Assembly (NCBI GenBank): GCA_039707465.1
Contig: CM077645.1
Coordinates: forward strand, 64,005,350 to 64,069,349
DNA: 64,000 nt
Reading direction: 5' to 3'
From: Rhabdophis nuchalis
Lineage: Eukaryota > Chordata > Lepidosauria > Squamata > Natricidae
The notes under the pieces are model-generated. The model searched no databases. It saw only the letters and a list, made by a program, of their open reading frames with translations, and had not been told where the DNA came from. Position numbers and translations under genes: made by a program. Positions 1 to 64,000 of the stretch are shown one piece after another; the first letter of the stretch is position 1; the number at the start of each line of letters is the position of its first letter.

Positions 1-198
1 GCCCCCAAACCGGCCTGAAATGGTCCAAAAAGCAGCCTGAAAATGGCCCAAAAAACAGCCTGAAAATGCCAAAAAAAAACAACACCCAGGCATGCATGCG
101 CCAGTCACCTGGTTTTTGTGTTTTGGGCACTATGGCACATGCACATGTTCTGGTTTGGGCACTTGGTGCCGAAAGGGTTCTCCATCACTGCTCTAGAC
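1..198. mobile_element. Fragment of a DNA-transposon-like repeat, one end
   Basis: Contains the phrases 'ggcacatgcacatg' and 'gggttctccatcactg' that resemble the right end of the element at 14308-15063 (gcacatgtgccataggttcaccatcac). It is cut by the window start and followed directly by the palindromic element at 199. Similarity was judged by eye. Confidence 0.45.
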
Positions 199-333
199 CA
201 GGGGTCTCCAACCTTTGCAACTTTAAGTCTGAAGGACTTCAGCTTCCAGAGTTCTCCAGCCAGCTTTGCTGGCTGGAGAATTCTGGGAGCTGAAGTCCTT
301 CAGACTTAAAGTTGCAAAAGTTGGAGACCCCTG
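199..333. mobile_element. 135-bp palindromic hAT-like MITE
   Basis: Two arms of about 66 bp are nearly perfect reverse complements around a 3-nt centre; termini are CAGGGGTCTCC and GGAGACCCCTG. Flanking 8-bp repeats are ctctagac (191-198) and ctctaggc (334-341), 7 of 8 identical. CAGGGG termini with 8-bp duplications are typical of hAT elements. It has no coding capacity and would need a transposase in trans. Same family as 27066-27200 and 41211-41345. Confidence 0.9.
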
Positions 334-341
334 CTCTAGGC

Positions 342-854
342 CATATAGAATTATTACTTTTAAATCTTTATTGCTAATAGTTGTAAATTACTATACTCTA
401 GCCCTGAGCAGCACCCAAAAATGATATTGTTGAGTTTTGCATTTCTTTGGTACAAAGCTAATTCAACTGCTCAGGGTCAAATAATATTAACTTAATTTTT
501 ATTTTGAGACATAAGCATTTTTTCATGAGTGGATAATGGGCTATTTTGCACAGTTTAAGTTCAACATATCCAACGACCTTAACAGACTAAAAGTTTCCAG
601 ATTTTAGACCTTCAATGAAATGTTAACACCTTGATCTCTTAACTACATTCCAATAAACTACTTTGCCATAGTAATAATATCTAACCAGGAAGGAATTACA
701 AATGGACATGCCAAAACATATGTTAACTTTGTTTCTTAAAATTTACTATGTTCCTAGTGTAAGAAGAATGAAAGACAGCTTTTTGTAAGCCCTTTCTGAT
801 GAGTCTGGCAGACGGTAAGTCTTTGCTACATTTTTAGAAAAATATTCTAGCATT
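342..854. other. AT-rich stretch, nothing recognised
   Basis: No open frame of interest, no tRNA-like boxes and no terminal repeats were seen. Confidence 0.5.
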
Positions 855-862
855 CCTTAAAG

Positions 863-976
863 CAGGGGTGTCCAATCTTGACAACTTTAACATTTGTAGA
901 TTTCAATTCCCACAAATTGATTTCTCCCCCCAGCTAAACTGAGTTGACGTCCCTGGATTGGACTGGGAGAACTATT
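863..976. mobile_element. Degenerate hAT-like element
   Basis: Begins CAGGGGTGTCCAATCTTGAC, and a matching but decayed 'ggattggac' lies near 955-963. Left flank ccttaaag (855-862) has only a weak partner cattaagg (977-984, 6 of 8). The right boundary is uncertain. Confidence 0.45.
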
Positions 977-999
977 CATTAAGGCTGCATTACTATTAC

Positions 1000-1300
1000 T
1001 ATTAGTCTTCTCATCGTTTCTATCACCCATCTCCTCCCATTTATGACTGCAGGACTGTAACTTTGTTGCTTGTATCTTTACGATTTATTTTGATATTGAT
1101 TGTTTCCTGATTGCTTATTTGTATCCTATGACTATCATTAGTAAGGCTGTATTCTTGACAAATGTATCTTGTCTTTTTATGTACACTGAGAGCACATGCA
1201 CCAAAGACAAATTCGTTGTGTGTCCAATCACACTTGGCCAATAAAGAATTCTATTCTATTCTATTCTATTCTATTCTATTCTATTCTATTCTATTCTATT
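1000..1300 (+). mobile_element. L3/CR1-type LINE 3' end with (ATTCT)n tail
   Basis: The sequence ends 'ccaatcacacttggccaata' followed by aagaattc and then about ten ATTCT units (1247-1300). It contains the AATAAA-like ataaag. CR1/L3 3' ends in colubroid snakes are known to carry AATAG-type repeats, the reverse complement of this unit. No coding sequence remains. Confidence 0.7.
1247..1300. repeat. (ATTCT)n microsatellite
   Basis: Uninterrupted pentanucleotide array continuous with the LINE 3' end, so probably seeded by it. Confidence 0.95.
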
Positions 1301-2174
1301 ACACAAGTCTTATATTTGCCTAGGTTGGGCATCCATGCATTAAAACTTGAAACTCTTAAATCTTTATCTAGTCAACATTCCTAGTATATTGTCCAACTTT
1401 CTTTTTTTTAGTAATAATTGTCAGTTAGATCTCAGTAAAGATCTTATCCAATACTCTCAGTGCCTTAAGGAGCTGAGTATGCAAAGACATCAGGGCCAAG
1501 CAGTGTTTACTAGAAAGGGTTTTAATTGCTTGTACATTCAGCTTTGTAGGTAAATTGCATTCCTCAGGGGTTCGTGTTTCCTTTTCAGCAACTGATTTTT
1601 CTAGTTTTATTTCCAATTACTTTTCCCAAATGACCATTTAAGTCTTTATTAGACCTTTGAACTCAATCATGTTGTATGACAAAAAAGATATGGTCCTCTG
1701 AGAAACTGCTACCTGAAATGTGGTTGAATTGGTTTCTGGAAACTGAAGCTGCCTTTTGAAAATTTTAAAAGTTGCCTTTTATTTATAAGGGCAAAATTCC
1801 TGATGCATTGCACAAGGACTCTCTTTTTTAAAGTATTTTTCTTAGAATTTTACAATACAATAAAAATATAAAAATGAAAAGAGAAATAAGAAAAAGAAAA
1901 TAAGGAAATAAGAAAAAAGAAATGAAAAAAGAAAGAAAACAGAATGCTGATTTTTATCTTCTTTCCATCACATAATTGCCATTTTATACTTCTCTCCCTC
2001 TTTAACCCTTTTTAATCCCTCAATCCATAAATCAGCAGTTCAGTTTTTTTCTTCTTGTAAAGAAAACACCACTTAGTTTCCAATCTTTGATTATTTGTTC
2101 CCTGACCAAACTGATCAGCTTTGCCATTTCAGTTAAATTCCATCAAGTTTCTAATCCAATCCTCTGCTGTGGGT
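1301..2174. other. AT-rich stretch, nothing recognised
   Basis: An A-rich purine run lies at about 1853-1940. The short frames on both strands resemble no known protein. Confidence 0.5.
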
Positions 2175-2179
2175 TTTTC

Positions 2180-2388
2180 TGTTACATCCCTGTATATAAT
2201 GGTATCTACCAAGGTCCTCTGTTCAGGCGGGCACAGAGGTTTAATCTGATTGGCTGATGGTCTGACAGTTCCCTATAAAAGGGCTGCTGCCAGACAGAAC
2301 CTTTGCTGATTTGTAGAGTTGTCTTGTTGCTAATAAAGAGCTGTTGTTGCAAACTCCTAGTCTGCCCTTCCATTCACCCGACTTAACA
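2180..2388 (+). mobile_element. Short solo LTR with 5-bp target duplication
   Basis: Starts TGTTAC and ends TTAACA, flanked by a perfect 5-bp repeat ttttc (2175-2179 and 2389-2393). Inside are a TATA-like ctataaaag near 2272 and AATAAA near 2332, in the order expected of an LTR (U3 TATA, then poly-A signal). At 209 bp it is short, like some Gypsy-type LTRs. No internal region or second LTR is present, so it would be a recombination remnant. The 5-bp repeat is T-rich, which lowers its weight. Confidence 0.65.
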
Positions 2389-2393
2389 TTTTC

Positions 2394-3853
2394 TTTCTTG
2401 CATTTTTGTGTAGAGAGTATATTAGTTGTGCCACATTTGTCACATATAATATTAGTTTCCCAAAATTCTTTCAGTCAATATGTACTTTCCTCAAGATAGC
2501 AAATATCCTAAATTTTCTGGTAGCTGGAATTACCTCAACTGTTTATAACATGTCTGAATATCAAACAAATTTCTTCACATATAAATCAGTAAAAACATAT
2601 GCAATTGTTGCTTGTAACACATCTTAAATTTCAGCATCTTACTGAAATTGCAATAGTCGGATTTGCAATAGGCAGTTAGTATAATTATTGAATATAAATT
2701 AGCCAAGCTAGTTTCAGTCACTGAAAAGCTGCAGTGAAGAATATAATTTCCTTTTGTTTCCTTTCCTTTCCTTTCCTTTCCTTTCGTGCAGTTTTAGATA
2801 TTTTGTTATTTAATCACAAATTTCAGGGGAAGGGGTAGCAGGTTATGTATTTTCATCTCTATGTGAAAAATTAAGTTTATATAAAGCTGTGATGACATTC
2901 TGTTTGATTGCACATTCTACTGCATTTAAAAAAGTACTATTTTTGAGAGCAGTGGTTAAACCTGATACACCCACATTTATTTGTATTTTCTATGTCTTTG
3001 TCAGGCACATAACACGTGGTTATGTTAAATGTTAGATGTTAGAGGAAATTATAGCAGTAATTAATAAAGAAATAGATACATAATTAGAAGGAGCAATGGC
3101 TTTGTAAAAACAGCTTGTTGCTCAGGATGTGCCTCAATTTCTCACTTAGGCTTGTGAAGAATTAAGAGATTAAAATAGATGCAAGATTAAACATGTTTGG
3201 GAACTAGCTTGCTCTTTTAGCCAGAATAGTCATGTTACAGAATAACAAGTTCGTGATATTCCACTTTAAATGGATGGTGGATGTTTCCATTATTACCTAT
3301 TTTATTAGGATCTTTGGAAATATAAGGTCTGCTTTTCTTCAAAGCTATCACCAATGGGAGCAAAATAGCAACTCAAATTACTTTTAAGAAGCTACAGAGA
3401 AAAACATTGTTAAACTTTCAACCCTTTGGCTTCTTTGCCTCTGTTTTTACATTTCAAGGTCAGTTTACTGACCTTGAAAGTGATAATGGAAGTGGGTTCA
3501 CCCCAGCAGACAGTTAGTGAGATTTCCCAGTGCAAGTAGACTATAATTATTTGATACTTTAAATCGTACAATCAGAGAAAAAGCACCTTGGAGTAAAGGA
3601 TGTTCTGAGGACCAAAATGTCTTCTATTACTGTATAGCAGTGTAATGAATTTTATGGAGTGCCATTTGAGAAGAAGTGTAGGAAGAAATGGTAATAGTGT
3701 GCAATAAAGAATTATATAGAGATCCTCCATAGAGAAAATTCCTTTTCTTTAGCTGCTGTTGTATGCCATATCTGTATGCCAATCAACCTGTACAATTTCA
3801 CTAGAAAGCGTAGGACATGAACCAACCTACTATAAGAAGCAATAGTCAGCATC
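2394..3853. other. AT-rich stretch with a (TTTCC)n tract
   Basis: A short (TTTCC)n array lies at about 2756-2785. Apart from the palindrome at 3452-3479 nothing else is recognised. Confidence 0.5.
3452..3479. promoter_or_regulatory. Inverted pair of TCAAGGTCA nuclear-receptor-like sites
   Basis: TCAAGGTCA (3454-3462) and its reverse complement TGACCTTGA (3469-3477) sit 6 nt apart within a 13-bp-arm palindrome. TCAAGGTCA is the extended half-site bound by ERR/SF-1 type receptors. The match is exact; function is inference and no adjacent gene is visible. Confidence 0.35.
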
Positions 3854-3861
3854 AAGTACAG

Positions 3862-3994
3862 CACAGATGGGGAACAATGTCCTTTTTACGACCTGTGGAC
3901 TTCGACTCCCAGAATTCCTGAGCTAGCTGCTGGCTCAGGAATTCTGGGAGTCAAAGTCCACAGGTCGTAAAGGGGTCATCGTTCCCCACCCCTG
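3862..3994. mobile_element. 133-bp palindromic hAT-like MITE
   Basis: The arms read 'acctgtggacttcgactccc' and 'gggagtcaaagtccacaggt' around ctgagctagctgctggctcag. Ends are CACAGATGGGGAAC and GTTCCCCACCCCTG. Flanks aagtacag (3854-3861) and aactacag (3995-4002) match at 7 of 8 positions. Confidence 0.8.
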
Positions 3995-4215
3995 AACTAC
4001 AGCATCAGGGATGACTTCCACATCTTATCAAACTATTACAAAACCAATGATGATTAATAGAATTTAATAGAAATACCCACAAACCCTTCACACTGCCTAT
4101 AAATATGAGGTGGAAATTACACAGGCTAGTAGTTAAAGACTTTGCACTACTTGTTTTCAATTATTGATATCCCTCACTGCTTTGGGTAAAGATCACAACA
4201 TATTTCTATTATTTT

Positions 4216-4289
4216 CTTCCTTCCTTCCTTCCTTCCTTCCTTCCTTCCTTCCTTCCTTCCTTCCTTCCTTCCTTCCTTCCTTCCTTCCC
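4216..4289. repeat. (TTCC)n microsatellite
   Basis: About 18 uninterrupted tetranucleotide units. Confidence 0.95.
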
Positions 4290-4338
4290 CTGTCTCTCCC
4301 ATTTCTAGGAAGACTTTTGAAGCTGGTTCTCTTTGCTT

Positions 4339-4339
<1 letters not shown>

Positions 4340-4389
<50 letters not shown>

Positions 4390-4612
4390 GCTGAATTTAT
4401 TAACCGCTCCCTCTCCCCACAGGGACTCGGGGCGGTGCACAGGGAGAATAAAAACAATAAATATACAAAATACATACAATTTAAAACAAATTAAACAAAC
4501 TCCTGCGCTAAAATCCCATTAACTAAAAATCCCCACTCAATATAAATAAACAATTAAAAAAACCCATAGAGAGAGAGACTACCCTAGGCCGGCCAGGCGG
4601 AAAAGATGTGTC
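4340..4612 (-). mobile_element. L2 LINE 3' end with (TTA)n tail, minus strand
   Basis: Reading the minus strand, 'accgccccgagtccctgtgg' then ggagagggagcggttaataaat matches the 3' end of the L2 at 51.8-56.1 kb (56040-56090). The 3' end runs into a TAA repeat (4340-4388). At the other side is the decoded end of the frame, 'ccggcctagg'. No open frame survives. Confidence 0.8.
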
Positions 4613-6302
4613 TTTAGTTTTACTTATAAAATAAATATTTATTCCACGTTTGATGTATAAATATACTTGTTCCTTGTTAGAAGGGCTGCTGGTACAATGA
4701 ACATCACAGGGAAAACAGCAGCTCTCATAATTAGAAACTCCTTATCCTATACATCTGTACTCATTATTAGACAGCTGAGCTCGTAAGATGTGTATCAATG
4801 TGATTATGGTTTGGGTAATGTAGAATGATTGCAGGGGTGTGTCCTGGCTTAATGCATGAATGAACAGTTGGAAAGACAAACTGTCTTTCAGAATTAGCAT
4901 GCTGATTCCATCAAAGGCCATTACCTGATCTTGGAGGTTTAGTAAACAGAGCAAAATAATAGACGTAGACCTCAAATTCCATTCTCAGTCCAAAGAGTAT
5001 CTTTTGCATCTTGCTCTTCTGATTTTCCAGTGTTCTGAAATTCATTTTCTTTAGAAATTGGAAAACCAGATTTGTATTTTCATTCTCAGATGCAAATTCT
5101 GCTCCCTAAAACGATCATTCTCCCCCTCCTCTTTGCGGTATGCATGTGTCTCTAACCAGACTGCGGCTCAGAAATGTACTTTGTTCCTTCATTGCTAATC
5201 AAGGAGTTAATTGGCTCAAGCAATAAAAATCCAAAGGCATGATCAAGTTTCATGAAAACCTCAGTCAACTCTTATTATTCAAGGTATGCAAAGCTGTTTC
5301 TTGGCTTCATTAGCACAGGTTAGTCTTGCATCACTTTCTTAATAGGTGAATGAAGATAATATTCCCAGGAGCCATCTAAATAGACTGACTAGTAAAAACA
5401 AGTTCCAGCCACCCAAACATTAGATTAATAAATCAATAGGAGTAGTTCAACTTGATCCGGACATTCAGCACAAAGAAAGGGATGCCTCATTGGACAGACA
5501 GAAAGCCCAGTAACATCTGCAGTTTGGAAACCATAGAAAGCTTTCTTCCAAGAAATTAGCTGAAATGGTAGCAGAACAGGAGTTTCACTGGCTGGAGATT
5601 ATGAAGCATAACATGATAGGACCAGGATACATTTCAGCCTCTCCTCATGTAATCTCTAAAACTCAAAAGAATATGTGTTCCTTCATTTGTACATTAGGAA
5701 GGGAGTATGGACATTAGTTAAGCAATGCACATGAGTTTGAGACACAGAACCAAAATGTCATTGGGACTAATTGAAAGAATGGTTCTTTTCTTCTTGAAGG
5801 TAGAAAGTAAATTTGGTATTGCAGCACTGGAGTTTCCGAGAAGATAGTGCTTGTTGTAATTTCCCCCCCCCCCCAGATAATGATTTTTTTTCTTTTTCAG
5901 AGAATTTTTCCATTTTTTATTCTATTACCTTCAACTGACCATTGAGCTAAATGTTTTAATTCAAACGCCTCTAAACTGGAGTATTCTGTATATGCTGGAG
6001 TCCAAATCCCATCACTATATTGCATTAGTTGTGGTTAACAGATTTGTGTTTTCCCAGAGCTGGAAGAAACCAATAGGTAGGTTTTACTTCTTCTTTTTTC
6101 CTTTTTTCTCTGTCAAAATTTAGAGTGAACCAAGAAAAAATTTGGAGCCATGTATATACCATTGCTCTCACTTAAAAAAAACACTGTCAGATAGGATTAC
6201 TAGCTCTAAGGGTGCACTTTGAAATATCAGTGGCCTTTGAAATATCAGTGACATTGCAAAAGAAGGGAATGAAATCACAGGTGAGATACCAGCATTAAGT
6301 TT
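4613..6302. other. Stretch with no recognised feature
   Basis: A run of ten C lies near 5864. Neither strand offers frames resembling known proteins. Confidence 0.5.
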
Positions 6303-6395
6303 TCCTTCCTTCCTTCCTTCCTTCCTTCCTTCCTTCCTTCCTTCCTTCCTTCCTTCCTCCCTCCCTCCCTCCCTCCCTCCCTCCCTCCCTCCCTC
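6303..6395. repeat. Compound (TTCC)n(CTCC)n microsatellite
   Basis: TTCC units to about 6356, then CTCC units to about 6395, a pure pyrimidine strand throughout. Confidence 0.95.
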
Positions 6396-6445
6396 AAATA
6401 TGAATAAATTGTGTGGAGAAGTAGGCTAAGTGATAAGAGGAATAT

Positions 6446-6815
6446 AGGTAGCCCTCGGCTTACAACCACAATTGAGCCCCAAATTTTTGTTGTTAAGTGA
6501 GACATTTGTTAAGTGAGTGTTTCCCCATTTTATGACCTTACTTCACACAGTTGTTAAGTGAGTCACTGCAGTTGGTAAGTTAGGAACCCAGTTTTAAGTG
6601 AATCTGGCTTCCCCATGGCTTGTCAGAAGATCGCAAAAGGGGATCATGTGACCTTGGGACACGGCGGTGGTCATAAATATGAACTAGTTGTCATGCATCT
6701 GAATTTTGATCACATGGTCATAGTGATGCTACAAAGGTGGTAACTGTGAAGAATGGTCACAACTCACATTTTGTAACTTTGAAAGGCCTGTTGTAAGTGC
6801 TTGTGAATAGGGCTT
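6446..6815. mobile_element. Non-autonomous repeat with 'ttgttaagtga' subrepeats
   Basis: Starts 'taggtagccctcggcttac' and contains several copies of gttaagtgag. It ends near 'ttgtaagtgcttgtgaatag', a weak inverted match of the start. A reverse-oriented relative is at 26745-27035 (shared 'ccccttttgcaa' and 'cacttaacaa' phrases). It has no coding capacity. Superfamily is not assigned. Confidence 0.65.
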
Positions 6816-7105
6816 AACATTTGGTTTAGGCCAAGGGTGGCTTTCCTTTACCTTCGCTACCTTTGTTCGCAAATGTGGCCGCCTACCTCTGCGCATGCAC
6901 AGGACCTTCCGCACATGCTCAGAACATCAAAAATGGGACCCAATGACATATGGGTGGGTGGGTGGAACTTCCCGCCGCTACCACTACCAGTTCACCTGAA
7001 CCAGATGGACCCGGCTGAATAGCACCACAGGTTTAGGCCTTCCTGAAACAATATAGAAGAGAGGTTACGAATATCATGGCTTGAATATCAAGATCTGGGC
7101 AGGGT

Positions 7106-7672
7106 TATTATTATTATTATTATTAATCACATTTATAACCCGCACCCATTTCACCACAAGGGACTCGGGGCGGCGAACAGAGATGTAAGATAAATATACA
7201 TAAATATAAAATATTACTAAATAATAACTAAATTAAATCAATACCCTGCTTAAAATAAATTTAAATTTAAAACCTATAAATTAAAACTTTGATTTGATTA
7301 TAAAACAGTAGGGTGTGGAGTAGCTCATGTTAGGCCGGCCAGATGAAAATAGTAAGTTTTTAAGTGCCGGCGGAACAAGCGGAGGTCTGAGATGGTACGG
7401 AGATAGGGAGGTAGGCCGTTCCAGAGGGTAGGGCCCACCATAGAGAAGGCCCTTCCCCTGGGAGCCGCCAACCGGCATTGCCCGGTCGACGGCACCCAGA
7501 GAAGACCCTCTCCCTGGGAACGAGTCGGTCGTAGGGATGTATGGGGTAGTAGACGGTCTCATAGGTAGCTAGGGCCCGTGCCATGGAGCACCTTGAAGAT
7601 GGTCATCAGAACCTTGTAACGCACCCGGTAGATCACAGGTAGCCAGTGCAGCTCGCGCAGGAGTGGTGTTAT
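7106..7672 (-). mobile_element. L2 LINE 3' fragment, minus strand
   Basis: The minus strand encodes part of the post-RT region of L2 (phrases like ALKNLLF, YPLERPTSL) and reads 'cgccgccccgagtcccttgt' near 7160. The low-coordinate end is a TTA repeat (7107-7124). It aligns with 55590-56095 of the large L2. Several indels break the frame. Confidence 0.8.
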
Positions 7673-8574
7673 GTGGGAATGTCTTGAGATTCCCATGATT
7701 CCCATTATCTTCAGGGTGTGGTCAAAAGTGTCAAGATAATGTCCAAAGCAGTGTTAAGTTCCACCTGGAGGGGTTTTCTTTTGCCTATGTTTAAAAACAA
7801 ACAGGGATAGTTTTTACCATACTGTTATGGCCACACCCTTGATCCACATCTTGTGGATCACCCCTGGATGTGAGAATCAAAGCTCAGTTTGGGGTATTTA
7901 GCTGTGGGTAAGAATGAATTCTCAATCTGGGATGCAGCTGCAATCTGAGAAGGACTTCCTTCTTTTCCATCTGTATTTTTTTGTTTGGCCTTTATTTTAC
8001 TTTTCTGTGTGGCAGCTTTTCTCCTTTCCCAGAAAGTGCTACTATTTCACTGTGATGACACATCGTCCCGCAAAGACCACGGCTGGGTGACCCAGCTTAG
8101 CAATTGCTGCTGGCGGTGCTAAGTAGACGGCCCTATGGAGGGAAAGGGGGCAGCAGCTGCCAGGAGATATTGTGCTGAAACTTATTTACTGCTTTGTAGC
8201 CAAAGCAGCTCAAGGAAGGAGTGCCCTGGTCTCCTCCCTCATTTAATCTTCATTTAATCTTCTCCTGGAATAGATTAAACGGAAAGCTAATAATTAGCTT
8301 GAAGTCACTCAATGCATTTCAGGTCCGAATAAATATTTGAACACAGATCTTCTCATTCTTAGCTAAGCACCTTGACCACTGGGCTATGCAACTTGCTAAA
8401 GGCAAAATATCATTTCCAAAAAATAAAAAAAAGCCAACCAAAAGGCATTATTGTTCAATTTTCCTGGGAAAAATAGCCCCTCCAAAATATTTCATTTTTC
8501 CATGTACATGTATACATCTGGACTAGACTGTTGTTTCTCTGTGTCATATAATATATGTGGGTATATGCACCCTT
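7673..8574. other. Stretch with no firm assignment
   Basis: A local palindrome 'gatccacatcttgtggatc' lies at 7840-7858. Nothing else is recognised. Confidence 0.45.
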
Positions 8575-8660
8575 TTTGCATTTATTTATGTAGTCATGTA
8601 GTCGCCGCCCTGGGTCCTCTGTGGAGAAGGGCGGGATATAAATATAAATAAAAAAAATGT
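8575..8660 (+). mobile_element. L2-type LINE/SINE 3' tail
   Basis: 'ccgccctgggtcctctgtgg' followed by agaagggcgggatataaatataaataaa corresponds to the extreme 3' end of the L2 family seen at 56040-56090. Only the tail is present. Confidence 0.6.
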
Positions 8661-8689
8661 TTATGTAGTGTGTATTGGAGGTGGTGACC

Positions 8690-8785
8690 CTTTGAGCGCT
8701 GTATGCAATGAAATTTCATTTTAAGGTATGCTGATTAGTGTACATTCGAAATGACAATAAAATTATTCTATCTATCTACCATTAT
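8690..8785 (+). mobile_element. Probable CR1/L3-type LINE 3' tail
   Basis: 'gcaatgaaatttcattttaa' and 'aatgacaataaaattattct' resemble LINE 3' tails ending in ATTCT/CTAT repeats. Assigned from memory of the family, without alignment. Confidence 0.4.
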
Positions 8786-9059
8786 AAATTGCTTCTAAAT
8801 AGCAAAGGTGGATAGGAGGATGAAATTTTGCTTAATAATACTCCTTCAAAAGTCGCCTTTCAGCTTTTAATGAGGTTTCTTCCCATAAGAAATAATATAA
8901 ATAAATGCTACCTGACTCCTAGCAACTCTGGGAACGTTACAAATTGTTAAAAACATTTAAAAACAAGGAACAATGCAAAGACACAAAACCAACACAAAAC
9001 ACAGGGATTGTAAACAAACCTGGAAGGGAAGCGGGGGGTAGGGGGGGGGGGAAGATGGG

Positions 9060-9515
9060 CATCAATCATCCTCACCTTTCAGGGCCTGATGGATAGCATT
9101 GTTTAATTGATGGGAACTGTTCACAACCAAGCCTGCCATATCAAACTATCATGACAGATTCTATGAGAAACAGACAGTCCCTCAAGTAGGTAGCCCCTTA
9201 TGCTTTATAGGTAACAGTCTGCGCTTGTAAAATGGAGATATTACATATGGAGAATTGCCCATCACTGTCTATGTTGCTGCATTCTGAACCAGCATAAGCT
9301 CCTGGGTAGTCTTCAAGGACACAGGACATTGCAGTAGTCAAACCATGAGGTGACTAGGACATGAGTGACTGTCTAAAGTGGCCCTGATCTAGGAAAAACT
9401 GCAGTTGGTTTTCCAGATGAAACTGAGAAAAGGCCTTTCTATCCAAAGCTGCCACCAGTTTATCAAGCAGGAGCTGAGAGACCAAGGAGTTTCTCAGACC
9501 AATGTTCCTTTTTCT
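9060..9515 (-). mobile_element. Possible old LINE-derived remnant, minus strand
   Basis: Phrases such as 'cattgcagtagtcaaaccat' and 'gagtgactgtctaaagtggc' recall a dispersed squamate retroelement portion. There is no intact frame; the assignment is from memory and weak. Confidence 0.3.
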
Positions 9516-9721
9516 ATTTCCAATCTATTCCTATTCATTTTAAAATATCCTTAACCCTATTAAGCTTGAACTTTTCTCTTTAAGCAGCACTAACTTCCAA
9601 CCAGAGCCAATCTGCTTTGGGATACAATCTGCTTTGGGATACTTTTCAGATCTGTATCAGTCTGAATAGCACATAACACATGGCCAGCATGGAAGGCCAA
9701 GAGGCTGCACAATGGAGAGAG

Positions 9722-9722
9722 T

Positions 9723-9783
<61 letters not shown>

Positions 9784-9812
9784 AGAGAGGGAGGGAGGGG
9801 GAGAGAGAGAGA
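9722..9812. repeat. (GA)n / (GGGA)n purine tract
   Basis: About 25 GA units followed by GGGA units. Long Arg-Glu or Ser-Leu frames here are low-complexity artefacts. Confidence 0.95.
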
Positions 9813-11113
9813 GACAGAAATAAAGAAAAAAGAGATAGAGAGAAAGAGACAGACAGGCAAAAAGGGAGAGACAGAGAAAGAGTTGACAGCTTCTTGAGAC
9901 AATTTTTCTCATGCTTGTCACCTGAGATTCCAACTAATTTTGAACATGATTTAGCACTATTTCTAAGGAGTCATGTCTTAAAAGAGATCAACTATCAGCT
10001 GATACCACCGGTTTAGCGTTATTCTGGAATATTGCTAAATCCATGTCCAAATCCTCCAATGTAGCCGTCAGACAAAACTCATCACCCACCCACATTAAAA
10101 AGGGATTGGTGGGATGTTTCCTCACCAGCTGGTGATGTTTAGGGGCGGTGGAATAACGAAGCTGAGAATATCCCTAATGATCTAATAGTCTGGTTGGTCT
10201 GGCGTCTGTTGGGAAGGGTGGTTTGGTTTTTATTCTTGTTTTACTGGTGCTTATGAGCTGCCTAGGATCAATATATAATATAGATGGCCATGTAAGTTTT
10301 ATAAACAAATATATACATACAGCTCTCCTCTCTTTCCTTTGTTACTTAATGTACCGAGTAAACAAATACTATCATTTTGTGTGATGTTATTATTATGGCA
10401 GGAGAGGAATTGCCAATGGGGAACAGCTAATTCATGGCAGAATAGTTTTTGGCTGGCTGGATGCAGGTGGATAATGTTACCATGGGAAAGAACCCGTGGA
10501 AATGTCTTGTAAGCTTTCTAGTTTTTTGTACAGTCCCCTAAAAGTATTGGGGCTTATTTCCCAATTATAGCCCCCTCTATCATTTTTCAGGCTCTTTTGA
10601 TGTCTTTCTTTTTTGAACTGAACCTCCCCCCCCTCCCCCCCCCCCCCCATGGGAGGTATTTCCACATGGTTTCTTCCCCTGGGATTTAATTAAAGTGTAG
10701 GAAAACAGGGAGGCTGCAGATTGTTGGAAGAACTGCAACAGAGCACTGATCACTCATATGTTGCTTATGCCTCAGCTGCCTCATGGTAGGTACTGTAAAT
10801 ACTAGCATCCTGTGAATCTCATACATAAAGAAAAAAAAGCACTTCTTTGAAATGAAAAAAAAAAAGAAACTATCTAAGTATATCTCTTTCCCTTAAAATG
10901 AATGAAAAAGAGCCAGGAAGAAATTCGTAACAATTTTTTAGACACTACCAGCAACAATGCACAGGAAGGGAGAAATAATTCTTCAGAGGAGCTAGACTAG
11001 GTGACAGTTGAGGTTTCTACATACATAAATATACAATTAGATTGAAACAGAGAACAATGAGATAGGATACAAGGGAACAGGAACAGGTTCTGGTCCCTTA
11101 GTAGGAAAGTTCT
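9813..11113. other. Stretch with a C-rich run
   Basis: C-rich run at 10627-10650. 'gatggccatgtaagttttat' then aaacaaat near 10283 could be a retroelement tail. Otherwise nothing recognised. Confidence 0.4.
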
Positions 11114-11193
11114 AAAGTAAGGTTCTACATTTAGGCAAGAAAAACCAAATGCACAGGTACAATATAGGTGGTACCTTGCTCAATAGTAGTAAC
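11114..11193 (+). mobile_element. Isolated 80-bp CR1 piece duplicated 471 bp downstream
   Basis: Repeats 11585-11664 with one mismatch (a versus g). The second copy is embedded in the CR1 reverse transcriptase frame; this one stands alone. Confidence 0.85.
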
Positions 11194-11539
11194 CTTTAAC
11201 TATATGATAATTCAAGCCATTTCTGCAGACTAAAATGATTAATTAATAGAAAAACTATGTGGTCCTGGGACAGTTCTTGCCCTGCAAAAATTCAGATAAG
11301 CAACCATTTTGTAAGCTGTTATCTGGATTTAGTAGTATGGAATCCTTTGGATGGAATTCCATGAGGGGTGATGGTACGCTCTGGATGTGACCCGCTCTTC
11401 ATGATGCTTCAGGACTTCAGTTCCTTCCACACATAATTGGAGTTGACATGGTGGGGAGCAGCTGCAAATCTAAATGCTTCCCAGGTGTGGCATTTTCCCC
11501 TGGAGTTTGCTGTCCAAAGCCATTACTGCAGGATACATT

Positions 11540-12345
11540 CCCAAATGAAAGGTACACGAAGCAAAATGAAATTCAATGGTGAAAAAAGTAAGGTTCTACA
11601 TTTAGGCAAGAAAAACCAAATGCACAGGTACAGTATAGGTGGTACCTTGCTCAATAGTAGTAACTGTGAGAGGGATCTTGGAGTCCTACTGGACAACCAT
11701 TTAAATATGAGCCAGCAGTGTGCAGCAGCTGCCAAAAAAGCCAACACAGTTCTAGGCTGCATAAACAGAGGGATAGAATCAAGGTCACGTGAAGTGTTAA
11801 TACCACTTTATAATGCCTTGGTAAGGCCACACTTGGAATACTGCATTCGGTTTTGATTGCCAAGATATAGAAAAGACGTGGAGACTCTGGAAAGAGTGCA
11901 GAGAAGAGCAACCAACATGATTAGGGGACTGGAGACTAAAACATATGAAGAACGGTTACAGGAACTGGGTATGTCTAGTTTAATTAAAAGAAGGACTAGG
12001 GGAGACATGATAGCAGTGTTCCAATATCTCAAGGGTTGCCACAAAGAAGAGGGAGTCAAACTATTCTCCAAGGCACCTGAGGGTAAAACAAGAAGCAATG
12101 GGTGGAAATTAATCAAGGAGAGAAGCAACTTAGAACTGAGGAGAAATTTCCTGACAGTTAGAACAATTAATCGGTGAAACAGCTTGCCTCCAGAAATTGT
12201 GAATGCCCCAACACTGGAAGTCTTTAAGAAGATATTGGACAACGATTTGTCTGAAACTGTATAGGGTTTCCTGCCTGGGCAGGGGGTTGGACTAGAAGAC
12301 TTCCAAAGTCCCTTCCAACTCTGCTATTATATTGTATCGTATTTT
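11540..12345 (+). mobile_element. CR1 LINE, 5'-truncated, plus strand
   Basis: Contains the last part of CR1 ORF2 and a short 3' UTR ending 'ccttccaactctgctattat' and attgtatcg. The same 3' end appears inverted in six other copies in this window. It lies tail to tail with the minus-strand copy at 12578-13100, about 230 bp apart. Confidence 0.9.
11560..12264 (+). pseudogene. CR1 ORF2 C-terminal fragment with two in-frame TGA stops
   Basis: One frame encodes the last part of a CR1 reverse transcriptase/ORF2 protein: KFNGEKSKVLHLG, RDLGVLLDNHLN, then [56 protein letters not shown]. In the intact family LEYCI is followed by F/W residues; here TGA stops stand at 11854-11856 and 12175-12177, both where the minus-strand copy at 12645-13076 has tryptophan (FWSP and NLWNSL), consistent with TGG to TGA changes. 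The native stop is at 12262-12264. The endonuclease and the catalytic RT motifs upstream are missing, so this is a dead 5'-truncated copy. Confidence 0.88.
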
Positions 12346-12577
12346 AGATATCAGGCAACTTGATACATAAAATCAAGCTTCACCTCCAAGAATCCTGGAA
12401 GGGTGTTTGGGTTTTGGTATTGTTCTCATCTCTGCTTCAGTTTTAAAAAAAAACTTTTATCAAGCACCTCATTTGTTTTAATCATTGCATCTAGTGCATT
12501 ATTTTCATGCTGAGATATTTACAGTCCCTCAAGTGTGAGACTATTGGGTATGAGTGCATTTTTTCCTATATACAATA

Positions 12578-13100
12578 ATACAATAGCAGAGTTGGAAGGG
12601 ACCTTGTAGGTCTTCTAGTCCAACCCCCTGCATGGGCAGGAACCTTATACCATTTCAGACAAATGGCTGTCTAACATCTTTTTAAAGACTTCCAGGGTTG
12701 GGGCATTCACAACTGCTGGAGGCAAGCTGTTCCAGAGGTTAATTGTTCTTACTGTCAGGAAATTTCTCCTTAATTCTAAGTTGCTTCTCTCCTTGGTTAG
12801 TTTCCACCCATTGCTCCTTGTCCTGCCCCCAGGTGCCTTGGAGAAAAGTTTGACTCCCTCTTCTTTGTGGCACCCTCTGAGATATCGGAACACTGCTATC
12901 ATGTCTCCCCTGGTCCTTCTCTTCATCAAACTAGACATACCCAGCTCCTGCAGCCGTTCTTCATATGTCTTAGTCTCCAGTCCTCTAATCATCTTGGTTG
13001 CTCTTCTCTGCACTCTTTCCAGAGTCTCCACGTCTTTTCTACATCGTGGCGACCAAAACTGTATGCAGTATTCCAAGTGTGGCCTTAATCAAATAAAACC
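12578..13100 (-). mobile_element. CR1 LINE, 5'-truncated, minus strand
   Basis: Minus-strand copy beginning (5') near 13100 and ending with the CR1 3' tail 'ctctgctattgtattattgt'. No convincing target duplication was seen. Confidence 0.9.
12645..13076 (-). pseudogene. CR1 ORF2 C-terminus, 143 codons uninterrupted
   Basis: Translates from [10 protein letters not shown] through [52 protein letters not shown] to HLSEMV and a stop. It covers the post-RT C-terminal region only; the endonuclease and YxDD part are missing through 5' truncation, so it cannot function. The uninterrupted frame suggests it is younger than the copy at 11560-12264. Confidence 0.9.
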
Positions 13101-13252
13101 TTTAAGATAGCCATAAGCCTAGCAGTCGGGTACACCTAAAACATATACAATGAGGAAAAATGCTAAAAAGAGAGAAGTTAATACATTTTTTTTTCAAATG
13201 TCAGGAGAAGTGGATGGTGCATAGGGATGTGACAACTAAGCAACCTGGAAAT

Positions 13253-13953
13253 ATACAGGTGAAAGTCGAAAAATTAGAATATGGTGCAAAAGTTCATTTA
13301 TTTCAGTAATGCAACTTAAAAGGTGAAACTAATATAGGAGATAAGACTCATTACATGCAAAGCAAGATAGTTCAAGCTGTGATTTGTCGTAATTGTGATG
13401 ATTATGGTGTACAGCTCAGGAAAACCCCAAATCCACAATCTCAGAAAATTATAATGTTACATGCAATCAATAAAACAAGGATTGTACATAGAACAATATC
13501 GGACCTCTGAAAAGTATAAGCCTGCATATGTGCTCAGTACTTGGTTTGGGCCCCTTTTGCAGCAATTACTGCCTCAATGCAGCGTGGCATGGAAGCTATC
13601 AACCTGTGGCACTGCTGAGGTGTTATGGAAGACCAGGATGCTTCAATAGCAGCCTTCAGCTCTTCTGCATTGTTCAGCGTCACGTCTCTCATCTTTCTCT
13701 TGGCAATGCCCCATAGATTCTCTGTGGGTTCAGGTCAGGTGAGTTTGCTGGGCAATCAAGCACAGTAATCCCACATTCATTGAACCAGGTTTTGGTGCTT
13801 TTGGCAGTATGGGCAGATGCCAAGTCCTGCTGGAAAATGAAGTCAGCATCCCCATAAAGCTTGTCTGCAGAAGGAAGCATGAAGTGCTCCAAAATCTCCT
13901 GATAGACGGCTGTGTTGCCCCTGGACTTAATGAAGCACAGTGGTCCAAAGTCC
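13253..13953 (-). mobile_element. Tc1/mariner element, 3' half
   Basis: The low-coordinate end starts 'caggtgaaagtcgaaaaatt', a typical Tc1 terminal repeat with sub-repeats (gaaaatta at 13444). The transposase C-terminus reads inward on the minus strand. The upstream end is not present in this orientation: it breaks at about 13953, where a piece in the opposite orientation begins. Confidence 0.85.
13534..13953 (-). pseudogene. Tc1 transposase C-terminal fragment, frameshifted
   Basis: Minus-strand translation shows GPLCFIKS, the block around the second catalytic Asp (DFIFQQDLASAHTAKSTKTWF) and DCPANSPDLNP just before the third acidic position. Immediately after DLNP the frame shifts; the expected ENLWG(I) block lies in the neighbouring frame, with a stop near 13534. 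The DNA-binding N-terminus and first catalytic Asp are absent here. DDE transposases of this family cut and paste between TA dinucleotides; this copy is inactive. Confidence 0.85.
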
Positions 13954-13954
13954 T

Positions 13955-14160
13955 GTTGCTCAGTGGTCCAAAGTCCTCTTTTCTGATGAGAGCAACTTTT
14001 GCATCTCATTTGAAAACCAAGGACCCAGAGTGTGGAGGAAGAATGGAGAGGCACACACTGCAAGATGCTTGAAGTCCAGTGTGAAGTTTCCACACTCTGT
14101 GTTGATTTGAAGGAGCCATGTCATCTGCTGATGTTGGTCCACTGTGCTTCATTAAGGCCC
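13955..14160 (+). pseudogene. Tc1 transposase middle fragment in opposite orientation
   Basis: Plus strand reads WSKVLFSDESNF (first catalytic Asp), RVWRKNGE, HSVL, GAMSSADVGPLCFIKS. The GPLCFIKS block is therefore present twice, once per strand (13915-13940 minus, 14127-14155 plus). It is preceded by a direct repeat of gtggtccaaagtcct. It may be half of the same insertion inverted, or a second copy. Confidence 0.8.
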
Positions 14161-14307
14161 AGGCTCTGCCTTTGTCTCTTTCTCTGACAGCTCCACTCCT
14201 TCTTCCCCCTCAGAGCTCTCAGATTGTGTTGATCCTCCCCCTCCCCATCTGATTTGGTTGCTGAAAGGGCTGGCAGTTGACAGGCTACAACAAAGCTTTC
14301 CAAATCC

Positions 14308-15063
14308 CAGGTCACGGATGGCAAACCTTTTTTGGCTCATGTGCCAAAAGTGGGAGGAGTTCAGGGGGGGTCGTGCATGGCCTTGCCACACCCATAATAC
14401 TATGCGCATGACCGCAGCATGCATGCATGCATGACCAGTGCTCCCCTCATTTTTGGCATGCTTTTTTCGCTCTCTCCAGGCTCCAGAGGCTTTATAGGAG
14501 CCGGGGGAGGTCAAAAACAGCCTCTGCTGCCCACCGGGAGGCCCTCCGGAGGCTTCAGGAGCTTCCCTAAGCCTCCAGAGTGCGAAAAAAATACCTATGG
14601 GTAAACTGGTTTGCTCATAGGGCTGGTTTTAGCCCTCCAGAGTGTTCAGGGGCATTCCTGAGACTTCCCTAAAAGCTCAGGAGGGCAAAAAACTACTTTA
14701 CAAAGAAACCAGAAGTCACAGGTGACATGTGAAGCCATTTGTCAGCACTGGCCAACTGACTTCGGCCTTCTTTTGAGGCCATCTTTTGCCCTACAGAGTC
14801 TTCCTTGAAATTTCCAGAGCACGAAAACCGGCCCTACGGGCAAACAGGAAGTTTAGGAACGTACTTCCAGTTTGCTCGTAGAGTTATTTTTTGCCCTCAG
14901 GGAAGCCTCCGGAGGGTGAAAAATGGCCTCAAAAGAAGGCCAAAGTCAGTTGGCCAAGTGCACTCACACTGGCCAGCTCACAGGGCAACACCTCGCATGC
15001 CTTGACAAATGGCTCCGCGTGCCACCTGTGGCACATGTGCCATAGGTTCACCATCACAGCCCT
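14308..15063. mobile_element. DNA element with 'gatggcaaacc' inverted ends
   Basis: Left end 'caggtcacggatggcaaacc' and right end 'ggttcaccatcacagccct' are imperfect inverted repeats. The interior is made of variants of 'ccctccggaggcttcagga' type units and alternating 'gcatgc' (14418-14432). No coding capacity and no clear target duplication. The piece at 1-198 looks related. Confidence 0.65.
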
Positions 15064-15324
15064 AGGCAATGCTCGTTTTGCTCTCTGAATTTATGGTGAC
15101 CTAACCGTAAGTCTAAGTAGAAATTCCCGCAATTGGGTCGGATCAAAGAGGCAGCACCCTGTAAGCATAACCAAGAATTCCAAATCCATTGGCAAATCCA
15201 TTGTGACCTAAATAGAATTTTCGGCAATTTCCCATCTATTACCAGGAAACGTAGATATGGTAGGCTTTAAAAGGCAGTGCCCTGATAAGCATATCAAGGC
15301 ACCCTAACCCTAAGTGGAATGTGA

Positions 15325-15487
15325 TGCCTATTTATCTACTTGCATTTGCATGCTTTCAGGCTACTAGGTGGGCAGGAGCTGGGGCAAGCATTGGGAGCTC
15401 CCCCGTCATGTAGTGCTTGGGTCTTAAACTACAGGTGTCAGCTTTCTAGCAGGTTAAATCTCTTTAGCTGCTGGGCCATTGCACTCC
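15325..15487 (-). mobile_element. Squam/Sauria-type tRNA SINE, minus strand
   Basis: The minus strand reads 'ggcccagcagctaaagagat' (A-box region), 'gtttaagacccaag' (decayed B box), 'cttgccccagctcctgccca' and 'gcatgcaaatgcaagtagat', in the same order as the plus-strand SINE at 18359. The BovB-type tail is missing. Confidence 0.7.
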
Positions 15488-16281
15488 CATAGGTAATAGT
15501 TAACTGAAATCTAAAGCTAAAATGCAGTTGCTGCCTCCCTTGCTTTTCTTATGGGTAGATGCGAACTCCCCTCCCCACCCCACAAATGGAAAAGTTATTT
15601 GAGGTACAGAAAGAAAGTGTAAAATATGAAGCTTGTCCAGTCCCTAGAAAATCAGTATTTTAGGAACTGTGTCAAAGGAAATATTTGTAGATATCAATGT
15701 GTAACCAAAAAGGGTTACAAAGGGAATGGTAATGAAACAATTATCAAGCATACGAACTACTCCAACTGTATAGTAATTTTGCTTCAGATCTGAAAGCTTG
15801 ATTAGTTCATGACAGCTAGCTTGCCAGGGTATTAAATGGACAAAAGCAAAGAGTGTCCTTCAAGATGACTTTCTTCTCATATTTTCTTATGGAAAGAGGT
15901 TTATTCCATCCCTTCAAAATCTGTAGGGTATCCCTTTTTTTTTTAAGGCTGCAAAAGATATTTCGTTTTCTTTGAAGATGAATAAAACTACGATGCTATT
16001 ATATTCAGTTTTGTACTTTGTAGCATCCAGACATTCCTCTGCTATTAATACTCCTGAGAAACAGATTTCTTTGATTTTTTTCCATTTAGAAGATCAAAAG
16101 CTGTCAGAAATTGTTTCAAAAGAAAAAAATAAATCTCAGAGAAGTTGTATTTGAAGTAATGAGTCTGCACCATGTTGTGTAGAAGAACAGTGAAATGATA
16201 AGTTGCTATAATTGTATTGTCTTGCTGTGAGCTTTTCTCATCTACATCACATGTTTCAGTCATTTTTCTCCTCCTCCTTAT
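15488..16281. other. Stretch with no recognised feature
   Basis: A T-run lies at 15934-15945. No coding signature was found. Confidence 0.5.
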
Positions 16282-16341
16282 ATTATTACAATATAATTTC
16301 TATCCAATCAGAAAATTGGATAGAAATTATATTGTAATAAT
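16282..16341. repeat. Perfect inverted repeat, 27-bp arms, 6-nt loop
   Basis: Left arm 16282-16308 and right arm 16315-16341 are exact reverse complements (attattacaatataatttc... at the left). Loop is cagaaa. No target duplication was identified. Confidence 0.9.
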
Positions 16342-16949
16342 CATGGTTTTATAAAAGCAACATGAATCCTGAGTAGGGGTTTAACTACTTGTTTTTTTAT
16401 AGCAGTTTCTATGTCATGTTTTGCATCACCGAAACTAAAAATGGAAACATGTCTTTTCCATATTTATTCCTTTATGAAATGCAACTGTCCTGGGAAATGA
16501 CAGTGTTATGTAGATTCATGGACATACCTGAATTGCAGCCATCCAGAATCCCATACACTTCAGAAACCTATTTTCTGTAAATGACAACATATTGCTAATG
16601 TTAGGTAACACATTTTGATGAATAATAGCTTGAAGAAAGTCAGAATATATTGATTGATGACACTGACAAACAGGAAATAGCTAATATAGCAAGAAAGTTG
16701 ACTCTGGACCCTGGAAGTGCTGGAAATGGTTTGGATTTCAGTAAGTCTTAACTGTGATGTTGGAAGTGTATTTGAATAAGGGGATAACAGAAATATATAA
16801 ATAAGCTGAGTTCCTAGAGTGAGTGGGACCCAGGACAATTTGGTCTGTTGCTAGCATTTGTTACTTTACATTTACGTTAAGAGAGCTGAAGACAAGACTT
16901 CAAAGAACATGCTCTTCAAATAAAGAAGATTAGACTTATGAGAATGTAA

Positions 16950-17243
16950 TAGTGGTGAAATTCAATTTTTTTTACTACCGGTTCTGTGAGCATGGCTTGG
17001 TGGGCATGGTATGTCTTAGTGGGCATGGCAGGGGAAGGATACTGCAAAATTTCCATTCCCACCCCACTCCAGAGGAAGGTTACTGCAAAATCCCTATTCC
17101 TTCCCGATCAGCTGGGACTTGGGAGCAGAGAATAGATGGGGGCAGGGCCAGCCAGAGATGGCATTTGCCAGTTCTCTGAGCTACTCAAAATTTCCGCTAC
17201 TGGTTCTCCAGAACCTGTCAGAACCTGCTGGATTTCACCCCTG
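16950..17243. mobile_element. hAT-like element with 'ggtgaaattc' ends
   Basis: Left end 'gtggtgaaattcaa' and right end 'gctggatttcacccctg' are inverted. Flanks atgtaata and gggtaata agree at 6 of 8 positions; boundaries are uncertain by 1-2 nt. A reverse-oriented relative is at 35559-35680 (shared gaatagatgggggc and cagaacctgctg). Confidence 0.7.
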
Positions 17244-17251
17244 GGTAATAG

Positions 17252-17865
17252 GATCTGAATGCCATCCAAATAGTTCTTATTTTCAACCAAACACAAATTC
17301 CAACCCAGTGGCCCACAGAAGCCAACAAAGTTAAGCTTTACAGCCAAAAAAAACCCCCTATGGCTACAATTCTCTGTAGAGAAGCATGCTCACAGGACTC
17401 AGTGGGTCTTTCTTCTAGAGAAACATTTATTGGCTCAATCTGGAAGAGCAGTTGAATTCAGTAGGTCTCACAAACCAGTTTTAAATTTGGTTTATTAGAA
17501 ACATGTTTGCAGAGTTCAGTGCTATTTAAAGTTTTCCTTACGCTCGGTGCTTGATGACGACATTTTGTTTCATTAGCAGCAAAGCAAAATGATTTGGCAT
17601 TGCTTCCTCTCGAGATGTTTTTTTTTCAATTTTCCACCTAGTCTGCAATCCTGGGCTATCTTGGTGGTCTTTCTCCCAAGCGTTAACCAGGTTTGATCCT
17701 ATTTAATTTTTTTAAAGTTAACCAAGTCCCTATAAATTGGTAGGTGCTATCTCTGGCTTAGCCCCATATAAGGAGCACAGATTCACAACATACAATATGC
17801 TGCATGCAGATTTTCCTACTGTAAGTAGAGATTCACCAGAGGCTGAGGAGTGTAGCGCCAACAAA
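17252..17865. other. Stretch with no recognised feature
   Basis: No repeat or coding signature was identified. Confidence 0.5.
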
Positions 17866-18325
17866 AGTTGCTTATTACTATTTATTAAATTTGTATACCG
17901 CCCTTCTCCCTTGCGGGACTCAGGGCGGTGAACAGGCATAATAAAACCACAAAACATCAATAAGCAATATACAAAATACTTTAAAAATCAATTAAATTTA
18001 GGGCCTGTTCTAAAACCAGGTAAAATTCTCTGATAAAATCGATTAAAAACGATTAAAACTACACCAGGCCGACCACACGGAATAAGTGCATTTTCAAGGC
18101 CCGACGGAAGAGGCGTAGGTCAGTGATCGTACGAAGGTAGGAGGGTAGGTCGTTCCAGAGGGCAGGAGCTGCCACAGAGAAGGCTCTCCCCCTGGGGGTT
18201 GCCAGCTGACATTGTTTGGCCGACGGTACCCTGAGGAGGCCTTCTCTGTGGGAGCGAACTGGTCGGTGGGAGGTATTCAGTAGCAGGATGCGGTCCTGCA
18301 GGTAGCCAGGCCCTTTGACAGCAAT
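17866..18325 (-). mobile_element. L2 LINE 3' fragment, minus strand
   Basis: Minus strand includes 'accgccctgagtcccgcaag' near 17905-17930 and the coding remnant for ALWNDLP-like sequence near 18150-18190. It is homologous to 55690-56090. The frame is broken. Confidence 0.8.
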
Positions 18326-18358
18326 TTTATGTAGCAGAAAGAAAATACAAACTATCGG

Positions 18359-18650
18359 AGCTGCGATGGCTCAGTGGTTAATGAATCTGAGCTTGTCAAA
18401 TAGCCTGGGTTCGAGACCCAAGCTCTACACAGTGGGGTGAGTGAACACCAGTTACTTGCCCCAACTTCTGCCCACCTAGCAGTTTGAAAGGATGCAAAGG
18501 CAAGTAGATAAATAGGTATCACCTCAGTGGGAAGGTAACAATGTTCCATGCATGTATAGCCATGCTGGCCACATGACCACAGAAATAATAGGTATTTTGA
18601 CTGACAGGGAAACCTTTCAAAGAAACCTTTACCTGACATGACTGACAGGT
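18359..18650 (+). mobile_element. Squam/Sauria-type tRNA SINE
   Basis: A box TGGCTCAGTGG at 18367-18377 and B box GGTTCGAGACC at 18408-18418 form an internal RNA polymerase III promoter. The body contains 'cccaacttctgcccacctag' and 'agtagataaataggtatcac', and the 3' part ends in 'acagggaaacctttcaaag', the BovB-like tail used to borrow LINE machinery. It is a mobile element, not a functional tRNA. Confidence 0.85.
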
Positions 18651-18660
18651 AAAAGACTTT

Positions 18661-19754
18661 TATCTTTTTAGTCATATTAATAGAATTTGATTTTCTAGAC
18701 TAAATCGACTAAAATTTCGCTTTTGTCCTGGCTCTGGTTCCTTTTTGGTGTGTGCCTCACCGCCCACACATCCTTCAGAGGCTTAGTGCAGCATTTGGCC
18801 CCTCGCACACATCCCCTTCTGAACTAAGCACAGACTTCTTTGGAGCCAATGACAGTAGCATTCGGAAACAAGTTTCTATGAGACCTGCATAGGACCAGAA
18901 TGAAGGCAAAGTTGGTCATTCAGAATCTTAAGATTATTTTTATACCTGTTATAAACATGAGGAAGAAGTTCCGGAAGGCAAGAATGCCTGCTCCTTCTAT
19001 CGGCAACAATAACATCATGTGTATTTATCCCTGTGGTTTTTTTTTAATATCCTAAATTTAAAACATTTAGTGCTTCATAAAGCAGCTGGTATTTAAACTG
19101 CCAATAATGTTTAATGTGAATTTGCACACTGCTACCTTTCCTCATACTGTATAATTTATAACACTAAGCCCTTTCAATACTCCAAAATGCCAGATAAACT
19201 TTTCTCATTTGCTCTTAATTTGGTCACGCAGGATAATACCAACATCTGAAGGCTCTTTAAACTCCTTTTTAAAATGCATTCCTGAAAGCACTACCAGGGC
19301 TACCTCTGCTCCTTGTCATCTTCCATAATTATTTCCAATCCAAAACGGTCCTTAATGCGCTTATTAATCTGGCATTCTCCTCAGTGTGAAGCACATTCAG
19401 CTCTATTAATTTTTAAAAACCTTTTTTTTTTATGGGGGAGCTGCAGATGCTTGGCTATTACTGAAAAGCTATTAGAAGTTAACACCTTTCTCTCCCCAGA
19501 GACTGGCATCTTCCTATGCCTCCAAATGCCACCCTATTTTACATTATCAGCTGCTAAGACGAAGTATTAAAGACTTCTTCTCTTCATTCTTCTTCTATTT
19601 TTTTTTAAAAAGCCAACTTCTGAACCGCTAATGCTATTATTAACTAATAGCAGAATTCTGCATAGCATTTAGATACATACACTTAGAAGATGGAAGCAAG
19701 AAGGGAAGCACTCATTTATCTGTTTATGAGAACTTTTTTCCTTTCCTTTTCATG
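18661..19754. other. Stretch with no recognised feature
   Basis: A T-run lies at 19037-19046. No repeat family is recognised. Confidence 0.5.
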
Positions 19755-19762
19755 CATTATAA

Positions 19763-19868
19763 CAGGGGTGGGCAAACTTTGCAACTTTAAGTCTGAAGGA
19801 CTTCAGCTCCCAGAATTCTCCAGCCAGCAAAGCTTCAGACTTAAAGTTGCAAAGTTTGTTCAGCCCTG
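19763..19868. mobile_element. 106-bp hAT-like MITE with perfect 8-bp duplication
   Basis: Starts CAGGGGTGGGCAAAC, ends CAGCCCTG, flanked by cattataa on both sides (19755-19762 and 19869-19876). It is an internally shortened relative of the 135-bp palindrome: the right arm lacks the segment near its centre. Confidence 0.88.
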
Positions 19869-20192
19869 CATTATAAGAACAGTTTATTTGGAGGTTTACA
19901 ATAGGCAGACCTGGAACTATTGTTGAAAACATCTAGATAACCACCGCATGGCAGCAAAGCATTTCTGTGTCTCTTCGGTGCCTTCTGACCATGCTCTGAA
20001 TTATTCTGGCCCAGTTCTAGTAGCCCTACTTGTTCTAGCAGCCCTATGGAGCAAAATTCCTGAGACCTTACCTTGTATCATGATGTTAACTGAGTAATAT
20101 TCAGTGACTTCAGGGTTCATGTTAGACCACAGATCATTCACATGAAGCAAATATCCTCCTTCATACATGCGTTCTATATTACTTTATCCATA

Positions 20193-20455
20193 ACAGAATA
20201 ACAGAGTTGGAAGGGACCTTAGAGGTCTTCTAGTCCAATCCCTGCTTAAGCAGGAAACTGTGGACCATTTCAGACAAATGGTTGTCCAATCTCTTCTTTA
20301 AAGCCTCCAGCGTTGAAGCACACACAACGACTGGAAGTTGTTCCACTGATTGTTCTGTCAATAAATTTCTCCTTGGTTCTAGATTGTTTCTCTCCTTGAT
20401 TAGTTTTCATCCATTTCTTCTTTGGTGCTTTGGAGTATAGCTGGACTCCTGTGAT
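20193..20455 (-). mobile_element. CR1 LINE 3' fragment, minus strand
   Basis: Inverted CR1 tail: 'cagagttggaagggacctta', 'catttcagacaaatggttgt', then the coding remnant equivalent to FLTVRTIN. Frame is broken by indels. Confidence 0.82.
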
Positions 20456-22429
20456 GTTATTTGGCTGGGAGATAATTTGCATTTCCTGCTCTAAGCCTTT
20501 ATATATTCATAAAGTATTATATATGTTTATCTGGGCTACTTTGCTTTAACATTTTGACAAGATCACCTTGCCTGTGGTATATTTTGAACTGATTTCCTGC
20601 AGTAGTTGGACTGCATGGTGGTTTGTGTATGTGTATGTGTATATGTGGGTGGTTTCTGCTGGGCTGTAACAAATCCAAGGTGCTCAATTACACATTCAGA
20701 TTTGATATACTTCTACCTATGTCTGGATATTATTAGTTATGTTATCTTTCCAAAAGGGAAACTTGGTACATCTTGAACTTAGATCTGCACATTTGTCACA
20801 TCTAGAAGCTAACAGCATAGCTGGATTTCCATACTTTGGATCTCAGAGTGGACTACATGTGCTTTATTCTTCTTTTTAAAAAAAACACAACAACACAAAA
20901 TATAGCTATTTCAGAGACATTTCTGGATAATAGCTGGGTGTAAGTAACATAACTTTCTGATCTCACTATAGATTTGTTAGGAATGTCCAAGCTTGCAATT
21001 TGCAGTAAGACGATAAATCCTTTGGTTCTAATAGCCATTACTCAAAAAAAAAAAAAAGAGAGAGAGAAATATCTACATAGCAATAGAGATGTATACTGTC
21101 CTTGTGCTTTAATCTAGCATGTAGCAAAGGCAAAGTCTGATATTATTGGAATCCACTATTTTGGAGTGTAGCTTTTCTGTTCTTTGATTCATTTTTTCCC
21201 CATTTATCTTTTGACACATTTCTTTTGTCTCTTCTCCTTTTGAGAATGCATGCAAGCTGGAGATTTTGTGGCTGTATTATATAATTCACTTTGGGGCCTT
21301 TCCTTTTCTTCCTAAATACCCAGAAAAGCAACTCAAAATCCTAACCTGATAAAGAATTTTGAAAAACTTAAAAGTTCACAATATTTCTGTCCATTCTGAA
21401 GTTCTTATTAAAAGTAACCTTTACTGTGAGCTTTGTATGCTTTTCTTTCTTTTAATCTATTAAAGTTATATAACTGCAAATAAATAACTCTCAGCTGAGC
21501 CTAAACTCACAGAGTTATTTGACCAATAAAAAGAAGCTGTAAATGTATGATGCAAAAGATCCATTATGCTGTTCCATAGAAAGGAGTAGAAATAGTCACA
21601 AGCAGTGACAATTTGATGAGCCTGAAGTTAATCTTGGTTTGACTGTACAGAGTCAGTAGATGGCCTTAAATCAGTTTGGCCAATTCATGTCACACAGGCT
21701 CTCCTCTCTTCTCCTCACCCCTTTCCCATTCTATTTAAATTGATCTCTCCTTCTTTAGCAACAGTGAAATCAGAGAGCAGAACAACTTGCTCACAAAACC
21801 TTTTAGCTTCTGTAATAAATAAAAGCCTAGCCTGTCAATTCCCTTTCTACTAAATAAATATATTAATTGTCCAAAAAGAAGAATGACCCATTCAAATGAA
21901 ACATAATTAGGTAATTATGTAATTAGCCTGTTTTCTAAAATGCATATTATGTACTAAGTACACCAGACTTGTGCCTTGACTGACACTTCAGTCGGTCCTT
22001 CAATTATTCCATTGTTACAATGTTCTCTAGGAAATAACCTTTCTTGCGGCCGTGTTCCCAGGAAATCTAAAATGTCACTGCTAGATCCTAAGGGGGTTGT
22101 AACACTGCTGCCATTTTGGCCAAATGATTTTAATGCCACCAATGTCTGTCATCTTGACACCCCTGGTAAAGATGGTCAATGATAAGGAATTATAGCCCAG
22201 CATATGTAAAGAACATTCATTCGACAAAGGTCTCCACAAGTATTGCTATCTGCCACTTTGAGATGGGGAAAAAAATCCTCCCAAAGACTTAAAGTAATAC
22301 ATTAAAACAGAGAAAGTCTTCATTTCCCACCAAAATGCAAAACTACAATAAAATTTCAAAACAGAACATCATCACCTCCAGGTGCTTTTACATAACACTT
22401 AATCATTTCCTTGGCTCAGCTGATAAGGA
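20456..22429. other. AT-rich stretch with no recognised feature
   Basis: Short (GT)n-rich piece near 20622-20648; A-run at 21043-21055. No repeat family recognised. Confidence 0.5.
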
Positions 22430-22565
22430 AGGAGAGCCTGTGCCTTAGTGGCTAATACAACTGCCTAACTTGTAAAACAGCCCAGGTTCGAATCCCAGTA
22501 AGGGTATGGCTAGCTGATGAGAGCTAAATAGCTTGAAATAGATCTATACTAGTCTCCCTTTATTT
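22430..22565 (+). mobile_element. tRNA-derived SINE
   Basis: A-box-like TGCCTTAGTGG (22441-22451) and a consensus-perfect B box GGTTCGAATCC (22485-22495). The body differs from the Squam SINE ('ggtatggctagctgatgaga', 'atctatactagtctccc'). It is followed by a T-rich piece and a CA repeat. Confidence 0.75.
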
Positions 22566-22580
22566 ATTTATCAGCACAAA

Positions 22581-22581
<1 letters not shown>

Positions 22582-22618
<37 letters not shown>
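22582..22618. repeat. (CA)n microsatellite
   Basis: About 18 uninterrupted CA units directly after the SINE at 22430-22565. Confidence 0.95.
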
Positions 22619-22620
<2 letters not shown>

Positions 22621-23178
22621 AGAGGAATGTCTGTGGCCAGCGGAGTAGAGAGGGGTAGGTGGGTAGGTGGTTTTAAAAAGTCAAGAGAGTGATCCTGACT
22701 GCACAACCCAACCCCCCCCCTTTTAATATTGCTGTATTGCCATGACCTGACTTGTTTTTAATCAACAGGATAGCCTTGCATTAAAAAAAGGAGAGAAAGA
22801 AGATAAATATGGCTGCCAGGAGAATACATTGTCCATTTCTGCTGCATGTGAATTTCAGTATGAACTTTCACTGAAATGGAAGTCCAGTTTATTAGATTCA
22901 AGTTAAAACGAAGTTTGGAGAAGGGGAGGAATGAAACTGTTACTAATTCAACTCATTGTGAAGTAATGAATCTCAAGAGGTTAAAAGTTCTGTAAAAGTA
23001 AAACAGATGTTTTATGTTGATGCAATAGTTCAGATGTTACCAAGAATTCAGTACAGTATTTAGTAGCTCCAAGCACCAGAAGCTTTCAAATCTTCAAATG
23101 TAAGGGACCCCCCCCCATTTAAAGTAGTAGCAAGACATCAAACATATAAGGTAGCAACAATTTGTCCATAAGCATAAG
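22619..23178. other. Stretch with no recognised feature
   Basis: C-run near 22712 and another near 23110. Nothing else seen. Confidence 0.5.
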
Positions 23179-23186
23179 GTTTAAAC

Positions 23187-23282
23187 CAGAGGTTCCCCAA
23201 CTTGGCAACTTTAAGACTTGTGGACTTCAACTCCCAGAAATCTCCAGCCAGCTCTTAAAGTTGCCAAGTTGGGGAACCTCTG
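23187..23282. mobile_element. 96-bp hAT-like MITE
   Basis: Starts CAGAGGTTCCCCAACTTGG and ends CCAAGTTGGGGAACCTCTG. Flanks gtttaaac (23179-23186) and gtttaaat (23283-23290) match at 7 of 8. The outer arms are perfect inverted repeats; the right arm is shortened. Confidence 0.88.
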
Positions 23283-23290
23283 GTTTAAAT

Positions 23291-23639
23291 AGTTTGGGAC
23301 CTGGTTCATAAGCGTAAGTATATTTTACTGATATATTGCGGACACATTTAATTGTACAAGAGATTGAAACTGAAGCTGAGGACTTCATATATAACAATGA
23401 GGATGTAGTCCCTCTCAGTTTCTAAGAAAAAAAAACAAATTTAAAATATACTTATGGCAAGACATACAGTGACTGTATTTTTGAAGCTTTCTATAACACA
23501 TATACCCATGTACAAGCATGCACACAATATATCTAATTAACTATGGAACTAGGGAGCTGGGGATCCAGAAGAAAGAAAGATGTATTTGTGGAGGAAGGGC
23601 AGAAATACTATTCTAACCAGTTCATTCACCTGAAAAACC
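23291..23639. other. Stretch with no recognised feature
   Basis: A-rich piece near 23426; nothing recognised. Confidence 0.5.
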
Positions 23640-23753
23640 TTCTTCTTCTTCTTCTTCTTCTTCTTCTTCTTCTTCTTCTTCTTCTTCTTCTTCTTCTTCT
23701 TCTTCTTCTTCTTCTTCTTCTTCTTCTTCTTCTTCTTCTTCTTCTTCTTCTTC
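23640..23753. repeat. (TTC)38 trinucleotide array
   Basis: About 38 uninterrupted TTC (GAA on the minus strand) units. The poly-Leu, poly-Ser/Phe and poly-Lys frames across it are artefacts. Confidence 0.97.
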
Positions 23754-24191
23754 ATTTGGTTGCTGTTACAGATGCTTGTTTCTCCCTGGCCTGCTCTCCC
23801 AATATTTTTTTTTTAAAAAACCTTTCTACTTTTGCAAATGTATACTGTTTTTTAAAGCCTCCCCATACTTTCCTCAGTTCTGGTTCTACAGTTCAATAAG
23901 AAGGGGTTGCTTGGAGAATTGGTTAAATTATAAGATGTAGGAATAAGTGCTTTTAAGGAAACAGGATGCACGACAAGTGTAAAGGTCCTTCATTCATCCA
24001 GTATTTTTCATTTGTAAAATTATGTGCCAAATTGCCTTTGTGATAAGAAGGAACCAATGCCTTTTATTCTCCAGGAAATAAACTCTGTTCCAGTTCTACC
24101 AACAAATCTGAGTGGCATTAGGCTGCTTAACTCATTCAAATAGCTCTATCAGGTCCTGGGAGATGGGGTACTGTTATGTGGGGTGAATGTA

Positions 24192-24862
24192 GAATCAGAA
24201 TGGAGCTGGAAGGGACCTTGGAGGTCTTCTAGTCCAGCCCCCTGCTCAAGCAGGAGATCCTATACCATTTCAGACAAGGGACTGTCCAGTCTCTCCCTAA
24301 AAATCTCCAGTGATGAAGCCTCCACAACATCTGAAGGCAAGTTATTCCACTAGTTAATTGTTCTCACTTGTTAGGAAGTTTCTCCTCAATTCTAGGTTGC
24401 TTCTCTCCTTGATTAGTTGACAGCTAATGATTTGTGGCAGCCTCTCAAATACTGAAATACTGCTATCATGTCCCCACTTAGTCCTTCTTTTCTCTAGAGT
24501 AGCCAAATCTAAAGCCCTTCAACTGTTCTTCATATGTTTTAGCCTCCAGACCTTTAATCATCTTAGTTGCTCTTCTTTTCACTTTTTCCATAGTCCCAAC
24601 ATCTTTTGTAATGTGGTGACTAAAACTGGATGTAGTATTCCAGATGTGGTCTTACCAAGGCCTTATAAAGTCCCACTTAGAAAGTGGTAGTAATACTTCA
24701 CATGATTTGATTCTGTGCCTCTGTTTATACAACCAAGGATTGAATTAGCCTTTTGGGCTCCAGTAGTACACTGCTGGCTCATGTTTAAGTAATCGTCGAT
24801 TCAGACTCCAAGGTCTCTCTCACAGTTAGTAAATGCTAGTTTAGCATTTTTTTTCAAGTGCT
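24192..24862 (-). mobile_element. CR1 LINE, 5'-truncated, minus strand
   Basis: The longest inverted CR1 piece here (about 670 bp). The 3' end 'gagctggaagggaccttgga' is at low coordinates, and the upstream region matches VRPHLEYCI and RDLGVL parts of the plus copy at 11540-12345. Many indels indicate an old copy. Confidence 0.82.
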
Positions 24863-25674
24863 AGTTGTTTGCATAGTTAGTAAAGAAATGGTTTTCTAAT
24901 CCAAATGTAATTCCTTTGCTTGAGATTCGATTACCAATGTTAACAGAATAGATGATGAATGTCGAATGATGAAAAAGAAAGTTGTTGATCAGCCAAGGTA
25001 CATGTTATCTCACTACAAAACTGCATCAAGTGAGGGCAAATTACCAGATTGAAAAGTCATTTGTGAAATGTAGTGAACATTGATGAATTACCCCCTCCCA
25101 CACTTTAAAGGCCTATTTTTCCCATGCCTCACACCCAGGGATGCTGGTTCCAATTATATGTTTGGAAGAATGATTGTTTAAAAACAACAACAATGTTGGA
25201 ACAATTGTAAGCTGTGCTAAAGTCTTGGAAAGTAGAACAACTTGTCTTTACCAATGAATATAGAAGTGGTCTGAAGGCTCTGCAATATTTAAAAAAAAAA
25301 ATCTGTCTAAACTATTGTCCTAAAATTATAATGGTGAAGTGGTAAACATAATTTTGGATGAAACTCATTACATGGGTGGACCTATTTTTTTTAATTGAAG
25401 ATGCATAAAGTTGCATCTCACTAAACCTATTTTCAGGTCACTATACTTAGGTACTGTACCTGTTGTATCTCTAAGAAAGAAGGAACCAGTATCCATGCCC
25501 ATAAGTCAAAATGTGGTCCTGAATACTCCCCTCCATGCTTAATTTTCTTTTGTGGCTCTCCCAAAAACTTTTTTCATCTCTTTTGATTAAAAAAAATGAA
25601 GAGAAACTGGCATGCTGCAAAATTTAGTGCCACCTGAAGCATATTTTCTCTTCAGAAGAAGGTATTTCTGCATT
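24863..25674. other. Stretch with no recognised feature
   Basis: Nothing identifiable between two CR1 remnants. Confidence 0.5.
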
Positions 25675-25978
25675 TAACAGAATAACAGAAGGGACCCTGG
25701 AGGTCTTCTAGCCAAACTCCTGCCCAGGAAATTCTCTGTGCTTATGCTCAGGAAACCCTGTACCATTTCAGACAAATGATTGTCCAATCTCTTCTTTAAA
25801 ACTTCCAGTGTTGGAGCACTAACAACTTCTGGATACAAGTTGTTCCACTGATTAATTGTTCTAACAGTCAGGAAATTTCTCCTTCATTCTAGGTTGCTTC
25901 TCTCCTTGATTAGTCTCCACTCATTGCTTCTTGTCCTGAATTCAGGTGCTTTGGAGAATAGGTTGACCCTCTCTTCTT
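25675..25978 (-). mobile_element. CR1 LINE 3' fragment, minus strand
   Basis: 'aacagaagggaccctggagg', 'catttcagacaaatgattgt' and a decayed FLTVRTIN region. It contains an extra 30 bp or so around 25725-25755 relative to sister copies. Confidence 0.8.
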
Positions 25979-26744
25979 ATTTTCTTCTATTTCCTTTCCT
26001 CTTCTGTTGACCACTTAGAAAATGAAAACAATAAGGAGCTGCAACCCCATGGTTCATTAGGAAGTGTTTCAAGAATATGCTGGGAAATGTTGGAAGAATT
26101 AAAATAGACAAACCTTTTGACAGGTTATCCCAACTGGGGACAGTTTTGTGACCAGGAAGGATCTTTGGGAGCAATTTTGTGGCAAGACTTCTTGCACCAT
26201 CTTCACATTTTACATTAACTTGCTATAAAATAGACTAGCCTTTAAGTTGGAAAGTGGATTCCAACACTTCCACGCCTCATTTATCTTTAGAATCATGTGA
26301 AATATAAGGGCAGAGTGCACGGCTTTAATGTTTAAACCAGCGTCAATGCTAAAATTATTCATTGACTTACTCATTACCTACTCATTACACTGGAATCAAA
26401 AGCTATACTCTTATGCTCATTTACTGAGAGCAAGCCTCAGTGAACATTTAGGGTTTATGTCAAAGGAAACCTGTGTAGATTCAGGTTATAAATCTTCCAG
26501 GCTTAAAAAACAAATCTATATGTCTTAGTTTTACTCTTTGAACGTAGCAAACCTTTGGCAGAATTCATAATTAAACTATGGAATTTTTTACTGCAAGGCT
26601 AAACAAATTAATGGATGTTAATATGATAAGGGTACTAGTTTTATTAAAATTAAAAATACCTCCTCTGTTTCCAACATCAGAGGTGGTTTGTACATTTCTA
26701 TTTGTGATTCAGAGCTAGATAAACTTTTAAAGCCCTTAGTATCA
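25979..26744. other. Stretch with no recognised feature
   Basis: AT-rich, no repeat signature identified. Confidence 0.5.
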
Positions 26745-27035
26745 TCTTAACAATGGCCATTCAGATGCTTGTCAACTGGCATGTATTTATGGATGTTACA
26801 GGGTCCTGGAGTAATGTGATCCCCTTTTGCAACTGTCTGGCAAGCCAAGTCAATGAGGAATCCAGATTCATGTTACTAACTTAATAACGGCAGTGATTCA
26901 CTTAACAAACGTGGCCAGGAAAGTCATAAAAATAGAGCAAAACTCCCTTTTAACGACTCTTTTGCTTAACAATGAAAGTTTTGGTCTCCAATTCTGGTCA
27001 TAAGGTTAGGACTCTCTGCAAGTGATCCTGGAAAA
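26745..27035. mobile_element. Reverse-oriented copy of the 6446-6815 repeat family
   Basis: Shares, in reverse complement, the phrases around 'gatccccttttgcaac', 'ggaatccagattcatgttac' and 'cacttaacaaacgtgg' with 6446-6815. Strongly diverged; ends unclear. Confidence 0.6.
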
Positions 27036-27065
27036 AGATGCGACCATTTTAATGAGTTGCTAACA

Positions 27066-27200
27066 CAGGGGTCTCCAACCTTTGCAACTTTAAGTCTGAA
27101 GGACTTCAGGTCCCAGAATTCTCCAGCCAGCTTTGCTGGCTGGAGAATTCTGGGAGCTGAAGTCCTTCAGACTTAAAGTTGCAAAGGTTGGAGACCCCTG
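27066..27200. mobile_element. 135-bp palindromic hAT-like MITE, intact
   Basis: Arms of 66 bp with one mismatch around a TTT centre, termini CAGGGGTCTCC and GGAGACCCCTG. A perfect 8-bp duplication tgctaaca flanks it (27058-27065 and 27201-27208). Best-preserved member in the window. Confidence 0.95.
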
Positions 27201-27208
27201 TGCTAACA

Positions 27209-28517
27209 TGCTGAGGGTGATTCCTCTGAGCTCTAAAACAGTTTTTTCAGAAATGAAGCTAAGGCACTTCACAGTTATACAATAACATACATGTATACAG
27301 ACACACCAGATATGCTCAGGCTGTTATGGTGAATGTTTTGTAATGATCAACTTTTGACTGTTAAATACAGTTATTGTTTTGTTTTCTATAACTGCAAAGC
27401 TTTTCAGAGCTCTTTTGCAAAGAATATAATGCACATTAACTTGCCTTCTGTTTATTTTAGTCTGTCAACAGGTAGGCAAAGTTATTGTGACTGCTTTTAA
27501 ATCAGTATTGTAAAAAAAAAAATCAAACAGATTAGAATTCATTACTGAATGATCGTTTAAGGAAACTGAGTTAGAAAAAAAAACTACACAAAACATGGTT
27601 CAAACGATTAATGTTTTTTTAAAAATAAATTTGAGTATAAATGTAAAGAATCCATTCATTTGTGGTTTCTCTGAGGGAGAAAATTGCAACATTGAGTAGG
27701 AGCATTGGAATTTCAGCATTATTCATCATTTTCAAATTTCAAACAAAGGAAATACCTGATAATTTTTCTTTCCTTTTCAACTCTGGGAAGCATCCATATG
27801 GAATTTCTTTTAGATCCTTTGGAATTAGTGCTTCAGAAAAATCCACAGTCTTCACTAGTTGGATAATGTACTGAAAGGTTTGGATTTTTCAGGGGATTTT
27901 GTATATTTTCAAAGGGATTGAAGTAGTCACCCATAAATGAAATGCGATCAGGAGCCTAAGTTATAGAGGCACTGGAATTAACATGGAGACAACCACATCA
28001 ACTGAGCAGGCAACTGGAGAGCATAGTAACTCTGCTTTTTAGAACTCAAAAACAAGGAACATGGCTGTTGGAAAATGAAAGCTGAGATTCTGAGAAAGTC
28101 CAATTCTGCACCACATTCCAGCTTCCATGCTGAGTGACGCCTATGCAGAATATGCAAAGCTCGGGATTTAGGCTTTCTTGTGCAGCTGTGTATCCATGTG
28201 TCAAACTGATATACATTTCTTCTTCTTGAATGAAGCTAGCAGCATTATTGTTGACAAACTGGGATTTAACAAAGACTCAATTCAAGCACAGCTCTTAAAA
28301 TTATTACTATTCATGACACGGAACATCCAGGATGTTACTTTTGTTTACCAAAATATCAGATCATGGCTTCATTTTTGTGACACATGTATGCTTTTCGCAC
28401 ATGTATTGTTATCTAGTTGTTTCATTCTTTGGCTTGAGATGCCACATGCCATAATTTAAGTTACTGTGCAGTTGCTCAAAGCCAACCCCAGTTTTGGTTC
28501 CAAAGTAAATGGTTAAG
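27209..28517. other. Stretch with no recognised feature
   Basis: Several short frames (for example 27662-27874) resemble no protein. Confidence 0.5.
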
Positions 28518-28525
28518 TTATAGAG

Positions 28526-28856
28526 CAGGTGTGTCAAACTCAAGGCCTGCGGGTTGATGTGGTCCATGGGATGCTTAGATCTGGCCTGTGGGTCCACACT
28601 GGAAATAGCAAAGGACTCTCCCGCAGTGCCTCTGCCAGCAAAAACAGACCTTGATTTCTCTGGCAGAGGGTTGCAGGAGACTGTCATAGCTAGAAATGGA
28701 GCTAGGGAGTCCATTTTCGCTGGCAGAGCTCTTGGGCCACCACAGGCTCCCCAACACGAGTGATGTCAAGGTGGCCACACTCACCCTGACCATGCCCCCC
28801 CAAAGTCAAACACAACCCTGATGCGGGCCTCAATGAAATTGAGTTTGACACCCCTG
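28526..28856. mobile_element. 331-bp hAT-like MITE
   Basis: Starts CAGGTGTGTCAAACTC and ends GAGTTTGACACCCCTG. Flanks ttatagag (28518-28525) and ttctagag (28857-28864) match at 7 of 8. The interior is moderately GC-rich with no frame of interest. A SINE begins within a few bases of its right end. Confidence 0.88.
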
Positions 28857-28860
28857 TTCT

Positions 28861-29040
28861 AGAGGTTAAAGTGCTGGCCTAGAAAGCAGGAGATGGTGAG
28901 TTCTTGCCCTCCCTTAGTTATGCAAGCTGACTGGGTTACTTTGGGCCAGTCTTCTTTTCTCAGCCAACCAACTTCACAGAGTTTTTGTTGTGGGGAAAAT
29001 AAAAGAAAGGAACATTATGTTTGTCATCTTGAATAATAAT
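28861..29040 (+). mobile_element. MIR/core-like tRNA-derived SINE
   Basis: 'ttaaagtgctggcctagaaa', 'gcaggagatggtgagttc' (decayed B box), 'gactgggttactttgggcca', 'cttcacagagtttttgttgt', and an AAT/AAC-rich tail. Order and content resemble a common squamate core SINE. Family named from memory. Confidence 0.6.
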
Positions 29041-29330
29041 AACAACAACAACAAAACAACAACAGTAATACCTATTGTCAACAGGGCACTTGGTATCATG
29101 TCCAAGAATTTTATAAAACACATCAAGAAATTGCAGCATACTGCAATAACACCAGTGGAACTGCAAAAAACTGTGCTACTCAGTCATCATACATCTTAAG
29201 AAGGTACTTGATTGATACCTAGGACGCTGGCAGCAGCTATTAGCACCAGTCAATGGTATTTGTGATGCATTTTTGAATGTTCAGTTGACTGGGTTTCATG
29301 TTTAATGAGAAAAGTATATAATAATAACAA
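29041..29330 (+). pseudogene. R4/Dong-like LINE ORF C-terminus remnant
   Basis: The plus strand reads TTTVIPIVNRALGIMSKNF, then KHIKKL, then VELQKTVLL in one frame, followed by a decayed region and AAT/AAC-rich tail near 29320-29340. This block (VIPIVxGALG ... LQKxALLGT) is the C-terminal signature I associate with R4/Dong-clade LINEs. The reverse transcriptase itself is missing. The downstream trinucleotide tail also fits that clade. Confidence 0.6.
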
Positions 29331-29339
29331 TAACAATGT

Positions 29340-31332
29340 AGATAAATAGAATAAGAATAATTATTGTTGCTGTACTAGCAATTATTCCATGCCCACAGTA
29401 ATATCACGAATAGTAATACTTGTACAAAAACATTGTTGCATCCCATAATTATGTGTGTCGCTGAATTCTACCATCTAGTGTGGTGATAAAGGGTGAAACA
29501 AACTTCTGTTTTCCATTCTAAAGTGCAGCTAGATTTTCTTTCAGATTTTTTAATATTATTTGAAAGTTTCCTTTCTTGTTATACTGTATAGTGCTTCCCC
29601 CTTTTTAAAAAATACATATCTGTTCTGACTCCCTCCTTCACAAGGCAAATGGCTAAACTGACTAATACTTGGCAGCTTACCTGAACTAACCTGAACTAGA
29701 CTGAAAGATTACACGACACAATTCTCCGACTCTGTAGCTTCTCTGTTGTTTCCTGCAAACCTACTGTTCACAGAGGATTTCTTTTAAAGCCTCTTGGGAA
29801 GGGCCAGGCAATTAGGCAGCTGATACTGATTATCTCCGATGGCATCGTTCTGCTAATTGCCTCCTCTCAATCCTTAGCCTGACATCCGGGACAAACTGGG
29901 TTTCCTCCTCTAGAGCCGACTCATAGGACTCCTCACTAGAGGAATCCATCAGCAGCTCATCCGGAGCTGGCTGGACCACAACGCATATCATGGGTGTGAA
30001 GCCTTTTTTCTTCTGACAAAAGGCCTATCGGAGAAGGTCTGTTATGATGTCATTGCTTGGGATGTAAATGAATCATGACAAAGAGGGGAGGCAATGAAAT
30101 ATACTGGGTGTCAACTATTATGAAAGCCATAACAGACCAAAACACCTTTGGGGGAAACTTGTCACTAAGATAACCACAATAATTTTATATGCCACTCATA
30201 AGAATTCCTTCCAAACATTTTTCTCTGTTAAAAAACAAGCAAGCAGTTTCCAGCGCATCCAACTGAATGAAAATGTTTTAAAAAGGGAGAGATTTTTGGA
30301 ACAATATTAGCACGTACAGATCCTGCCAAGAGAAGCCACTTTGGCACCACAAAAGCTGAGACAGCTTGCCATGATTATGAAGCCTGGTTTCACCCAGCTC
30401 TTCAAAGTTCAGATCTACTCTTCAGTCTGAAACTCAAAGAAATGCTGATGTGCCAAATCTGATTCTTAATTAGGCTTAGTTCAGGCTCCTGTTACCATCT
30501 CTGATGCTAATAATACTCAAATAAAGTTAAATAATCTCTTCTGAGATATTCAAAGGTACCATTCATTCAATCCATGCCCAGTTCTAAAACATTAATTACT
30601 GGTATAATTGTATTAAAAGACAAACCAGGAATTAATCCAGTCTCCTACATTTTTAATTTTAAAAAACGTGATGTTCTTTAATGAACACACCCAAAAGCCC
30701 CAGATCAAAGGCGCAGACATCTTTCATTTTATCTCTACTCAATCTGTTCCTGAGCCATAGGGCAGGCTACTAGCCAAGCTTTTAATACGCTTTTCTTTCT
30801 TAGCACCTGATTCTTCTAATACCAAAGCTCAGCATCCAAAAATGATTATGCCGCCTGGAGCTTTCTCTCCATTACTTAGATTGTGACAGTTTCATACAGT
30901 AGTGTTGCCTTTTCATGACACCGTGTTTACCGCAAAGAAAATGAGGTCTCTTTCTTGAAGAGTTACCTGTGGGGGAGTCAGGCAGAGGAAGACCCCCGTT
31001 GAAAGCAAAGACATGGAGGAGATAGTGCAAACAATGAAAGTCAAGGAGAGCTGAAATCGAGCTACAAAAGGGAGGAGCTGTGATCCTTCTCCCTTGATCC
31101 AAAGAGATCAGGAGGCTGGGGCAGATGCTGAACTTTTAGGCATGGAGGGATATGAGAGGAGATAAAACAATAAATATATTTCTCCCTTTTTATCCTAGTT
31201 AATTGTGATTTTTCTGCTTTTATTTCCTGGTCTATAAGAGAATAAAGATTGGTTAATTGAGTGAGTGAGAGGAGACTGATGACAGCAGGATGATCCAATT
31301 AGGTATTTTAAGTGCACTTATTGTGATGGTTC
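29340..31332. other. Stretch with a possible unnamed repeat
   Basis: The part at 29755-30000 is less AT-rich than its surroundings and may belong to a dispersed family, judged from memory only. No terminal repeats or coding signature found. Confidence 0.35.
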
Positions 31333-32249
31333 AAATACTTTGGCCAACTAGAGACACGTTTCCGGTTTTGGAGGCGACGGTCGTGTTTTCCTACACGTCT
31401 GTCGCTGGGTTCTCTTGATGGGCGCCTTCGGGGGCAGGGGGGGCGTGAAGAGCCCCCCTCCATAAGGGCGGTTGCGGTGAGACCCCCACTTCGACGGTGG
31501 TCGGGGGGCATCCCGCTGCGCCGTAGGAGCCAAGAGACGGAGTGCGGGGGGAATGTTTTCATCTTCGCTGAAGGAGCCGGAACAGATGGAGGATTTCGCA
31601 CAGAAACAGAAATACCGGGGTTGAATGGCTGCGCCGAGACTCCGGATTAGTTATGCATGGAATGTGAGTTATTTACCTTGATTTTCTACATTCAATTTTT
31701 GAAAAGAAGAAATAGAGGGGGGAATTAGAAACCCCCCCACTTGGAAATAAAAGCAGCATTTGGAAATCGCCCCCGCGATCGGGAGAGAGTGAAAGTGACA
31801 TCCGATTGACTGTTAGTAAAAGGAAATGTATCATTAAGCAAGGAATTGCTGTAAAAACATTCCATCTGAGTCTTGCTACAGTTACAATGAACTTGTTATA
31901 AACTTTCACTCCTTTCACCACTGCCAGTGAGGTGGAAAGATGGTGCTTCTTTGTTCCCAGAAGAGAAAGTTTTTTTGATTATAAACATTCCTCCAGTTTA
32001 ACAAGATAAGCAAAAATAACGTAAAATATATAAAAGAGCCTACTCAAGTGACTTTCAGCATTCTCTCCTATTGTGAAACCTTCCCTTTTTTTTTTCTTTT
32101 GGACAATACAATTTGATTTCTTCTCTGGACTTTCTAAAAACAATTTGAACTATAACAAGGGTTTGTCTTTGTCTTGGACTTCACAGACTGCCTGCCCACC
32201 GATGCCATATTTTTAAATTTTCTTTTCATAAAGACTTAAAACTTTAATT

Positions 32250-32543
32250 ATGGCAACAAGAAAGCCTCCACCTGGTAAATCATCTTCAGCACCATCATCT
32301 ACAAAACCAAGCCCTACGTTACAGACAAAAATCACCACAATGCTGCAGAAGGAAACAGAAGCAGAGGAACCTAAATCAACATCGGTAGATGAGATGTTTC
32401 AGAAAATAATGAATGAAATACAACAAATTCGGAAAGACAACTTAAGCACAAGACTGGAACTGTTGGAGGCACAAAGAGAAATAACAAATAATAAGCAAAA
32501 GATTGAGGGGTTGGAGGGAGGGGCAGTTGGTATGAAGAGATAA
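32250..32543 (+). pseudogene. ORF1p N-terminal part of element A
   Basis: Starts MATRKPPPGK with a basic Ser/Pro/Thr-rich leader, then a heptad-like segment from about residue 48 (VDEMFQKIMNEIQQIRKDNL...LELLEAQREI) consistent with the L1 ORF1p coiled coil that drives trimerisation. It ends EGLEGGAVGMKR and a stop, where B has EGGLVGAKGELKN. The frame shift or stop lies just before the B insertion point (32566). Compared with B, it has about 20 extra residues at the N-terminus. Confidence 0.8.
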
Positions 32544-32565
32544 AGGACTTTAAAAAAGAACTTAT

Positions 32566-34530
32566 CTTCTGGTTCCGCCTTCCAGCGGCGACGGACGAGT
32601 CTTGGGACTCGTCCGCCGTTTTGTTCTTTTTTCTGCCCCCCAAAGGGGGTGAGGCACCCCCTTTTTGGGGGCCTTCCATAGGGCTGGCTCGCCTGGGTCT
32701 GTTTATCCCAGCGGCGGCGGGTAAACGGCCCTTGTCTTCGGCCTAGGTGAGAGGAGACATGCTGCGGGGGGTTTTCCCTTCGCCAATGGAGGACGGCAAC
32801 GAACGAGGAATTTGAAAAGAGCTGAGTGTTCGGGTCGGAAGGCTTCCCGGGGCTTTGGCGGCGAGGTGAAGAGTGAGTGATTTATTTATTTGTGCTGGCA
32901 GCCTGGATTGAAAGAACATAGAGGGGGGTGTTTGTTTGCTAAAACCCCCCTCGGATTTAAAGCGGCGCTTGGAAATGGCTCCTCATTGCGAGGAAGCGGA
33001 CATTTCGCATCCGGACTGTTTTGAAGGCAAGTGAAAGTGTTTTGCGGCTTGTTTCTTTACGATGTATCTAAGTCCGGCTGGCTTGAAACAATTTTTCTTT
33101 TGTTATTTTCTCCTGCTGGCTCTCAGACTGGGCGGTGGAGGATGGCTGCCCTTTGTTCCTGAATGATATTTTTGTTTATGGAAAATTACCAACATCTCTT
33201 TGTGATTTGGACTCCCTCTCTCTACTAATGAAGAAATTTCTGGATTAATTGATTCCTTCCCTGGAGTGCCTTCTTTGCTATAATTATTGACTGTGAAAAG
33301 TGTTTCTCTTCTGGGTCTTGAACTTTTTACAACTCTCATTTGAACTTTTCTCCTGATCTGCTTCAACGGCCCCACCCAAAAAACGCCATCTTAGTGGCAC
33401 TGACTTTAACAGCTTACCATGGCATCAAAATCAGAATTGGCAGGATTGGAACAAAGAATGACGTCAATGGAATCAGTGTTACAAGCTTTGGTGCAGGAAA
33501 TTAATGCTTTCAGAGAAGATAATAGCAGCTTCAAGAAGGATCTTTTGGAAACACGGAAGCAAGTGCTGGAGAACACACAGAAGACTGAGGAGCTGGAAGG
33601 GGGTTTGGTTGGGGCAAAGGGAGAGCTTAAAAATGTTAGTAGTGAGGTTGGAGAACTGACTGGGCATATGTCTAGGATGGATTTTGAAAGGATGTCATAT
33701 TTTTTAAGTTTTCAGAACATTTCTGAAGAATCTGGTGAATGTCTTCCTGAACTCATGAGTACAATTTTAGCAGACTATTTACATAAACCTAAAGATGAGA
33801 TCAGGGGGGACATTGACCTAGTCTACAGAATAAATTCGACATATGCCAGGATAAATGAAGTACCCAGAGAGATACATATTAAATTTGTTAGAAGGTCTAC
33901 CAGAGAGGGAATTTTGAAGGCGCAGAGAGAGGGGCCGTTAATTTACCAACAAAAGGAAGTCGCCATCTTGAAGCAGATCCCAAAAAAGATTAGAGAGATG
34001 AGAAGGAGGTATTCCTTCTTATCCAAAAAATTGTTTGACCAAGGGATTTGGTTTAAGTGGGCGATGCCAGAAGGGATGTTGGTATTCTGGGATGAAGGAA
34101 GAGTAAGGATTAAAACAGTTGTTGAGGCAGAAGCCCTTCTTAAAAAACATTCCTCTGTCCTGGAGGACGATTCAGGGGGGGCAGAGGGGGCACGGTCCCG
34201 CCCGCTGGGGGCCAGGGAGGAGAAAAAGAAGATACAATTGCCAAGAGACTTAGATCAAAAAAATAACTTTGCTTTTTTATTAACATTGTATAACCTTTAT
34301 ATCTGGATGTTTGTACACAACTGCCAGCATAGAATTGAGAATTTTGGAAACATGTACTTATTTTCACCTTGTAGTATTTTTGAAAAATGTTTTTCTTTAA
34401 TGTTTTATTATGAAGCCCTGGAAGGGCCAATGATCCCGACGCGAAAGTTCTTAAAATGTTTCTGTATCACTTATCCTACCCTTTTGGAAAATGGTAAAAA
34501 CCAATAAAACTTTTTCAATATATATATATA
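32566..34530 (+). mobile_element. ORF1-only L1-type element B, nested in A
   Basis: 1965 bp bounded by a 14-bp duplication aaaaaagaacttat (32552-32565 and 34531-34544) that splits element A's ORF1. Structure: GC-rich 5' UTR 32566-33418, ORF1 from 33419, 3' UTR with AATAAA at 34503 and a TA/A-rich tail. The A-rich duplication fits L1 endonuclease target choice. It was inserted after A, and its ORF1 is better preserved. No ORF2 is present between ORF1 and the 3' UTR. Confidence 0.9.
33419..34507 (+). CDS. L1-type ORF1p (RNA-binding chaperone) of element B, C-terminally extended
   Basis: 362 codons. Residues about 8-85 form a coiled coil (LAGLEQRMTSMESVLQALV, LLETRKQVLEN). Residues about 95-175 look like the L1 ORF1p RRM (FERMSYFLSFQNISE, DIDLVYRINS, PREIHIKFVRRSTREGILKA). 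Residues about 180-250 match the C-terminal domain (VAILKQIPKKIREMRRRY, WAMPEGMLVFWDEGRVRI, EAEALLKK). In L1 biology this protein trimerises, coats its own RNA and aids target-primed reverse transcription. Compared with element A, whose ORF1 ends in KRLRSQK and a stop, a small indel near 34225 shifts the frame, so the last 80 or so residues (from about 280, hydrophobic and untypical) are 3' UTR sequence read through. Likely non-functional now, but the core is intact. Start chosen at the first ATG after the 5' UTR. Confidence 0.85.
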   Translation: MASKSELAGLEQRMTSMESVLQALVQEINAFREDNSSFKKDLLETRKQVLENTQKTEELEGGLVGAKGELKNVSSEVGELTGHMSRMDFERMSYFLSFQNISEESGECLPELMSTILADYLHKPKDEIRGDIDLVYRINSTYARINEVPREIHIKFVRRSTREGILKAQREGPLIYQQKEVAILKQIPKKIREMRRRYSFLSKKLFDQGIWFKWAMPEGMLVFWDEGRVRIKTVVEAEALLKKHSSVLEDDSGGAEGARSRPLGAREEKKKIQLPRDLDQKNNFAFLLTLYNLYIWMFVHNCQHRIENFGNMYLFSPCSIFEKCFSLMFYYEALEGPMIPTRKFLKCFCITYPTLLENGKNQ

Positions 34531-34544
34531 AAAAAAGAACTTAT

Positions 34545-35155
34545 AAATGTTACTGATCATATGTCTAGAATTGATTTTGAACGTATGTCTTTTTTTTTAA
34601 GATTTCAAAATGTCCCAGAATCAGATACTGAGAATTTAAAAGAATTAATGGCTACGATCTTAGCGGATTATACCAAAAAAAAAAAAGAACACATCTGGGG
34701 GGACATTGATCTGATATATAGAATCAATTCAGCATATGCCAGGATAAATAATGTACCCAGAGAGATACACATTAAATTTATAAGAAGGTCAACAAGGGAT
34801 GAGATCCTGAGAGCGCAAAGAGGGGGCCCTTTGATATATCAGCAAAACGAGATAGCCATATTGAAGCAAATCCCAAAAAAAAATCCGAGATATAAGAAGG
34901 AAATATTCTTTCTTATAGAAAAAATTACATAACAAGGGGGTTTGGTTCAAATGGCTGATGCCCGAAGGAATGTTGGTGTTCTTGGAGGGAGGAAGAGTTA
35001 GAATGAAAACAGTAGAAGAGGCAGAGGCCTTTCTTAAAAAATATTCCTCAAACCTAGATGACGAAGACATGGGAATGGGAGGAACCGCAGCTCTGCCTGC
35101 TGGTAGGGTGGAAGAAGAAGAAACAATAGCAAAGAGACTCAGATCACAAAAATGA
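34545..35155 (+). pseudogene. ORF1p RRM and C-terminal part of element A
   Basis: Continues element A after B. HMSRIDFERMSFFLRFQNVPES, DIDLIYRINSAYARINNVPREIHIKFIRRSTRDEIL and IAILKQIPKK match B's ORF1 in order. The frame breaks near 34880 in an A-run (34561-34932 is one frame, 34958-35155 another), and the last part PEGMLVFLEGGRVRM...EAEAFLKK ends in RLRSQK and a stop. Element A is thus older and more decayed than B. Confidence 0.85.
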
Positions 35156-35558
35156 TTTTTTTTGTGTGTTTTTTTTATGTACGGTAATTCCTGTAAGGAT
35201 GTTAATAGAAACAAAATAACTGAATGTATGAGAGTTTTGATTATGAAACGTATGACTTGAAATGTATGTACCCCTTCCTATTTTTTCTACTTTCTAATGA
35301 ATTTAACCTCGAAAGAAGACTCGGAGGCGGTCACCAACTCCGATATGGAAGCTCTAAAATATTGTTAAAATACCCCATTTACCCCTTTGCTTTCATAAAA
35401 TTGTAAAACTAATAAAAAATACTTAAAAAAATACTTTGGCCAACTAATGAGAAAGAAGGACTCGGTAGAAGAGCCTAATGCTGGGAAAGATTGAGCGCAA
35501 AAGAAGAAGGGAATGACAGAGAATGAGGTGGCTGGATGGAGTCACCGAAGCAGTTGGC

Positions 35559-35680
35559 CAGAGATGGTATTCAGCAGGTTCTGACCAGTTCTGGAGAACT
35601 GGAAGCAGAAATTTTAAATAGTTAAAAGAACCATTAAATACCACCTCTGACTGATCCCGCCCCCATCTATTCTCCTTGGA
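35559..35680. mobile_element. Partial hAT-like element, related to 16950-17243
   Basis: Begins 'cagagatggtattcagcagg' and contains 'cccccatctattctccttgg', which is the reverse complement of parts of 17120-17235. Adjacent to the next element with no gap. Confidence 0.6.
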
Positions 35681-35681
35681 A

Positions 35682-35827
35682 CAGAGGTGGATTGCTACTG
35701 TTTGGCCCGGATCGGCCGAACCCGTAGTACCGTCCACCCACTCAGGGGCTTCTGCACAGAAGCAGAAGCATTGCACATGCGGGAGCAAGCCCAAACCAGT
35801 AGTAAAAAAATTGGCAACCCACCACTG
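35682..35827. mobile_element. 146-bp hAT-like element with 'cagaggtgg/ccaccactg' ends
   Basis: Inverted ends CAGAGGTGGATTGC and GGCAACCCACCACTG, interior 'aagcagaagcattgcacatg'. Flanking 8-mers agree poorly (5 of 8), so the boundaries are uncertain. Confidence 0.55.
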
Positions 35828-35835
35828 GGTTGGGA

Positions 35836-36916
35836 GCATTGAATTTGGTGACACCTATTATAGATTTCCTTCTGCTTGCAACCTAGCAAAAAGGCCTTCA
35901 TCAAATTATTTCCATTCTGTAAAGAGAAGAAAAAACTGTTCAATAATCCAAACATTTTCTTCCCAAAGATTCTAGTCCATCGTATATAGAATTATCTGGA
36001 CTAAACATAAGCAATAGCAGAAGGCATCGCATAATAGGCATCACATAATAATTTGTAGGCATCACATAATAATTTATGATGAGAGACAATGGTTTGTGCC
36101 TATGTATGCAGATGGCAGAATCATTGTTTATATTTTTCCCCAATTTAAAAGTACATTTAAATTGTTGATCCATTTAATCCTGCATGCATTATTCAACATA
36201 TTATTATTAATATTAAATTTATACATTTATTTCAGCGCCAATCAGAAACTAACAGGAGTCATAGGCCATTTACATTTTTGGAGCTGGGAGGAGGGGAAGA
36301 AGGGCCTTCCTCAATCAAAGAACTTATTGCTGGAAACCCACCCTTTGCAAAAGGAATGAATACATGAATAAGTGAATACATGGGCAAACATTGGGCTTTG
36401 ATCCAAAAGCCTGGAATCTGTGAGGAAACAGAACTGACAAAATACTGACAAAGTATATAATTCTTCAAAGGCAGAACTTAAAAAAAAACTTTTAGTGGTA
36501 TTTTTGGTGTGCATATATCTGAATATCCATAGGTGCTTCATCTGTACACAATATGTACTGTTGTAGATATATGCTGTAAACAAAGATTAAGAAGATGAAC
36601 CACTGTATTATGTGCATGCAAACCATATGCAGTAAAAAGATGTGCAAATTACTTATGACTGTGGACATACTACTTGCTTGACTTCATTACAAAATTCATC
36701 AATATTTTGGGTCCCGCCAATACACTGAACCTTAAATAGGGTTGAACAACATAGCAAAATTAATTAGTTAAGTGATCCCCTGATCTGATAAATTTTGTTG
36801 AGTAAAGTTAGCCAAGAAGTGATGGTAGGGAGTTAGTTCTGTCTGCACATGTAGGTTATTTCTTCACATAAACTTCTACACCTCTCTGTTAACACAATTG
36901 TTACTTCTCAACCTTC
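35836..36916. other. Stretch with a small tandem repeat
   Basis: A 21-bp unit beginning aggcatcacataataattt is repeated two and a half times at 36022-36077. Nothing else recognised. Confidence 0.55.
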
Positions 36917-36924
36917 CTTTAACC

Positions 36925-37119
36925 CAGTGCTTCTCAATTATTTTCTGTCATGCCCCCCTAGGAAGAAGAAAACATTTCGCGCCTCCCTCTGATTGGATAC
37001 AGAGACATAAACACGGGGTTTAGCTTGTTATGACAGTGTTTGCCGAGGTCAAACGCGCCCCCCTTTACGGAGCCTCGCGCCCCCCCTGGGGGGCGCGCCC
37101 CACTATTTGAGAAGCACTG
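36925..37119. mobile_element. 195-bp hAT-like MITE with perfect 8-bp duplication
   Basis: Starts CAGTGCTTCTCAATTATTTT, ends ATTTGAGAAGCACTG, flanked by ctttaacc on both sides (36917-36924 and 37120-37127). The interior has a GC-rich palindrome cccccctggggggcgcg. A different family from the 135-bp palindromes. Confidence 0.92.
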
Positions 37120-37127
37120 CTTTAACC

Positions 37128-39952
37128 CAAAGTATCCCATTGACTATGTGTATCAAAACTGTCTGACTTTAAGTCTCATGCTAAGTTGCCTTAAATTGCT
37201 GGTACCTACTCCTACTTTTATGCTGTAATACCCATCACCAAAGAAACCACAGTGATGGCAAAATTATGATATGTGCATCATGGCATCATCATACAACTTC
37301 AACAAATGTGAATTGCTATCACAATTTTAATGCAAATATGTAAACAGTTTAATTTGTGTGCTGGTGACATGTTTTCATTGCCTCCAGTGACTGTCCACAC
37401 CAGTACCAATCTCTCAAGTTAATTGTCCTCCTGTAGATTTTTAGAGGCATGTTTTTTTGGGACTAAATCTGTCTTAGAGACTTTAAGACCCAAGTCAAAT
37501 TTGGCAATAGGAGAATATTTTGTTTTCAGTTTGAAAGGAATTGGAACATATGGACATTATCATGAAGAACTTCTACCCAACATCCTTGCTAAGTCATCTG
37601 TGACACTGCTTATTTAGGAATACAACTCTGAGCAATCTAAGGGTATATTCATAAAGTGTCTATGCTAAATGTGACCACTGGTGATTTTGTTGTTGTAGTA
37701 GTACTAACAGTTAAATTGCCCCTGGAAAAGAGTCAAGTACCTTTCATTAAAGTAATGAAAATCACTACTCAGATCTAAAAAGAGTTGTAATTTTGAAACC
37801 TACCCTTATGGCAGAGGCCCATCATCTTTCATTTCCCCTGGTAAAATTACAATACGTGCATATTTCTTAAATAAGCTATATTTTAGGGCTTATGGGTAAC
37901 TGTTTTAAGTTAAATGTGACTGTTGACGATGCTTCACAAAAGTCTCAAATGCAAACCAATACTTATATAGTCAGCTACCAGCTGACAGACAACTTACATA
38001 TTTACCACTAACACAATTAATTTCTGACTAAATGGTGACAGTTGCTAAGTAGAGATGACAAAGAAGAGAAAAAATCAGTCTCGAATTGTCAAAGGTTTTT
38101 TAAATAACTCCACTGGGTTTATCTTAAGGAATCTGAAAGATAAGTGGTTATGTATCATTTTGCAATTTCATGCTATGCAGAGAAGTGGATAATCCATCAA
38201 AGCTGTCTTTGCTTTTATGTTAGGTTTTAAATAGCCACCAGCAGTAACTTTAAATGGTTCATTTCTTGTAATGATAGTTACCCTCTTTTTTCATGCTGCA
38301 AATTATTTAAAAAAAGTTAGAAATGTATACCTCAAAACCTAAACCTAGATTTCCTTGAATGTGTGGTTTTAAGGACTATTGATCTAAAGACACTTTCAGA
38401 AAAATAACCTTCCCATCTTCCAACCCTTCTGAATCCAGGCACATCTGGATTGTTTTGACTGTTTTCAAATTTATATTGATATCAGGAATATTGCTATGTT
38501 TACTGAATTGTAAGTATACAAAATGCAGTAATATCACTAGACACTACTGTCATTTTTGGCAACACCTGAGCAGAGGACAAAATACACATCCCTTCTCCTC
38601 TTTGAAAAAATAAATTAGCAGCATTTCACTGTGTTCCTATGTTCTCTGCATAGGCAAGGGTCCGTTGTGTTGAAAACTCTTAATGCCATCTTAAATGCAC
38701 ACTGGCAATATTCCATTTGGCTTCCAGGACTTAATCATGCCAGATGCTGCTATAATAGGATCCCAGGAGATAGGCAGAAAAAACTCCTACCCAATGAAAA
38801 AACAGACTGCTCGTTCAAACAAAACACACTAATAAGTTATCATTTCATAAGTAGCATTTACCATCTTGAAACAAGAAGTACCTATTTCTATATGTAGTGC
38901 GTCTAGTATATTAAAGTTGCCCACTGTTTCTCTTTTGTGGGGTGGGGCCTTTAATCTTAGAAGGATAGTAGGATTGTATCTTTATAAGATTGCCAAATAT
39001 AATTATTTAAAAGTAATACTCTCGCTTAAAATGAACAGAACTAAATAAACAAGACTTGTCATCAAGTAATTAAGAATGTTAAAGATGGTCTCTATTACTA
39101 ATTTAAATTTATGACATAGCTAAAATTCAAGCAACCTAAACTATAGGAGTAACAGAGGTATACTAGGGCTGGCATTTTTTTAATTTATTGCTCACTTCTT
39201 TTTTGGTGAGAATCCAACTCCTGTAACATAAGGTTATTTCATGCACAAAAGAGAATACTTCAAAGTGTTTACAAGTATAGACATACTTTCTATTGGGAAA
39301 ATTTTTAAGCTGGTAAAAGTTTTTAATCAATTAACCTGAATGATGCATCTATAAATCATATGCTGTAGAATAGCTGTGTTTATAGAAACAATCAAAAAAT
39401 TGAGTGTCTCTGCATCTATTTTTACTACTTTTCAATAGTATTTAGATTGTAAGATGATAATGCACAGACTTCTGGTACTGCATAGTATACATGCAGTAAA
39501 GAAGCCAAGAAATGAATAATAAACCAGATGAATTCACTATTAGTACAGTCCTATTCTATTCACAAGTAAATTCCCTGGGTTTACTTCCATATGAGAAGTA
39601 AATTAATAGTTCTGAATATCTTCTATTAGAGCCAGATACAAATAATGTTACAATTTTTTCCACTAAACTAATGTTAGACAGACAGACAATTGTTATCTGT
39701 CAGGCCCAAGTATCTGAATTTCTGAAACAATTTTACAAGAGTAGGTCTCCTACTCAGTAGTTAAGTACTACTCCTTTCAAGTAAAAAAATCTCAGTAGGA
39801 AAAATGCCCACTAGATGAATTTCCTTTCAATGTGGGAATTGATGATCATTGAAAGATTACAGTGTACAGTGAAAGATAGGAAGCACATGTACACCCTACA
39901 CATAGCAATAGTACTTAAACTTATATACTGCTTCGTAATTATCTATAGCACT
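37128..39952. other. AT-rich stretch with no recognised feature
   Basis: About 2.8 kb. No repeat family, coding signature or terminal repeats were recognised, so this may be unique sequence. Confidence 0.5.
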
Positions 39953-39960
39953 CTCTAAGT

Positions 39961-40037
39961 CAGGGATGTATGCTGGCTGGGGAATTCTGGGAGTTGAAGT
40001 CCACAAGTCTTAAAGTTCCCAAGTTTGGACATCCCTG
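39961..40037. mobile_element. 77-bp deleted hAT-like MITE
   Basis: Ends CAGGGATG and CATCCCTG with a perfect 8-bp duplication ctctaagt (39953-39960 and 40038-40045). Most of the left arm is missing; the right arm has 'gggagttgaagtccacaagt' as in related copies. Confidence 0.85.
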
Positions 40038-40045
40038 CTCTAAGT

Positions 40046-41003
40046 AGTTTATAGAAACAGCATATTACCCACAACAATCTGGGTCTTTATTGGAGGGATG
40101 GAAGACTGAGTTAACCAGGAGCTGATCAGGATTGAACTTGTGGCAGTGGACAGAGTTTCCTGCAATATTGCAAAGTAACCACTGCATCACCAAAGCACAT
40201 TTCAATCACACTGGGTTTTTCTGCACTACAGCTTAAGCAAATGAATTTCCATGTGGAAATGAAACTGGTTAAGAAATACCAGATTTCAGTCACTTCCTCT
40301 TATTTGGCCATGTTGTTGGCCTGATATTTTGTCCAGATTGAAGACGAGGGAGGGAGGGAGGACTCAACTCTTCACCATTGTACTTGTGAACTGGTTAAAA
40401 AATGATTGTGGAAGGCAGTAGGCAGTGACCAGAAGGGAATGGGACATTCCTGCTTTCACACATTAGATAATTGAAGTGGAAATGTTTGCCAACAATGAAA
40501 TGAAGGGTGGGAGATAAACTAGTCAGCACTGCCTGATCTGACACAAGCCAGAAACCACTACTTTGGATGCCTCACAGGAAAATATGGCTGAAAGTTATAT
40601 TGCTAGTGGGTTGGGGTTGGTAAAGGATGGCGTTATGCTTTCTGCATTTGACAGGTGATATATACTCATGATGGGACAAGCTAGTCATAAAAATTAGCCT
40701 TTTATCTCTAAGTACAAAATCCACGTGAATTTTACAAAAGTAATTTGCTTCTAGAAGCATTTTTTTTCACTGAATTAAATAAACGCTGGTCAGGAAAAAA
40801 TTCAGCAATTTTTCTGGCATAAATTGAAACTATTCCAAGACTGCAATTAAACAGAGCAGGTAAACAATCATCTTCAAAGAAAAACATTCCTCTCCATGAC
40901 TCAAGATCTGAACAGCCTTACTGATTTTTGTAAACTAAATAAAATACTGATCAGCTGTTCTTCCATCCTGCTCTTTTACCCTCTCTCCCTTTTCCATTTT
41001 ACC
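40046..41003. other. Stretch with no recognised feature
   Basis: Short GGGA repeat near 40350. Nothing else recognised. Confidence 0.5.
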
Positions 41004-41011
41004 CTCTAAGG

Positions 41012-41513
41012 CAGGGGTCCCCAACCTTTTTTACACCAGGGACCGGTTTCATTTTAAAGGAAATTCTGCGGACCGGCTGGTGTAGAGGAGGAGACAGCCG
41101 CAGCCCCCCCCGGCCGACATGCCTGCCCCTCCGCTGCCAGGGGGCGAGGGATGGAGTGAGAGAGGAAGAGCCGCACCTGAGGGGCCAAAGAGCCGACTAC
41201 TGCTCTAGGGCAGGGGTCCCCAACCGTTGCAACTTTAAGTCTGAAGGACTTCAGCTCCCAGACTTCTCCAGCCAGCAAAGCTGGCTGGAGAAGTCTGGGA
41301 GCTGAAGTCCTTCAGACTTAAAGTTGCAAAGGTTGGGGACCCCTGCTCTAGGGCCTCCAACGGTGCGAACGGCCGTGCCTGCGCTCTCCCGCATCCGGTG
41401 CGCGCTCTGCCCAGGGGGATGCCCCCTCCTCCTCCTCTCCAGCCCTGCGGCCCGGTTGCTATCAAGCCATGGACCAGCACCGGTCCGCGGCCCCGGGGGG
41501 TTGGGGACCCCTG
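41012..41513. mobile_element. 502-bp hAT-like element containing a nested MITE
   Basis: Starts CAGGGGTCCCCAACC and ends GGTTGGGGACCCCTG with a perfect 8-bp duplication ctctaagg (41004-41011 and 41514-41521). Without the nested 135-bp element it is about 359 bp. The GC-rich interior (ggaccggtttcattttaa, ccagcaccggtcc) matches 51368-51666 in reverse. Confidence 0.93.
41211..41345. mobile_element. 135-bp palindromic MITE nested in the element above
   Basis: Perfect 8-bp duplication ctctaggg (41203-41210 and 41346-41353). The corresponding point in the paralogue at 51368-51666 is uninterrupted (ccctagag at 51521-51528), which gives the pre-insertion state. Confidence 0.95.
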
Positions 41514-41640
41514 CTCTAAGGTACCATCACTGTTAATATTAGTTATCCTTTATTAAAAATAATTCTCATAAGACTTTCAGCATAATAATATTTTAAGGTT
41601 TTAAAGATTGCAACGTGGAATGTGAAGGAACTAATTTAGA

Positions 41641-41727
41641 AAGGAAGGAAGGGAAGAAGGAAGGAAGGAAGGAAGGAAGGGAGGGAGGGAGGGAGGGAGG
41701 GAGGAAGGGCGGGAGGGAGGGAGGGAG
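41641..41727. repeat. (GGAA)n(GGGA)n purine microsatellite
   Basis: Compound tetranucleotide array, purine on the plus strand. Confidence 0.95.
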
Positions 41728-42539
41728 ATTATAACCCAGTGCAATTCAGAAAAATGAAGTTAATGGATCCAAATGAAGGTAGCCTGATCTTGTTGAACAG
41801 AATGGATGAATACATATATGGAAATAAGGAGTAGGATTAATTAAGGGGTAAATATTTGTTGGAATGAGTTGGTGCTATCTAGTTTTTTGTGGATTTGCAG
41901 AAAAATAGAGACTGTATCAGTTAATATAGTTAAATATTATAATCCAGTGATTGTAATAGTGGAACAACTAGAGATGAGGTTTGGAGGAAAATAGATACAT
42001 TCTTTGTATTTGTAGTATTTGTAATGGGGGAAGGAGAGATAAACATGAAAGAAAAGGAAAAAATGAAGGAAATGAAGTTGAAAGTAGAACTGTAAGCACA
42101 GGAAAGGAAGTATGAGTCTACATAAATAAGTGTAAAGATTCAATAAGGCTAAACCCCCAAATAATATGAATGGTAAGTGAACACAAGGAAGGAAGATACA
42201 GAGGCTGCTTGGAACGGTGGATAAAATATCATGTTGCACAGAAGTATGTATGCTAATAAGATGTATAGAAAAAGTGCCGAATAGATTGGAATCTAGAAGA
42301 TATGGATAATAAACATATTGTACATACAAGATAATGACCTGCAAAAAACTGAGGATGGTAGAAAGACATTTAATAATTAAGTGTAGAGAGGAAAAAAACA
42401 AAGAATGGAGTAAAAAGAAACAAGGAATGGTTAACATTAAAGGAGAAAAAGAAAATTTGAAACTGGAGTGCTACCATTTGGATTATTGTAACATGTTCAA
42501 CACGGAACTGCAGCATGGGCAATTTTTTGTGTTTCACAT
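41728..42539. other. Purine-rich stretch with no recognised feature
   Basis: The A/G bias produces a 166-codon hydrophobic frame on the minus strand (41937-42437), which is not believed to be a gene. Confidence 0.5.
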
Positions 42540-42905
42540 TATGTCCACCTAACACAAATGTTCTGAGAGTTGCAATGGCTCCCAATAGGTTTCTACTACA
42601 AGTTAAAGTCCTGGAGGACCTATAAAGCCCTTCATGGCATAAGACCAGGCTAGTTGGACAGCTGCCATTCTCCCATTGTGTCTGCCTACTCCATCAGAAC
42701 TAGTACAGAGGCCATACTCTGGGTCCCGTTTATTAAACAGTATCATGCCGTTGAAGTATCATACCTTCTCAGTATCATACCTTCTCAGTGGCAGCACCTG
42801 CCTTGTGGAACATCATCTCCCTGGAGATTTGGATAGTTGCAAACCTTTCACAAGTCTTTGAAGATCTAGTTGTTCCCCCAGGCATTTGGGTCAGGGGGTC
42901 AATGG
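42540..42905 (+). pseudogene. Old L2-like LINE coding remnant, plus strand
   Basis: Fragments read LQWLPIGFYYKL, then TYKALHGI, then PALWNIISLEI across frames, in the order seen in the post-RT region of the L2 at 55580-55900 (LHWLPVIFRVCFKV, FKALHG, ALWNDLPP). Contains a tandem 16-bp duplication at 42756-42787. Highly decayed. Confidence 0.6.
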
Positions 42906-42964
42906 GGTTTGTTGCTGTTGGAAGTAAGTGGTTAATGGTTAATGTCTTTCATCATGGATGTCAG

Positions 42965-43035
42965 GGGTTTGTTTATTTATTTACTTGTTCAATTTGTACG
43001 GCTGCCCATCTCAGCAAGGGAGGTAAACAAAAAAA
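42965..43035 (-). mobile_element. LINE/SINE 3' tail, minus strand
   Basis: 'gctgcccatctcagcaaggg' followed by aggtaaac next to a TTTA-rich piece looks like a retroelement tail. The family is unclear. Confidence 0.4.
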
Positions 43036-43529
43036 TAAATTAAAAACTAATTTCCATCATGAATCCAAACTTTAAAATATGCAGCAGACAAGGAATCAAA
43101 CCAGTTTGATGGATTGTTTCTTTTCTTGTAAGCTGGTCAGAGTCATTTGTGTGAGACAGACAACTCCTCCTTCCTTCCATGCTTGCTTCCAAATTATATT
43201 TAAAAATAAGATAAATTTGAAGAAGTGTTTTCTTTTAGAAGTCAGTTTAAAATACTAAACAAGGAGTTTCAGAAAAGTGAATGGAGTTAAGGATAAAGGT
43301 GATGACATTATTTAGGATGAAGTGAACTAAGGAAATGCTGTATGGAATAATTTAGAGATTTATATGGGAAGACAATGATATGTTACAGATTAGGATTGAA
43401 ACCAAGTTTTCCTCTGTCTCCTTTCTTATACCTTTTTCTGCTGGGTGGATTCTTCCTTGTAAGGTACTGATACTGGATCCTCCCCCCCACCCCACTGATT
43501 GATAGGAGGGAAAGAACTTTAGTGTGTTT
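43036..43529. other. Stretch with no recognised feature
   Basis: C-run near 43480. Nothing identifiable. Confidence 0.5.
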
Positions 43530-44042
43530 TATTTATTTATTTATTTGATTTTATTTGATTTTTATACCGCACCTATCTCCCGAAGGGACTCAGGGAGGAG
43601 GTTAAAAAGTGAAAATACAAACAAATAAGTAAAAAGCAAACATATAATAAATAAGACTACGAACAATAAAATCTGATTAAATTAAAGTGTCCTGTGCTAA
43701 AAAATTCCCTAAAAATTACCCGCAAATTAAAATCAATTTAGAACAATTTATGACTCAGTCTGTGGAGGTACTCTCGGGGGCTAGGCTAGGCCGGCTAGGT
43801 GAAAGAAATAGGTCTTCAAACATTGGCGGAAGAGGCGGAGGTCAGTGGTGGTTCGGAGTTCGGGGGGTAAGTCGTTCCAGAGGTCTGGGCCCGCCACAGA
43901 GAAGGCCCTTTCCCTGGGGGTTGCCAACTGGCATTGCCCAGCAGACGGCACCCGGAGAAGTCCCTCTCTATGCGAGTGAATCGGCCGAAGGGATGTATGG
44001 GGTAGGAGACGGTCTCGCAAATAACTAGGCCCCGTGCCATGG
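43530..44042 (-). mobile_element. L2 LINE 3' fragment with coding remnant, minus strand
   Basis: The minus strand keeps an open coding stretch GTGPSYLRDRLLPHTSLRPIHSHREGLLRVPS, FSVAGPDLWNDLPPELRTTTDLRLF and KTYFFHLAGLA before its stop, matching 55640-55905 of the large L2, then a 3' UTR and a TTTA-rich tail at 43530-43560. The upstream part of the open frame (beyond 44042) is unrelated sequence. Confidence 0.85.
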
Positions 44043-45130
44043 AGTGTGTGTTTGATCAAGTGCTTAATGCTATTCAGCCTATTTTTAGCATTAAGAAATT
44101 TTAGGTGGTTTGGTATTTGGTTTTTCTTTTTGTGGGAATAGTAAAAGTTGAAGGTGCCTTCTTCCATTTGTTGGTCATTTGTGGGATTTGTGGGACCATC
44201 TGCTTTTTGGCACTTCAAAACTCTTTTCATGCAATTTTCCAGGGTTTAGTTTTCTGCTACAGCTAAAGTAGAAGTGCCATTAAATATCATTTACTGACAC
44301 AGCACCTGTGGAGTTGAGTACCAAATCGAAAGTATAGAATAGGAAATAAATTCAAATGTACCACAGGAGGGTTATAAGGGATCAAAGGGTGATAGACAGA
44401 AGCTGTGGCCATTTCCCTCAGGTTTTCTACACCTTTTAGAGAAAAAATATATTTGCATTGCAAATTTACTTCACATAGCCTAGAAAACTTTTAGTTATTA
44501 CCATAGATGATTGCCTTGCTAATTTAATACCATAGGATGCAGACTAATTATGCAGCTTCTTTGATTTTCTGAGGTAATAACAGTGGCAACCCTCGTTTTA
44601 TAGTGGCCCTGAACCCCTTGCTTAGCAGAGAGTACGTCTGTGTCTGATAAATTGGAGCTTTGATTGAAAAAAAAATATTTTGGGGGCTTTTAGGATGAAT
44701 ATATTCCCAAATCAGCCACATGGAACTTTGAGCCTTGTTACGGCTTTCATTTTTAAAATAATTTTTGGCTCTGGTATACATTACCTCAAACCAAGCCGGC
44801 AACATGTGTTTTCCAGTTTAACTGATATTTTCCAGCATTAGCTTATAATAACCACATGGATGACTTTTTATATTGGCAGAGTTCCTGTTAACTATTTAAT
44901 TTAATGAACAGAATTTAGCTGAAACTACAGATGGACACCTGCCCAACGAAGTGGGCAAATATACTTTCAGTTTCCACAAGTTGAAATCAGTATGTTGCTC
45001 TGGTTTCCAAACATTCACATTTACTGTCTGCTGTTTTTGCATTTGAATTTTTTTTTTAAAATCTAAATAATATAAAAAGTTGACAAGAATTACAAGATGT
45101 GACAAGAAAAATGTGCAAGAAAGTAATGTA
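44043..45130. other. Stretch with one segment duplicated near 45.1 kb
   Basis: 44527-44558 recurs at 45131-45162 with 2 mismatches in 32 bp. Otherwise nothing recognised. Confidence 0.55.
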
Positions 45131-45162
45131 ATATCATAAGATGCAGACTAATTATGCAGCTT

Positions 45163-45493
45163 AATAATACAATAGCAGAGTTGGAAGGGACCTCGGAGGT
45201 CATATAGTCCAACTCCCTGCCTAGGCAGGAAGCCCTATACCATTTCAGACAAATGGCTATCCAACATCTTTTTGAAGACTTCCAGGGTTGGGGCATTCAC
45301 AACCTCTGGAGGCAAGCTGTTCCACTAATTAATTGTTCTAACTATCAGGAAATTTCTCCTCAGTTTTAAGTTGCTTCTCTCCTTGATTAGTTTCCACCCA
45401 TTGCTTCTTGTTCTGCCCTCAGGTGCCTTGGAGAATAGTTTGACTCCCTCTTCTTTGTGGCACCCTCTGAGATATCGGAACACTGCTATCATG
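45163..45493 (-). mobile_element. CR1 LINE 3' part, minus strand
   Basis: 3' tail 'aataatacaatagcagagtt' followed by the region coding FLTVRTIN-like sequence, ending at 45493 inside the [11 protein letters not shown] region. Sequence continues in the piece at 45711-46014. Confidence 0.85.
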
Positions 45494-45710
45494 AGAAAAA
45501 GGATAACATGTTTATTGCTGATTAGAAGCCCCTTATAGATCTGTTGAGTAAAACAAGGGGGGAAATTAGCTTATGGTTTATGGTTCCTAGGATTAAACAG
45601 GACAGATTGTAGAAAGAAAAAAGTAATGATGTAACTTTAGAAGTGCTTCAAGGATAGAACACATTTCTGCAAAAAGTGGAGCTGATGACTGTGACAGAAT
45701 CAAAAGCCGA

Positions 45711-46014
45711 GTGGCAACCCGAGATATTGGAACACTGCTATCATGTCTCCCCTAGTCCTTCTTTTTATTAAACTAGACATATCCAGTTCCTGCAACCGTT
45801 CTTCATATGTTTTAGTCTCCAGTCCTCTAATCATCTTTGTTGCTCTTCTCTGAACTCTTTCTAGAGTCTCCACATCTTTTCTACATTGTGGTGACCAAAA
45901 CTGAATGCAGTATTCCAAGTGTGGCCTTACCAAGGCATTATAAAGTGGTATTAGCACTTCACGTGATCTTGATTCTATCCCTCTGTTTATGCAGCCTAGA
46001 ACTGTGTTGGCTTC
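45711..46014 (-). mobile_element. CR1 LINE upstream part, minus strand
   Basis: Encodes [42 protein letters not shown] and [19 protein letters not shown] in an open frame (45957 to about 45720). It overlaps the previous piece by some 25-36 bp of CR1 sequence and is separated from it by about 220 bp of unrelated DNA. Confidence 0.85.
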
Positions 46015-46280
46015 TTTGATTTAAATGGGTGGCACAGAAATGCAAATACAGTGTAGAATTTTAAGGGATATAGATGAAAACACACAGAATCTTTTTCACA
46101 GCTAATCCTGGATGTGCTCTCTGGGAGCACTGTTTCCCTTATATAATACAAATGACAAGTACCTGGACTCAAATGGGAATGTCTTTCAGCTACATGAAGC
46201 TCTATTTCAAAATCACTGAATAATTAGGTGCAGCATTGCCTGAGAAATTAGTGTCTGTAGGACTGACTTTATCCATCCAC

Positions 46281-46439
46281 CTTGATTCTTAAGCAAGCCT
46301 CATCTGGAACAGGAAAAAAATTCAGTTATACTATTTTGTGCCTAGAAGAATCCAGTGGCTAACACTGGATTCTTCTCGGCACAAAATAGTATAACTGAAT
46401 TTTTTTCCTGTTCCACATGAGGCTTGCTTAAGAATCAAG
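46281..46439. repeat. Near-perfect inverted repeat, 77-bp arms, 5-nt loop
   Basis: Left arm 46281-46357, loop gctaa, right arm 46363-46439. Two mismatches over 77 bp (97% identity). No CAGGGG ends, no 8-bp duplication and no coding capacity, so it does not belong to the hAT-like families. Confidence 0.95.
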
Positions 46440-48211
46440 GCCCTCTTCTGCATTCCTGAATCAGTTAGCTTTACTTTAATTCTTACTTGCTTTTTGATCC
46501 CGACTCTGGTTCTTAGCTCATCCCAAGGTGCTATCCATATCATAGCCTTTATGCTGTATTAAGTAAAAGTTAAAAGATTTATTGCATCTGAAGAAAAACA
46601 AGAGTAGAGAACAATGAAACATAAGCCCTCTTTATCATTTCAAATTGGTACATGGAGAGAGTTACAAGGATTTGTGTTGTAATAAACATGGGAAGGTTAC
46701 TGAATAACCTATGCCATTGTCCTTCATGTGGAAAAAAAAATTAAACATATGTCCTTGGGGAAATGAACAGATTGGTTATACTAAAGGAATATTTGTGGAA
46801 TAGCAGAGTCTTGAAAAACAATAAGGAACATTCATGCATGCAAATAACTTCCTCTGATAAGAGATCCTGCTTTACTGGAGAAGCGTATTGCATATAAACT
46901 GCCACCTAATGGATCTATTCCCACTGCAATCTCATTGTCAATGCTGTTCCTACATTAATTGAAGCAACCTTGGTAGTAACGATATGCCAATCTGTTTTTT
47001 TTTTTAAATTTTATGAACTACGTTGAACAGGATTATGTTAAAATGTCTTTGTCAGGATGGATTTGTATAGCATTTACTTCACAGAAAGAAAATGCAGACT
47101 GAATTCTGGTTGGAAATAAACCTGGTGCTTGCCATATGTTTTGGACTACAGCTTCAATAAGGCCCGCCCAACATGGCCTTTGAACAGGGATTATAGGACA
47201 GCAAAACATCTGGAGGGCACTTGAATGCCATAACTTATAATATATCGCTTAAAATAAGCATTTTTGCAAATGTTAGCAAGCACGAAGAATCTAAGAGTTA
47301 GCTGCTTCTCTGGAAAGTGAAGAAGTAGTGAAAGCTGCCCTATCACCTGGGGATGGGGTTATGGAATAGGAGGAATGCTTTCGGATTAAATATGCCAAAT
47401 GATGCAATGATACAAGAATGAGAGACTTGACTGCTTTGACTGGGATCTCCATGCAACATTGACCAGATAAAAGTCATAATTGGCTCCTTGTCCTCAAAAG
47501 GAGAGAAATTGTTTTTCACTTAAGTGAAACAATTAAAAAGATATCTTATGATTCTTTTTCATGATGTCGAGAATTCAAAAGTCATTTGCTGTTCCATTAT
47601 GTATTTGTCCGTGTGCATTGTTCCCGAGAATTCTTTTGAAAGATTGATAGGGCAGGTCATTAATTTTATTCAAACCACTATTTTATTATGATTTAATCTA
47701 CATCTTCCACAATAATAGACAGAATAAAACATTCTGGATTCAACTGCATACTTCTCTAACTGCATGGTGCAGTTACAAATGAAAATCACCAAGAATTGCA
47801 CATTAAATAACTGTTTAGAGGTACATTTAAATTCAACTTTTTGCACACTTATTTATGAAAATTATGCAAACTTTTTAGGGACCAGAAACATTTTAAAAGA
47901 GGAGTAAATATATTAATTTTCTTTCTTTGCATATGCTTAGTGCTATAAGACTAGAAATCCCATTGAAATTACTGTATTCAAATAGTAGAGATGTGTATAT
48001 CAGTCGATAGTAAATTATAAAATATCAGAAAATGTATTGATGGAGTAGAACTAACTGATCTTTCCAAAGTTTGTGTAAATTTACAATGTTGCAGAAAGGC
48101 CAACTTTATTTCATATTGTACAAATTCTGTATTTAAAAATACCCCCTGGACATAAGAAGAAGATACATTAACCAACAGGCATCCAGAAGGAGAATTCTTG
48201 ATTGTATTACA
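46440..48211. other. AT-rich stretch with no recognised feature
   Basis: Nothing recognised on either strand over 1.8 kb. Confidence 0.5.
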
Positions 48212-48382
48212 ATACAATACAATACAATACAATAGCAGAGTTGGAAGGGACCTTGTAGGTCTTCTAGTCCAACCCCCTGCGTGGGCAGGAACCTTATACC
48301 ATTTCAGACAAATGGCTATCTAACATCTTTTTAAAGGCATTCACAACTTCTGGAGGCAAGCTGTTCCAGAGGTTAATTGTAT
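48212..48382 (-). mobile_element. CR1 LINE 3' end with (CAATA)n tail, minus strand
   Basis: About five ATTGT units (48212-48235) abut 'gcagagttggaagggacctt'. A short deletion removes the segment reading 'cttccagggttggg' in sister copies. Only about 145 bp of LINE is left. Confidence 0.85.
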
Positions 48383-49784
48383 ATACAGTATACAGCTTAC
48401 TTTGTCTGTCCAACACTTCCTATGGAAACTAGTCCCAGACTGGCAATTTCATTTTGTATATGGACATATTTTTGCTCATTCCATATTACATAGATTAATT
48501 TTACTCTTACCAATATTATCAGATCTTGCATATACTTCAGGTACATATTTACTCAAGAAGACAAAGACAATTCAGAAGGAGATCAAGCCATTGTTCTTTC
48601 ACTAGGCTTAATAATCAAAGGTGCTGAGATATCCTCTTGTTCATAATCTCTTGTTAACTCAGCCCTCAGCACAGGAAAACATTCAGGAAAAACAACCTGT
48701 AATTTTTTCTGAGACCCACTTCTGCCATCTCTGGCTCATATATGCTAAACAGTCAAGTGGTAAAATAAGCTTCATTCCACATTTTTTCTCTTCCTCTTAC
48801 ACTCAATGTTGGAGACATGTGCCTTAGAATCATAATTTCTATGTGATCATATTTTCTCTAGAAAAAAATGGTCATAATATTTCTTCTTCTCAAAAACAGA
48901 GAAATAAAGGAGGTTTCAAAGCAAGACAGACAGCAAAGGGACAAAGGTTTGCTAATGAGCTTGAAATTCACAGAACACAGAAGCAAATATGGCTTTAATA
49001 CACAATGTGACCCTTTATACGGCTTGAAATTACTCTTCAAAAATCATTCTGGCTCAGCTTCAGAGCACAGTGTATTGTGGGATACCACAGGCTGACTTTG
49101 AGTAGTGGGTTGGTATTGCTGGAATTTTTTAATTTCCTGTAAGTTATAACAAATTCTCTTTCCAGTTGGGCCTTCAAAAGGATGCTGCTACAATCCTTCA
49201 GAACAGTGTGTAGGCCAGCTCAGATTCACACATGCAAGGATGTAAATCTAAATAAAGTAAAACATAAAATATGTAATTATGCATGTATTAAATCAAAATG
49301 TGAATGTCTGTATAACATCACTTTAAAACATACCTTTCAAAAAACAATCTTGAATGAAAAAGTATTTTGCTGCATTCTCCGAGATAAAAATAATTTCCTA
49401 CAATAACTATTGGATTTTGAATTGCTACAGGTAGGTTTTTAGTTAATATTTCAGATATGTTTTCCCGAAGAAAACAGGAAACTGCATATTATTTGGTGTT
49501 TTTTTTAAGTATACATTTAAATTCAACTAGTACAAGTTTCTTTATCATAAAAATATTATAATTGTATGTGTAACATCTTATAAGGAACTAATCAAAACAC
49601 AGCATGTAAGTTAGTGGGCTTCTTGCTAATGTTAAGGTTACTTGGTAATGTTAATGTTAATACAAAGACTATCTCAGCTATGATCAGAAGTAGGCTATTT
49701 GAGCTTCAGAGGCTCCATTAGCTCAAAGATCCGTCTTGATTCCCAAACTTTCCTCTACAACTGGTGAAATTAAGAATCATGTTT
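48383..49784. other. AT-rich stretch with no recognised feature
   Basis: No repeat or coding signature recognised. Confidence 0.5.
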
Positions 49785-49865
49785 CTTTCATTCATTCATT
49801 CATTCATTCATTCATTCATTCATTCATTCATCCATTCATTCATTCATTCATTCATTCATTCATTC
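49785..49865. repeat. (ATTC)n microsatellite
   Basis: About 20 tetranucleotide units with one T to C interruption near 49831. Confidence 0.93.
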
Positions 49866-49947
49866 TAGCAGTCATATACTGCTAAGGTTAACCTGACTTT
49901 AGTTATGCATGCAATAAAACCAAAATAAGTGTAAACGTTACTTAGAC

Positions 49948-50056
49948 CAGGGGTCTGCAAAGTTGGCTCTTTTAAGACTGGTGGAGCATAGCTGGCTGGG
50001 GAATTCTGGGAGTTGAAGTCCACCAGTCTTAAAAGAGCCAACTTTTCAGACCCCTG
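49948..50056. mobile_element. 109-bp hAT-like MITE with perfect 8-bp duplication
   Basis: Starts CAGGGGTCTGCAAAGTTGG and ends CAGACCCCTG, flanked by acttagac on both sides (49940-49947 and 50057-50064). Right arm 'gaagtccaccagtcttaaaa' is complete; the left arm is shortened. Confidence 0.92.
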
Positions 50057-50064
50057 ACTTAGAC

Positions 50065-51359
50065 CATTCCATAAAATCTTCTTCAAAAATATCTATAGTT
50101 ACAATATTATTATTATTATTTAAAAAAAATAAAAATTAGGATAAATCCCCATCAAAATGAAGATGAAACAGATAATTCCGCATAATTCAGTCACCTAAAA
50201 ATAATAAAGAAAAGATGGTTAGCATCTTCAGGCTATTGCACAGAAATGGAATAGCCTCAGTAAAGCCTGCATTTGGATTCTTACTGCTCAGGAGCATTAT
50301 GAATCTAACTCACAGAAAAGCAAAAGACACAAACTGGGATATAACTGAAAGTCAATACAGGTGAGATTTTATAACTTTACGCAATAATCCTGAATGGAAT
50401 TGTATTGACCTATTGGAAGTCAATCCAGAAGCTGAAAAAACAGTACCACATAGTTGAAATTTCTCTCATAGCACAGGAAGTGCCTCATTTTGTACCAACT
50501 GTAGCTTCCAGAAATCTTCAAGGGCACACTAATTTAGAACGCATCCAGACTTGAGGTACCTAAAGCATGAATTACTGATACAAAACCATTTTCTGTGAAA
50601 ACTATTCGCACATTCGTTGAAGCTGGGAAATGTTCTCCAGGAGTCCAGGACACAAAATAGCTGTGAATCCAAGAAGGTGAGCATAAATCTATTAATCAGA
50701 AATTGAATGTAGATCTTCCTCATGGTTTATTTACATACTGTATGTTCAAAATAAAGAAACATTCAAGCAAAATGATACTCCAATAATCCTTAACATGGAA
50801 TATTAAAAATATTTTAAACCATATAGTTACCTAGCAACTATTTGCAGTGGGTTCTTCATAAAAGAAGTAGTCCAGCTAAATTATTAAATGTTCATTTTTA
50901 TATTGTAGTGCAGTATGGATATGAATCTCTGATAGAATTGGAAAGATGTAGTGAAACATTACAGTTTTATACTCTTGAAAACGTATTTTAAAATAACTAT
51001 GATTTTATTTTTCATAGTTAGCTAGAGAAAGAACTAAAACTGAAACAGGGGCAATATTTTAATAACCAAACTACAGTATATTAGGCTAGCGTTACCACAG
51101 ATTGATTAATTTATCTGTGATTTTGGAGTATTGCTTAATTATCCTGGTCTGTGAGCCTTACAAAGTTACTGTAATAAGTTCATTTGTATAACTTAAATTG
51201 CTTATTTATATTTATTACTTCTATCTCATTATAATTAGATAATGCCCTAGTGGGTGAGCATTATAATTTTGTTTGCTTGTTCTTGGAGAGTAAATGGACA
51301 CAAAGTACAATGGACAGTCTTCTTTTAAAAAAAGACAGAAAGAAAAGGACAGCAAGATA
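50065..51359. other. AT-rich stretch with no recognised feature
   Basis: Nothing identified over 1.3 kb. Confidence 0.5.
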
Positions 51360-51367
51360 ATTTAGAA

Positions 51368-51666
51368 CAGGGGTCCCCAACCCCCGGTGTGTGGACCGGT
51401 GCTGGTCCGTGGCTTGATAGGAACCGGGCTGCAGGGCCAGAGAGGAGGAGGAGGGAGGAGGGGGCAGCCCCCTGGGCAGAGCACGCGCCGGATGCGGGAG
51501 AGCGTGCGCCGGATTGGAGGCCCTAGAGGGCTGAGTGAGCTTACTCCCCCCCCCACGTGCGCATGCACCGCCTGTTCCCCCCCGCTCCTCCTCTATGCCA
51601 GCCGGTCCGCAGAATTTTCTTTAAAATGAAACTGGTCCCTGGTGCAAAAAAGGTTGGCGACCCCTG
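51368..51666. mobile_element. 299-bp hAT-like MITE, reverse copy of the 41012 family
   Basis: Starts CAGGGGTCCCCAACC, ends GGTTGGCGACCCCTG, with a perfect 8-bp duplication atttagaa (51360-51367 and 51667-51674). Carries the empty site ccctagag (51521-51528) for the MITE nested at 41211. Confidence 0.93.
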
Positions 51667-51829
51667 ATTTAGAAGATATACCTAAAGGACCACCTTCTTG
51701 CAAGAGTCTCTATCCATCCAAACATTTAATATATTCATAAATCATTGCTTTTATTTGTTTATTTTAAAGCTAACATAAGCATATTTTAAAAATTGAGAAA
51801 TGTACTTAACTGGCCAAGCAAAGGCTGGA

Positions 51830-52330
51830 GGCTCTGGTGGACTGATAGAGCGGCGGCAGAGGGAGCGCCGGAAGGCCGGAGGCCCTGGCAGAAGCCGGTG
51901 GAGGCCGGAGGCCTCAGATGGAATGGAGCGGTGGCGGAGAGCGCCGGAAGATCCTGAGGCCCTGGCGGAGGCTGGTGGAGGCCGGAGGCCCTGGCGGAGC
52001 GGCGGCGGAGAGCGCCAAAAGGCCGGAGGCCCCAGCGGAGGTTGGCGGAGGCTGGTGGCCCCCGGCGGAGGGGCTGAGCGGCAGCGGAGCGCTGGAGGGA
52101 GCGCCGGAACGCCGGGTGGTAGGAAAGGCGGAGTGGCGGCGGAGCAGTGGCGGAGCTGCGCGGACCATCTCAAACCCGGCGGAGGCCCCCGTGGAGCAGC
52201 GAGGCCGGGTGAAGGCCTCCACAGGGGATGGCTGGTGAGGTTGGCGGCCGCAGAGGGACGGGAGGCGCGGCGGACCGATGGAGCGCCGGAGGCCCCAGCA
52301 GAGGCCTATTGGAGTGGTAGAGGCCCTGGC
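51830..52330 (+). repeat. Imperfect GC-rich repeat array in the L2 5' region
   Basis: Many variants of 'ggccggaggcc' and 'ggcggaggc' in tandem; open frames on both strands here (up to 242 codons) follow from the composition. Confidence 0.75.
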
Positions 52331-52626
52331 TGAGGCCCTGGTGTGGGGTGGCGAGCCTGCGACGCGGTGAGGCCCTGTGGAGGCCTGATAGAACAGTGGA
52401 GGGAATTTTCCTCCCCCCCCCCAGGACTCCCTGATAAAACATCTACGGGGAGGGGGGGCGAGAGCGAAGCAAGGCCAGCCCAAAGGAAAAACAGCTCCAG
52501 CCACCCCGTGGAAAGCCTCTACCCGAGGAAGAACTGACTGACTCTTATGATCTATTTTCCCTGTTGATTTGACTTGCACTTTATCTAGGCGTTTCCTCCC
52601 TTTAAAGCCAGCAATGGAGCCACGGG

Positions 52627-53388
52627 ATGGTTTTTTATTCAAGGTCTGACCTCCTCGATCTACGAGAGTCCCCCCTCTCGCAGGTTTGGCCCCTTAGTTT
52701 ATCTCGGGCCCACCTCAAGGATGGGTTAATTAATCCAGAGAGGTGGAAAAAACGCAAGCTCAGGGGGTTTTTAAATAAATTTTTAATTAGGCTTTTAAGG
52801 CCTTCTGGGGTGGGGGAGGGGTTTAAAAAAAGATATAGACAGATGGAGATTGAAACAGTGATCAATAGTAAGGGCCAGGATAGCAGTCGACGGCGGGAAG
52901 CGGAAGGCGAAAGGAAGGGGGATACTCGAGTCGTTCCACAGGAGGGCATACCAATTCAGAGGGTCGTGGGGAGGGGCAGGACCGAGGGGAGACAATTTTC
53001 ATCCTCCCGGTTGGTGGCACGTAGCCGTTGGTTGCAAACGGTCGGGTGCCACAACCCCCGCAGGCTAGGTGGCCAGGGAATACAGAGCCATGGTCTGCGG
53101 CTGATGTTTTGCAACGCCAGGTCCGTTGTCAACAAAGCCCCCCTCATTAGTGACCTTGTGTCAGAGGGGGAGCCGGACCTGGTAGGAATTGCGGAAACCT
53201 GGTTGGGCCACGAGGGAGGACTTCCCCTCATTGAAATGTGCCCAACAGGCTACCGCGCATTTCATCAGCCGCGGGCCCTAGGCAGGGGTGGTGGGGTAGC
53301 GGTCATTATTAAGGAAGGTCTTGAGCCGAGAGAGACCACTGTGCCTCAGACTACCGGCTGTGAGTCCCTCTGCGTGAAGTGGGCCTAG
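52627..53388 (+). pseudogene. L2 LINE ORF, N-terminal part and start of the endonuclease
   Basis: About 150 residues of basic, Arg/Lys-rich sequence precede the endonuclease start at LRLMFCNARSVVNKA (N of motif I). The catalytic glutamate is seen in GIAETWLGHEGG, then GYRAFHQPRALGRGGGVAVII. The frame ends in CVKWA and a stop, and homologous coding continues at once in another frame at 53379. The LINE endonuclease nicks target DNA to prime reverse transcription. Here the domain is split by an apparent 1-nt deletion near 53385. Confidence 0.85.
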
Positions 53389-55625
53389 GGAGGCAGTTGG
53401 GCTTGCTGGTTGTATACCTGGCTCCCCGCTATGTAGCAGCAGCCCTGCCCGAGCTCCTGGAGGTGATCGCTACGGTGGCAGTTGAGACCCCCAGACTTAT
53501 AGTCATGGGGGACTTTAACCTGCCATCGTTGGGCGAATCATCCGTGGCAGCTCGGGAGTTCATAGCTTCCATGACGGCCATGGACCTGACCCAAGTAATT
53601 CAGGGCCCCACCCACGAGGGTGGACATACGCCGGATCTCATCTTTGTCTCGGGCCAATGGAAGAGTGATCTGGGTACAGGGGACATAGTCATCACACCCT
53701 TGTCATGGTCAGACCACTCACTTCTCCGGCTCGACTTTCCGACCGCTGCTCCCCTCCGCGGGGAGGCGGAACCAGAGTTACCAATCTGGTACCGCCCCAG
53801 GCGCTTGATGGACCCGGATGGGTTCCAGACAGCGCTTGGGCCATTTCCTGTATCCCTGACCCGCGCCCCGATGGAGGACCTCACGGCCGCATGGAATAGT
53901 GCGGCCGTGGGAGCCTTAGATCGGGTCGCGCCCTTGCGGCCTCTCTTGCGGCGCCGAACCACCCTGGCTCCTTGGTTTACTGAGGAGCTGCGGGTGATGA
54001 AACGCCGCAAGAGATGCCTAGAGAGTAGATGGAGGTCTAGCCGCTCTGAATCTGACCGGACACAGGTAAGAGCCCATTTACGGACTTACATTGTGGCGCT
54101 GAGGGTGGCCAAACGTCATCATTGTGCCACTCTCATAGCATCCGCAGAAAACCGCCCTGCCGCCCTGTTTAGGGTGACCCGTGCCCTCCTTCAACAGAGG
54201 GAACGGGAAGCCCCGCTACAGGGTAGAGCAGAGGAATTTGTGACTTTTCTGCAGGAGAAAACCGCCCAGATACAGAGTGAGCTGGCCCCCATTCATGGCC
54301 CAGTGGGATGCCACGAGAGAGATCTTGTTTGGGAGGAGTTTGACCCCGTTACTTCCGAGGATATGGACAGGCTACGTGGGCGACTGCGAGCCACCACATG
54401 TTTATTGGACCCGTGCCCCTCCTGGCTTGTACTGGCATCCTGGGAGGTGACACGAGGCTGGCTCCAAGAGGTTGTCAACGCATCCTTGGGTGAGGGTTCC
54501 TTGCCTGCCTCCCTAAAAGAGGCGATGGTGAGGCCCCTCCTCAAGAAGCCCTCTTTGGACCCAGCTCTTTTAAACAACTACCGTCCAGTCTCCAACCTTC
54601 CCTTTTTGGCGAAGGTTGTCGAGAGTGTGGTGACACAACAGTTTCCCTGTCACCTGGAGGAAATTGACTATCTAGATCCGCGCCAGTCCGGCTTTCGGCC
54701 CGGGCATAGCACCGAGACGGCATTGGTCGCGTTGGTAGATGATCTCTGGAGGGCCAGAGATGGGGGATGTTCCTCCATCCTGGTCCTATTAGACCTCTCG
54801 GCGGCTTTCGATACCATCGACCATGGTATCCTATTGCATCGGCTGGGGGGGTTGGGGGTGGGAGGCACCATTTTACGGTGGTTCTCCTCCTACCTCTCTG
54901 GCCGATCGCAATTTGTGCGGGCAGGAGAGCAGAGGTCGACCCCGAGACCCCTCACATGCGGGGTGCCTCAGGGGTCGGTCCTCTCGCCTCTCCTGTTTAA
55001 TGCATACATGAAGCCGCTGGGTGAGATCATCCGTGGTTTTGGGGTAGAGTACCACCTGTACGCTGATGACACCCAGCTGTACATATCTACCCCAAACCAC
55101 CCCAACGATGCCGTAGCGGTGATGTGCCAGTGCCTGGAAGCCGTGCGGATCTGGATGGGAAGTAACGGACTTAGGCTCAACCCGACCAAGACCGAGTGGC
55201 TGTGGTTTCCGGCTGCCCGATTCAACCAGCTCTCTCCAACGCTGGCCATAGGGGGCGAACATCTTGCCCCTGTGGATGGGGCGCGCAATTTGGGTGTCCT
55301 CCTGGATACCCGGCTGTCTATGGAAGAGCAAGTGACAGCCGTGGCCAGGAGGGCGTTTTACCAGGTTCGCCTGGTACGCCAATTGCGCCCCCTATTGGAT
55401 CGGGACGCCCTTCGCACAGTCACTCATGCCCTCGTGACATCCCGACTGGACTACTGTAACTCTTTCTACATGGGGCTCCCCTTGAGGTGCACCCGGAGGC
55501 TTCAGTTAGTTCAGAATGCAGCCGCGCGAGCAATTATGGGGACCACCAGGTTTACCCACGTTACACCGCCTTGCGCGAGCTGCACTGGCTACCTGTCATC
55601 TTCCGGGTGTGCTTCAAGGTGTTAA
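53379..55625 (+). CDS. L2 LINE endonuclease C-terminal part and reverse transcriptase
   Basis: 748 uninterrupted codons. The start overlaps the preceding frame; the rest of the endonuclease follows (VMGDFNLPS around residue 42, SDHSLLRLDF around 112). Reverse transcriptase motifs: NNYRPVSNLPFLAKVVE, SGFRPGHSTETAL, VLLDLSAAFDTIDHGIL, GVPQGSVLSPLLFN and catalytic YADDTQLY, then DARNLGVLLDTRLSM-type and DYCNSFYMGLP downstream. SAAFDTIDHGIL and the short PLG...YHLYADD spacing fit L2 rather than CR1. The last 25 or so residues (PPCASCTGYLSSSG) are out of frame: the true C-terminus is at 55570-55906. The start codon shown is simply the first in-frame ATG; the native protein would begin in the upstream frame. 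RT is otherwise intact. Confidence 0.88.
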   Translation: MGLGRQLGLLVVYLAPRYVAAALPELLEVIATVAVETPRLIVMGDFNLPSLGESSVAAREFIASMTAMDLTQVIQGPTHEGGHTPDLIFVSGQWKSDLGTGDIVITPLSWSDHSLLRLDFPTAAPLRGEAEPELPIWYRPRRLMDPDGFQTALGPFPVSLTRAPMEDLTAAWNSAAVGALDRVAPLRPLLRRRTTLAPWFTEELRVMKRRKRCLESRWRSSRSESDRTQVRAHLRTYIVALRVAKRHHCATLIASAENRPAALFRVTRALLQQREREAPLQGRAEEFVTFLQEKTAQIQSELAPIHGPVGCHERDLVWEEFDPVTSEDMDRLRGRLRATTCLLDPCPSWLVLASWEVTRGWLQEVVNASLGEGSLPASLKEAMVRPLLKKPSLDPALLNNYRPVSNLPFLAKVVESVVTQQFPCHLEEIDYLDPRQSGFRPGHSTETALVALVDDLWRARDGGCSSILVLLDLSAAFDTIDHGILLHRLGGLGVGGTILRWFSSYLSGRSQFVRAGEQRSTPRPLTCGVPQGSVLSPLLFNAYMKPLGEIIRGFGVEYHLYADDTQLYISTPNHPNDAVAVMCQCLEAVRIWMGSNGLRLNPTKTEWLWFPAARFNQLSPTLAIGGEHLAPVDGARNLGVLLDTRLSMEEQVTAVARRAFYQVRLVRQLRPLLDRDALRTVTHALVTSRLDYCNSFYMGLPLRCTRRLQLVQNAAARAIMGTTRFTHVTPPCASCTGYLSSSGCASRC

Positions 55626-55906
55626 TTATCATCTTCAAAGCGCTCCATGGCTCGGGACCTAGCTATCTGCGAGATCGGATCCTGCCCCATACATCCTCAC
55701 GACCGATTCGCTCCCACAGAGAGGGACTTCTCCGGGTGCCGTCCACTAGACTTTGTCAGCGGGCGACGCCCAGGGGAAGGGCTCTCTCTGTGGCGGGCCC
55801 GGCCCTCTGGAACGACCTTCCCCCTGATATCAGAACGACCACTGACCTCCGCTCCTTCCGTACGAAATTGAAGACCTATTTCTTTCGACTGGCCGGCCTT
55901 GAATAA
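55560..55906 (+). pseudogene. L2 LINE ORF C-terminus in the shifted frame
   Basis: YTALRELHWLPVIFRVCFKVLIIIFKALHGSGPSYLRDRI, HREGLLRVPS, ALSVAGPALWNDLPPDIRTTTDL and LKTYFFRLAGLE, then a stop at 55904-55906. This is the conserved post-RT C-terminal region of L2/CR1-group LINEs. It is separated from the RT by an apparent 1-nt loss near 55570. Confidence 0.88.
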
Positions 55907-56095
55907 TTCTCTCTGTCTATTGATTCCAAATGTATTTTAATGGGTTCTTAATCAGTTTTAGCACGGGTAACACTGTTTAATTATGTTTTAAGTATGTATT
56001 TTGTATTTATTCTATATTGTTTTTAGTTTCTCCTGTGCACCGCCCCGGGTCCCTGTGGGGAGAGGGTGCGGTTAATAAATCCGAATTTGAATTTT

Positions 56096-59000
56096 GAATA
56101 TATTTTTTTGGTACAATTGGAAGATGGAGAATTTTGACTAAATATACTGAATAAAGCTGCAGCAGGTGGCTCACCTTGGCAACCCTCAAAAGCTCAGGTA
56201 TGGTTAGTATTTGAATGATCATACTAATGCTACTTCAAAGTCTTATTCTATGTAAAATAATCTTTTCTATCTGACTCTCTTTGATTTTTTTTCTAGATTT
56301 CCCTTGAAGCTGTTCTTGAGCTTCATTATAGATGATGGCCAAGAATGCATTTACTGACATTTTAGCTATCTCTTATGCATCTTTTCCTCTCTAAATTTTC
56401 CATAGCTGCCCACCCTTCCCAATCTGATAAGGCCCCATGAGATATATTTCATCATAACTGATAGGTGAGACGAATCTGGGGGCACAGAAACCTAGAATGA
56501 TGAAACATGACAATTACATATGATTTGCCTGTAAATAAATTCAAGATAACAGTCTATTTCTTAGAATTGCATCAACATTTCTTTTTCTTTGAAAGAGACA
56601 CTGAACACAAATTATCCATCAAGTTAACAGAAGAATGGTAGGATAAAATGGGGCGCATTCCATTCTGTACCACAATTATCTTACTTCCAAAAGCTCATGA
56701 TCTTTAAATTTTCAAAAAAAACTTCAGTATTTTTGCTATTATCATAGCCCTGCCCTGGAAATATTTGTTCTTATGATGCCAGAACAGCTGTGCAGAGTAT
56801 GGTGTTTTGCTATGCACAATACATAAGAATGGCATCAATAAAAAATTTGAGAAACACATCAGTGATAGCATCAGTGTATGGATTAATACCAAGAACTGGT
56901 TATTCAATTTTGAGAGGCAATAAAGAGGGCATGAGAAATTGACAAGATAGAATAGCAGAGATCTCCATGGATATAAAATGGGTGTCTTTTGTTGGGTCCT
57001 AAATGATATAATCATTTGCAATGTTCTTCTATAATGTCTGTTCATGTGTTACCACAAACTTTCTAGAAAGAATAAGTCTACTCAAAGATGAGGGGAAGAA
57101 AATTGTCGTGATGGGTCTGTAGTAATGCAGGCATTAAGTCTCTTTTACTTTCCTAATTTTGCCCATGAAAACAAAAGTTTTTATAAACCATATGCTTTGA
57201 ACATGTTATCCCCATGAAATAAATAGAATAACATTTCGGACAGAGCATTTAAGATGCTACCTTGGATATGCAAACCAATATGCCAAGTGATGCCAGAACT
57301 TTCACAGTCATAAATGACTTCACAATCTAGGGCTGTAATTATAAATGGGGGATCAGCTTTCCTTAGCTTTCTTGAGAAAAGCTAAAAAAGGACAAATGGC
57401 TTGAGGCCAAAGTTGAAGTGCAGATGTTAAAGGCAAACAAAACCGAAAGTTGAAGCATAACCAATTGAGTGCGTCTCCTAAGTTGTACATGAGATATCCA
57501 CTTCCAAATTGTTCAGAGAATATTTGTAATTTGGCCTCTGCCCATACCAATGTTTCCCCACTTTCTTTTGATCTTTCAGTAGGAGAAGTCAGTAACTACC
57601 ATTTTCTCACTACAGTTTGAATAGATGCAAGTTCTGCTCCAATTAGTGCAGGCACACAGGTGATAGATGCTGAATGCCCATTTATTTGATGTTTAAGCCC
57701 ATGTGATCTCTGTCAAAATAAAATATGGTTTTTGTGTGTGAGAGCAACAAATAAGGCAAAAGACAGCTTTCAAAGTGCCAGAGTTCCCAGTGGACAATTG
57801 TTTGCTCGTTTCAATTTACACAGTTGGCTGTCATGTCCCAAGAAAATGCCTTAGGACTCAAAGGCATGGAAAGTCAATTATCATCTCATTTCAAATAACA
57901 TCATTTCCTTTTGCTCTGGGCTAAATTGGAGGTATGTTAATATAACAATGCTAGGAAATCAGCATTGCTTCTCTTGGCACAACATTTAACCTGTATAGAG
58001 ATGCCAAATGTACTACAACAGTAAAAGCAGTTTTCTTGAAGGATCAGGGAGTTGTAAGACACAGACACTAATGTTCTCTCATTTTTTCAGGAATCAAAAA
58101 TAAAACACAGCTGGTGGCGGAAATATCATCTTTAAGGTTCAGATGAAAATTGTACTTGTTATTGAATGAAAAAGAAAAGATAAATTATTTTGAACAGTAA
58201 ACTTTTATGATAAATATTAATTATGAATTTGACAATTAGGGTAAATAATTGTCAAATTCAATATATATATATAAAAAGGTTAGATTTTCTTTTTTCTTTT
58301 AATTTTTCTTTATTATCGCTTGCTCATATTCCCCTCAACGTTCATTCATCATTAAGTCATGTTATACCCTTTCTGTGCAATCCCAATCAAAAGATGCTAG
58401 GTTGTACATATGTATCTTGATCCTTTCCACCAGATGATTTGGGTAGTGGCATAGGAAAATGAAATGAAAATGAAAATCTGCAGTTGCTGTTCTGTACAGT
58501 TTATATGCAAAACATAGGCATTTTTCAATGGACAGCTCTGTACAGAAATATATTTCTAAATAATATACTGTATGTATGCTTTTTTCAGTTGAAATATAAT
58601 CTATTAAACAATTTATTTAAATACAGATCAGCCCAACTATATGCAAGTGCAGTTTCAGCAAACATGATTTTTTTAATGTAATGCTCATGAATTTGTATTA
58701 ACTGATGCTTTTCCCTAGCCAAGAATAGTAGAAAACATCTCTGCCACATATTCCATGGTGAACAGGGCCTTTCAGTGTCCAGGAATCCATAAGTTATTTC
58801 AAATAAATAACCTTTATTAAATTAAAATAGTATGGTCCTGTTGGATCTTGCCAAAAGCTGTCTATTTTGTCCAATCTCCCAGTTTTCCCCAATGGCATCA
58901 GCTATCAGTGGACATTACTGTATCTCCTCTATATTCTGTGTAGCACTATACAAAGGTTCTTATAAGGCCCCTTTTTTCTTGCAGAGTATCCCAAATTCCA

Positions 59001-61551
59001 GGTCAGAATATTTTATTTAAGTGCTAGTCAACATTTAGATCTTTCCTTCCTGTTGTTTTCTTTAGAGGAAGAAAGAAAAGAAGAAAGACCTTTGCACAAA
59101 AGTGGGCAAAATAATAGATACTAGCCAGTATAATATATTTAAAGGATTAACAACAATTGCAAGGGAGTAATCTGACTGTGAATTCATTATCACTGAGGAT
59201 ACTTGCACATGCTGTGTTCATAAATTTGATAATGCTTGGTTTATGAGTTTGATTACTGAGCTAAATTACAGCTCATACTCATTATCTCAATTAATGCATG
59301 CTTTACCACTGTGCTGAAAATAACAAAACTCACAATCAAATGTTAATCAAATAAACTTTACAAAACCACTACTATATCTGAAGTCACAATAAGGATGGGG
59401 AACAAATAAATATAGATATTTATCTCAATTACAGAAATAATTTTTTTAATTAAATGTGTTCCAACAGAACAAAATAATCTACTTATGTTATGATATATTG
59501 ATAATTGTGAATAGCATGATAAACGTCTTTTTATACTTACATGGATTTTTGGTTTTGAAAGCATTTGTATACCATCTTCCAATCTAGAGTCAGAAATTTG
59601 CATAGAGAGAGACAGTATCAAGCATTCTATCCCCCACTGTATTATGACCATCAGATTTCAGAATTTCTACCATGGGGTAAACCTGCATAGCAATATTATA
59701 TAAACAAGATCTCTTTAAATCTGATTTCATCAGTCTGTGACCTCAAGTTGGGTTGAGTTGGTCATGTTAGATGGGAATTACAGTTTGAACTCAGTTTGGG
59801 AATGATTTGATAGCCTACTGTTCTTTAGTAACAGACTATTCAGCTGCTATTCAGCTGACTGCTTAACTATTTTAATTATTTTCCTAGTATACTTATATGA
59901 ACTTATCTTAAAGCAGTATGACCAGAAGTTTGGATAATAATCAATGGCTTGTGGAATTTCTATCAACATCATTCTCAGTAGAAATGAGGAGGAAGTCATA
60001 TTTTGGCCCAAACCATGTAAACCACTCTACCTTGCATTTCCTTATGGCTAGAAAAAAAATGTGCATTTCCCTTTGTTCTAGCATTATGCCTAGATTTCAG
60101 TTCAAAGTCTGCTAAAAATTTCTCCTCAAATTTTCATCATTTTCGTTCAGTTTTAGAGCAGAAGTTTTTTCTTGGAAAAAAACTGTTTTTAGAGGAGGAA
60201 CAAAAAAAACACCAAACCCCTTTTTAAAAATTCTTCTGAATAGGGTAGCTTTTTGTTTTGGTTGAGAGCTTAATACAAAGTGGTCAAGAAAGCATATACG
60301 AATATGGTATCTTCCATTGTACAATACTGTGTCAGTTGGCTTGCTGTCTTACCTTTCCATGCTTTAGTTAAAATCCCAGGAATGAATTCCTCATAGATGC
60401 TTTTCAAGAAACAGGTCTAGCCAAGGAGTCTATGGAGTGTTACGCAACTAAGGTTTAAAATTAAAAATAAAAGATTAATCAATTCTGTGGCACACAAAAC
60501 ACGCAGTATATTAGAGAACAAATTTGAACACACTATTAATTTCAGCTACATGTTGAATAGCTTAACTGGAAGTGCTGCAAGAAGAGTGTTACATCAAGGA
60601 GGGCACTTTGATAGTTACTGGAAGTACAAGGGATAATTTAGCCTGAGAAAATCAATAGTTGGAAATGTCTCATGTCAATGCCTGTCACTGAAGGCACTTA
60701 AGTATTACTTGCAGTTGTATAACCTACTCATCTATTGTCCCTGCTGTCTTTCAAAAAACAGCACGCACTCTATGGTGTAGCCCCCTTTCTCTTCAATTGC
60801 AAACCATGTCAAATATTGCAGCTAATAGACAATTTTTCTCTGTCCTTGACAGATATTTGGCCATTAGCATCCACAGCCCTGCAGGTACCTCAGATTTCTT
60901 TTTTGGGGAGGGGGGTGTCCCTGGTTGTTCTGAAGCTTTGTAATCTTTGCTTTTGATGCCTCTGTGTCTTCTAAAGACACAGCAACACTATCATTAACAA
61001 AGGCAGCAGAAGATTCCTACTTTGTCGGAGACCTTCCTTAATCCTGTTGTAGTTTTTCAATATGGATCTTCGAAAACCTGCTATGACTGTCAATTTCTAT
61101 GTACTGAGCTCTTATCTTTCTTAACAACCAATCTAGAGTACAGCAATTTAAACATATATGCCAAAGAGTGTGAAGGAAATGCAATCTTCCCTTGGGCTAA
61201 CATGTGCTTCCACTTGTCCCCATTTATTGATTTTGAACCCCATTTATTGTGGACTTCAACATCAAGGATGATGTGAGTTTTCCAAAATGCTCAATTTAAT
61301 CCCTTTTATAGGACACTCTTTATTACGTGCCTTTAACATTAACATATCAAGAAAAGTAGTGCCACCACTTGTAGATTTATGTTCCAGCAAGGAATAAAAA
61401 GGAACATTTAAAGGGACATATTTTAATTAATTAAAAATATAATTGATCTTTTCCTGTTCCAGTGAACTTGGCATATTTAAGGGGATCTAATGATGTTGGC
61501 AAGAAGTTAGACAGGGATGGCTAGTGTTAGTATTAATCATGATTCTTCCAT
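56096..61551. other. 5.4 kb AT-rich stretch with no recognised feature
   Basis: A 15-bp-arm hairpin (tgaatttgacaatta, 58225-58261) and an AT repeat just after it are the only structures noted. Probably unique sequence. Confidence 0.45.
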
Positions 61552-61835
61552 GTAATGATGATTGTATCCATTCAGTCATGTCCATGTCCAACTCTTGGTG
61601 ATTCAATGGGCCAGATCTCTCCATGACTTCTGATCTTGCACTGCTTCTTTGAATTGAATGCTCTGGCTGGTGTTAGCTTTGATGGTGTCCAGATACCATG
61701 TTTTTTGACAGCCTGGTTTCCTTTTACCACTAACTCTTCCAAGCATAATTGCTTTCTCCAGTGAATTTCCACATGACATGGCCAAAATAAGTGAGTCACA
61801 GTTTGGTGATTTTTTCCCATGCATTACCGTATTTA
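61552..61835 (-). pseudogene. BovB (RTE) LINE ORF C-terminus, minus strand
   Basis: The minus strand from 61824 to 61603 reads SLEKAIMLGRVSGKRKPG, WYLDTIKANT and LIQFKEAV-type text followed by QKSWRDLAH and a stop. NSLEKxIMLGxxxGKRxxG...WxDxI and DRxxWRxxxH is the C-terminal end of BovB-type ORF2. 'ggtgattcaatgggccagat' lies at the low-coordinate side, then the tail near 61555. Endonuclease and RT are absent. BovB is known for horizontal transfer among squamates and ruminants; this copy is 5'-truncated. Confidence 0.78.
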
Positions 61836-64000
61836 TTTTCTTCAGGAATTTTAAAACATACTTTCATTATTTTGAAGCACTACGCTGGCAAGAAGTGGAT
61901 AAAATATGCCTGCTGTGTTGTTGCTTGGGAATCTTCCCCCTTTTTTTCCTGCCTACAGTTTAGAAGGAAAGTGAAGCAAAAGGTAGCATATTTATAAAAT
62001 ATTAATAATATAACTTTTTAAAATGTGTTAATTTCCCACACATCTGCAAGTAAGCATTATTCAGGTGCCATAAAAAGTGACTTACTCTATGACACATATG
62101 TGGCAAGTAGTTTCACCTCTAATGTTTATACCTGAAACACTCTCCCCAGATGCCTACATTGAAAACACCCTAGTTGCACAACATTTGTAACTAGGGAACC
62201 TATACTTAGCGTATCAGCTATGTTTGAATGAGAGCTAAAGAAGTGGGAGCAGAAACAAAAGGAACTCTACTTTGGAGTTCATCATTTGCTTTAAACACCT
62301 AATAGAATTTTATAAATAAAGTAACACAGTTCAGAACCTCCAAGAACAACTTCAACTCAAGCTGTTCATTATTTCTTTTCATTATTGGGCAAAACCCAAT
62401 GGCTTGATTCTGGTGATTTGCCTTTTCTGTTGCAAGAAGCAACCCAGAGAAAATGTACCACCTTTCTTAACTCTTTTTTTCTGACAAATTGGGAAGCCCT
62501 TTGGAGCAATTATGGTGTGGCTGCAGAGGGGACTGCAATAGAGTTGGGAGAGAAGAGAAGTCAAGAGTCCTGTTGGAGAAGCAGATATCTACTTATCTGG
62601 ATTTAGATTCTACCCATCCTCTTTAAAAATTCATCGGGCTATTCCAACCTGTAGAAAGTGAACTGAATTCAAAATTAAAACAAACGTCTGACTAAATACC
62701 TGAAATCCACACTACTTATCTTTTGTTTACAAGCAGAGCAGGAAATTATCTAAGACTCATGAGCTGTAAATTGAAACCCCAGATTTCCTCAGACGAATTA
62801 GGTTTATCCTTCATGCAGAAAATTAGATATGATAGCTAAAGCACAAAAAGCTTTAAAGGTATTAGCCAACCTTTATAATCCAGTCAAGTCTGATCACATA
62901 TTTAGACTATTTCTTACATTTGATATAGGTAGTAACATTTTTTTTAAAAAACTTAGTAAGTGGCACCATGTCGCCAATCACTTTTTTTTGAATGCAGTAG
63001 CAACTAATGACTTAAGTAGAGCTTACCCTTTCCTTTGACTGATTTAATGTGTCACACAGTGATTATGGAATGAGATAGCACTTTCTTTTCATGTGCACTT
63101 TGATATTACATAATCATTAGCATTATTTGGGAACCACTCTTAGTCCTCAGAGAATATACTTGGGTCACTATTTCTAACACATCCCCTTTCCTTACTTCAG
63201 CCTCATTTTCAGCTAACAAGCATAAAAGAGCCAGTTCATAGAGAAATAACAAGAATTTTATTTTTTGACTAACAACATCCTGCTTTTAGCTGACTTCATC
63301 CTAGTTTGACAGATTTCTTTTTTTAAAAAAAGCTGAATTATTGCATTCTTTACCAAATCTAATGCATATGTAGCAAAAATTCCCAATATCATTTTCTAGT
63401 TGTTTATTAAGAGGAGTCATATCCAATCTATTATTTTGTGCGATTCAACACTCGTGTTTTTCACTCCATTTTTTTTAATACAGTGTCTTTGTATAAAATA
63501 CAAAATTAGTTAGCAATTTTAAAACTATCCTTTTATTAATTAGCCTTTTTCAAATTAACGTGTTAATATGGATGTAAACAATCTAAACCTGTTTAAAAAG
63601 AGTGAAGTGAAAGGCAAGTACATGGCAAGCATTTCCACGTTGCATTTCAGTTTACTACACTTACCTTTTTGGTAAGTCAATAATCTTCCATGTTTTCTGA
63701 GTATTTCTCCCTCTTTTAAGCATAGAGGTAGAATCCATAGTGGCATTTTTAAAAAAAGTAAGGTGTCAATGGAACTTAAATATGATTGTGATGTCATTAG
63801 GAAAGTGTATTTTGATGAAATCTACTTGATTCTAATTGCTTGGGTCTTAATTTTCAACTTTGCAAGAGTAAGGTATCTTTTTCTTTTCAAAATAAGCATA
63901 TTTATTTATAAATCAGATTAACTGATTAGTTACTTTGACTAAAAGTGACTCTGGGGGGGGGGGAACACTAAAGCAGCAAATATTAAAAAAACATAAAAAT
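61836..64000. other. AT-rich stretch with no recognised feature
   Basis: G-run at 63953-63962. No repeat family or coding signature seen to the window end. Confidence 0.5.

Follow-up and report, generated by a model that had tools for sequence, protein, structure and literature searches.

The nested elements A and B raise the question of whether L1-type retrotransposons that carry ORF1 and no ORF2 lost the latter once, before the two lineages parted, or separately in each. Both lie in the window, the whole 64,000-nucleotide stretch of Rhabdophis nuchalis DNA analysed here, with B inserted into A (Table 1). The positions and the 18- and 14-bp target duplications assigned to them in the sequence-only reading are correct, both duplications being exact; without B and one copy of its duplication, A measures about 2.1 kb by arithmetic. 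The first 300 bp of the A 5′ UTR have a GC content of 0.59 to 0.64 and a CpG observed/expected ratio of 0.94 to 1.07 (window, 0.31) and probably act as the promoter. An AATAAA signal and an A-rich 3′ end had been described for both elements, which holds for A; the tail of B itself is (AT)n, directly before the duplication, and most relatives end in ...CAATATA followed by a run of A's. The site into which B inserted is uninterrupted in eight of the nine other A loci read, and a deletion covers it in the ninth.

Table 1. Features of the nested elements A and B (window positions)
Feature	Positions	Strand	Remarks
Target-site duplication of A, left copy, 18 bp	31333..31350	.	exact match to 35429-35446
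Element A, split by B and one copy of B's target duplication	31351..35428	+	
A 5′ UTR	31351..32249	+	homologous to B 5′ UTR, z 12.5
A ORF1, N-terminal part	32250..32543	+	stop 22 bp before B insertion
Target-site duplication of B, left copy, 14 bp	32552..32565	.	site CTTT/AAAA
Element B, 1965 bp, full-length ORF1-only	32566..34530	+	colinear with scored copies
B 5′ UTR, start GC- and CpG-rich	32566..33418	+	
B ORF1 region (coiled coil, RRM, C-terminal domain)	33419..34266	+	frame shifted near C-terminus
B 3′ UTR	34267..34530	+	AATAAAACTTTTTCAATA at 34503-34520, AT tail after
Target-site duplication of B, right copy	34531..34544	.	exact match to 32552-32565
A ORF1, C-terminal part (RRM and CTD)	34545..35155	+	TGA at 35153-35155
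A 3′ UTR with AATAAA, short A-rich end	35156..35428	+	homologous to B 3′ UTR and eight further relatives
Target-site duplication of A, right copy	35429..35446	.	exact match to 31333-31350

By modelled fold, ORF1 is L1-type, with the coiled coil, RRM and C-terminal domain (CTD) of L1 ORF1p; an AlphaFold model of four sequences together was left out (pLDDT 45). A profile built from 15 ORF1 relatives reaches human L1 ORF1p at an E value of 3.5e-8, and one from the five nearest relatives does so at 0.01 only. In the Pfam profile comparison, PF02994 scores 20.2 bits on the A ORF1 piece, under its curated cut-off of 22.4, and is not listed for the B ORF1; 6 of the 15 aligned relatives match it at E ≤ 0.1. 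In A, a stop codon at 32541-32543 cuts ORF1 short; farther on, the frame changes near 34885, and the frame entered there contains another stop. That of B is shifted in frame near the C-terminus, so that a 362-aa frame continues into the 3′ UTR past the family's stop position at 34264-34266. Among the 27 B copies listed, 22 end ORF1 in ...TIAKRLRSKK, and genomic B copies with an ORF1 of 282 codons exist. The earlier assignment of an L1-type ORF1 to both elements thus stands by fold and profile, for frames that are both broken in the window and with PF02994 below its cut-off. The N-terminus of the A ORF1 also occurs in L065, L066 and L073, and the ORF1 relatives that carry names come from lizards. 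No homologous loci were found in viral contigs and prokaryote genome contigs or, with the B ORF1 as query, among plasmids and phages.

The junction between ORF1 and the 3′ UTR is the same in all 40 A copies (3′ part) and all 40 B copies scored, with the window's own A and B included; the two sets are the best 40 of 7260 and the best 40 of 5295 candidates. The 5′ end of the B 5′ UTR is reached by 31 of the 40 B copies. Exact duplications of at least 9 bp (median 15) flank 29 of 37 B copies, 22 of the 29 beginning with AA, and runs of A's follow the element end in most B copies, the ends of B and A in the window being AT-rich or short and A-rich. ORF2 between ORF1 and the 3′ UTR in most relatives, which the sequence-only reading had named as the mark of chance deletions, was not the pattern found: none of ten diverged relatives picked has an EN- or RT-like frame between ORF1 and the element end (by motif and by eye), and ORF2 with EN and RT is absent from A, B and the relatives read. 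L1 ORF2-like sequence does lie past the tail in two of the ten (by eye); both, however, have that same L1, or its ORF1, on the upstream side as well, with target sequence repeated at either end, and so are insertions into other L1s. The shared junction and the absence of an EN/RT-like frame in all ten relatives make loss of ORF2 before the A/B split the simplest reading, in agreement with the original proposal of an ancestral loss rather than two separate deletions. We therefore regard A and B, with a probability of about 0.8, as two subfamilies of an old, diversified non-autonomous L1 clade that lost ORF2 before they diverged. ORF2-bearing members of this clade may exist beyond the best-scoring candidates.

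The proposed homology of the UTRs is borne out by local alignment scores of 962 for the 5′ UTRs (z 12.5; at most 601 in 500 dinucleotide shuffles) and 348 for the 3′ UTRs (z 5.7; at most 299 in 500 shuffles). Taken alone, the last third of the 5′ UTR is weak (z 2.7, with 5 of 500 shuffles as good), the 100 bp that follow the stop of ORF1 can be aligned (1 of 500 as good), and the region 90-180 bp past the stop is not significant (127 of 1000 as good). UTR identities under strict gaps are 58% and 62%, with shuffle maxima of 55% and 61%; per-cent identities under loose gaps are uninformative because shuffles equal them. A conserved 3′ UTR hairpin was considered and dropped, the six pieces folded being not clearly stabler than shuffles (z -1.76 to 1.48). 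The nonsignificant middle of the 3′ UTR alignment leaves room for A and B to be independent ORF2-deletion derivatives of ORF2-bearing L1 families, perhaps through repeated splicing or internal deletion, with the constraint on ORF1 stemming from complete L1s. Such an origin would also fit the presence in the genome of a decayed L1 with ORF2 and a related ORF1, and the existence of a second ORF1-only group, group C, which looks like a deletion derivative in its sequence: an ORF2 C-terminal remnant is present in 5 of 11 loci, and 6 of 11 continue into a 3′ region resembling the one in L063, which has ORF2 (both by eye). However, no ORF2 remnant was seen in A, B or eight further relatives, whose 3′ UTRs are homologous and similar in length from ORF1 end to tail, AATAAA following the end of ORF1 by 204-227 nt in all eight measurable relatives, 258 in A and 239 in B. 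Selection on ORF1 within B, a sample in which 40 of 40 copies lack ORF2, likewise argues against separate deletions, which we consider unlikely.

Over 189 codons ORF1 has a dN/dS of 0.15, compared with 0.53-1.14 in neutral simulations, and over 274 codons of two genomic copies a dN/dS of 0.17, the bootstrap lower end of both reaching 0, as synonymous sites approach saturation; dS between A and B is about 1.5-1.7. Within B (38 copies, picked by similarity to B), singletons comprise 114 nonsynonymous and 52 synonymous changes and variants in at least three copies 10 and 16 (Fisher p = 0.004), or 107:44 and 8:11 without CpG (p = 0.018). The contrast is no longer significant once doubletons count as shared (p = 0.10; without CpG, 0.08), as might be expected if ORF1 were dispensable in cis and the RNA merely a poly(A) template, in the manner of a SINE or processed pseudogene; L1 does mobilise other RNAs with 3′ poly(A) tails, according to PMC5753468. 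Neither so low a dN/dS over a deep divergence nor the depletion of amino-acid changes common to at least three B copies would be expected of an ORF1p idle for its own RNA, making a dispensable ORF1 quite improbable.

A and B could also be processed copies of a domesticated host gene that contains an L1 ORF1 domain, comparable to L1TD1. A 5′ UTR, a single ORF, a polyadenylation signal and duplications would look alike in such copies, and mammals do have a domesticated ORF1 gene (PMC4161310). Host-gene copies are nevertheless highly improbable given the many diverged matches to P0003 (134 scored, at 46-56%, the best 134 of 32789) and the short 3′ region of its own that each of the ten diverged relatives read possesses. 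Moreover, the sole gene-like frame (2022 aa, at C7:4942678) runs into undetermined bases (501 of 2201 are N) and ends like a member of the clade. L1TD1 resembles A and B in being ORF1-derived and without ORF2, but it is a mammalian host gene (PMC4161310), whereas A and B belong to a dispersed family with target duplications of their own.

As judged from sequence, the A/B clade appears to spread via the copying enzyme of complete L1s. A candidate partner of B is L057/L063, an L1 with EN and RT domains in the same genome that ends in AATAAAACTTTTTCAATA followed by A's; B has the same 18 nt before its tail, and A is without them. Compared with the 3′ UTR of the partner, the full B 3′ UTR shows weak similarity (z 3.7-4.4), the first half of it none (z -0.3 and 0.0), and the A 3′ UTR no clear similarity (z 1.4-2.0). 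Neither L050/L061 nor L041/L062, two further complete L1s, has UTRs similar to those of A and B. Left unused were 15-bp, A-rich matches of the A 3′ end to L041 and L046 (E 0.003), the one in L041 lying inside a reading frame rather than at the end of an element, and a match of the B 3′ UTR to L044 (19 bp, 89%, E 0.01). Autonomous L1s of this genome share the ORF1p family with A and B and differ in encoding EN and RT and in their UTRs, which, apart from the weak similarity of the B 3′ UTR, do not resemble those of A and B.

We envisage that transcription would start from the GC-rich 5′ UTR and that the RNA would encode an L1-type ORF1p, predicted from its modelled coiled-coil, RRM and CTD fold to bind RNA. 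The conservation of ORF1 suggests that this protein acts in cis and may coat the RNA that encodes it. The presumed enzyme, ORF2p supplied in trans by a complete L1, would then insert the RNA by target-primed reverse transcription at sites where the duplication mostly begins with A's; hallmarks of insertion are observed. The 18 nt common to B and the ORF2-bearing L1 probably form the 3′ end where the enzyme starts. The insertion signature of the A/B clade is the same as for L1 in general. Alu and other SINEs that L1 mobilises are non-autonomous and parasitic on ORF2p and encode no protein, whereas the A/B clade encodes and conserves ORF1p. We tentatively propose, at slightly under even odds, a self-perpetuating ORF2-free branch of L1 in which a single ancient loss was followed by radiation into several subfamilies in this genome, with ORF1p selected to work for its own RNA and compatibility with current ORF2p suppliers maintained by keeping or copying their short 3′ end.

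ORF1-only L1s are already known as mammalian HAL1 (half-L1), and the A/B clade represents such elements in a reptile. As outlined in PMC5753468 and PMC5322556, HAL1 is an L1 derivative with ORF1p only, a poly(A) tail and target duplications that takes RT and EN from full-length L1, and HAL1s arose independently several times in mammals. The A/B clade is like HAL1, so described, in its family-wide ORF1 without ORF2, its target-site duplications and its 3′ A tail. It is unlike HAL1, compared here by description, in having lizard elements as its named ORF1 relatives, an ORF1 group and UTRs of its own, and the deep A-B synonymous divergence given above. No squamate ORF1-only L1 is named in the titles or abstract openings among the open-licence literature matches listed, and no passage matching L1 terms was found in a snake repeat review (PMC8303610). 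A long-lived, branched ORF1-only clade outside mammals, if true, would mean that L1 lineages can outlive the loss of their reverse transcriptase and that selection in cis can retain ORF1p alone. The A/B clade would also offer a natural test of the role of ORF1p for its own RNA when ORF2p is external, and of the minimum shared 3′ end needed to use the machinery of another L1.

Elements A and B share one layout, a 5' UTR with a GC- and CpG-rich start, a single ORF and a short 3' UTR carrying AATAAA, and because B is located inside the ORF1 of A, A is the earlier insertion at the window locus. The homology of their UTRs, proposed in the sequence-only reading, is borne out against shuffles for both the 5' UTRs (z 12.5; 2.7 for the last third alone) and the 3' UTRs (z 5.7). 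Tested alone, the central part of the 3' UTR alignment has no significance, and loose per-cent identities of the UTRs were set aside because shuffled sequences reach equal values. Elsewhere in the window, frames of a LINE match RVT_1 and, just under the cut-off, Exo_endo_phos.

Positions of elements A and B, of other repeats in the window and of related loci
Feature	Position	Description
Element A	31351-35428	split by B; exact 18 bp target duplication
Element B	32566-34530	within A's ORF1; exact 14 bp target duplication
LINE	52606-55906 (+)	GC-rich tandem-repeat 5' region; CR1-like by eye
DDE transposase fragment	13689-14120 (-)	DDE_3, under cut-off; Tc1/mariner-like by eye
Flank common to B loci L004, L008, L011	G000:C8, 48.68-48.84 Mb	apparently a local duplication of a single B insertion
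Further B-like subfamily	L045:388-1490	79% identity to B over first 1106 bp; apparently interrupted by a 5'-truncated group C element
Group C (second ORF1-only group)	L047, L048, L053, L056, L058, and L045, L051, L054, L055, L059, L060	

The 1.92-Gb assembly was searched for both families. With the ORF1 and 3' UTR of B as query (1091 bp), the best 40 of 7260 first-look candidates, the window's B included, were scored and are 96-100% identical to it; 39 match the whole query and the remaining one matches up to position 1074. A common ORF1-to-3' UTR junction, which had been put forward as the mark of a real family, is colinear in all 40 fetched B copies and is likewise crossed by the 40 A copies scored (93-100%; 543-bp query, best 40 of 5295 candidates, the window's A included; two extra rows in the match list are partial second matches). 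The 5' end of B is reached by 31 of its 40 copies, and ORF1 has exactly 282 codons in 26. Insertion marks in the A/B clade are of L1 type. Exact target duplications of at least 9 bp (median 15) flank 29 of the 37 B copies counted, from which L004 and L011, sharing a flank with L008, and L009, which has an inverted partner, were omitted; 22 of the 29 duplications begin with AA, and 28 are distinct, those of L030 and L040 being alike, perhaps through duplication of one insertion. B copies differ pairwise by a mean of 2.2% (n = 38), so the family is young. None of the nine non-window A loci read contains ORF2; ORF1 through 3' UTR is contiguous in eight (one has an internal deletion), the site of the B insertion is uninterrupted in eight, with a deletion over it in the ninth, and an open frame of ~300 codons persists in two (L065, L066).

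ORF1p has a predicted L1-type fold, and the substitution patterns indicate that ORF1 is under constraint. Between the window pieces of A and B (189 codons), dS is 1.54 and dN 0.22, a ratio of 0.15 (bootstrap 0-0.25; neutral simulations 0.53-1.14), and between two genomic copies (274 codons) dS is 1.70 and dN 0.29, a ratio of 0.17 (bootstrap 0-0.27), both ratios being rough because synonymous sites are near saturation. Within B, among 38 copies picked non-randomly, by similarity to B, singletons comprise 114 nonsynonymous and 52 synonymous changes, and variants in at least three copies 10 and 16 (Fisher p = 0.004; without CpG, 107:44 versus 8:11, p = 0.018); the contrast is not significant when doubletons are counted as shared (p = 0.10; without CpG, 0.08).

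L050/L061 and L057/L063 are complete L1s that encode EN and RT, and L041, a further L1, has an EN-like frame by eye, without a Pfam match. The sequence-only reading suggested looking for an ORF2-bearing L1 that shares the 3' UTR. The UTRs of L050/L061, L057/L063 and L041 have no overall resemblance to those of A and B, but L063 ends in AATAAAACTTTTTCAATA followed by adenines, identical to the 18 nt preceding B's tail (BLAST E 8e-5). When up to two mismatches are allowed, 38 of the 40 B loci have this end; among the 23 loci L041-L063, two carry it, L060 and L063, each without a mismatch, and shuffles of those 23 loci (443 kb total) never do. It is absent from A.

The ORF1-only layout is common to A, B and more diverged relatives. 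P0003, a diverged relative whose ORF1 is 41-44% identical to that of B, was used as query, and the best 134 of 32789 candidates were scored (46-56% identity to P0003). In ten picked from these, with 1.3 kb downstream read, ORF1 ends near ...LR(S)QK (by eye in L083), and neither motifs nor inspection by eye revealed an EN/RT-like frame before the element end. ORF1 lies 204-227 nt from AATAAA in the eight that could be measured, including L081, which has lost its stop (AATAAA plus tail was not found in L074), and the 3' UTRs of all eight show homology to those of A (z 4.2-9.5) and B (z 3.0-7.1). L1 ORF2-like sequence lies beyond the tail in L075 and L077. Both are insertions into other L1s, as their flanks show: the same L1 sequence lies to either side of L075, in 22-mers that differ at one position, and at L077 an L1 ORF1 lies upstream and an EN-like start downstream, with a 15-mer repeated with one mismatch. 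At L085 and L075 a clade member lies in L1 ORF2 with a target duplication of ~100 bp by eye, far above the usual 15 bp.

By sequence similarity, the L1 struck by L077, a single decayed ORF2-bearing example, has an ORF1 nearest to that of the ORF1-only clade. Its first ORF1 piece matches P0003 at E 2e-12, A at 5e-10 and B at 1e-8, and no other complete L1, nor group C, does better than 4e-5; the second piece fails to distinguish between the groups. The decayed L1 at L086 and L077 may be related to the lineage in which ORF2 was lost.

Group C, distinct from A/B, makes up 11 of 20 loci cut from the best 115 of 32443 candidates scored with a lizard ORF1 query. Its copies are young (95-99% alike) and have an open ORF1 of ~360-380 aa; the ~1.2 kb read after it showed neither EN nor RT. 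An ORF2 C-terminal remnant, identified by eye, lies ~0.85 kb after ORF1 in five loci and is absent in six. Because of these remnants and the 18-nt end in L060, a group C copy, the group looks like a separate loss of ORF2 out of the L057/L063 lineage.

The known kind for the A/B clade is HAL1 of mammals, a likeness judged from descriptions of HAL1, which two sources give as ORF1-only, polyadenylated, duplication-flanked and dependent on L1 enzymes (PMC5753468, PMC5322556); among the papers listed by the literature searches, no title or abstract opening names a squamate equivalent. Transcription of A and B would start from the 5' UTR, ORF1p would act on its own RNA, and ORF2p would be supplied in trans by a complete L1, with the 3' end common to B and L063 probably having a role in mobilisation.
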